Positions 1 through 37,705 of a DNA stretch of 37,705 bases are shown one piece after another. The translations under genes were made by a program, and so were the position numbers. Location of the stretch: assembly GCA_902522585.1 (NCBI GenBank), contig CABYWI010000006.1:1-37705 (forward strand), read 5' to 3'. Within the stretch, counting starts at the first letter, position 1. Each line of letters opens with the position of its first letter. The notes under the pieces are model-generated. The model did no database searches, was not told where the DNA came from, and saw nothing but the letters and a program-made list of their open reading frames with translations. The stretch comes from an uncultured Alphaproteobacteria bacterium. Lineage in GTDB: Bacteria > Pseudomonadota > Alphaproteobacteria > HIMB59.

Positions 1-920
1 GCGATTATAATAAAATTATTGGTAGGGAGGATCAAAAGTAAAAAAATTACAATACTTCTTGTAAAATAAATAAAAGATAAAATATATTTCTTTTTGACTA
101 TACCTGAGACACGGCCAGATATCAGAGTACCTATCATATTAAAGATACCAACCAAGGTTAGGCCTGTAGCTGCAATAGTGGTTTCTAGTCCTTTAATTTT
201 AGCAAAGACAGGAAGATAGTTAGATATTAAAGCAACATGAAGTCCACAAACAAAAAAGCCTAAGATTAAAAATTGATAACTTTTATCTTGAAAGGCTGTT
301 TTGATAACATCAGAAATCTTTCTTGAGGTGTATTCTTTTTTACTTTGCTTTTCTGGTTTTGGAATCAAAAAGATAAAAGACATTGGAATAAATAATAAAA
401 AGAAAATAGATACTATTTGAAATGATAGGCTCCATTGAAAAGTAGAAACTAAAAACTGATGTATGGGTGTAAATATAAACATGCCAGTTGCAGCGAGTGA
501 CATTAAAATTCCCGTTACTGTGCTTCTCGTTTTGTCATCCTCAAAATATTTGGAAACACCACCAATTATAACTGGAACAGAAATTATACCTGCTGATAAA
601 CCTCCTATAAACCCTAAACCAAAAAGGAAATGGAGGGGATTTATGGCAGAAGAAGTAATATAAAAACTGATTGAAATTCCAATAAATCCAACTATCAGAG
701 TTTTTACATAACCTTTTTGCTCAGCAAAAGCTCCTGCAATAGGAGACATGCACCCCCATAGTAAGTTGAAAATCCCATAAGTTAATCCAATCATTGATGC
801 CCCAAAAATTGTGGAACTTAATAAATCAGGAACATAGATTCCTAATGACATCCTAAATCCATTACCAACAGAGAGAATTAAACCCGCAACTAAAACGAGG
901 AAGAATGACTTCATTGGCAT
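1..920 (-). CDS. MFS transporter, C-terminally truncated by window edge
   Basis: Reading the minus strand gives one open frame from MPMKSFFLVLVAGL to the window edge, about 306 residues with no stop; it is missing from the ORF track because the stop lies outside. The sequence is strongly hydrophobic with many membrane segments, and a basic linker (KPEKQSKKEYTSRK) sits between the two halves, as expected for a 12-helix major facilitator. The first half (GLTYGIFNLLWGCMSPIAGAFAEQKGY, then FGLGFIGGLSAGIISVPVIIGG) resembles monocarboxylate/OFA-type permeases. The substrate cannot be read from sequence. Two in-frame ATGs lie six bases apart (918-920 and 912-914); neither has a clear ribosome binding site. 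It is divergent from the small basic peptide gene. Confidence 0.8.
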   Translation of the reverse strand, partial: MPMKSFFLVLVAGLILSVGNGFRMSLGIYVPDLLSSTIFGASMIGLTYGIFNLLWGCMSPIAGAFAEQKGYVKTLIVGFIGISISFYITSSAINPLHFLFGLGFIGGLSAGIISVPVIIGGVSKYFEDDKTRSTVTGILMSLAATGMFIFTPIHQFLVSTFQWSLSFQIVSIFFLLFIPMSFIFLIPKPEKQSKKEYTSRKISDVIKTAFQDKSYQFLILGFFVCGLHVALISNYLPVFAKIKGLETTIAATGLTLVGIFNMIGTLISGRVSGIVKKKYILSFIYFTRSIVIFLLLILPTNNFIII

Positions 921-973
921 AAAATATATTAAAGATATGAAAAAAATATGTTTATTTTTTTAACCAAAATCAC

Positions 974-979
974 TATAGT
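974..979 (+). promoter_or_regulatory. -10-like box TATAGT, 8 nt before start codon
   Basis: TATAGT lies 8 bases upstream of the ATG at 988, so transcription would begin at or within a base or two of the start codon. No ribosome binding site fits in between. The -35 region (about TTTATT at 951) is weak. Confidence 0.35.
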
Positions 980-987
980 GCCTCGCT

Positions 988-1071
988 ATGGGATATCCAA
1001 AAAAGCATCGTGGACGCAGGAAAATTGGTTCACGTAAACGTAGAGCCAAAAGAAGAGCTAAAAAGAAATAA
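988..1071 (+). CDS. 27-residue polybasic peptide
   Basis: A short ORF, MGYPKKHRGRRKIGSRKRR and on to KKK, followed by TAA; it is below the ORF-track length limit. Of 27 residues, 8 are Lys and 8 Arg, with one His and no acidic residue. This composition is like the smallest ribosomal proteins (eL41, bTHX and mS38/COX24-type peptides), so a ribosome- or RNA-bound role is the natural guess, but I cannot assign a family. It fills the space between a divergent MFS gene and a convergent TPR gene. A -10-like box ends 8 bases before the ATG and no Shine-Dalgarno is visible, suggesting a leaderless message. The biased composition and clean start and stop favour a real gene; conservation would decide. 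Confidence 0.5.
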   Translation: MGYPKKHRGRRKIGSRKRRAKRRAKKK

Positions 1072-1088
1072 TTATTTTTTCATAAAAA

Positions 1089-1595
1089 TTAGTTAAGCAA
1101 ATCGTAAAGTTCTTTATATTCATTGCTTGCCTCACCAGCTAACATACCTAATCTATCAAGTAAGGATCTAGCCATATCTTCTCGATTAGTTTCAAAGTAA
1201 AGTTCGCCTAAGTATTCTAGAGCCCCAATGTGATCCTCGTTTATGGATAAAGCTTTTAAGTAATAGTCTTCAGCATTCTCATAGTTAGGGTTTTGTTGTT
1301 TTCTAGATGCGAAGCCCATATAGTTATAAAGATCAGCTTTTGTATAACCAAAAGGTTTTTCACTCTCAATATTTTCAAGTATTTTTAGGCCTTTTTCATA
1401 TTCTTTTTTATAAATTAGTTTTTTAGCTCGGTGGTACTCGATATTTACATCAATGTTATTGTTTAAGGAGGGGCCTTTTGGGGAATTTGATGATGAACTA
1501 CTTCCGCTAGATGAGGAATTACTCCCACTATCAGTACCCGCAGAATAAGAAAGAGTAGAAGACAAAATAAAAATTAATGATAGTAGAGTTTTCAT
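1089..1595 (-). CDS. Secreted TPR-repeat protein
   Basis: About 168 residues. An N-terminal signal peptide (MKTLLSLIFILSSTLSYSA) is followed by a low-complexity Ser/Gly/Asn linker (residues ~20-40), then a helical region with tetratricopeptide character: AKKLIYKKEYEKGLKILENIE, ADLYNYMGFASRKQQNPNYENAEDYYLKAL and HIGALEYLGELYFETNREDMARSLLDRL. It is probably periplasmic and mediates protein contacts; no catalytic motif is seen. The ORF track begins at a GTG (1598); I prefer the adjacent ATG. A TATAAT box sits 8 bases upstream of that ATG, so the mRNA is probably leaderless. It is divergent from msrB with about 25 bases between the start codons. Confidence 0.75.
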   Translation of the reverse strand: MKTLLSLIFILSSTLSYSAGTDSGSNSSSSGSSSSSNSPKGPSLNNNIDVNIEYHRAKKLIYKKEYEKGLKILENIESEKPFGYTKADLYNYMGFASRKQQNPNYENAEDYYLKALSINEDHIGALEYLGELYFETNREDMARSLLDRLGMLAGEASNEYKELYDLLN

Positions 1596-1603
1596 CACTA
1601 TTA

Positions 1604-1609
1604 ATTATA
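1604..1609 (-). promoter_or_regulatory. -10 box TATAAT for the TPR gene
   Basis: On the minus strand TATAAT is separated by 8 bases from the ATG of the TPR gene. That places the predicted transcription start at the codon itself. The box lies in the 25-base gap shared with msrB. Confidence 0.4.
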
Positions 1610-1620
1610 CTTTTTAATAA

Positions 1621-2088
1621 GTGATTAGATTAAGTAGAAGGAAGTTTATCTCTTTCATTGGATTGGGTATATTATCTTATTTTGAAAAAGCCATGGCGAT
1701 TGAAAAACTAAAATTATCTGACTCAGAGTGGCAAACACGTTTAAATGATGAAGAATATTATATCCTAAGAAATGAAGGAACTGAAAGACCAGGTACTAGT
1801 GCCCTCAACAATGAAAAAAGAAAAGGAATTTACCATTGTGTAGGATGTGAACAGCCTCTGTTTAGTTCTGATATGAAATTTGATAGTGGAACTGGCTGGC
1901 CATCATTTTTTGATTACCTCCCCAATGCGTTAGAGTTTAAAACTGATTTTAAGCTTGTAATTCCGCGTAAAGAGTACCACTGTTCACGATGTGAAGGTCA
2001 TCATGGACATGTATTCAAAGATGGGCCAAAGCCAACTGGACTGCGTTATTGTAATAACGGTTTAGTGCTAAACTTTGTTCCCGATTAA
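1621..2088 (+). CDS. msrB: Peptide-methionine (R)-S-oxide reductase MsrB, exported
   Basis: MsrB reduces methionine-R-sulfoxide in proteins. The 155-residue product carries the family signatures: zinc cysteines in CVGC (~73/76) and CSRC (~121/124), GTGWPSF, HHGHVF, and the catalytic Cys144 in RYCNNG. The N-terminus SRRKFISFIGLGILSYFEKAMA has a twin-arginine motif and a hydrophobic stretch, so the enzyme is probably Tat-exported and repairs periplasmic proteins. The start is a GTG only 25 bases from the divergent TPR gene; it is chosen because it gives the complete Tat signal. The 3' end overlaps the convergent bioY stop by 4 bases. Confidence 0.9.
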   Translation: MIRLSRRKFISFIGLGILSYFEKAMAIEKLKLSDSEWQTRLNDEEYYILRNEGTERPGTSALNNEKRKGIYHCVGCEQPLFSSDMKFDSGTGWPSFFDYLPNALEFKTDFKLVIPRKEYHCSRCEGHHGHVFKDGPKPTGLRYCNNGLVLNFVPD

Positions 2089-2633
2089 TTTTTTTTAATT
2101 AACAAGTAAACTACAAAAATTGCGAGACCAATTTTTAAAAGTTCACTATATATAAATGGGATTAGACCAGCCATAACGGCTTTCTCGATACCAATAAAAC
2201 TAGCCAAGTGGATAATTCCGCATGCGAATGTGATCAAAGCACCTACAAAAACTGCAAATGAAATCTTTAGTATCTTCTTTTCAAATAAGTCTTTTGAAAA
2301 ATATGCTATTGTAAGTGAAGCCAAAATCATTCCATATAAAAAGCCAAATGTTGGTGACATGACATAACCTATACCACCGCCAGCAGCAAAAATAGGAAGC
2401 CCCATTAATCCTAAAATCACATAACTAAGTGTAGAATAAAAACCAATCATACCCATCGATGCAGCAATAAAGTAAACAACAAAAGTTTGAAAAGTCATGG
2501 GCACAGGATAAAAAGGTATTGATACTTTACTGGAAACAGACAAAAGAATTATACCTAATAAAAAGAATGCTATTTTGGAAATATTACTAGAGGAGTATTG
2601 GTCAAGGACCGAGATATTGGTTCTAAATTTCAT
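2085..2633 (-). CDS. bioY: BioY, biotin transporter substrate-binding membrane subunit
   Basis: The 182-residue hydrophobic protein has the BioY layout of about six membrane helices. Recognisable parts are the early VSIPFYPVPMTFQTFVV segment, the GLMGLPIFAAGGGIGYVMSPTFGFLYG loop and GIIHLASFIGIEKAVMAGLIPFIYSELLKI. BioY is the S component of ECF transporters that import biotin. No energising EcfA/EcfT genes are nearby, so it either works alone or shares modules encoded elsewhere. The gene converges on msrB, with stops overlapping by 4 bases. Retaining a biotin importer fits a vitamin-requiring streamlined marine cell. Confidence 0.88.
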   Translation of the reverse strand: MKFRTNISVLDQYSSSNISKIAFFLLGIILLSVSSKVSIPFYPVPMTFQTFVVYFIAASMGMIGFYSTLSYVILGLMGLPIFAAGGGIGYVMSPTFGFLYGMILASLTIAYFSKDLFEKKILKISFAVFVGALITFACGIIHLASFIGIEKAVMAGLIPFIYSELLKIGLAIFVVYLLIKKN

Positions 2634-2671
2634 AACTAATATTTATATTTTTGGTTCGGTTTTGGCAATAT

Positions 2672-3631
2672 TTATAATTGAGCTTGTATTAAATCTTTAA
2701 GTTTCGACATATCTTTATTAAAAAGTCTTATTCCTTCAGCCAATTTAAAAGAAGCCATTTGATTTTCATTTAAATGCCATCGAAATGAATTTTCATTAAC
2801 ATTTATTCTTGGAGAGTCTATTGTAGCTGCTTTTTCTAATGTTAATTTTGGCTGCAGCTCTTCGTTAGATTGACTAAGTTCTGCTAAAAGAGCTGGGCTT
2901 ATGGTGAGCTTATCGCAACCTGCTAAATTAAGTATTTCCTCTTTATTTCGAAAAGATGCTGCCATCACAACGGTTTTAAAATTGTATTTTTTAAAATAGT
3001 TATAAATTTTTTCAACACTTTCGACACCTGGGTCATTAGAGGAGTCATAGTCTCTAGATGTATTGGCTTTAAACCAATCTAGAATTCTTCCAACAAAAGG
3101 AGATATCAAAAATGCTCCTGCTTCAGCGCAGGCTACTGCTTGAGTTAATGAAAAAATTAGAGTGCAATTACATGAAATTCCCTCAGCCTCTAATTGTTTA
3201 ACTGCCTGTATTCCCTCCCAAGTTCCAGCTATTTTAATAAGAATTCTATTTCGACCAATACCTGATTGTTCGTAACTATTGATAATTTGCTTTGCTTTTT
3301 CTACCGTAGCATTAGTGTCAAATGAAAGGTCTGCATCGACCTCAGTTGAAACATATCCAGGAATAATCTTTGTAAGCTCAATTCCAAAAGCAATGGCTAA
3401 TTGGTCAGATATATAGTCAATTTGATCAGTATTTTTATTAAACTTTCTACTCTTTGAGTTCGAAATAACTTCTGAAACTAATTTATCATATTTCCCAGAT
3501 TGAACAGCTTTATAAATCAGTGATGGATTAGTTGTGCAATCATCAGGACTAAATTGCTGAATACTATCAATGTCACCTGTATCAGCAACTACGGAGGATA
3601 ATTTTTTGAGACTTTCTAATTGAGTTGTCAT
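2672..3631 (-). CDS. tal: Transaldolase
   Basis: Transaldolase moves a dihydroxyacetone unit between sugar phosphates in the non-oxidative pentose phosphate pathway. At 319 residues it matches the TalB-type length. It shows the N-terminal DCTTNPSLIYKA motif, the Schiff-base lysine (K133) in RILIKIAGTWEGIQA, the downstream CNCTLIFSLTQAVACAEAGAFLISPFVGRILDW block and KTVVMAASFRN. The enzyme is cytosolic. It is divergent from the phosphatase gene across a 55-base gap. An AGGAAAG sequence lies upstream of the ATG, slightly further off than ideal. Confidence 0.95.
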   Translation of the reverse strand: MTTQLESLKKLSSVVADTGDIDSIQQFSPDDCTTNPSLIYKAVQSGKYDKLVSEVISNSKSRKFNKNTDQIDYISDQLAIAFGIELTKIIPGYVSTEVDADLSFDTNATVEKAKQIINSYEQSGIGRNRILIKIAGTWEGIQAVKQLEAEGISCNCTLIFSLTQAVACAEAGAFLISPFVGRILDWFKANTSRDYDSSNDPGVESVEKIYNYFKKYNFKTVVMAASFRNKEEILNLAGCDKLTISPALLAELSQSNEELQPKLTLEKAATIDSPRINVNENSFRWHLNENQMASFKLAEGIRLFNKDMSKLKDLIQAQL

Positions 3632-3686
3632 GAAAATAAATAATCTTTCCTAATATATGTAAACCTATATATTAATAAATCTTAAT

Positions 3687-4193
3687 ATGCAAAAAACAAT
3701 TATCATTTGTGGTTTAGCTGATATTCAGAATTGTGTTGATAAATACAGTCCTGATAAAATGTTGACTATCATTAATCAAAATTTTTCTCCCGATACTCCA
3801 AAAGGTATGGATGAGAACAGACATTTAAAAATGCTAATTGACGATATTTCTGAACCTAGAGAAGGTTTTGTTTTACCTCAAAAACACCATGTTCAGACTT
3901 TATTAGATTTTACAAATGACTGGGATAATACAAAGCCTTTATTAGTTCATTGTCACATGGGTATCAGTCGCTCCACGTCCACTAGTCTTGGAGTGGCGGC
4001 AAAATATGATCCAGATAATATTGAATTAATTATTGAAAATTTAAAAGAAATTGCACCACATGCTAGCCCTAACAAGATTATGACTAGATATTATGATGAA
4101 ATACTTAATTTAAATAATCGATTATTTGGCTCTCTTGCATATTTTGACCCTGAACCTATAGATGAAAGTCGAGTGGTTGAATTAAAGTTTTAG
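3687..4193 (+). CDS. Dual-specificity/tyrosine phosphatase-like protein
   Basis: The 168-residue protein carries the cysteine-phosphatase signature HCHMGISRS, with the nucleophile at Cys89 and the phosphate-binding Arg95. It is preceded by a hydrophobic strand (KPLLVHC) and an acidic stretch that could supply the general acid. This is the CX5R fold of tyrosine and dual-specificity phosphatases; alphaproteobacteria often carry a short soluble member of this kind. The substrate is unknown, and a phosphoinositide- or nucleotide-type substrate is possible. It is followed 8 bases later by a small Cys-rich gene on the same strand. No signal peptide is visible, so it is probably cytosolic. Confidence 0.8.
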   Translation: MQKTIIICGLADIQNCVDKYSPDKMLTIINQNFSPDTPKGMDENRHLKMLIDDISEPREGFVLPQKHHVQTLLDFTNDWDNTKPLLVHCHMGISRSTSTSLGVAAKYDPDNIELIIENLKEIAPHASPNKIMTRYYDEILNLNNRLFGSLAYFDPEPIDESRVVELKF

Positions 4194-4201
4194 ATTAATT
4201 T

Positions 4202-4363
4202 ATGGCCAATCAAGAATGTGAAGTATGCAAAAAAAAAATTATCGAACCCCTGTATTGGGCAGATCCGAAATTCTATGATATTCCTAAAAAAATCTTTTTC
4301 TGCAGCGCTCAATGTTCTTTAATTTACTACGAAAAAATCAAAAATTTATTCATAAATCCTTAA
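4202..4363 (+). CDS. Small Cys-motif (zinc-ribbon-like) protein
   Basis: A 53-residue ORF shorter than the track's limit: MANQECEVCKKKIIEP, then FFCSAQCSLIYYEKIKNLF. The CxxC and CxxxC pairs 24 residues apart suggest a small zinc-binding knuckle of the treble-clef/TRASH type. It begins 8 bases after the phosphatase stop and is probably co-transcribed with it. A small zinc protein may act as a metal sensor, adaptor or chaperone, but I do not recognise the family. The in-frame spacing of all four cysteines supports a real gene. Confidence 0.6.
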   Translation: MANQECEVCKKKIIEPLYWADPKFYDIPKKIFFCSAQCSLIYYEKIKNLFINP

Positions 4364-4366
4364 TAA

Positions 4367-4383
4367 CATAGCTTTTAGCTATG
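4367..4383 (+). terminator. Short hairpin after phosphatase/zinc-protein unit
   Basis: CATAGC and GCTATG form a 6-bp stem around a TTTTA loop just after the zinc-ribbon-like gene. There is no U-tract, so termination is uncertain. Confidence 0.3.
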
Positions 4384-4428
4384 CTAAAATTGCACACCTG
4401 CCTTTAAATAAGTGCTATTTTCTTTTTT

Positions 4429-4518
4429 ATGAAAAATAGGTATAAATCATCAATTCTAAAACTAGCTCCAACCTTATTCCTATCCTTACTTATTCCTCCG
4501 GGGCTAGTTTTACGATAA
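4429..4518 (+). other. Candidate 29-aa hydrophobic peptide ORF within hairpin RNA
   Basis: The ORF reads MKNRYKSSILKLAPTLFLSLL then IPPGLVLR: a cationic N-terminus and 8 leucines in 29 residues. It looks like a leader peptide, a membrane micropeptide or a type I toxin-like peptide. An extended -10 (TGCTATTTT) ends 7 bases before the ATG, again pointing to a leaderless message; there is no Shine-Dalgarno. Its second half is embedded in the long stem-loop at 4457-4512. The downstream gene, exonuclease I, has no link to leucine metabolism. It could equally be a fortuitous ORF in a structured small RNA. Confidence 0.25.
4457..4512 (+). repeat. Long inverted repeat with pyrimidine-rich loop, possible small RNA
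   Basis: TAAAACTAGCTCC pairs along 13 bases with GGGGCTAGTTTTA (one G-U pair), enclosing a 30-base C/U-rich loop. The loop contains a direct repeat of CTTATTCCT and a CCTCC similar to the 16S anti-Shine-Dalgarno. The stem ends in UUUUA. A classical terminator has a much shorter loop, so a structured RNA is plausible. Confidence 0.5.
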
Positions 4519-4576
4519 TTTCCTTTCAGTTTACTTTCCACTTATATAACTTGCTAATAGAGTTTTTATTAAAAGC

Positions 4577-6004
4577 ATGAGTGATCAGTTCATTTTTTGG
4601 GATCTAGAAACAACAGGTCGAAACGATAAGTATGATCAAATTACTCAAGTTGGTGCGGTTCTCACTGATCAAAACTTTGAGGTAAAAGATAAATTAGAAA
4701 TTCATTCAAAGCTCCGTGAGGGAAAGTGGTTTGAACCAGGTGCTCTAATTACTACTGGTGTTGATCCAATAAATCTTTTTAAAAATAATTATCCAAACTA
4801 CTACGAGGCTAGTGCGCAACTCTATGAAACATTTCAACAGTGGTCTTCGCCATCAGCTATTTTTATTGGTTTTAACAATATAAAATTTGATGAACCTTTT
4901 TTAAGACAAACCTTATATCAAAATTTGATGCCTGAACTTTATATGACGGTAACTAGCAATAATACCAGAATGGATGTTTTTGAAATTTTAAGACTTGTAT
5001 CTGTTTATAGTCCTGAACATATAAAGTTTAACCAAGATGACCAGGGTTATCCAATTTTGAAACTTGATCAAATTTTTAAATTAAACAATATTTCTATAAG
5101 TTATGAAGCTGGTCCTCACGATGCTGTCTTTGATAGTTTAGTTACGCTTGAGCTAAATAAAATTTTAAGTATTCGGTGTCCTCAAATATGGAACTCTGCA
5201 TATGATTTTCGATTAAGAGAAACGCCAAAAAAATTCATGATGAGTAATTCTGTTTTTACAAACACAACGTTTTGGGGCAGAAGACCAACAATCAAAGCTC
5301 AAACCCTAATTGGAGGTATACCTGGTAAAAATCATCATTATTTAATCTATAACTTACTTTTTGACCCAAAAAAACTTCAAGATTTAGATGATAAAGAACT
5401 ACTAAAGAAAATGAACGACGGAGCAAAAAGAATTTGTGAGGTATTTGATGGCTCTAAATCAAAAACTTTGCTCAGTGAAAGTTACTGTTTTAAGGATAGT
5501 AAATTTGCAGAAATTGGGATTGATGAGCTTAGACTGAGAGCTAATTTTATAAAGACTAATGAAAAATTTTGCTCAAGATTAATTCAACTTCACTTGGATA
5601 ATCAAAAACAGTGGCCAGAACCTTTTAATATAGAAGAGAGAATATTTGAAAGCTTTCCCTCACCTCAAGATAAAAAGTTAATGATAGAATTTCATACTGC
5701 GCCAAACACAAAGAAATATGAAGTATCAAAACAATTTAAAGATGAAAGATACAAAGAATTAGCCATAAGAATTATATTCGAATTAGCTCCTCAGACTTTG
5801 CCTGAACAAGAAAGAAGAAATTATGAGTTAGAAATACAGGAAAGATTTAATGATGATGATAAATCTAAGTGGAACTCTAAAAATAGAATATTAGCAAGCC
5901 TAGAGACAGATTTAGAAAAAATGATTGAGGATGATAACGAAAGAGTACAATTTAAACAAAGAGTAATAACTTTTTTAAATAATGAATCAGCTAAGTGGGG
6001 TTAA
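4577..6004 (+). CDS. sbcB: Exodeoxyribonuclease I
   Basis: Exonuclease I degrades single-stranded DNA 3' to 5' in recombination and mismatch repair. The protein is 475 residues, the same length as the E. coli enzyme. The DEDD motifs are visible: DLETTG near residue 10, NNIKFDE in motif II and HDAVFDS in motif III. They are followed by the family's long C-terminal region (TFWGRRPTIKAQTLIGG onward) ending in a charged helical tail. The mapped start is preceded by a 213-base non-genic stretch holding the inverted repeat. The 3' end overlaps the next gene by 23 bases, which suggests translational coupling to the GLYK-type kinase. Confidence 0.92.
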   Translation: MSDQFIFWDLETTGRNDKYDQITQVGAVLTDQNFEVKDKLEIHSKLREGKWFEPGALITTGVDPINLFKNNYPNYYEASAQLYETFQQWSSPSAIFIGFNNIKFDEPFLRQTLYQNLMPELYMTVTSNNTRMDVFEILRLVSVYSPEHIKFNQDDQGYPILKLDQIFKLNNISISYEAGPHDAVFDSLVTLELNKILSIRCPQIWNSAYDFRLRETPKKFMMSNSVFTNTTFWGRRPTIKAQTLIGGIPGKNHHYLIYNLLFDPKKLQDLDDKELLKKMNDGAKRICEVFDGSKSKTLLSESYCFKDSKFAEIGIDELRLRANFIKTNEKFCSRLIQLHLDNQKQWPEPFNIEERIFESFPSPQDKKLMIEFHTAPNTKKYEVSKQFKDERYKELAIRIIFELAPQTLPEQERRNYELEIQERFNDDDKSKWNSKNRILASLETDLEKMIEDDNERVQFKQRVITFLNNESAKWG

Positions 6005-6848
6005 AAAAAAAGATGAAATAATATTCATCCAAAAAATACTAAAAGAAATAACCAATCAAGATTTTCATATAAAATATATTGAGAAAACTTATTTAAAGAT
6101 TCTATTTAAATTAAAATCTAAAAACAAAATAATGATTGCTGGATCTCAAGGGTCTGGAAAATCATCATTATCAAAATTAATTAAGCTTTATTTAGAAAAA
6201 TTTCAAAATAAAAGTGTCATCATAATTAGTATTGATGATTTTTATTTATCCAAAAAAAATAGGATGCAACTCTCAAAAAATAAACATCCCTTGTTCCTCA
6301 CGAGGGGAGTTCCCGGCACCCATGATTGGGAGGCATTAAATCAAAAAATAAAACAAATTTTAAATAAAGAATTTCCTGTATATTTGCCAATTTTTGACAA
6401 AGTCTCAGATACAAGAAAAAGAACTTATAAGAAAATTTTGAAAGCTGATGTTATTATATTTGAAGGATGGTGTACTGGAGCTCAGCCAGTTGATCAAAAC
6501 TACCTTCAGAAAAATTTCAATAATCTTGAAAAGTGTGAGGATAAAAATTTTATTTGGAGAAAATCATATAATGAGTATTTAAATAAATACCAAAAAATAT
6601 TCTCACAATTTAATTATTTTATCTATTTTCAATTTAATCATTGGGATCATGTTCTAAATTGGAAGTATAAACAGGAATTACAATTAAGAGATAAAAATAA
6701 AGACTTAGCGCTTAAGAAAGATTTAAAAGAATTTATTCAACACTATGAAAAAATATCTAAATGGATGCATTTAAATGTCCCTAAATATTGTAATATTCTT
6801 ATTAAACTTGATGCTAATCAAAAAATAAAATTGGTAAAATTTAGATGA
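5982..6848 (+). CDS. D-glycerate 3-kinase (GLYK)-like P-loop kinase
   Basis: The 288-residue protein has a Walker A motif GSQGSGKSS (residues ~54-62), a SIDDFYLSKK strand-loop and the block HPLFLTRGVPGTHDW, then LPIFDKVSDTRKRT and IIFEGWCTGAQPV. This pattern is shared by plant-type glycerate 3-kinase (GLYK) and its bacterial/yeast relatives in the phosphoribulokinase/uridine kinase-like fold. The inferred reaction is ATP-dependent phosphorylation of glycerate to 3-phosphoglycerate, linking glycerate or glycolate carbon to central metabolism. It overlaps sbcB by 23 bases, with no alternative in-frame start after the sbcB stop. A run of nine A lies just after that stop. Substrate certainty is moderate. 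Confidence 0.75.
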   Translation: MNQLSGVKKKDEIIFIQKILKEITNQDFHIKYIEKTYLKILFKLKSKNKIMIAGSQGSGKSSLSKLIKLYLEKFQNKSVIIISIDDFYLSKKNRMQLSKNKHPLFLTRGVPGTHDWEALNQKIKQILNKEFPVYLPIFDKVSDTRKRTYKKILKADVIIFEGWCTGAQPVDQNYLQKNFNNLEKCEDKNFIWRKSYNEYLNKYQKIFSQFNYFIYFQFNHWDHVLNWKYKQELQLRDKNKDLALKKDLKEFIQHYEKISKWMHLNVPKYCNILIKLDANQKIKLVKFR

Positions 6849-6865
6849 AAAGTTTTTTAATTTTT

Positions 6866-7744
6866 TCAGATTAAGTAAACGTTTTTGATGTACTGACCGT
6901 ATTCTGATTGGCTAAATTTTTGAGCAATTTTTAAAAGCCCCTCTTTATCAATAAATCCTTTTTCATAAGCGGCAATTTCATAAGATCCCATTTTAATTTT
7001 ATTATCAATTTCATAGTTTTTTACTTTTTGAGCCGCTACAAGTAAAGCATCTGCATTTCCTGTATCATGCCATACAATAGTTTCATCAAGTCTTTGAAGG
7101 GCTAGTTTATTTTGAGATAAATAAATTTGAATTAAGTCAGTAATTTCTAATTCTCCCCTATCTGAGGGTTTAAGTGTTTTGGCTAATTCACACGCATTAG
7201 AGTCAAAAAAATACATTCCAGGAATTATTAAATTACTTTTTGGCTTTAAAGGTTTTTCTTCTATACCAACAATGTTTTCATTGTTATCTAATTCAATAAC
7301 TCCAAATTTTTCTGGATCAGGAACAGTAAGACCAAATACACTACTCCCAATTTGTAACATTTTATTCAATGCCTCTTCAGCATAATTAAAATATTTTTTC
7401 CCTAAAAATATATTATCGCTTAATGCTAATACTGATGGGCTGCCGTCTAAAAATTTTTCAGCAATAAAGTAAGCATCTGCTATCCCCCTTTGAATTTTTT
7501 GGATTTCATATGAAAAATTAAGACCAACCTTTGATCCTGTTCCAAATGTTTTTTTGAATATTGAGAGGTCGTCCTCTTGGACAATAAATAATATATCTTT
7601 AATTTCTAATCTTACTAGAGTCTCGAGTGGATAATAAATCATAGGTTTATCGTAAAGAGGTAACAAAGGTTTTGAGGCAGGTATTGTTGCGGGCATTAAT
7701 CTTGTACCCTTACCAGCAGCAAGAATAATACCCTTAGTTTTCAT
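6866..7744 (-). CDS. Sugar-1-phosphate nucleotidyltransferase, RmlA-like
   Basis: The 292-residue product has the nucleotidyltransferase signature ILAAGKGTRLMPATIPASKPLLPLYDKPMIYYPLETL, the LSDNIFLG metal-site strand, EEKPLKPKSNLIIPGMYFFD, and WHDTGNADALLVAAQKV near the C-terminus. DKPMIYYPL and the WHDTG block match glucose-1-phosphate thymidylyltransferase (RmlA/RfbA) better than GalU. The usual GGSGTRL is AAGKGTRL here, and no rmlBCD genes are present, so the nucleotide and sugar are not certain. It would supply an activated sugar for surface polysaccharide. It overlaps the CBS-domain gene by 4 bases (ATGA), indicating an operon. Confidence 0.78.
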   Translation of the reverse strand: MKTKGIILAAGKGTRLMPATIPASKPLLPLYDKPMIYYPLETLVRLEIKDILFIVQEDDLSIFKKTFGTGSKVGLNFSYEIQKIQRGIADAYFIAEKFLDGSPSVLALSDNIFLGKKYFNYAEEALNKMLQIGSSVFGLTVPDPEKFGVIELDNNENIVGIEEKPLKPKSNLIIPGMYFFDSNACELAKTLKPSDRGELEITDLIQIYLSQNKLALQRLDETIVWHDTGNADALLVAAQKVKNYEIDNKIKMGSYEIAAYEKGFIDKEGLLKIAQKFSQSEYGQYIKNVYLI

Positions 7745-8217
7745 ATCCAGCCAAATGACTTAACTAGAAATACTATCGGAATAATCATGCATATAAATGT
7801 AATTAAAATTATATTTAGTTTTGTGCTATCTCTAACAGAGCTTATGAGGTCTCTATGAGAAATAAAATTTATTAATCTATTTTGATCATCTACTACTGGT
7901 AGGTGCCTTATGTTATTTTCACCCATAATTTTTATTGCAATTTCTGAGGAAGTTTTTAAGTCTACGGTTATAATTTCTGATGTCATAATATCTGATGCTG
8001 TGACTAAATCAGGATCTCTTCCATCTTTGACACATTTTCTGACTATGTCTCTTTCCGAAACAACACCAAGCAATATTTTTTGTTCATTTAGTATAGGAAC
8101 AGCTCCTATATTTTTTATATCCATACTATCTGCAATTTCACTTACTATAGACTCTGGACCAAAAAATATATATTCATCATTAAGCTTAATCTTTTTAATG
8201 TCCTTAATACTTGACAT
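7741..8217 (-). CDS. CBS-domain protein with C-terminal membrane helix
   Basis: Starting from MSSIKDIKKIKL the protein has about 158 residues. Two CBS motifs are visible: IADSMDIKNIGAVPILNEQKILLGVVSERDIVRKC, and IKIMGENNIRHLPVVDDQNRLINFISHRDLISSV. A C-terminal hydrophobic helix follows (LNIILITFICMIIPIVFLVKSF). CBS pairs bind adenosine nucleotides and sense energy state; the tail anchors this one to the membrane. The track begins at an upstream TTG (8232), but that extension would be read through a TATAAT. I prefer the ATG at 8217, 6 bases after the box. The gene is co-transcribed with the nucleotidyltransferase through a 4-base overlap. Confidence 0.8.
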   Translation of the reverse strand: MSSIKDIKKIKLNDEYIFFGPESIVSEIADSMDIKNIGAVPILNEQKILLGVVSERDIVRKCVKDGRDPDLVTASDIMTSEIITVDLKTSSEIAIKIMGENNIRHLPVVDDQNRLINFISHRDLISSVRDSTKLNIILITFICMIIPIVFLVKSFGWI

Positions 8218-8223
8218 GAAGAT

Positions 8224-8229
8224 ATTATA
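8224..8229 (-). promoter_or_regulatory. -10 box TATAAT for the CBS-domain gene
   Basis: A perfect TATAAT on the minus strand lies 6 bases before the ATG of the CBS gene. This is the expected spacing for a leaderless transcript. The -35 is not recognisable. Confidence 0.45.
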
Positions 8230-8320
8230 CAAGCACAGGAGTCTTCAAATAAATTAAGCGTATTGTAGCACTTTTAGGCCTTCAAAAACTTATATTTTTC
8301 ACATATTGTTGGGTTACAGT

Positions 8321-9316
8321 ATGTTCAGATTTTTTAATTCAAAAAAATGGTTTTTTTGGGCTTGGGTAGGTTCCATTGCTATAGTGGGAAGCATTGGGGT
8401 GCAAGTTTATATAGATGTTCTAATAAATGATTGGTTTGGAACTTTTTATGACATGATACAAAAAGCACTTGCTGAGCCAAATGCAATTACTATTGAGGAA
8501 TATTGGAGCGGCTTGTTATCATTTATTACTTTGGCAGGAATATATATAGCTATTTATGTTGTAGTAGCATTTTTTACTCAACATTTTTTATTCAGATGGA
8601 GAACTGCAATGGTGGAGTGGTACCACAGTGTGTACAATTATGCTCGAAAAATTGAGGGAGCCTCACAGCGTGTTCAAGAGGATACAATTAAGTTTACAAG
8701 AATTATGGAAGGTCTCGGAACGAGCTTAATTGAGTCAATAATAACTGTTTTTATGTTTTTACCAGTGTTACTTACGGCAAGTGCGGGAATTCCCATATTC
8801 TTTTTTGGAGATTGGGAGTATGGTTTAGTTGTTGGTGCTTTAATTTGGTCAATTGGTGGAACAGTTTTCTTAATATTACTTGGTATTATACTAAGACTTG
8901 TAGGAGTTGAATATGATTTACAGAAACAGGAAGCTGCATATAGAAAAATGTTAGTAATTGCTGAAGATGATGAAACCGTTCGACCAAAAACAATTAATGA
9001 GTTGTTTGATGATGTTCGAAAAATAAATTACTTATCTTACATTAGGTATTTTTATTTCAACATCGGAAGAATTGCATACTTGCAAGCAAATGTTTTAAGC
9101 GCATATGTGTTTTTAGCACCAGCAATTGTTGCTGGCGCTGTTACACTTGGCGTTATGCAACAAATTATTCGTGCATTTGGTAGAGTTGAAGGTTCACTGC
9201 AATATCTCCTAAAATCATGGCCAACTATTATAGAGTTGGCTAGTGTAATTAAACGGTTGAGAGAGTTTGAGAGAGAGCTAAAAGCCTCTACAGATACTGC
9301 CAAGGCGCCTGAGTAA
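8321..9316 (+). CDS. SbmA/BacA-family peptide transporter
   Basis: A membrane protein of about 331 residues beginning MFRFFNSKKWFFWAWVGSIAIVGSI. It has SbmA/BacA features: LINDWFGTFYDMIQKAL, FLFRWRTAMVEWYHSVYNYARKIEGASQRVQEDTIKFTRIMEGLG, and a C-terminal FGRVEGSLQYLLKSWPTIIELASVIKRLREFE. The family uses proton motive force to take up peptides and other antimicrobials. The product is shorter than the roughly 400-residue enterobacterial and rhizobial proteins. The track starts at TTG (8306); the ATG at 8321 better matches the hydrophobic N-terminus. The gene is divergent from the CBS gene. Its 3' end overlaps a convergent small membrane-protein gene by 29 bases. Confidence 0.85.
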   Translation: MFRFFNSKKWFFWAWVGSIAIVGSIGVQVYIDVLINDWFGTFYDMIQKALAEPNAITIEEYWSGLLSFITLAGIYIAIYVVVAFFTQHFLFRWRTAMVEWYHSVYNYARKIEGASQRVQEDTIKFTRIMEGLGTSLIESIITVFMFLPVLLTASAGIPIFFFGDWEYGLVVGALIWSIGGTVFLILLGIILRLVGVEYDLQKQEAAYRKMLVIAEDDETVRPKTINELFDDVRKINYLSYIRYFYFNIGRIAYLQANVLSAYVFLAPAIVAGAVTLGVMQQIIRAFGRVEGSLQYLLKSWPTIIELASVIKRLREFERELKASTDTAKAPE

Positions 9317-9425
9317 AAATTTTAGACATTACATAAATCGCACTTATTGCAATAACTAAAATAACTGCCCAAACCCACTTATTTTTGCTTTCGTAGTTTT
9401 CACCATTATTATTTGCATCAGCCAT
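9288..9425 (-). CDS. 45-residue single-span membrane protein
   Basis: The minus strand encodes MADANNNGENYESKNKWVWAV, a hydrophobic stretch (VWAVILVIAISAIYVMSKIF), and a TQAPWQYL tail, then TAG. It has a polar, acidic N-terminus and one transmembrane helix, like many unannotated small inner-membrane proteins. It falls below the track cutoff. Its last 29 bases are antisense to the SbmA-like gene. No function can be assigned; it might stabilise a neighbouring membrane complex. Confidence 0.5.
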   Translation of the reverse strand: MADANNNGENYESKNKWVWAVILVIAISAIYVMSKIFTQAPWQYL

Positions 9426-9460
9426 AAATTTTAATTAATACAAAAATTCAAAAAAATCAA

Positions 9461-9886
9461 TTAGGCTTTTTTGAAAAAACGAGTTCGAGATATTTCTTCA
9501 TAATTTATAAAAAGTTTTTGTGCTAATAAATTGCTTTTTTCTACACCTTTAATAACTAAATCGAGTTTATTTTCTTTAGAAATTGACTCAATTTTATTTA
9601 CCAAGGCACGTGCGACTCCAATTTTCCTAAAATCCGGCAATACAAATAGAACATCAAGCTCAATTATTTTTTGATAATAAGTTTCGTTTATTTTTGCCAC
9701 AATAATGCCCATGAATTTATCCTCATTTTTAGCTGCGAAAGCAAAGAAATCATCCTGAAAAATATTATTCCAAAACATATCAAAATTAATATTTTCATAT
9801 TGGAAATTATGAGAGGGAAGAGACAGCTCAATGATATTTTCCCAGCTTTTCATATGAATTTGTTTAGGTTTTTCAATGGTAAACAT
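9461..9886 (-). CDS. GNAT-family N-acetyltransferase
   Basis: From MFTIEKPKQIHMKSW the protein has about 141 residues. The GNAT core is visible: FFAFAAKNEDKFMGIIVAKIN (strands 2-4), then LDVLFVLPDFRKIGVARALVNKIESIS, which holds the acetyl-CoA-binding R/Q-x-x-G-x-G/A loop, and a C-terminal KSNLLAQKLFINYEEISRTRFFKK. The acceptor is unknown. The track extends 27 residues further (ATG at 9967), but that part does not look like the domain and would leave only 15 bases to the divergent cysE. The later ATG leaves room for promoters. The neighbour cysE is also an acetyltransferase but an unrelated one. Confidence 0.7.
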   Translation of the reverse strand: MFTIEKPKQIHMKSWENIIELSLPSHNFQYENINFDMFWNNIFQDDFFAFAAKNEDKFMGIIVAKINETYYQKIIELDVLFVLPDFRKIGVARALVNKIESISKENKLDLVIKGVEKSNLLAQKLFINYEEISRTRFFKKA

Positions 9887-9982
9887 TAAATAGAATTCTA
9901 TCAATTTCGTGATTGCACTAAAAGTATTTATTATTGAGTATCTTGATCTAGAAGATATAGTCCCCATTTCTTATATAAATAT

Positions 9983-10567
9983 ATGTTCGATCAGCTAAAA
10001 AAATATTTTGAGTCTATTAAATCACGTGACCCTGCTGCTACTTCTTTACTTTTAGTGCTACTAACGTACCCAGGTGTAAAAGCAGTTTTTTTTTATCGAA
10101 TAGCAAATTTTATTTGGGAACTTAATTTAAAAATTCTTGCCAGAATGATTTCACAGTTGGCACGTTTTTTAACTGGTATAGAAATACACCCAGCTGCCAA
10201 GATAGGTAAAAACTTATTCATTGATCATGGGATGGGTGTTGTCATAGGTGAAACAGCTCAAATAGGTGACAATGTAACATTGTACCATGGGGTAACTTTA
10301 GGTGGCATATCACCAGCAATTAAATCATCAGAACAAGTAGGTATTAAAAGACACCCTACTTTAGAAAATGATGTAATTGTCGGATCAGGAGCACAGATTT
10401 TAGGACCAGTAATAGTAAAAAATTGTGCACGCATTGGTTCCAATGCTGTTGTCACAAAAGATGTGCCTAGAGGTGGTATCATGGTTGGTATTCCAGCTAA
10501 AAATATCAAAACAGGAACAAAAAAGCCTGATACAAGTTTTGCTCCTTATGCAGTCACTAAAAAATAA
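9983..10567 (+). CDS. cysE: Serine O-acetyltransferase
   Basis: CysE acetylates L-serine with acetyl-CoA to give O-acetylserine, the carbon acceptor for cysteine synthesis. The 194-residue protein is the short form. It shows the left-handed beta-helix hexapeptide repeats ([43 protein letters not shown]), the catalytic DHG histidine region, and the C-terminal [20 protein letters not shown] cap. Only 11 bases (including AAAGGAG) separate it from the YeeE-like genes, so O-acetylserine supply and sulfur uptake are likely co-regulated. Confidence 0.93.
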
Positions 10568-10578
10568 AAGGAGTATTA

Positions 10579-11019
10579 ATGAGCATAGTAAACTTTACCC
10601 CAATGGAGTCTCTCCTTGGTGGATTAATTATAGGACTGGCTATTGCCATTCTCTATTTAACAAGAGGTAATTTCACTGGTATCAGTGAAATTTATTTCAA
10701 TGTAATCTCTATTAATAAATCTGGATTTCTATGGGGGTTTTTTTTCATTTTAGGATTAATTGTAGGACCCGTCATTTTGAGTTTTTTTTCCTATAATGAT
10801 TTAGGTTTTGAAATGCCAAACACTAATCCAATTATTGTGATTTTAGGTGGCTTACTCGTTGGATATGGAACCCAATTGGGTTCGGGATGTATATTTGGGC
10901 ATGGGATATGTGGTATTGGAAGATTGTCTGTTAGATCAATGGTCGGGGCTTGCATATTCATAGGTGCTGGTGTGTTGACAGTCCTCATTTCAAAATCACT
11001 TGGATGGGTGGCGCTGTAA
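10579..11019 (+). CDS. YeeE/YedE-family sulfur transporter, N-terminal half
   Basis: A 146-residue membrane protein with an inverted GGL/GG-rich pore motif, LGGLLVGYGTQLGSGCIFGHGICGIGRLSVRSMVGACIFIGAG. This matches the YeeE/YedE (TsuA-like) family, whose conserved GC and CG cysteines move thiosulfate across the inner membrane. The full-length protein is split here into two adjacent genes, this being the first. It follows cysE by 11 bases and overlaps the second half by one base (TAATG). Inference: uptake of thiosulfate or a related sulfur compound for cysteine synthesis, useful in a marine cell that may lack sulfate reduction. Confidence 0.85.
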   Translation: MSIVNFTPMESLLGGLIIGLAIAILYLTRGNFTGISEIYFNVISINKSGFLWGFFFILGLIVGPVILSFFSYNDLGFEMPNTNPIIVILGGLLVGYGTQLGSGCIFGHGICGIGRLSVRSMVGACIFIGAGVLTVLISKSLGWVAL

Positions 11020-11435
11020 TGATGAAAAATATTATTGTACCCTTAACTAGCGGTATCATTTTTGGAATTGGGCTTGTGATTGCTGGGATGACTAATCCCA
11101 CTAAAGTAATGGGTTTTTTTAATATATTTGGAAACTGGGATCCATCACTGATCTTTGTGATGGTTGGCGCGATTGCTGTTAGTATGCCTGTTTTCTTATT
11201 ATTAAGTAAAAAAATGTCAGCCCCACTTTTTAATAAGGAGGGAGGATTTAACCAGCAATTAAATAAAAATATCGATAGTCCTTTAATCTTTGGTTCATCA
11301 ATTTTTGGAATTGGATGGGCACTGGTTGGATTTTGTCCAGGTCCTGCTATCTCTGCACTTACTCAAGTTGATGGCAATGTCTTTATCTTTTTTATTGCTA
11401 TGTCCATTGGCATGCTAATCAAAAAAAGATTTTAA
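11019..11435 (+). CDS. YeeE/YedE-family sulfur transporter, C-terminal half (DUF6691-like)
   Basis: From MMKNIIVPLTSGIIFGIGLVIAGMTNPTKVMGFFNIFGNWDPSLIFVM the product is about 138 residues. It ends with FGIGWALVGFCPGPAISALTQ, the Cys-Pro-Gly motif typical of the second half of YedE-like transporters. The ORF track extends upstream to 10950, but the first 23 residues overlap the preceding gene out of frame. The ATGATG at 11019 gives one-base overlap with the stop of the first half and is the better start. Together with the preceding gene it forms one transport unit. The last 4 bases overlap the convergent Ldh_2 gene. Confidence 0.85.
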   Translation: MMKNIIVPLTSGIIFGIGLVIAGMTNPTKVMGFFNIFGNWDPSLIFVMVGAIAVSMPVFLLLSKKMSAPLFNKEGGFNQQLNKNIDSPLIFGSSIFGIGWALVGFCPGPAISALTQVDGNVFIFFIAMSIGMLIKKRF

Positions 11436-12421
11436 ATTTGATTAATTCGTTCAAGTAGCTGGTCAGTAATTTCAATATCTTGATTTTGGTTTTGCTGAAA
11501 AGCTGCTTGTCGCTTAGAGCCGGGTAATCTCGCACCCTCTTGTTCTGTGATTGAGTTTATTAGAGAATTTAATGACTCTTTGTAAGTAGGATTAAATTTT
11601 TCTGGATCAATAGCTATAAAGAATTGTCCTGTGCTTGGAGGGCCTCCATCTTCGCCCGCAAAAGAAGATGCTTGGGTTCCTAAATTTCCACCAGCAATAC
11701 AAGCAGTAAAAATTTCAACAAGTAAACCAGTTCCAAAACCTTTATACCCGCCGCTTGGTGCCATAGTTCCTTTGAGAGCTGCTTGAGCATCAGTTGTTGT
11801 ACGGCCCTCACTATCGAAAGCCCATCCCTCTGGTATAGGCTCTCCTGTTTTAGCTCTGACAGAAATTTCACTTTTGGCTACTACGCTTGCTGATTGATCT
11901 ATAATAATTTCAGCTCTTCCATCGAAAGGAACAGCTAGAGAAAAAGGATTGGTACCTACAACAGGTTTAACTCCGCCCAAAGGAGCAATGGAGGCTGGAG
12001 CATTAGTGAATCCAAGACCGATAAAACCCTTTTCCGCAATTCGCTTAGTATGAAAACCTAAAACCCCACAATTGTAAGAATTGTAAACTGACATACATGA
12101 AATAGCCTCTTTAGAGCACATTTCGAAAAATAAAGGGAGTCCTTTATTAATAGCACTATGAGCAAAGCCATTATCTGAGTTAACTTTGAGAGCAGAATTG
12201 GATAATTTTTCAAATGACGAGTTAGCTTTTCCTTTTATTTTTCCAATTTTCAGATGATTGCAGTAAATTGGCAAATAATGGAAACCGTGACTTTTAATCC
12301 CACTAAATTCTGCATCTAGTATTCCATCGATAATTCCATGTGTATTATCCTCAGAACAGCCTGATTTTATTAACTTTTCTTGAGCTAATTTATATGCTGT
12401 TGATTTGTCGAAATTTGGCAC
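11432..12421 (-). CDS. Ldh_2-family NAD(P)H-dependent dehydrogenase
   Basis: The 329-residue protein matches the malate/L-lactate dehydrogenase superfamily (Ldh_2), a fold distinct from Rossmann dehydrogenases. Family features are the N-terminal GILDAEFSGIKSHGFHYLPIY with the catalytic SHG histidine, NSYNCGVLGFHTKRIAEKGFIGLGFTNAPASIAPLGG, VVGTNPFSLAVPF and MAPSGGYKGFGTGLLVEIFTA. Members reduce 2-oxo acids or cyclic imines (delta1-piperideine-2-carboxylate, delta1-pyrroline-2-carboxylate) or oxidise ureidoglycolate. The exact substrate cannot be read. It lies divergently beside an onium-compound transporter, so a cyclic or N-methylated amino acid is an attractive guess. The start is GTG; an out-of-frame ATG overlaps it (ATGTG). 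Confidence 0.85.
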   Translation of the reverse strand: MPNFDKSTAYKLAQEKLIKSGCSEDNTHGIIDGILDAEFSGIKSHGFHYLPIYCNHLKIGKIKGKANSSFEKLSNSALKVNSDNGFAHSAINKGLPLFFEMCSKEAISCMSVYNSYNCGVLGFHTKRIAEKGFIGLGFTNAPASIAPLGGVKPVVGTNPFSLAVPFDGRAEIIIDQSASVVAKSEISVRAKTGEPIPEGWAFDSEGRTTTDAQAALKGTMAPSGGYKGFGTGLLVEIFTACIAGGNLGTQASSFAGEDGGPPSTGQFFIAIDPEKFNPTYKESLNSLINSITEQEGARLPGSKRQAAFQQNQNQDIEITDQLLERINQI

Positions 12422-12540
12422 ATCAGAATTAGATAACTTTTTTTGAGCTATTCAAGGAAAATCATAAAATTACTCAAAAAAAAATCCCATAAATAATTTG
12501 CATGATAAAAGCGTAAATGATTAACTAAACTTCTTAAGAC

Positions 12541-12556
12541 TAATAAATATTTATTA
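12541..12556. promoter_or_regulatory. 16-bp palindrome upstream of proX, possible operator
   Basis: TAATAAATATTTATTA is a perfect palindrome located just before the proX ribosome binding site (GAGGAG). It lies in the gap shared with the divergent dehydrogenase. AT-richness makes chance palindromes common, so this is a weak call. Confidence 0.3.
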
Positions 12557-12580
12557 ATTATAAATGAGGAGAAAACAAAT

Positions 12581-13588
12581 ATGACATATTTGAGAAATAT
12601 ATTCTTCACAGTGCTTCTAGCTTTAGGCTTTAGTTCAATTACAACTACTGCCTCTGCTTGCTCGCTTACAGTTGCTAATATGAACTGGGCGTCAGCAAAT
12701 CTTATGGCAGAAGTTGATAAATTCATTTTAGAAAATGGATTTGGTTGTGAAGTTGAATTAGTAGAAGGTGCAACTATGCCTACTTTTACAAGTATGGCTG
12801 AAAAAGGTGAACCAGACGTAGCTCCAGAATTTTGGGCAAACGCTGCTCTAGTGCCTTTACAAGCTGCTGAAGCAGAAGGTACAATAGTATCTCTTAACAA
12901 AGCCCCTATTACAGGTCTTGGTGAGGGATGGTGGATTCCACCTGCAACTTTAGAAGCTCACCCAGAGTTAACATCTGCTGAAGCTATTTTAGCAAGACCA
13001 GATTTATTTCCACACCCTGAAGACTCATCAAAAGGAGCTTTTGTAGGTTGTCCAGCTGGTTGGGGTTGCCAATTAATCAATGCTCAACAATATAAAGGTT
13101 GGGACATGGAAGCAAAAGGATGGCTCTTAGTTGATCCTGGTTCTGCTGCAGGTCTTGATGGTTCAATGGCAAAAGCTGTTGAGAGAGGTGAGAACTGGTT
13201 TGGTTATTATTGGTCTCCAACTTCTATGATCGGAAAATATAACATGGTTTCTGTTGATATGGGAGAATGGGGTGGAGATGATAACTGGCACAACTGTGTT
13301 GTTAAGCCTGAGCAAGAGTGTGGCGATCCAAAGCCAACTTCATGGATTAAATCAGAAGTGTACACAATCGCATCATCAAATTTCGTAGAACAAGCTGGTC
13401 AAGACGGTATTTTCTATCTTAGAAGTCGTACATGGCCTGGTCCTGTTATGAACTCAATGTTAGTTTACATGGCAGACAACCAAGCTGAAGGTTCTGATGC
13501 AGCAATTGAATTCTTACTACAACATGAAGATGTGTGGAAAGATTGGGTTGGTGCAGATATGAGAATTAAAATTAAGAACGCCCTATAA
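12581..13588 (+). CDS. proX: Glycine betaine/proline-type ABC transporter, substrate-binding protein (ProX/OpuAC family)
   Basis: A 335-residue periplasmic binding protein. The signal peptide (MTYLRNIFFTVLLALGFSSITTTASA) is followed by the OpuAC fold: VANMNWASANLMAEVDKFILENGFGCEVELV, PDVAPEFWANA, GEGWWIPPA, and many Trp/Tyr residues (WWIPP, GYYWSPTSM, RSRTWPGP) that could form an aromatic cage for a quaternary ammonium or sulfonium group. Candidate ligands include glycine betaine, proline betaine, DMSP and related onium solutes. A GAGGAG site precedes the ATG. It heads the array of transporter and catabolic genes, and a strong hairpin follows its stop. Confidence 0.9.
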   Translation: MTYLRNIFFTVLLALGFSSITTTASACSLTVANMNWASANLMAEVDKFILENGFGCEVELVEGATMPTFTSMAEKGEPDVAPEFWANAALVPLQAAEAEGTIVSLNKAPITGLGEGWWIPPATLEAHPELTSAEAILARPDLFPHPEDSSKGAFVGCPAGWGCQLINAQQYKGWDMEAKGWLLVDPGSAAGLDGSMAKAVERGENWFGYYWSPTSMIGKYNMVSVDMGEWGGDDNWHNCVVKPEQECGDPKPTSWIKSEVYTIASSNFVEQAGQDGIFYLRSRTWPGPVMNSMLVYMADNQAEGSDAAIEFLLQHEDVWKDWVGADMRIKIKNAL

Positions 13589-13609
13589 TTTCTTAATTTT
13601 TAAAAATTT

Positions 13610-13636
13610 ATCGAACCCGTGTTTAACGGGTTCGAT
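13610..13636 (+). terminator. Intercistronic hairpin between proX and proW
   Basis: ATCGAACCCGT and ACGGGTTCGAT form an 11-bp GC-rich stem around a GTTTA loop, followed by TTTC. In ABC operons a hairpin in this position often protects or partly terminates the message so that the binding protein is made in excess over the permease. Confidence 0.7.
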
Positions 13637-13672
13637 TTTCAAATAAAAAAGAATTAAAATAGATATAAAAAT

Positions 13673-14560
13673 ATGAGTTTTTTTAATGAAATCCCAGAAA
13701 TGGGCAGAGAGTCACTTCGTGACTTGAAAAAAGGTATAGATTTAAATTTCAAAGAATTTTCAAGAAGTTATGGAGATGGTATAGAGAATTTTTTTGATCC
13801 CCTACTTATGTTCTTAGTATGGTTAGAAAAATTACTTGTTAATTCACCCTGGCCATTGGTTATATTAGTTTTAGCAGGCTTGGCATGGATTGGTTCTAGG
13901 AACTTGAAGCTTGTTGCAGGAACAATAGTGTCCTTTATGGTTATAGGTTATTTTGGTATGTGGGAAGATACAATGTCCACCATAGCAATTATTTCAGTAG
14001 CTACCCTAGTTTGTATAGTTGTAGGAATTCCTCTGGGAATTTTAATGTCAAGATCTAGGAAAATTGAAGCGGGAATAACTCCTATATTAGATGTCATGCA
14101 AACTGTCCCTAGTTTTGTTTACCTTATACCTATTATTATGTTATTGGGTATTGGAAAAGTTCCAGGATTAATAGCTGTATGTATTTATGCAATTCCACCT
14201 ATTGTTCGTCTAACGAATTTAGGCATCAGAGAGGTAGACAAAGAATGTCTTGAAGCTGTTGATTCATTTGGCGCTACTAGCTGGCAGAGATTAACAAGAG
14301 TTCAAATGCCTTTAGCTTTACCAACTATATTTGCAGGTGTTAATCAAACAATAATGATGGCTCTTGCAATGGTTGTAATAGCCTCGATGATTGGTGTCAA
14401 AGGCTTAGGGGTTCCGGTTCTGAGAGCAGTGTCAAATCAATACTTAGCGCTAGGTATGTTAAATGGATTGGCCATCGTTGCTCTTGCAATTATTTTTGAT
14501 CGTGTCTCACAACAATATGGAAAAAGACTGCAGAAACATAGAGAAGGAAGAAATTTATGA
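13673..14560 (+). CDS. proW: Onium-compound ABC transporter permease (ProW family)
   Basis: The 295-residue membrane protein has the ProW/OpuAB layout: an amphipathic N-terminal region (residues ~1-45), then LLVNSPWPLVILVLAGLAW and a permease core with STIAIISVATLVCIVVGIPLGILMSRSRKIEAGITPILDVMQTVPSFVYLIPIIMLLGIG. The EAA loop is FGATSWQRLTRVQMPLALPTIFAGVNQTIMMALAMVVIA. It forms the channel for the ProX ligand. The last 4 bases overlap the ATPase gene (ATGA). Confidence 0.92.
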   Translation: MSFFNEIPEMGRESLRDLKKGIDLNFKEFSRSYGDGIENFFDPLLMFLVWLEKLLVNSPWPLVILVLAGLAWIGSRNLKLVAGTIVSFMVIGYFGMWEDTMSTIAIISVATLVCIVVGIPLGILMSRSRKIEAGITPILDVMQTVPSFVYLIPIIMLLGIGKVPGLIAVCIYAIPPIVRLTNLGIREVDKECLEAVDSFGATSWQRLTRVQMPLALPTIFAGVNQTIMMALAMVVIASMIGVKGLGVPVLRAVSNQYLALGMLNGLAIVALAIIFDRVSQQYGKRLQKHREGRNL

Positions 14561-15579
14561 GTGATATAAAAATTAAAATTGATTCACTCTATAAAATCTT
14601 TGGGAAAAATCCTAAAGAGGCCCTTGAGCATGTTAAACAAGGAGTTGGAAAAGATGAGCTTCTTGAAAAACACAATCATGTTTTAGGTTTAAGTGATATT
14701 AACATTGATATTGTTGATAAATCCATCCAAGTTATTATGGGATTATCTGGTTCAGGAAAATCCACTTTAATAAGACACATTAATAGACTAATTGAACCAA
14801 CGGCTGGAAATTTATTTGTTGAAGGCAGTGATGTGCTTAAATATGATGAAAATACCCTAAGAGAATTTAGAAGAACTAGAACCGCAATGGTTTTCCAAAG
14901 ATTTGCACTTATGCCTCATATGACTATCCTAAAAAATGTAAGTTTAGGATTAGAACTACAGGGCAAAGAAGAAGAAGAAATTAGAAATAGTGCAATGAAG
15001 TGGATAGAAAAAGTAGGTCTGAACGGCTATGAGGACAGATACCCTCAACATTTATCAGGTGGAATGCAACAAAGAGTTGGTCTGGCTAGGGCCCTTACAA
15101 ATGATACAGATATTCTTTTAATGGATGAGGCTTTTAGTGCATTAGACCCTCTAATTAGAAAAGATATGCAAGATATTTTGCTTAATTTACAAGAAGAACT
15201 TCATAAAACCGTTGTTTTTATTACTCATGACCTAGACGAAGCTTTAAAAATTGGAGACAGAATAGCAATCCTAAAAGATGGTATTATGGATCAAGAGGGT
15301 CTTCCCGTTGACATACTATTGAATCCAAAAACTGAATATGTCTCAAACTTTGTAGAGGATGTTAATAGATCTAGGGTTCTTAAAGCAAAACATATCATGA
15401 AAAAAGCAAATGGCACTGACCTTTCCAAAGGAATGCCTGTTAATGAAAATGACTTTATAGAGTCTTTCATCGATAAAGTTGTAGCTGAAAAGCCTGAATT
15501 TATTGTAGTCCAAGACTCAAATAAGAATAATATTGGTAGTTTAAGCACAAAAAGATTATCTGAAGTTTTAAAAAAATAA
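14557..15579 (+). CDS. proV: Onium-compound ABC transporter ATP-binding protein (ProV family)
   Basis: The 340-residue protein carries Walker A GLSGSGKST (residues ~62-70), the Q-loop VFQRFALMPHMTILKNV, the ABC signature LSGGMQQRVGLARAL, Walker B ILLMDEAFSALDPL and the switch FITHDLDEA. The N-terminal FGKNPKEALEHVKQGVGKDELLEKHNHVLGLSDIN is typical of ProV/OpuAA. The C-terminal part is short compared with paired-CBS ProV proteins, so osmotic or nucleotide gating may be reduced. A catabolic rather than purely osmoprotective role would fit. It sits between proW (overlap) and the aldehyde dehydrogenase (9 bases). Confidence 0.92.
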   Translation: MSDIKIKIDSLYKIFGKNPKEALEHVKQGVGKDELLEKHNHVLGLSDINIDIVDKSIQVIMGLSGSGKSTLIRHINRLIEPTAGNLFVEGSDVLKYDENTLREFRRTRTAMVFQRFALMPHMTILKNVSLGLELQGKEEEEIRNSAMKWIEKVGLNGYEDRYPQHLSGGMQQRVGLARALTNDTDILLMDEAFSALDPLIRKDMQDILLNLQEELHKTVVFITHDLDEALKIGDRIAILKDGIMDQEGLPVDILLNPKTEYVSNFVEDVNRSRVLKAKHIMKKANGTDLSKGMPVNENDFIESFIDKVVAEKPEFIVVQDSNKNNIGSLSTKRLSEVLKK

Positions 15580-15588
15580 TTACTCTTT

Positions 15589-17040
15589 ATGTTTGGAAGG
15601 AAATCTAACTTCATCAATGGGAACTGGGTTGAAGGTGAAGGTGAGATAATTAATATAAACCCTTCTGATACAAATGATTTAATAGATAATAATTCTAACG
15701 CCACTTATGATCAATTAAACGATGCAATTAATGCCGCTCAGATAGCTCAAAGAAAATGGGAAGATGTTGGAATAGAAAAAAGAGCTAATATTTTGCACAA
15801 TATTGGAAGTGAGCTGATTAATCAGTCAAAAGAAATTGGCACTCTTTTATCAAGAGAAGAGGGTAAAACATTACCAGAAGGTATTGGGGAAGTTGTTAGA
15901 TCTGGTCAACAGTTTCAATACTACGCAGCGAGTGCTCTAAGACAATTTGGAGAAAACATTGCCTCTACTAGAGAAGGAGTATCAGTTGAATTAACCAGAG
16001 AGCCGATTGGAGTTTGTGGCATTATTTCTCCTTGGAATTTTCCAATTGCAATTGCTGCTTGGAAATCTGCACCTGCAATGGCTTTTGGAAATGCTATAGT
16101 TTTGAAACCAGCTTCTCAAACTCCTGCCAGTGCTATTGCCCTTACAAAAATTATAAGTGAACAAAAAGATATACCTGAAGGTTTATTTAACTTAGTTTTA
16201 GGTGGTGGTGGAACAATAGGCCATCAAATTTCAGAACATACAAATATTAACGCAATTAGTTTCACTGGTTCAGTTAACGTAGGACAAACTATTTACCAAG
16301 AAGCTGCAAAAACTATGAAGAAAATGCAGTTAGAAATGGGCTCTAAAAATCCACTATTAATAATGGATGATGCGGACTTAGAAATTGCTGTTACATGTGC
16401 AACTAATGGGGCTTACGGAGGAACAGGTCAAAAATGTACAGCTTCATCTAGATTAATTGTGCATGAAAAAGTTTATAAAGAATTTATTGAAAGATTAATA
16501 AATAGTATTAGTGCCTTGAAAGTTGGTCATGCTTTAAAAGAAGATTCACAAATGGGTCCTGTATCGAGTGAGAGTCAATTAAAGTCAAATCTTGATTATG
16601 TAGAGAAGGGGAAAAATGAGGCTAAACTTGCCTATGGTGGGAATATTATCAACTTGGATACGCCAGGATATTATATGGAGCCTACCCTTTTCATTGATGG
16701 TGATAATAAATCAACGATCAATCAAGAAGAAATGTTTGGTCCTATAGCTTGCGTCATTCCTGTAAAATCATATGAAGAGGGGCTCGAAGTATCAAATGAT
16801 ACAATATTTGGTCTATCTAGTGGGATCATTACTCAATCCCTTAGTATGGCTGCTGATTTTAAAAAAAATATTAAAACTGGAGTAACTACTGTCAATCTTC
16901 CTACTGCAGGATTAGATTATCACGTACCTTTTGGGGGACGTAAGGCCTCTTCTTTTGGCCCAAGAGAACAAGGAACATACGCACATGAGTTTTTTACTCA
17001 AGTTAAAACAACTTATGTAAACCCTGGCAAAATTAAGTGA
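15589..17040 (+). CDS. NAD(P)-dependent aldehyde dehydrogenase, semialdehyde-type
   Basis: A 483-residue aldehyde dehydrogenase with all catalytic elements: Asn150 in SPWNFP, Lys173 in VLKPAS, the FTGS nucleotide loop (~225-228), general base Glu249 in LEMGSKNP, and catalytic Cys283 in GQKCTASSR. GQKCTASSRLIVHEKVY is reminiscent of alpha-ketoglutarate semialdehyde dehydrogenases, so a C4-C5 semialdehyde acid is a fair guess. It follows proV by 9 bases and overlaps the next gene by 4 (GTGA). It is therefore part of the same operon and probably oxidises an aldehyde from breakdown of the imported solute. Confidence 0.88.
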   Translation: MFGRKSNFINGNWVEGEGEIININPSDTNDLIDNNSNATYDQLNDAINAAQIAQRKWEDVGIEKRANILHNIGSELINQSKEIGTLLSREEGKTLPEGIGEVVRSGQQFQYYAASALRQFGENIASTREGVSVELTREPIGVCGIISPWNFPIAIAAWKSAPAMAFGNAIVLKPASQTPASAIALTKIISEQKDIPEGLFNLVLGGGGTIGHQISEHTNINAISFTGSVNVGQTIYQEAAKTMKKMQLEMGSKNPLLIMDDADLEIAVTCATNGAYGGTGQKCTASSRLIVHEKVYKEFIERLINSISALKVGHALKEDSQMGPVSSESQLKSNLDYVEKGKNEAKLAYGGNIINLDTPGYYMEPTLFIDGDNKSTINQEEMFGPIACVIPVKSYEEGLEVSNDTIFGLSSGIITQSLSMAADFKKNIKTGVTTVNLPTAGLDYHVPFGGRKASSFGPREQGTYAHEFFTQVKTTYVNPGKIK

Positions 17041-18005
17041 ACTATAAAATAGACAATTTACAATATTGTAATTGGTCTAAAGAAATCTTTGAAATTAATC
17101 GTGAAGCAAATCTTGACGCTGTCCATGCAACTATTTGTTATCATGAGGATTATGACGAACTGCAAATTAATATTGATTTATGGAAAAAATATTTTGAAAA
17201 TTATTCTTCTTTAATTTTTCAAGGATTTAACTCTAAAGATATAGAAAGAGCCAAACAAGAAAATAAAACAGCAATTTTTTTTGGCCTACAAAATTGTTCT
17301 CCCATTGAGGATAATATTGAATATGTAGAAGTATTAAAAAAACAAGGTGTTCTTTTTATGCAGCTCACTTATAACAATCAATCTCTGTTGGCAACAGGTT
17401 GTTATGAAGAGAAAGATGCTGGTATTACGAGAATGGGAAGAGAAGTTATTAAAGAAATGAATAGGGTGAAGATGATTATTGATATGTCTCACTCAGCTGA
17501 ACTATCAACTCTTGAAGCTATAGAAATTTCTCAAGAACCGATTGTAGTTAGCCATGCCAATCCATCTTTTTGGCATAAAGGATTAAGAAATAAATCAGAC
17601 ACAATCTTAAAAGAATTAAATAATTCTGGAGGTATGATTGGTTTCTCTATTTATCCTCATCACCTCAAAGGTGCATCGGAATGTACTCTCGACTCTTTTT
17701 GTGAAATGGTAGCAGAAACTACTAAAAAAATATCAGTCAAACAAATAGGCATTGGCTCGGATCTTTGCATTCGACATCCTGATAGTATTGTGGAGTGGAT
17801 GCGAAATGGAACATGGACTAAAACAAAAGATTTTGGAGAAGGTAGCTCTAATAATCCAGGCTTTCCTCCTCAACCCTCCTGGTTTGAGGACGCTAGAGGG
17901 TTTAGCAATTTAGACAGAGGTTTGAGAAAAGTTGGTTTTAATGAAGAAGAGACTCGCGACATATTAGGAAATAATTGGTACAATTTTTATCGAAAGTTTG
18001 ATTAA
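17037..18005 (+). CDS. Membrane-dipeptidase (renal dipeptidase) family protein, divergent
   Basis: The 322-residue product matches peptidase family M19 through GITRMGREVIKEMNRVKMIIDMSHSAELSTLEAI, VVSHANPSFWHKGLRNKSD and IGIGSDL. The zinc ligands in DMSH (H152), SHAN (H173) and GSD (D242) appear intact. The usual N-terminal DGHND motif is not clear (LDAVHATIC instead), and the bridging Glu of the EGG motif seems to be Gln85 (FGLQNC). There is no signal peptide. It may hydrolyse a cyclic amide, lactone or N-acyl intermediate rather than a dipeptide. The GTG start overlaps the aldehyde dehydrogenase stop, and its own stop overlaps the next ATG by one base. Confidence 0.8.
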   Translation: MNYKIDNLQYCNWSKEIFEINREANLDAVHATICYHEDYDELQINIDLWKKYFENYSSLIFQGFNSKDIERAKQENKTAIFFGLQNCSPIEDNIEYVEVLKKQGVLFMQLTYNNQSLLATGCYEEKDAGITRMGREVIKEMNRVKMIIDMSHSAELSTLEAIEISQEPIVVSHANPSFWHKGLRNKSDTILKELNNSGGMIGFSIYPHHLKGASECTLDSFCEMVAETTKKISVKQIGIGSDLCIRHPDSIVEWMRNGTWTKTKDFGEGSSNNPGFPPQPSWFEDARGFSNLDRGLRKVGFNEEETRDILGNNWYNFYRKFD

Positions 18006-19660
18006 TGCAAATAGATTTAAGAAAACCTGAATTTATAATGAAACTGGATCGACTAGGTTCTTTTCATCAGTCAAAGTTGTCTTTTTTAAGAAGTTTTATT
18101 AGAGAATTTCAAGACTGGAAATTTGAAACACATGAAATTGTTCTTGATGAAAAAGGTTTCGGTCATTGTGTTTATGTTGTTAGCAAAGACAACAAAAGAT
18201 ACTCTTTAATTTGCTTTTCTAATGAATTAGATGATAGTGAGCGTTCGGATAGAGTAATCGCCACAAAATGGGATGCTTCTTTTGTACTATTTGATGGAGT
18301 TCCTATGACAAAGGATATTCAACGCTTAAAAAAGAATGTTCCTTTACAAGAACAAGGAAGAGTCACAGAAAAAGAATTATGTCTTTCCAGAGCTAACAAA
18401 TCAGTTCGTATATTTGAACATGTTGTAGATTTACTTTCTCAAGGTAAACAACCAGATACAAAACTCTTATATGATGTAGGTTATCTTTATCGCACAACTG
18501 CCGTCTATGGCTCAGGTAAATTTGGTCTTGCAGATCGAATTAAAATTCAAGATCGTGGTGAACTGAAAGGCCCATTTCGTCTTGAGATGATGTTAGTTTT
18601 CTTAGCTCGTCAATTTACTTTTGATATGGTTAACCATGTAGCCAAAATGCGATCTCCTAAATCAGCTGTAAAGTTAAATGATGATATAGCACGTAATTTA
18701 GGAATAGGTAATTCAACAGGTTTAGGAATGGCGCCTTTTATTGTCAATCATCCTGCTTTACTTAACCAATGGATATTATCTAAAGAAAAAGCCTTGCAAG
18801 CTATCCGCTCTATACCTGTAATATCTGAACAAGAAAAAGAAAAATTTCAATCTCTTCTATCAACTATTCAAGAAAATATTAAGCTTTGGAAAACAGATAG
18901 TGATTATCAAATCAAAAAAAATTCTCAATTAATACATGATTTAAAAAATTTTCAAAAATATTTTACCCAAATGAATTTAGAGAAATTTTTTTGGAATGCT
19001 GTATATGAATGGACAGAGAAAAATACGCAAGCTGAGTGCTGTGAATTTATAGTCTCTCTTTTAATGGAAATTTATCCAGAAATTGTTGAACCATTAAGCT
19101 ATGAAATGTCTATAGATGAAGAAGATTATTTTGATTTTGACTCATCTCGATCAATTGGAGATGTTTGTGCTTTAATTGAAAAAAGATATGCTTGGTTGAT
19201 TGATATAGATTTTGAAAAGAAAAATAATATTTATAACTTCTGGTATTACTCTAAAAATAAACAAGAGCCTAGAATGTCTGATCGATTTAATGAAGATGGC
19301 GCTGAACTTGAACTCCCTCTCGCAATCGCAAGAGATATAAATAAATTATACCTGGAACTTAAAAACTACTCTGAGAAAGATCAACTTTCATCATATCTTT
19401 TTAAAAATCAAGAATTTCGACATGTTTTAAGGCGAATTTTTATATGTGAAAAGCTTCCCTACTCAGAAATTCAGGATAATACAATTTCTAAATCATTAAT
19501 GCCTGTTGATATGCTTCGCTTGAAGTTGTCATTTTTTGGAGCAACTCGCTTTGACCCTAGATCAGATAGATGGGTGCGAATAACTATGTATCAAGGTGCG
19601 CCTCTAATGAAAGAAATTCATCAATCTGATGATACTTGGTCTTATAAAAAGATTGCCTAA
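18005..19660 (+). CDS. Unrecognised 551-residue cytosolic protein in onium-catabolism operon
   Basis: I do not recognise this family. It has no signal peptide or membrane span, so it is probably soluble. A first region (1-170) of mixed strands and helices contains SDRVIATKWDASFVLFDGVP. A central block (~170-265) reads RTTAVYGSGKFGLADRIKIQDRGELKGPFRLEMMLVFLARQFTF and GIGNSTGLGMAPFIVNHPALLNQW. A charged helical linker follows, then a region with RYAWLIDIDF, YYSKNKQEPRMSDRFNEDG and LRLKLSFFGATRFDPRSDRWVRITMYQG. Gly-rich loops and conserved-looking Arg/Asp/Trp clusters suggest an enzyme. Its start overlaps the dipeptidase stop by one base and its stop overlaps the next start by one base, so the three proteins are made together. 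Confidence 0.8.
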   Translation: MQIDLRKPEFIMKLDRLGSFHQSKLSFLRSFIREFQDWKFETHEIVLDEKGFGHCVYVVSKDNKRYSLICFSNELDDSERSDRVIATKWDASFVLFDGVPMTKDIQRLKKNVPLQEQGRVTEKELCLSRANKSVRIFEHVVDLLSQGKQPDTKLLYDVGYLYRTTAVYGSGKFGLADRIKIQDRGELKGPFRLEMMLVFLARQFTFDMVNHVAKMRSPKSAVKLNDDIARNLGIGNSTGLGMAPFIVNHPALLNQWILSKEKALQAIRSIPVISEQEKEKFQSLLSTIQENIKLWKTDSDYQIKKNSQLIHDLKNFQKYFTQMNLEKFFWNAVYEWTEKNTQAECCEFIVSLLMEIYPEIVEPLSYEMSIDEEDYFDFDSSRSIGDVCALIEKRYAWLIDIDFEKKNNIYNFWYYSKNKQEPRMSDRFNEDGAELELPLAIARDINKLYLELKNYSEKDQLSSYLFKNQEFRHVLRRIFICEKLPYSEIQDNTISKSLMPVDMLRLKLSFFGATRFDPRSDRWVRITMYQGAPLMKEIHQSDDTWSYKKIA

Positions 19661-20256
19661 TGCATTCTCTTTATGAAATTGAGACTACTGTAAAAAGAGT
19701 TGCCCGTCATCAAGGCTTAAGTTGGGGTATTGCTGAAGAGGCAGGAAAAATTGTCCGCTCATTAGAACAGTCTGAATTACCAGGTCTTGAAAGTTTTAAT
19801 CGTTTAATAAGCTTCCCTTATAATAAATGTGAAACCGTTATTGATCTTACTAAAAATAATCATAAGAATTTATGTCCTATTCATTTTAGCTTATTTTTTT
19901 TAGATCAATCACATGCCACTGATTTACATCAATCTTTTAAATTTTTAAATATGCAAGAACCCCTTTTAGCTATTCCCTTATTAATTAAAGCGGCACAGAA
20001 GAATTTAATTAGTTTTGAATTTACCTCTACTGAGCTTAAATTCCTTATTAGCTCAGGAAATATTATGATATTGGATAAAAATCAAATCCCCCATCAATCT
20101 AACAACATCACCATGAAAATCTCTAATAAACGTCAACCACAATATTCTGAAGAAACATGGGATCGATTATACGAACTTTCATTAGAGACTTTTGTCGAAG
20201 AAAGTGAAGAAAAGAAACTCTCGGGCGCCGGTGCAGGGCTCACAGATAACGATTAA
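19660..20256 (+). CDS. DUF3726-like protein
   Basis: A 198-residue protein beginning MHSLYEIETTVKRVARHQGLSWGIAEEAGKIVRSLEQSELPGLE. This resembles, from memory, the DUF3726 family, whose function is unknown. The N-terminal third is helical. The middle has an IHFSLFFLDQSHA segment, and the tail (SEETWDRLYELSLETFVEESEEKKLSGAGAGLTDND) is acidic. There is no signal peptide or membrane span. Its ATG overlaps the stop of the 551-residue protein, so the two may form a complex. A 59-base gap containing TTGATT and a possible -10 TTAACT separates it from the demethylase gene, where a new transcript could start. Confidence 0.65.
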   Translation: MHSLYEIETTVKRVARHQGLSWGIAEEAGKIVRSLEQSELPGLESFNRLISFPYNKCETVIDLTKNNHKNLCPIHFSLFFLDQSHATDLHQSFKFLNMQEPLLAIPLLIKAAQKNLISFEFTSTELKFLISSGNIMILDKNQIPHQSNNITMKISNKRQPQYSEETWDRLYELSLETFVEESEEKKLSGAGAGLTDND

Positions 20257-20315
20257 TTTATCCAAAAAAAAGTTTGATTTACTTTTAGAATAAGGATTAA
20301 CTGACCCCAAAATTC

Positions 20316-21422
20316 ATGAACTCAACTATTGCAAAAAGTGCTAGATTAAGATCTACCCCCTTCACTCAAAGAATTGAAGAATATGGGGTTCAATCTTATA
20401 CTGTTTACAATCATATGCTCCTCCCTGCATCATTTCATGGAGCTATTGATGATTACAATCATCTCAAAGAAAATGTGCAAGTTTGGGATGTTTCTGTTGA
20501 AAGACAGGTTCAAATTAAAGGTCCTGATGCAGATTATTTAACTCAACTCATTACTTGTCGAGACTTATCTAATGCGAAAGATCATCTTTGCTATTACGCA
20601 CCCATTGTGGATGATCAGGGTAAAATTTTAAATGATCCTTTAATCATGAAAGTTCATCCTGATACGTGGTGGGTTTCAATCGCTGATACTGATATTCTTC
20701 TTTATGCTAAAGGTATTGCGATCGGAAAAAATTTAGATGTAGAGATAACTGAACCCAATGTGAATCCATTGGCTGTTCAAGGACCAAAATCCTTTGAATT
20801 GATGAGACGTGTTTTTGGAGAAGAAATTTTAAATTTAAAGTTTTTTCATTTTAAAAGATATAATTTTCAAGACCATCAATTTTTAATTGCTAGATCTGGT
20901 TGGTCAAAGCAAGGAGGATTTGAAATATATGTGGACCATGATGAAATTGGTTTGCAGCTTTTTGACAAATTAATTGAAAAAGGAAAAGATTTAAAAGTTC
21001 GACCAGGATGCCCTAATTTAATTGAGCGTATTGAGTCAGGCTTACTGTCATATGGAAATGATATGGATATGAATGATACTCCATTAGAGTGCAACTTGGA
21101 TAGCTTTGTAAGTTTCAATCCTGACATTGAATATTTGGGTAAAGCCGCTCTTCAAAAACAAAAAGATCAGGGGGTATCTCGATCATTAATTGGACTAGTA
21201 CTGGATTTGGATGAAATTTCTGTGACCCAATACATTCCAATTAAAAAAGATGGGCATTTGATCGGCTCATTAAGATCTGCCTGTTATAGTCCAGAATTTA
21301 ACAAATGTTTGGGTATTGCCATGGTTGATAAATCATATCAAAGCCTTGAACAAAATTTATCTTTAGAAATCAATGGCAATGAAATCAGTGCCAAAATGAC
21401 AAATCTGCCATTCCAAAAATAG
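20316..21422 (+). CDS. dmdA: Dimethylsulfoniopropionate demethylase-like protein (GcvT fold)
   Basis: The 368-residue protein is a GcvT/aminomethyltransferase-fold enzyme that looks like DmdA: RLRSTPFTQRIEEYGVQSYTVYNHMLLP, VQVWDVSVERQVQIKGPDA, VNPLAVQGPKSFELMRRVFGE, ARSGWSKQGGFEIYV and CPNLIERIESGLLSYGNDM. DmdA moves a methyl group from DMSP to tetrahydrofolate, giving methylmercaptopropionate. DmdB, DmdC, DmdD and AcuI are not in this window, so the product must be handled elsewhere. Alternatively the enzyme demethylates another onium solute. Paralogues with different substrates exist, so the call rests on memory of sequence motifs. The ProXWV-type importer lies upstream in the array. Confidence 0.75.
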   Translation: MNSTIAKSARLRSTPFTQRIEEYGVQSYTVYNHMLLPASFHGAIDDYNHLKENVQVWDVSVERQVQIKGPDADYLTQLITCRDLSNAKDHLCYYAPIVDDQGKILNDPLIMKVHPDTWWVSIADTDILLYAKGIAIGKNLDVEITEPNVNPLAVQGPKSFELMRRVFGEEILNLKFFHFKRYNFQDHQFLIARSGWSKQGGFEIYVDHDEIGLQLFDKLIEKGKDLKVRPGCPNLIERIESGLLSYGNDMDMNDTPLECNLDSFVSFNPDIEYLGKAALQKQKDQGVSRSLIGLVLDLDEISVTQYIPIKKDGHLIGSLRSACYSPEFNKCLGIAMVDKSYQSLEQNLSLEINGNEISAKMTNLPFQK

Positions 21423-21460
21423 ATATTGCATTCCAATTTTAAAGGTTTAACTAAGCCCTA

Positions 21461-22732
21461 ATGATTGGAACGATATTAAATTCTTGGGCGCTATTTAGTG
21501 GTTTCGGGTTAATTATGTTAGCTCATGCCCTACAAGGCACATTGCTAAATATCAATGCGGTGCTCTATGATTTTTCAGATTTTGAAATCGGGTATACATT
21601 TACTGGCTATTTTATTGGCTTCCTATTTAGCTCTATTCAATGTCCTAAACTTATTAAAAATGTTGGTCATATAAGGGTATTTGCTGCTTTTGCCTCTCTT
21701 GGATCAATAGCTATTCTTCTTCATTGGGTAATTGTTCATCCAGTAGCGTGGTTGGGTTTTCGAATGATTACTGGTTTTTCATTTGCAGCAATTTATATCG
21801 TTTGTGAAAGTTGGCTTAATGATCGAGCTGACAACAATTCTAGAGGGCAATTGATTGGTTTTTATATGATTGTTCTTTATGTTTCAAACGCTGGAGGGGT
21901 GATGTTGATAAATTTAAAGACTACTACTGAAGCACATCTTTACATTTTAACATCCTTATTAATTTCAATAGCTTTAATACCTATCTTGTTAACTAAAAAA
22001 CCAGCTCCAGAATTTACAACACCAAAATTTTTATCTCTAAAAGAACTTTATAAAAAATCACCAATGGCATTTGTTGGGTCATTTGCTATTGGGATGATAT
22101 ACTCTGCATTATTTGGATTGTTAGCAGTTTTTGGAGCTAAAATTGGACTAAGTGTTTTTCAAATCTCAATCTTAGTTTTTGTGAACGTCTTAGTCGGGGC
22201 TATTTTCCAATATCCTGTTGGGAAAATTTCAGACAAATATGATCGAAGAACAATTTTATTTGTTTTAAATCTTATCGCTATTGCTTCTTTAATTTTTGCA
22301 TTTTTATTTGGGTCGCTTTCCTTTTATACGCTGATTTTATTTATTGGAATTCACTCTGCGGTATCTCTTCCTTATTATGCTGTGGTGATTTCCCATATGA
22401 ATGACTTCCTTGAAAAAGAAGAAATTGTCTCAGCTAGCTCAACTTTGACTCTGGTTAATGCTCTTGGGATGGTCACAGGTCCCTTACTAGCTTCTGGGTT
22501 TATGGCCTACTTTGGAGCTTATGGATATTTTATTTATATGATCGTTATATATTCAATAGTTGCTCCTTATAACTTTGCTCGTATTCGTGTTGGTCGAACA
22601 AGTGATATTTATGATGACAACACCCCATCTATGATAGTTCCAAGAACCGCTTCTCCTATTGGAATGCAGTTGGCAACTGATCAAATTATAAATAAGATTG
22701 AGGAAGAAGAGGAAAAATCTAATGACCTTTGA
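21461..22732 (+). CDS. MFS transporter, YcaD-like
   Basis: A 423-residue, 12-helix major facilitator. ALFSGFGLIMLAHALQGTLLNINA opens the protein, GFSFAAIYIVCESWLNDRADNNSRGQLIGFYMIVLYVSNAGG matches the YcaD-type subgroup, and FQYPVGKISDKYDRRTILFVLN is the central cytoplasmic motif. The tail is acidic (KIEEEEEKSNDL). The substrate is unknown; it may export a toxic or waste product such as a methylated or sulfur compound, or take up a related solute. It is followed by the RidA-family gene with an 11-base overlap. Confidence 0.85.
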   Translation: MIGTILNSWALFSGFGLIMLAHALQGTLLNINAVLYDFSDFEIGYTFTGYFIGFLFSSIQCPKLIKNVGHIRVFAAFASLGSIAILLHWVIVHPVAWLGFRMITGFSFAAIYIVCESWLNDRADNNSRGQLIGFYMIVLYVSNAGGVMLINLKTTTEAHLYILTSLLISIALIPILLTKKPAPEFTTPKFLSLKELYKKSPMAFVGSFAIGMIYSALFGLLAVFGAKIGLSVFQISILVFVNVLVGAIFQYPVGKISDKYDRRTILFVLNLIAIASLIFAFLFGSLSFYTLILFIGIHSAVSLPYYAVVISHMNDFLEKEEIVSASSTLTLVNALGMVTGPLLASGFMAYFGAYGYFIYMIVIYSIVAPYNFARIRVGRTSDIYDDNTPSMIVPRTASPIGMQLATDQIINKIEEEEEKSNDL

Positions 22733-23183
22733 ACATAATATAGAAAAATTAGGCTTAAAACTTCCTACCCCAGCTAAACCAGCTGGGAGCTATAAACCTT
22801 GTGTTATTGTGGATAATCTAGCATATATTTCAGGCCAAGGTCCTTTGATGGAAGATGGGACTTTTGCTCAAGGGGTAGTAGGAAAAGATTTAGACCTTGA
22901 GACCGCACAAAATCATGCACAAAAATGTGGTCTTGCTATATTAGCGGCCCTAAAAAATGAAATTGGCGATTTAAACAAAGTTACACAATTAGTAAAACTC
23001 ACTGGATTTGTTAATTGTACGATTGACTTTACCCAACAGCCTTTAGTCATAAATGGTTGCTCTGATCTAATGAAAAATTTATTCGGTGAAAAAGGAGTCC
23101 ATGCTCGTGCAGCGGTAGGGGTAAATTCTCTTCCACTTGGGTTTTCTGTCGAAATTGAAGCCATCTTTCAAATTCAACGTTAA
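22722..23183 (+). CDS. RidA/YjgF-family protein (imine deaminase type)
   Basis: From MTFEHNIEKLGLKLPTPAKPAGSYKPCVIVDNLAYISGQGP the protein has 153 residues. Family features are the N-terminal LAYISGQGPL strand, GKDLDLETAQNHAQKCGLAILAAL, and the C-terminal VHARAAVGVNSLPLGFSVEIEAIFQI with the Arg (HARAAVG) that anchors carboxylates in RidA. RidA proteins hydrolyse reactive enamine/imine intermediates. The length and PAGSYKP opening suggest the longer YjgH-like subgroup. The track start at 22698 lies within the MFS gene; the ATG at 22722 with GGAAGAAGAGG upstream is preferred. Its presence suggests the pathway makes imines, as amine oxidation or demethylation would. Confidence 0.88.
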   Translation: MTFEHNIEKLGLKLPTPAKPAGSYKPCVIVDNLAYISGQGPLMEDGTFAQGVVGKDLDLETAQNHAQKCGLAILAALKNEIGDLNKVTQLVKLTGFVNCTIDFTQQPLVINGCSDLMKNLFGEKGVHARAAVGVNSLPLGFSVEIEAIFQIQR

Positions 23184-23251
23184 TTTCTCGATTGACAACT
23201 AAATTGTTTTAGCAAAATATCTTTATAGGAATATATTTTGAGGGTGGTGCC

Positions 23252-24358
23252 ATGAAGGTTCAATTTCAAAACAACTCACTAAACGTGAGTCATCTAAATA
23301 AATCTTACCAATTACATCCTGTTTGGCTTCGAGAGCGCTTACCAGGTGAAGAGTATTTTGATGTTGATACTCATCAACGTCTTTATGAACCCTCCTCAAT
23401 TGATTTAAATCTTCAAATTACATCGGCGATACTTTCTGATCATTTATTAAACATTGAGTTTAACGATGGTGTTAAAGGTTCATATAATATGGAAGATCTC
23501 CTTATGGAAATGGATGATCAAAAAAATAAAAAAGGACCTTTGCCTGACAGGGTTTTATGGAACTCTTCTTTAAATTCATTTCCTGAAGCTCAATTTGAGG
23601 AAGAAATGTCTGAAAAAAAATCTATGTATGATCTCTTAATTGATTTTTATAAATATGGATTTGTAATCATTAAAAATGTTCCTACAGAGGATAAGTATCT
23701 TCTCAAGTTTGTAAATTCAATTGGACCTGTCAAAATAACAAACTTTGGTGAATATTTTGATGTAATGTCTAAACCTAACCCCAATGATTTAGCCTATAAG
23801 CCGATTGCACTACCTCCACATACTGACAATCCATATCGAAAACCTACTGCTCCAGGCATTCAATTTTTGCATTGCCTTCAAAATGAGGTAAGTGGTGGTT
23901 TTTCAACTCTTGTTGATGGTTTTGCCGTAGCTGAGCATATCAAAATACATGACCCTGAAGCATTCCAATCACTCACAACAACAAACCTTCGGTATCAGTT
24001 TCGAGATAAAGATATTGTCTTAGAAAACTGGGGTGAATTAATTGAGCTTGACGAAGATGGAGATTACAAACAAGTTCGATATAGCACTCGAGTTGATTAT
24101 GTACCCCCTTTAGATAGTGAAAAACTTAGTACTTTTTATCGTTCTCGAAAGTTATTGAGTGAACTTTATTCTGCATCAGATTTTGAGCTAAAATTCAAAT
24201 TAAAGCCAGGAGATATTATGATGTTTGATAATCATCGTCTTCTTCATGGTCGAACTGCCTATGACTCCAATGAAGGTATGCGTCACCTTCAAGGATGTTA
24301 TTTAGAATTTGATGCTACTGATGGCAAGCTCCGCCACCTTGCTCGAAAGTTCAAGTAG
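23252..24358 (+). CDS. Gamma-butyrobetaine dioxygenase-like Fe(II)/2-oxoglutarate oxygenase
   Basis: The 368-residue enzyme has an N-terminal GBBH-like domain (residues ~15-100, PVWLRERLPGEEYFDVDTHQRLYEPSSIDL) and a TauD/TfdA-type catalytic domain. The iron triad is H190 and D192 in PPHTDNPYR and H332 in HRLLHGR. R344 (GMRHLQGCY) probably binds 2-oxoglutarate. Family members hydroxylate gamma-butyrobetaine to carnitine, or trimethyllysine. The cysteines that bind zinc in the animal N-domain (WLRDNC...C..C) are absent. The substrate here is probably another betaine, or hydroxylation starts demethylation. TTGACA lies upstream (23192-23197) without a convincing -10; GAGGGTGG is the ribosome binding site. 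Confidence 0.85.
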   Translation: MKVQFQNNSLNVSHLNKSYQLHPVWLRERLPGEEYFDVDTHQRLYEPSSIDLNLQITSAILSDHLLNIEFNDGVKGSYNMEDLLMEMDDQKNKKGPLPDRVLWNSSLNSFPEAQFEEEMSEKKSMYDLLIDFYKYGFVIIKNVPTEDKYLLKFVNSIGPVKITNFGEYFDVMSKPNPNDLAYKPIALPPHTDNPYRKPTAPGIQFLHCLQNEVSGGFSTLVDGFAVAEHIKIHDPEAFQSLTTTNLRYQFRDKDIVLENWGELIELDEDGDYKQVRYSTRVDYVPPLDSEKLSTFYRSRKLLSELYSASDFELKFKLKPGDIMMFDNHRLLHGRTAYDSNEGMRHLQGCYLEFDATDGKLRHLARKFK

Positions 24359-24365
24359 TTTTCAA

Positions 24366-25514
24366 ATGGCCGAGTTAGATATCATCTCGGCAGAGGTATT
24401 TGCATGTAAATCAAACGCACCTCAAATTATTTGGGCAAAAGACATGTCTCCAATGTTTGAGGCCAACATCATCGTCAAACTTATTACTGAATCTGGTGTA
24501 GAATGTGTGGGAGGAGTACTAATTCCAACAGAGCATTATTATGATCACTCTGTAGTCGAGTCCTGTCGAAATTTATTTCCTGAAATTCTAGGAAAAAATC
24601 TAGAACAACGATCTAAGCTAACTGAATTTATGTTAACTCGATGTGTTCCTTTAAATCCTCTAGCGGTGTCTTCTATTGATATAGCAATGTGGGACGGCTA
24701 TGCAAAGTCTTTACAAAAACCTCTTTGTGATATTCTGGGACGAAAAAGAGATAGCATAGCCTCTTATGCCTCTACTCCACTTTTTCATAGCATCGATGAG
24801 TATGTAGATTTTGTAAAAAATTTAGAAGCTGAATATTTCCATACTGTAAAGTTTCATACTTGGTGCGATGTTGAATTTGATCTTCAAATGGTCTCTAAAG
24901 TTTGTCCTCAATTTCCAAATATCAAATTTATGATTGATTGCGAACAGCGTTATAGCCGTAAAGATGCTCTGCTACTGGGCAAAAAATTAGATGAATTAAA
25001 TTTTATTTGGTTTGAAGCTCCTTTTAATGATTTTGATTGGGAGAGTTATCAATGGCTTCGACCGCAAATCCAAACACCTGTCATTGGCGCAGGAAACTCC
25101 ATTCTTAATCCCTTTCAAATTGAGCAATCTCTTAAATTAGATGTTTTTCATCATGCTCGAGTCGATTCTACCTATGTAGGTGGTATTACAAAAGTTTTGG
25201 AAGTGATGAAAATAGCTCAGAATTTCAATAAAAATGTCGAACTACAGTCATGGTCATACCCCCTAGGACAAGCAGCAAATTTACATATAATGCTTAGCCA
25301 CGATAATTGTGATTATTTTGAACAAGTCGTTCCCTTTGAAGGCCATGAACATGGAGCGAAAACCTTCATCAGAACCAATCAGAAGGGTGAAGTGACAGCA
25401 AACCCTGATTTTGGCCTTGGTATAGAAATAGACTGGGATGTTATAAATAGTGATTGGTACTCCTATCTAAAATTAGATCCAAACGGACTTAAGTCAGAAA
25501 TCCGATCAATCTAG
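24366..25514 (+). CDS. Divergent enolase-superfamily (mandelate racemase/MLE-like) protein
   Basis: The 382-residue product has the capping domain (SAEVFACKSNAPQIIWAKDMSPMFEANIIVKLITESG) and an (alpha/beta)7-beta barrel typical of the superfamily: NPLAVSSIDIAMWDGYAKSLQKPLCDILG, then the barrel. Expected catalytic positions are only partly conserved: K162 with H164 in VKFHT instead of KxK, metal ligands D191 (MIDCEQ) and E217 (FEAPF), but N244 (GAGNS) where the third ligand Glu is usual. The C-terminal His also seems lost (ELQSWSYP). It may have altered metal binding or be a non-racemase. The track start at 24309 runs into the dioxygenase gene; this ATG follows its stop by 7 bases. Confidence 0.8.
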   Translation: MAELDIISAEVFACKSNAPQIIWAKDMSPMFEANIIVKLITESGVECVGGVLIPTEHYYDHSVVESCRNLFPEILGKNLEQRSKLTEFMLTRCVPLNPLAVSSIDIAMWDGYAKSLQKPLCDILGRKRDSIASYASTPLFHSIDEYVDFVKNLEAEYFHTVKFHTWCDVEFDLQMVSKVCPQFPNIKFMIDCEQRYSRKDALLLGKKLDELNFIWFEAPFNDFDWESYQWLRPQIQTPVIGAGNSILNPFQIEQSLKLDVFHHARVDSTYVGGITKVLEVMKIAQNFNKNVELQSWSYPLGQAANLHIMLSHDNCDYFEQVVPFEGHEHGAKTFIRTNQKGEVTANPDFGLGIEIDWDVINSDWYSYLKLDPNGLKSEIRSI

Positions 25515-25540
25515 TTTCTTATCTTCTAGTATAAAAAGTC

Positions 25541-26065
25541 ATGAATTGGCTTATTCGAATTATAAGTATTATCGTATTTATGACAGGAACAAGTATGGCA
25601 CAAAATCTCTACAATTTTTCTATTAATGATATTGATGGCAACTTAATCAATTTTAATGAATTTCAAGGAAAACCTATTTTATTAGTGAATACCGCAAGTC
25701 GATGTGGCTTCACCAAACAGTACGCTAATCTATCTAACCTTCACCGAGAGTACTTAGATAAAAATCTAATTATCATTAGCACTCCATCAAATTCTTTTCG
25801 ACAAGAATTAAGTGATGAGGAAGATGTCAAAGAATTTTGTCTAGTAAACTATCAAACAAAATTTATTTTAACCGAAATCATTGAAGTAAAAGGAAATAAT
25901 GCTCATCCTCTGTACCAATGGATAGCAAACGATTATGGCAAAACTCCTAAATGGAATTTTTATAAATATTTATTTGATGGACAAGGGAAACTAGTTGAGA
26001 GCTGGCCCTCGATGACGAAACCCGATAGTGAGAAAATTACATCAAAAATTGACCAATTAATTTAA
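25541..26065 (+). CDS. Glutathione peroxidase family protein, exported
   Basis: A 174-residue thiol peroxidase with a signal peptide (MNWLIRIISIIVFMTGTSMA). The peroxidatic Cys is in NTASRCGFTKQYANLSNLHREY. The resolving region is around FCLVNYQTKFILTEIIEVKGNNAHPLYQWI, and the TPKWNFYKYLFDGQGKLVESWPS block holds the Trp-Asn pair of the active site. It reduces peroxides, probably with thioredoxin-like donors, in the periplasm. It ends the array, with the bidirectional terminator following. Confidence 0.88.
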   Translation: MNWLIRIISIIVFMTGTSMAQNLYNFSINDIDGNLINFNEFQGKPILLVNTASRCGFTKQYANLSNLHREYLDKNLIIISTPSNSFRQELSDEEDVKEFCLVNYQTKFILTEIIEVKGNNAHPLYQWIANDYGKTPKWNFYKYLFDGQGKLVESWPSMTKPDSEKITSKIDQLI

Positions 26066-26119
26066 TCTGTAATTTAATTCTGATTGTTTTTTTTAAATTA
26101 CTTTTTGTTTGCGATATTA

Positions 26120-26148
26120 AAAATAGGCGCCTTAAGGCGCCTATTTTT
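26120..26148. terminator. Bidirectional rho-independent terminator
   Basis: AAAATAGGCGCC and GGCGCCTATTTTT form a 12-bp stem with a TTAA loop and U-rich flanks on both strands. It separates the plus-strand peroxidase from the minus-strand amtB gene. Confidence 0.9.
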
Positions 26149-26169
26149 AGTAGTTCTTATGTTTAGATA

Positions 26170-27477
26170 TTAATTGAATTCAGGGTACGCAACTGTAGTT
26201 AATTCAGCTTTGTCTAATCCTACTGCTTCAGTTTCTTCATCCACTCTTAAGCCAGTTGTTGCTTTTAGAATATAGAAGCCGATTGCACTTAAAGGTACAA
26301 CTAGAACTGCTGCAGCTAAGATACCGACAATTTGAACCATCAGGTCACCACCGCCAAAAATACCGACAGCTAATGTACCCCAGATACCCGCTACTAAGTG
26401 AGCAGAAATCGCACCGACTACATCATCAATTTTCATTTTATCTAACATTGGGATCGCGATTGTACACACGATACCTCCGATAGCACCGATGATCATTGAA
26501 ATAAAGTGATTGGTTAAATCAGGACCCGCTGTAATAGCAACTAGTCCAGCAATAGCACCGTTAAGAGCAATGGATAAATCAATCTTCTTATACATGATCT
26601 GAGATAAGATGATTGCCGCTACTACACCACCACATGCTGCAATATTTGTATTTACAACAACAATAGAAATTGCAACTGCATCTAATGCACTACCTAGGGC
26701 TAGTTGAGATCCACCATTAAATCCGAACCAACCAAACCAAAGAATAAAAGTACCTAAGGCAGCAAGAGGCATATTTGCTCCAGCGATTGGAGAGATTTTC
26801 CCTTCTTTACTATATTTACCAGCTCTTGGACCTAAAATGAGACAACCTACAACAGCTGCCCAACCGCCTACAGAGTGAACGATTGTTGAACCAGCAAAGT
26901 CGGAAAAGCCCATTTCAGCTAACCAACCGCCGCCCCATGTCCATGAACCATAGATTGGATAGATTATTCCAGTCATAATGGCTGCAAAAATCATAAATGG
27001 CCATACTTTAATACGCTCAGCACATGCACCAGATACAATAGAAATCGCTGTTGCACAGAAAACCATTTGGAAGAACCAGTCAGATGCAACTGAATAACCT
27101 GTATCTGCAATTGCAGCGACATTATCGGCACCATCTAGGAGGGCGAGTTCGTCAGATGAGGGATTATAGAAAGCCCCTCCTAGCGATCCGATCCAACCTG
27201 ATACGTCTACATACATTAAGCTGTAGCCGACTAGGTAAAACATAATTCCAGCAATAGAGTAAAGTGCAATATTTTTTAATAAAATAGCAGATGTATTTTT
27301 CTTACGAACAAAGCCTGCTTCTAACATTGCAAAACCTAAAGCCATAAACATGACAAGAATTCCACCAAATATAAAAAGGAATGTATTAAAGACAAATGCT
27401 GTCTCTGCGGACACTTCTGCACTAGCTATTCCTGAAACTAACAAAGATGGAATTAGAAATGATAATATTTTTTTCAT
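26170..27477 (-). CDS. amtB: Ammonium transporter AmtB
   Basis: A 435-residue channel. The N-terminal signal peptide (MKKILSFLIPSLLVSGIASA) is followed by about 11 membrane helices. Amt motifs are visible: LGFAMLEAGFVRKKN, DWFFQMVFCATAISIVSGACAERIK, DFAGSTIVHSVGGWAAVVG with the pore histidine region, and FILWFGWFGFNGGSQLAL. It moves ammonium into the cell. It follows glnK by 9 bases; a GGAGATCCC sequence precedes the ATG. PII binding would close the channel when nitrogen is sufficient. Confidence 0.95.
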   Translation of the reverse strand: MKKILSFLIPSLLVSGIASAEVSAETAFVFNTFLFIFGGILVMFMALGFAMLEAGFVRKKNTSAILLKNIALYSIAGIMFYLVGYSLMYVDVSGWIGSLGGAFYNPSSDELALLDGADNVAAIADTGYSVASDWFFQMVFCATAISIVSGACAERIKVWPFMIFAAIMTGIIYPIYGSWTWGGGWLAEMGFSDFAGSTIVHSVGGWAAVVGCLILGPRAGKYSKEGKISPIAGANMPLAALGTFILWFGWFGFNGGSQLALGSALDAVAISIVVVNTNIAACGGVVAAIILSQIMYKKIDLSIALNGAIAGLVAITAGPDLTNHFISMIIGAIGGIVCTIAIPMLDKMKIDDVVGAISAHLVAGIWGTLAVGIFGGGDLMVQIVGILAAAVLVVPLSAIGFYILKATTGLRVDEETEAVGLDKAELTTVAYPEFN

Positions 27478-27486
27478 GGGATCTCC

Positions 27487-27828
27487 TTATTTAATTGCTT
27501 CCGCACCACGCTCGCCTGTACGAATACGAACAACATCAATGACATCAGTGACATAAATTTTTCCATCACCAATCTTACCTGACTTAACTGCTTCAGAAAT
27601 TGTTGTGATAACTTTTTCAACATCAGCAGATTCAACGAGAACTTCTGCTCTTGATTTTGGAAGAAAGTGTACCTCATATTCCGCGCCTCGGTACAATTCA
27701 GTGTGGCCTTTCTGGCGCCCATATCCTTTGGCCTCAACAATAGTCAAACCTTGGATATCCACACCAGTTAGTGCTTGTCTCAAGGCTTCAACTTTATCGG
27801 GCTTGATAATTGCTGTTACTAATTTCAT
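27487..27828 (-). CDS. glnK: Nitrogen regulatory protein PII (GlnK)
   Basis: From MKLVTAIIKPDKVEALRQALTGVDIQGLTIVEAKGYGRQKGHTELYRGAEYEVHFLPK the protein has 113 residues, the family length. Tyr51 in the T-loop (ELYRGAEY) is the uridylylation site, and the C-terminal RTGERGAEAI is typical. The track start at 27858 adds 10 non-family residues, and GTGAGG precedes the chosen ATG. Linkage to amtB identifies it as GlnK: it senses 2-oxoglutarate, ATP and ADP and regulates the channel. A TTGACT lies upstream at 27939-27944 (minus strand), but a -10 at the right spacing is not convincing. Confidence 0.95.
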   Translation of the reverse strand: MKLVTAIIKPDKVEALRQALTGVDIQGLTIVEAKGYGRQKGHTELYRGAEYEVHFLPKSRAEVLVESADVEKVITTISEAVKSGKIGDGKIYVTDVIDVVRIRTGERGAEAIK

Positions 27829-27985
27829 TTTTACCTCACTAATTATTTTAGTATGCAAAGGTTTATAAGGAGTGAATCAGAAAAAAAATAATGCTAAGAA
27901 GTGAGAGAAACTATGCGCTAAAGGAATAGTTCAAAAAAAGTCAATAAAATCAGCATTATAAGAACTTGCAAAAGATATTTTAAGC

Positions 27986-28675
27986 TTAAAGTTTTTTTTG
28001 ATTGATAACAACGTCAACTAAAATAGCTATTAGCAGGTTGAGCATCGTAATCCCACAGACAATGATAAAGCTAAAGAAATATATCCAAGCCCACCAATAG
28101 ATATCTTGAATCGGTAACATGACCTGCTCCCAAGAGGACAAGGTCAAAACCTGGAATAAAGTAATCATAGCTGTCCCTACATTTCCCCATCGACTAGGAA
28201 TATCCTCACTAAATAAAATTGATCCGATCGTAGAGTAAATATAGAGAATTATAAATAGAAGTAGACTGACATAAAAAACACGTTTTACAGATTGTAGTAG
28301 CGCCTCAATAATCATTTTTAATTCTGGAATGACAGAAATTATTCTTAAAACACGAAATACTCTCAGTAGTCGCAGTAAAAGAAAGCTTGAATTATTTGGA
28401 ATAGGAATCAAAGAGATACAAACTATTAAAGTATCAAAAACATTCCATCCACTTTTGAAAAATTGTGATTTTTTAGGTTCTCCTATAAATCGGATTGTAA
28501 TTTCGATTACAAAAAATATGGTGATTGAATAATCAAGTAAGTTAATTAAATTATTACTAAATTCTGATAACTCGTACGTATTGACACCGATAGTAAAGGC
28601 ATTAAAAATGATAATAGTTATAACTAAAAGTTGAAAAAATTTACTTTCTTTAATTTTAAAAAATGTTGTATTCAT
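27986..28675 (-). CDS. Voltage-gated ion channel, bacterial Nav/Cav-like, unusual filter
   Basis: A 229-residue single-domain channel with six helices. The S4 sensor has regularly spaced Arg (R102, R105, R108, R111 in LRLLRVFRVLRIISVI). The pore helix GTAMITLFQVLTLSSWEQVM (about 167-186) leads to S6 (IVCGITMLNLLIAILVDVV). In NaChBac-type sodium channels the filter reads TLESW(S/A); here it is TLSSWE: the ring Glu is Ser, and a Glu occurs after the Trp. Four subunits probably form the pore. The ion is uncertain (Na+, Ca2+ or a non-selective cation). The gene stands alone between the glnK regulatory region and the DUF1501 gene. Confidence 0.85.
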   Translation of the reverse strand: MNTTFFKIKESKFFQLLVITIIIFNAFTIGVNTYELSEFSNNLINLLDYSITIFFVIEITIRFIGEPKKSQFFKSGWNVFDTLIVCISLIPIPNNSSFLLLRLLRVFRVLRIISVIPELKMIIEALLQSVKRVFYVSLLLFIILYIYSTIGSILFSEDIPSRWGNVGTAMITLFQVLTLSSWEQVMLPIQDIYWWAWIYFFSFIIVCGITMLNLLIAILVDVVINQKKL

Positions 28676-28732
28676 AGTTTTGAGAATAAAAGTTCACTCT
28701 ATTGTATTTTCCATCAAATCAAACTAATTAAG

Positions 28733-29881
28733 TTAAACCCTAAATAATAAGTTACTTAAATCTTTAATATCTTCATTCCAAAAAACATCATATTTAATAC
28801 GATCAAACTCCACATCGAAAACAGCAGACATCGCAGACGCATAAACAGATCTAGAGTCAATGGTGCTCTGTAAATCACGCCCTTGAAATAAGTTACTCTT
28901 TTTTAATCCAGGCCAATCTGTAAATACTTGAGATTTTTTTAATAAGCCCCCTGCCATTAAAATTGCTGAACCATAACCATGTTCTGTCCCATTACCTCCA
29001 TTTTGTTCAACGGTTCTGCCAAATTCTGTTAGTGTAAGTATTAGAGTATTTTCAAAATCACTACCCATACCAGCATGGAGGTTTTTGATAATTAAATCCA
29101 CATCTTGAAGGTTTTCAGCATGTTCTCCGTTATCTGTTCCCTGAGCTGTGTGTGTGTCAAAGCCCTCTAAATCAAATACAGCTACTTTTGGACCAAGTGG
29201 GTCCTTCAATATTTTAGCAGTTCTTTTGGAAAGACTCTCTAGTGACTCATCTCCTCCTTGCATTGTAAGAGGTCTGTTCATGATCACATTATATACTTCT
29301 TGTAGTTTATCCTGCTCAACCCCATCATAGGCCCTCGTTATTCTCTCAATAATTTCTCTTTTTGGAAGAGACATCCAAGTTGGGAAATAATTGTTATTTT
29401 TTTCTACTCCTCTTAATAAAAGAGGCATTGGTAAACTTAATGCTAGACTAGATCCATAAAGTCCTGCAGATTTCATTCCTCTTCCTAGCCATCCTGTTTT
29501 TTCGGTATAAGCTTTGAGTGCTCCTGTTTCCATAATATTTTGTCCATCAAAATGAGATCTTTCAGTATAAGGGATATTTGTTGCGTGAACGACAGAAGCT
29601 AAATTTTGAGACCATAAGATGTGAAGTGTTTTTAATTTTGGATGTAGTGAAAAATCTGAGTTAAGTTTTAGTTTATTTTTTAAGATCAGATCAGATCGAT
29701 ATTTGCCTATAAGACTATCGTTTACAGGAACAGCAGTTAATCCATCCATACCTCCACGAAGACTGATAATGACAATATTTTTTTTTGGGTTTTGAATAGA
29801 CCCATAGAGAGGAACATTGAAGTTTGAAAAGAAAATAGTAGCTAAACTACCCTTAAGAAAACTTCTTCTTGTGCAATTCAT
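28733..29881 (-). CDS. DUF1501 family Tat-exported protein
   Basis: A 382-residue protein with a twin-arginine leader (MNCTRRSFLKGSLATIFFSNFN). It contains DUF1501 blocks: NIVIISLRGGMDGLTAVPV, TNIPYTERSHFDGQNIMETGAL, GPKVAVFDLEGFDTHTAQGTDNGEHAENLQ, and LILTLTEFGRTVEQNGGNGTEHGYGSAILMAGG. The fold is related to sulfatase/alkaline phosphatase and keeps DxH-type and GTEHG motifs, but no activity is established. It is the partner of the DUF1800 gene and overlaps it by 4 bases (ATGA). Tat export suggests a folded cofactor or metal. Confidence 0.9.
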   Translation of the reverse strand: MNCTRRSFLKGSLATIFFSNFNVPLYGSIQNPKKNIVIISLRGGMDGLTAVPVNDSLIGKYRSDLILKNKLKLNSDFSLHPKLKTLHILWSQNLASVVHATNIPYTERSHFDGQNIMETGALKAYTEKTGWLGRGMKSAGLYGSSLALSLPMPLLLRGVEKNNNYFPTWMSLPKREIIERITRAYDGVEQDKLQEVYNVIMNRPLTMQGGDESLESLSKRTAKILKDPLGPKVAVFDLEGFDTHTAQGTDNGEHAENLQDVDLIIKNLHAGMGSDFENTLILTLTEFGRTVEQNGGNGTEHGYGSAILMAGGLLKKSQVFTDWPGLKKSNLFQGRDLQSTIDSRSVYASAMSAVFDVEFDRIKYDVFWNEDIKDLSNLLFRV

Positions 29882-31335
29882 GCTCTCATCACCTCAGGGC
29901 TATTAGCAAATACAGCAAATCGATCAGCGCTAAATTTAGTCTCTTTTATGAGCTTTAATAAATTTTCTGGATGATCAAAATTTTTTTCAATTATATTTAC
30001 AAAATAATCTTGATTATAACTAACGTTAGGGTTTGCAATGTCATCCCATCTTCGGGCAGCCGCTAGTCTGCGAATAATCAATTCGGGTGATAGCCATTCG
30101 TCCTCTAAATCAATATAACCATTTGGTTGTTTAGCTCGATAAATCGGGTGACCAATTTCCCATAAAATATTTTTCACCAATTTTTGCGATCTATTTGGAT
30201 TTGATCCATTGAATTCAAAGCCTTTTGGATACTTATATAAATAATTTAAATCTAATATTTTTGCATTCTGTAATAGCCATAATTCAGGCATTGAAAATTT
30301 TTTTTGATTGAGTCCAAACTGGAATACCGTTTTCATAGTTGCTTTATGAATTTCAATTAAATTTCCGTCATTTTTCTCCCATGCTTTGACGATATTTGCA
30401 ATCATCTCATCTTTTGGATTGTCACAGATAAAATGCTGACAAAGTTTTTTTGCTACATGCTTTCGAGTAGAGGGATGGTTGGCTAGGTCCTTAATAACAA
30501 CCTTTAACTCTTTTCCTTTATTGACTGTATTGAAGTCTTTGATGTTATAAACTTTTCCTAAAATTTTATAAGGCCCTTGCTCATGATATTCAGGCTGAAA
30601 TTTAATGGGACCTGCTTCTAATTTCTTTTCACTCCACAAATGACGCCAACCCGTCATTACTTTTGCCATCTCGACAACATCCTCTTGAGTATAATTTGCT
30701 TCAGGTGATAAAGTATGAAGCTCAAGCAACTCTCTTGCATGATTTTCATTAAGGCCTACTTTTCGCTTGTTATTATCAGAATTTTCTCTTACTCCCTCTT
30801 TAGAGTTTGGTCCAATATTCTCTGCATTATCTAAATGATGAAGCATGCACCAAGAAGTTGTGACTGAATAAACTAAATCCTCAAAAGTATTAACCATATT
30901 AGGACGAATAACTTCTCTTTGATAAACACCAGTAGAAAAACTGGCTAAAAAATCTTTTTCACTAATAGCAAAAAAATTTCCCCAGAAATGCCACATCCTC
31001 TCAAATGCTGGTGAGCTTGAGGTAAGAGCTGTGGTGTGCCTTACAGATAGCTCCAAGGACTCAAAAAATTTCTCACCTGTAATCTTTCTGAGATGGTCTT
31101 TTTCCTTTTCATAAGCTAATCGATCATTTTTATGTTTTTCTCTTAGAACTTCTCTGTCCTGATAAACCCAATGGCCATATCTATCTCTTTGCTCATCTAG
31201 AGTTGGTAATTTTTTCTCCCAAACAAAATCAGGAACTGTATCAAATTGATTTTGAGCCCAAACTAATGGATCGCTAGGGATACTTTCTTCCACTCCGATT
31301 CCGAAAGCGACTTTTCTAAAATAATCCCTATTCAT
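29878..31335 (-). CDS. DUF1800 family protein
   Basis: A 485-residue protein of the DUF1800 family, often encoded next to DUF1501. Family features are WHFWGNFFAIS, MLHHLDNAENIGPNS, NENHARELLELHTL, VVEMAKVMTGWRH, HPSTRKHVAKKLCQHFICD, and a C-terminal LIIRRLAAARRWDD block. No clear signal peptide is present; export could occur with the Tat-exported partner, or the protein could stay inside. Its function is unknown. It is followed by the overlapping DUF1501 gene, and an AAAGGG site precedes the ATG. Confidence 0.88.
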   Translation of the reverse strand: MNRDYFRKVAFGIGVEESIPSDPLVWAQNQFDTVPDFVWEKKLPTLDEQRDRYGHWVYQDREVLREKHKNDRLAYEKEKDHLRKITGEKFFESLELSVRHTTALTSSSPAFERMWHFWGNFFAISEKDFLASFSTGVYQREVIRPNMVNTFEDLVYSVTTSWCMLHHLDNAENIGPNSKEGVRENSDNNKRKVGLNENHARELLELHTLSPEANYTQEDVVEMAKVMTGWRHLWSEKKLEAGPIKFQPEYHEQGPYKILGKVYNIKDFNTVNKGKELKVVIKDLANHPSTRKHVAKKLCQHFICDNPKDEMIANIVKAWEKNDGNLIEIHKATMKTVFQFGLNQKKFSMPELWLLQNAKILDLNYLYKYPKGFEFNGSNPNRSQKLVKNILWEIGHPIYRAKQPNGYIDLEDEWLSPELIIRRLAAARRWDDIANPNVSYNQDYFVNIIEKNFDHPENLLKLIKETKFSADRFAVFANSPEVMRA

Positions 31336-31369
31336 TCCCTTTTTAAGTTTAAAAAAGAATAATAATTTT

Positions 31370-31945
31370 TCAATTATTCCAGCTAACTAAAAACATCGCT
31401 TCATTTCTTCTGAGATTTGGGAGAGTAAATGGGCCATTATAGGTAGCTTTTATGGGCGGTTCTTTGAACTGAATATTTTCTTTTTTCAAACTATTTTTCA
31501 AAATTGATGAGTGCTTAAAAAAGTTTTTATCTGAAGCAAATCCTGAGTATCGGATAACTGCAAAATATCCAGCTTTAATGCTGGCGATCTCCACTGAATT
31601 GTTCAATGGCAAAGGGGCATTATTTTGATCAAATCGGTTAGGTAAGTAAAACTGCATTATTTGCTGATTGCCTGAGGCATATTGAGTGACAGGTGTGGTC
31701 ATTTCTATTTTTTCTGATTTTTGATTTTTTCCAGAAATATAGTTAAAAAGTTTTTGGAAACTCCCACCTTCATTGTTATGGCGAACTTGAATTACATAAC
31801 GCTCTTGATAATAGCGAATTTCAAAGTTTTCAAATTTTTGGACTACTTGATAACTAGTTTCCTCATAGGCCATAGTATTTTTTACCATGAAAAAAATTAG
31901 AAAAATATATCTAATCAAAATCTTGCTGCGTTTCTTTAAGGTCAT
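31370..31945 (-). CDS. SOUL heme-binding family protein, exported
   Basis: From MTLKKRSKILIRYIFLIFFMVKNTMAYEETSYQVVQKFENFEIRYYQERYVIQV the protein has about 191 residues. It has a cationic signal peptide and SOUL/HEBP features: FEIRYYQERYV, FQKLFNYISGKNQKSEKIEMTTPVTQY, and the C-terminal NEAMFLVSWN. SOUL proteins bind heme or other hydrophobic ligands. The track's start (31999) lies further inside the upstream SH3 gene; the later ATG, with GGGG upstream, gives a proper signal peptide and still overlaps that gene by 35 bases. Confidence 0.8.
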   Translation of the reverse strand: MTLKKRSKILIRYIFLIFFMVKNTMAYEETSYQVVQKFENFEIRYYQERYVIQVRHNNEGGSFQKLFNYISGKNQKSEKIEMTTPVTQYASGNQQIMQFYLPNRFDQNNAPLPLNNSVEIASIKAGYFAVIRYSGFASDKNFFKHSSILKNSLKKENIQFKEPPIKATYNGPFTLPNLRRNEAMFLVSWNN

Positions 31946-32462
31946 CGCCCCAAACACGATTATCACGAGGTATCCATCCTTTAATTTCTTTTCGATCACT
32001 AATACCGATACTGACTTTAAACATCTGTGGAGTAACCTCTAATAAATCAACTGTCTTTGGAGCTAAAATTTCTCCTTTTAAAATTGTCATCCATGACTCA
32101 GGGTCATAAGAATTTAAGGCATAGAGTTTTGTATTTTCTAATATCAACAATGTTCTTTTTCGGGTTAGTTGATTGTGATAAATCCACCCTTTGATCCCAT
32201 TAAATAATTCAATTCGATACCAGTCGATGTAATTGTTTCCAACGCTTTGATATTCTTCAATAACTTTAACAGGCATTCCTTGATGGGTAAGAAAGAATTT
32301 CTCTGTTTGTTCTTTGAAATCTCTTAAATCTGGATAATGGCGAAGCCAAGACTCTGATTTAGATAATGATTTATAATATGGAATATGTTTATCTGCAAAA
32401 GCTAAATAGGGAATTAGGATAAAAATTAATAATCGTATCACTATAAATAATTCTAAATTCAT
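31911..32462 (-). CDS. Exported SH3-domain protein
   Basis: A 183-residue protein with an N-terminal hydrophobic signal (MNLELFIVIRLLIFILIPYLAFA) and two bacterial SH3-type beta barrels. The first is GMPVKVIEEYQSVGNNYIDWYRIELFNGIKGWIYHNQLTRKRTLLI; the second is TKLYALNSYDPESWMTILKGEILAPK to KGWIPRDNRVWGDD. Bacterial SH3 domains of this kind bind peptidoglycan or other proteins. It overlaps the SOUL gene downstream by 35 bases, so both are likely co-translated, but a functional link is not known. Confidence 0.75.
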   Translation of the reverse strand: MNLELFIVIRLLIFILIPYLAFADKHIPYYKSLSKSESWLRHYPDLRDFKEQTEKFFLTHQGMPVKVIEEYQSVGNNYIDWYRIELFNGIKGWIYHNQLTRKRTLLILENTKLYALNSYDPESWMTILKGEILAPKTVDLLEVTPQMFKVSIGISDRKEIKGWIPRDNRVWGDDLKETQQDFD

Positions 32463-32499
32463 AAAAATCGATTACAACGAGATTTTGAAAAAATAATTT

Positions 32500-33261
32500 T
32501 TAAAATTTAATTTTATAACCTTTAGAAAATATGTAGGCGATGGCCGATAAATTCATCAGACAGAAAATTGTAATCATTGAAAGACTTATCGCAATACTGA
32601 CATCTGCCATGTTGTAAAAACTCCATCGAAAACCACTCACTAAATATAAGACGGGATTAGCAAGAGATATTTTTTGCCAAAATTCAGGAAGCCAAGATAT
32701 GGAGTAAAGAGAACCTCCTAAGAAAACCATTGGTGTTATAATGATAGTTGGGATAAGAGATAATTGCTCCCAGTTCGTGGATAAAACTCCAATTAAAAAA
32801 CCAAGCAAACTAAAAGTTAGCGCTGTTAAAACAAGCATAAGAATCATTACCAAAGGATGAGCAATGGAGATTTCTACAAAAATACTTGCGGTACCTAAAA
32901 TCAATAAGCCTAAAACAATAGATTTCGATGTAGCAGCACCTACAAATCCCATCACAATTTCCCAAGATGATAAAGGCGCAGCATAAATCTCGTTAATAGT
33001 GCCGAGAAATTTAGGAAAAAATATTCCAGATGCAGCGTTTGATAAACTTTGAGTTAAAAGCACCAGCATCATCAGTCCAGGGACAATAAAAGATCCATAA
33101 CTTACGTCCTCAATTAAAGGGATACGAGAACCGATAGCGGAGCCAAAAACTACGAAATATAAGGATGTTGAGATAACCGGAGAGAGAATACTTTGAATGA
33201 TCGTTCGTCTCATTCGATCCATTTCATGAAGATATATTGCTTTGACACCAATCCAGTTCAT
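32500..33261 (-). CDS. ABC-2 type transporter permease (YadH-like)
   Basis: A 253-residue permease with six membrane helices: MNWIGVKAIYLHEMDRMRRTIIQSILSPVISTSLYFVVFGSAIG, MLVLLTQSLSNAASGIFFPKFLGTINEIYAAPLSSWEIV, LTALTFSLLGFLIGVLSTNWEQLSLIPTIIITPMVFLGGSLYSISWLPEFWQ. It resembles YadH and other drug/polysaccharide ABC-2 exporters. It forms the membrane part of an exporter with the preceding ATPase, overlapping it by 4 bases. The substrate is unknown. Confidence 0.88.
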   Translation of the reverse strand: MNWIGVKAIYLHEMDRMRRTIIQSILSPVISTSLYFVVFGSAIGSRIPLIEDVSYGSFIVPGLMMLVLLTQSLSNAASGIFFPKFLGTINEIYAAPLSSWEIVMGFVGAATSKSIVLGLLILGTASIFVEISIAHPLVMILMLVLTALTFSLLGFLIGVLSTNWEQLSLIPTIIITPMVFLGGSLYSISWLPEFWQKISLANPVLYLVSGFRWSFYNMADVSIAISLSMITIFCLMNLSAIAYIFSKGYKIKF

Positions 33262-34190
33262 GCGCTCTCCTTTAATAATTGTTCAAATATATTCTCTAGT
33301 GAGGTCTGGGCAGACTTGAGATCTTTCAGCTTAAGACCAGAGTTTTTCACTTCTTGAAGTAAAGCAGTAATTCCTGTGGTTTCAGCTTGAGAGTTATAAA
33401 TAAAGCATAATGCTTGCCCTTCATTAGTAATCGTTAGGTTATAATCTTTTAAGGAGTCAGGGATGCTCTCAATTTTTTCTTGCAGTTCAATAGTCAAAAG
33501 TTTTTGACCCATTTTTTGCATCAAGTCATCTTTATTCTCAGTTAGAATAATTTCACCATTATTGATAACAGACACTCGATCTGCAATTGCCTCAGCCTCT
33601 TCAATATAATGAGTTGTAAGAATAATAGTCACTCCTTTTTCTTGTAATTGCTTGACCACTCTCCACATATCTCTTCGCAATTTAATATCAACTCCTGCTG
33701 TTGGTTCATCTAAAAATAAGATTTGTGGTTCATGGCTTAGTGCCTTGGCGATTAGAGCACGTCGCTTCATCCCTCCTGAAAGCTCACGTAGTCGATTATC
33801 TTTTTTATCCCAAAGGCTTAAGTCTTTTAAAATTTTTTCGATGATTTCTGGATTATCTCTTTTTCCATATAGCCCTCTAGTATAAGAAACATTTTGAAAC
33901 ACCTTTTCAAATGCTTCTAGTTGTAATTCTTGGGGGACCAACCCAATCATTGAACGTGTTTTTCGAAAATCTTTAATGACATCGAAGCCGTCAACTGTAA
34001 TGCTTCCAGATGTAGGAATAACAACGCCACAGATGGCGTTGATAAGAGTTGTCTTGCCTGCCCCGTTAGGACCTAGAAGAGCTAGAATTTCACCTCGATT
34101 GATTTCGAGGTTTACTCCTTTGAGAGCTTCGAATTTGCCCGCATAGGTTTTTCGGACATTATCAATTTTAATTAAAGTACCAGATGTCAT
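33258..34190 (-). CDS. ABC transporter ATP-binding protein (YadG-like)
   Basis: The 310-residue ATPase carries Walker A LGPNGAGKTTL (~40-50), the Q-loop region VPQELQLEAFEKV, signature LSGGMKRRALIAKAL, Walker B ILFLDEPTAGVDI and the switch ILTTHYIEEAE. A C-terminal helical region follows (TGITALLQEVKNSGLKLKDLKSAQTSLENIFEQLL), as in YadG/DrrA-type exporters. It energises the adjacent permease. A 51-base gap before the DMT gene contains no obvious motif. Confidence 0.92.
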   Translation of the reverse strand: MTSGTLIKIDNVRKTYAGKFEALKGVNLEINRGEILALLGPNGAGKTTLINAICGVVIPTSGSITVDGFDVIKDFRKTRSMIGLVPQELQLEAFEKVFQNVSYTRGLYGKRDNPEIIEKILKDLSLWDKKDNRLRELSGGMKRRALIAKALSHEPQILFLDEPTAGVDIKLRRDMWRVVKQLQEKGVTIILTTHYIEEAEAIADRVSVINNGEIILTENKDDLMQKMGQKLLTIELQEKIESIPDSLKDYNLTITNEGQALCFIYNSQAETTGITALLQEVKNSGLKLKDLKSAQTSLENIFEQLLKESA

Positions 34191-34241
34191 GAATTAAATG
34201 AGGTACATTATATTATAAGTAATAAACAACAATATAGTTAT

Positions 34242-35129
34242 TTAAGTTGTTTTAGCCTTTTTACTTTTCTCTATTAAATAAGTGCTAATTAATACTGCAA
34301 CAAGAGCTACAATAATTTTATAAGTTATTTTTTCTCCTAAAAATAAATAACCAAAAATTAGACCAAATATAGGAATGATGTAGGCTACTTGGGACTGAAA
34401 CACCAAGCCATTATTTTTTAAAATGTAAAATCGCATCAACCAGGCAATTGCTGTGGCTACGACTCCTAAGTAGAACAAAGAGATCGTTGAAGACCATGAT
34501 GGTCGTAATTCAGTAGGATTATCAACGATAAATAAGATTGGCAGAAAGATGATTACTGCCCAAATGAGTATACTTGTAGTAACCGTCTCATTTTTTATAT
34601 GCTTTAGCTTCAATGAAAAGAGGCCTCCCAATGTATAGAAAAAAGGACCCAAAATAATAATTAGAGCATATAGAAAATTACTTTCATTAATTAAAAGGTC
34701 ATCAGAAAATAAATATATAATTCCCATAAAACCAATAGCAATACCTAAAAGTTTAAGAAGATTAATTCTTTCATCTTGAATAAAAAGCTGACCTAAAATA
34801 GTCGCAAAAATAGGAGCTGTCGACATTAATATCGCTGCCATGTTGCTTTGTACTTTTATTATTCCAAAAGAAATAAAAAAGAATGGAAGGATAAGATTCA
34901 CCACTCCAATTAGAGCATACATTTTCCAGTGTTCACCAAACGCTTCAATTTTAATTCCCTTCATCCAACAATATAAAACTAAAACTAGGGCTGCAAAAAA
35001 AATTCGACCAAATGCGAGAGTTATTGGAGTATAGGTATCGGAAGCAATCTTAATATTAAAAAAAGCACTTCCCCAGATCGCAGCTAGTGTAATTAGTAAA
35101 AAAAAGTCTTTGAGTGATGCTTTATGCAT
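34242..35129 (-). CDS. EamA/DMT-family transporter
   Basis: A 295-residue protein with ten membrane helices in two EamA repeats: FLLITLAAIWGSAFFNIKIASDTYTPITLAFGRIFFAALVLVLYCW begins the first and GPFFYTLGGLFSLKLKHIKNETVTTS the second. FQSQVAYIIPIFGLIFGYLFLGEKITYKIIVALVAVLISTYLIEKSKK closes it. Such proteins export metabolites or amino acids. Its ATG overlaps the alaX stop by one base, so it is the last gene of the tight operon starting with cinA/helicase. Confidence 0.9.
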   Translation of the reverse strand: MHKASLKDFFLLITLAAIWGSAFFNIKIASDTYTPITLAFGRIFFAALVLVLYCWMKGIKIEAFGEHWKMYALIGVVNLILPFFFISFGIIKVQSNMAAILMSTAPIFATILGQLFIQDERINLLKLLGIAIGFMGIIYLFSDDLLINESNFLYALIIILGPFFYTLGGLFSLKLKHIKNETVTTSILIWAVIIFLPILFIVDNPTELRPSWSSTISLFYLGVVATAIAWLMRFYILKNNGLVFQSQVAYIIPIFGLIFGYLFLGEKITYKIIVALVAVLISTYLIEKSKKAKTT

Positions 35130-35812
35130 TAATCAAGGGTAAATTGAACACGCTTGTTCATTTTCCCTTTGCTCTCATATTTTAAAAATTTAAATTCACC
35201 AATCTCTTTTGTATTAGCCACATGGGTTCCTCCACAAGGTTGCAAATCTATAGTTCCTATTTTAACTAATCGAATTTGCCCATTAGTTCTAGGTGGTTGG
35301 ACAGAGAGAGTACGAACCAATTCTAGCTGTTGGTCAAGCTCCTCATTGGTAATCCATTGATAAGAAATAGGATGTTCTTGTTGAATAAAATCATTAATAA
35401 TTTGATTAAGTGTTTCAAAATCAAAAGTCTCCTCACCCAAATCAAAATCTATTCGACTTTTCTCCAAACCAATCGAGCCGCCAGTAACATAGTAAGGAAG
35501 AGCAGCACAAAGGAGGTGCATGCTGGTATGCATTCGCATTAGACGGAAACGATGGTCCCAATCAATGCTGCCTTGAATTTCACCAGAGGCCTCTTCGATA
35601 GCCTCTTCGAGGACATGGGCGATGCCTTTTTCATGTTTAATTGTATTGATAACATTGAATTTTTGGTCGTTAACCTCCAAAACTCCTTTATCGCCGGGTT
35701 GTCCTCCACTTTGAGCATAAAAACAGCTATCGGCAGTGATAATTTTTTCATCCTCAACGGCCACAATGGTAGCCTGAAATTCTTTAATATAACTATCGTT
35801 TAAATAAATCAT
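35129..35812 (-). CDS. AlaX-type alanyl-tRNA editing hydrolase
   Basis: A 227-residue stand-alone editing domain. It removes Ser or Gly wrongly attached to tRNA-Ala. Family features are FYAQSGGQPGDKG, the zinc histidines H95 and H99 in MRMHTSMHLL, and C193 with H197 in PCGGTHVANT. The length (about 227) fits the AlaX-M class that carries an extra N-terminal domain. The protein overlaps the upstream 58-residue gene by 4 bases and the downstream transporter by one. Confidence 0.93.
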   Translation of the reverse strand: MIYLNDSYIKEFQATIVAVEDEKIITADSCFYAQSGGQPGDKGVLEVNDQKFNVINTIKHEKGIAHVLEEAIEEASGEIQGSIDWDHRFRLMRMHTSMHLLCAALPYYVTGGSIGLEKSRIDFDLGEETFDFETLNQIINDFIQQEHPISYQWITNEELDQQLELVRTLSVQPPRTNGQIRLVKIGTIDLQPCGGTHVANTKEIGEFKFLKYESKGKMNKRVQFTLD

Positions 35813-35985
35813 TTTTTACTCTCTTCAATTTTATAATCCACACAAGCCTCTATACCTCCTTGTGAATTACTCTCGATTTTACACTCTTCATAGAAGCCAT
35901 AATACTCAAAAGTTGAAGCTACATAAAGGGCAACAACCATAATTGTAAAGACTGTGATGGCATAAATGGTTTGTTTAGATTTCAT
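35809..35985 (-). CDS. 58-residue membrane-anchored protein with two Cys
   Basis: The ORF MKSKQTIYAITVFTIMVVALYVAS, then TFEYYGFYEECKIESNSQGGIEACVDYKIEESKK, is below the track cutoff. It has one N-terminal membrane helix or uncleaved signal and a short acidic periplasmic tail with two Cys (C35, C48) that could form a disulfide. Its ATG overlaps the helicase stop by one base and its TGA overlaps the alaX ATG by four. Those tight junctions make a real gene likely. The function is unknown. Confidence 0.65.
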   Translation of the reverse strand: MKSKQTIYAITVFTIMVVALYVASTFEYYGFYEECKIESNSQGGIEACVDYKIEESKK

Positions 35986-37286
35986 CAAATTAACCGGTCC
36001 TGAAATCCAATCAGCTGTCTGTTAACAATAACATCAGATTTTTTTAAAGGTCGAAGCAGCTCAATTCCCTCTAAGCTAATACATCTACTCAACGCCACAT
36101 AGAGTTGACCTGGAGCGAAGGAGCCCTGACTCATATCAATAATTACTTTTTCAAATGTTTGACCTTGACTTTTATGGATGGTAATTGCCCAAGCCAGTCT
36201 CATTGGATACTGCTTAAACGAACCTGTAACATTTTCTAAAACTTCTTGTTGATCATCATCATAAGAATATTGAATTCGATCCCACTTCTCTTTTTTTACC
36301 TCATAGATTTTATGATTAATTTTAACTTTAATCTTTTTTTCAGCAATTTCATGAATGGTTCCTATCGAACCATTAACCCACCTCTTCTCGGGATCGTTCT
36401 TGATCATAATCACTTGCGCCCCTTTTTTAAGTTTGAGTACCTCATCGGTTGGAAATAGTTCTTTGTAAAACTGTCCTGTGGCTTGGGCTCGATAAGAGAA
36501 TTCCTCACTACTTAATTGTTTCAAATAATTTTGATTAATGCTGCTAGCCCTTGCATTGGTTGTGGTTAGGATAATCTTTCCCTCGTCCATTTCAAAATTT
36601 TCCACCAATGAGTTATTAAGGTTATCAATTTGAGAACTAGTAATTGAACCGTCACGAACAGCATTCAAAAGATAGATAAAATGATCGTCTGTTTGTCTAT
36701 AAATGCTTTGTAATTCAAGAGTTTTAAACTGTGCATCTTGGAATATATTTGAATGGAAGAAAAATTGACCATTAGGGTAAATTCGCTCTAGTAAACTAGA
36801 CTCATCCATATTGACAACAGGGGGTAATTGAAAGAGGTCTCCAAAAACGACTAACTGAACCCCTCCAAAAGGTTGGGTTAATTTTTTGCGATGGACACGA
36901 AGAGAGTAATCAATTGCATCAAAGACATCGGCACGGACCATGGATATCTCATCAATAATCAGAGTTTCAAGATTTTGAATTAATTCTACCTGTCTTACTT
37001 TTTTAATATGACGAGTTTGAATGACCTTAGGGGGAAAGCCAAAGAAAGAATGAATAGTCTGACCTTTGACTCGAATAGCCGCTACGCCTGTGGGAGCAAG
37101 AACGGCAGTATTTTTTTGGGTGACTGATCGGAAATAAGCAAGGAGCGTAGACTTCCCACTTCCAGCTTTGCCAGTAATATAAAAATGATCTTTAGTATTT
37201 TCTATTTGTTCGACAATCGACTCAAACTCCTCACTGAGAATAAAGTCATCAGGAAGAAGACTGTTGTAATTTTTCTTATAACCCAT
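35985..37286 (-). CDS. PIF1-like DNA helicase
   Basis: A 433-residue SF1B helicase: Walker A GKAGSGKSTLL (~39-49), APTGVAAI, motif II LIIDEISMVRADVF, motif III VFGDLFQLPPV, and C-terminal motifs AITIHKSQGQTFEKVIID and YVALSRC. This pattern matches PIF1/RecD-type helicases acting 5' to 3' on DNA, possibly on stalled forks or G-quadruplex DNA. It lacks extra nuclease domains. It overlaps the upstream cinA-like gene by 11 bases and the downstream small gene by one base. Confidence 0.9.
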   Translation of the reverse strand: MGYKKNYNSLLPDDFILSEEFESIVEQIENTKDHFYITGKAGSGKSTLLAYFRSVTQKNTAVLAPTGVAAIRVKGQTIHSFFGFPPKVIQTRHIKKVRQVELIQNLETLIIDEISMVRADVFDAIDYSLRVHRKKLTQPFGGVQLVVFGDLFQLPPVVNMDESSLLERIYPNGQFFFHSNIFQDAQFKTLELQSIYRQTDDHFIYLLNAVRDGSITSSQIDNLNNSLVENFEMDEGKIILTTTNARASSINQNYLKQLSSEEFSYRAQATGQFYKELFPTDEVLKLKKGAQVIMIKNDPEKRWVNGSIGTIHEIAEKKIKVKINHKIYEVKKEKWDRIQYSYDDDQQEVLENVTGSFKQYPMRLAWAITIHKSQGQTFEKVIIDMSQGSFAPGQLYVALSRCISLEGIELLRPLKKSDVIVNRQLIGFQDRLI

Positions 37287-37705
37287 CCATAATCTCTTTG
37301 ATCATTAAAAAACACTCCTTGACTGTCCCTTTTTGAATTTGCAGTCGAGATAAACTCGATGAAAACTGAAGTTTTTTGACATAAATTATTTTTTGATAAC
37401 ACACCCCTGAATAAACAAGACCTACAGGCTTTGTTTTAGTTCCTCCTCCAGGTCCTGCCACCCCAGTTGTAGAAAGAGTTAGTTGGCATTTTGAAATTTT
37501 AGCTAAATTAAAACACATCTGAGCGCAAACTTGTCGGCTCACCGCTCCATTTCGACGAAGAGTTTCGGGGCTAACTTTTAAAAACTTGCTTTTCGCATCA
37601 TTCGCATAGGTAATCATTCCATTTTGATAGATAGCTGAAACCCCAGGATAAGAAGTAAAGGCTGCAGCCAGCAAACCCCCCGTACAAGACTCAGCTGTCC
37701 CTACG
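37276..37705 (-). CDS. CinA C-terminal-domain amidohydrolase (PncC-like), 5' end outside window
   Basis: The minus strand is open to the window edge: GTAESCTGGLLAAAFTSYPGVSAIYQNGMITYAND, then GAVSRQVCAQMCFNLAK, and STTGVAGPGGGTKTKPVGLVYSG. These are the signatures of the CinA C-terminal domain, which hydrolyses nicotinamide mononucleotide (PncC) and recycles NAD. The track start (37674) is an internal TTG; the real gene extends upstream, so the N-terminus is missing. It overlaps the helicase gene by 11 bases, indicating an operon. Confidence 0.88.
   Translation of the reverse strand, partial: VGTAESCTGGLLAAAFTSYPGVSAIYQNGMITYANDAKSKFLKVSPETLRRNGAVSRQVCAQMCFNLAKISKCQLTLSTTGVAGPGGGTKTKPVGLVYSGVCYQKIIYVKKLQFSSSLSRLQIQKGTVKECFLMIKEIMDGL

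Follow-up and report, generated by a model that had tools for sequence, protein, structure and literature searches.

The crystal structure of the voltage-gated channel NavRh was reportedly published in 2012. It is deposited as PDB entry 4DXW (PMC6152994), and its source organism is the marine alphaproteobacterium HIMB114 (PMC4225499). The selectivity filter is TLSSWE (PMC5445024), also written TLSSWET (PMC4225499). Four Ser form the ring at the usual Glu site (S_HFS), and the Glu of the filter forms an outer site, IonEX; Ca2+ binds there, held by a barrier of roughly 10 kcal/mol, and Ca2+ from the periplasm blocks the flux of Na+ through the channel (PMC4444806). Spatially, the carboxylates of this Glu coincide with those of NavAb (PMC4225499). 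NaChBac with a grafted NavRh filter is Na+-selective, and expression of intact NavRh in mammalian or insect cells yielded no current (PMC4225499). The filter in the crystal is partly collapsed (PMC4444806; PMC6152994). Among the ancestor-like BacNavs, NavPp (filter TLEDWTD) is Na+-permeable with low-affinity Ca2+ block, and CavMr (TLEGWVD) is Ca2+-selective (PMC7041947).

We analysed a channel gene on the minus strand of the window, the whole stretch of 37,705 nucleotides under study (Table 1). The open reading frame is intact from ATG to stop and encodes a six-helix voltage-gated channel of 229 aa. Residues 12-226 match the Pfam domain Ion_trans (PF00520, E 3.3e-46). A match this strong excludes chance. 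The claim of the sequence-only reading that a bacterial voltage-gated channel is encoded here was confirmed, with the protein belonging to the BacNav superfamily. No other Ion_trans gene was found in the assembly, which is 54% complete. The product is presumably a subunit with six transmembrane segments that works as a homotetramer. Its S4 segment, FLLLRLLRVFRVLR, has regularly spaced arginines at R102, R105, R108 and R111; these had been noticed before and are found likewise in NavRh. The C terminus is short and stops at ...VVINQKKL, soon after S6. The chain ends six residues past the S6 region and so lacks a long C-terminal domain in the cytoplasm. In most members of the window's genus (L008-L034), a tail of about 31 residues (e.g., VNQNEKKDDMIKTRNNAEKLNEQFSEEISLDKLKKDQ) extends beyond S6, and such tailed forms reach 260 aa; in the window's own subclade, in NavRh and in other members, the chain ends right after S6 without it.

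Table 1. Positions in the window of the predicted channel gene and its functional segments.
Feature	Coordinates	Strand	Evidence
Predicted voltage-gated cation channel subunit, NavRh orthologue, 229 aa	27986..28675	-	ORF; Ion_trans; PDB 4DXW
S4 voltage sensor, residues 98-111	28343..28384	-	Sequence; arginines and their spacing match NavRh
Selectivity filter, T178-L-S-S-W-E183	28127..28144	-	Sequence; same in NavRh; invariance in homologues
S6 region, residues 194-223, including conserved N213	28007..28096	-	Sequence; NavRh ends likewise

The best match among all PDB chains was 4DXW (E 8e-101), in which residues 4-227 align with residues 4-227 of the window channel at 71% identity over 224 aligned residues. 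The other bacterial matches in the PDB were far weaker (E 1e-40 to 1e-36), and we take these entries to be NavMs-, NaChBac- and NavAb-type channels. The stretch FQVLTLSSWE is common to the window channel and 4DXW, in the same register and with the same residue numbers. The gene product is an orthologue of NavRh, real, intact, conserved and ordinary.

The filter codons, read from 28144 to 28127, are ACC TTG TCC TCT TGG GAG, exactly the filter given in the sequence-only reading. Position 3 is Ser rather than the Glu of canonical TLESW, and the sequence TLSSWEQ also differs from the TLExWxD pattern of filters in ancestor-like BacNavs (AnclNav). Thus, both the replacement of the canonical Glu ring by Ser and the presence of an acidic residue just past the Trp were correctly described. 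The novelty ascribed to this filter did not survive, because NavRh (4DXW) has the identical TLSSWE. The filter is already known from NavRh, a well-studied homologue, and a filter shared with such a homologue is what that reading had named as its refutation.

To describe how widely the filter occurs, we collected 137 homologous sequences at ≥60% identity, NavRh included. TLSSWE was found in 134 of them, TMSSWE in two and ILSSWE in one, and nearly all TLSSWE sequences are from marine alphaproteobacteria. The rare natural variants are located at L061:4001-4687 (ILSSWE), L065:2431-3117 and L113:4001-4687 (both TMSSWE). L113 is labelled Neomarinimicrobiota, which probably reflects either misbinning or a transfer. 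Across 85 distinct proteins, S180, S181, W182 and E183 are invariant, although four different codons are used at position 180, five at 181, one at 182 and two at 183; at 181, both serine families (TCN and AGY) are in use. Invariant residues encoded by such varied codons indicate purifying selection on the motif. An assembly or sequencing error was ruled out by the same synonymous variety and by the recurrence of the motif in independent genomes.

The gene itself is also widely kept. A match was found in 72 of 100 related genomes. In our species scan, in which each of 84,980 species was represented by a single genome, 222 stretches encoding a match were returned; among the 80 best of these, almost all were labelled Alphaproteobacteria or Pelagibacteraceae, and a relative with 90% identity was labelled HIMB59 isolate MED-G104. 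Two sequences, L133 and L134, match NavRh at every residue of the aligned part (100% identity), and their hosts belong to a family within the window's class and outside its order. Other proteobacterial genomes carry a deeper SSWE branch (L128, L131 and L136) with 64% identity and LVQVLTLSSWEQ as the filter context. Family f76 contains one member of this branch, and another f76 genus has TLESWSMG channels.

The invariance of the filter under synonymous drift, in a clade spanning 64-100% identity, argues against a non-conducting channel, a remnant with an occluded serine-lined filter that is decaying or serves only to sense voltage. The gene is also retained in 15 of 20 near-complete related genomes (≥90% complete, ≤5% contaminated) of only 1.2-1.6 Mb. 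Such a remnant would agree with the lack of current from NavRh in heterologous cells (PMC4225499) and with the serine side chains that occlude the filter in the crystal (PMC4444806). However, the simulated filter soon becomes accessible to ions (PMC4444806), and we regard a non-conducting channel as very improbable.

We then considered the ancestry of the filter. Other channels sampled in the window's class are at most 39% identical and mostly have TLESWSMG, whereas the lower edge of the SSWE group lies at 64-65%. The nearest outsiders across the phylum are 41-49% identical, come from other classes and have 263-296 aa; almost all have TFEDWTD, and some have TFESWA. In the TFEDWTD channels the register agrees with that of the SSWE group and is shorter by one residue than in TLESWSMG channels. 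Searching the literature for TFEDW gave nothing. In our trees, from which the CavMr and NavPp sequences were left out, the SSWE sequences including NavRh form one clade (100/100), placed beside the TFEDWTD/TFESWA outsiders and apart from the TLESWSMG channels. When the filter region was removed, the tree still recovered the SSWE clade (100/100) and still joined it to the TFExW channels (98/100), and the place of the LEDWTD group shifted. Direct derivation from TLESWSMG channels receives no support from the trees. These results suggest that the SSWE clade probably descends from TFEDWTD-type rather than NavAb-type channels; given the length of its stem, we call this ancestry likely, not proven.

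This position in the tree is also relevant to the earlier suggestion of a different ion preference, here taken as a Ca2+-permeable or non-selective channel. Such a preference would rest on the loss of the Glu ring and on the closest outside relatives, which have TFEDWTD or TFESWA and whose TFEDWTD filters are Ca2+-channel-like or NavPp-like. The additional residue of the NavAb-like TLESWSMG register is also absent from the window channel, and the TLExWxD filters include those of the Ca2+ channel CavMr and of NavPp, a Na+ channel with low-affinity Ca2+ block (PMC7041947). However, publications on NavRh do not bear out such a preference: its filter remained Na+-selective when grafted into NaChBac (PMC4225499), and Ca2+ was reported as a blocker, not as a permeant ion (PMC4444806). 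A truly different ion preference is thus unlikely.

The channel tree departs from host relatedness. Sequences from the window's order (f1 and f2) do not form one clade, and NavRh and Pelagibacteraceae sequences fall among them (AU p 4e-48, for a group picked after seeing the tree). The loci behind this mismatch are L132, L057, L133/NavRh, L035 and L039. Such a departure suggests either that the gene passed between HIMB59-type and SAR11 lineages or that old paralogues are involved. It may be that the pore charge moved once, in a single TLSSWE lineage, from the Glu/Asp of a TFEDWTD-type filter to one Glu past the Trp. This lineage would later have spread to streamlined marine alphaproteobacteria that are unrelated to each other (HIMB59-type, SAR11), and its filter would have stayed unchanged from then on. 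A pore that conducts Na+ and is blocked by Ca2+ would thereby have been reached a second time, by an independent route; we put the scenario forward tentatively and lean slightly against it.

The gene context was inconsistent between lineages. At 26170-27828, downstream of the channel gene and sharing its strand, are the paired genes amtB and glnK, which encode an ammonium transporter and a P-II protein. The gap between channel and glnK is about 160 bases in the window, whereas close relatives have about 1.3 kb of other sequence there. In these relatives glnK-amtB is near the channel, and DUF1501/DUF1800 genes are not always so. We found none of the window neighbours adjoining the channel in most other lineages. 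A functional operon was rejected on these grounds, and the gene context therefore yields no function. A phage origin was also rejected: the search of phage records for the channel gave no match, viral contigs gave one partial match, and the PHROG search gave a weak match only (unknown PHROG, residues 4-148).

By analogy with NavRh, we consider it very probable that the gene encodes a NavRh-like voltage-gated channel that conducts Na+, is blocked by Ca2+ and takes its acidic ring from E183. Its activity would most likely be Na+ entry triggered by depolarisation, with an outer ring of Glu that binds Ca2+. Four subunits would form one channel; on depolarisation the S4 arginines would move, the S6 gate would open and Na+ would enter. 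S180 and S181 would replace the usual Glu ring, and the carboxylates of E183 would reach the same pore region from a different backbone position. The outer Glu site would hold Ca2+ tightly and prevent its passage, so that Na+ is conducted and Ca2+ blocks. In this proposal, homology, filter identity, conservation and phylogeny come from our sequence analysis, and the structure, the Na+ selectivity of the grafted filter and the Ca2+ block come from the NavRh papers. Because NavRh gave no current in cells, gating and selectivity of an intact clade member rest on little direct measurement. For the physiological role, we infer a link between Na+ entry and the balance of Na+ or pH.

The question of the odd filter is mostly closed, since the filter is that of NavRh, and there is evidence for fixation of the motif across marine lineages. 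The roughly 85 distinct natural orthologues are a useful set, and some may express better than the currentless NavRh.

Compared with NavRh, the window channel has the same length of 229, TLSSWE at 178-183, the S4 arginines and no long C-terminal domain. They differ in 29% of residues and in Gln184, which is Thr184 in NavRh; HIMB114, the source of NavRh, is in Candidatus Pelagibacterales, whereas a close relative of the window carries a HIMB59 label. The six-helix voltage-gated fold and the filter position are shared with NavAb, NavMs and NaChBac (TLESW). However, these have a Glu ring where the window channel has Ser180, and their C termini are longer. Past the filter, NavAb-like channels are longer by one residue (TLESWSMGIVRP), in contrast to TLSSWE-QVMLP in the window channel. 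The register after the filter is the same in NavPp and CavMr (PMC7041947), and the nearest relatives of the SSWE clade carry TFEDWTD. NavPp and CavMr keep the Glu at position 3, which the SSWE clade has lost, and their outer acidic residue is at position 7, whereas that of the SSWE clade is at position 6.
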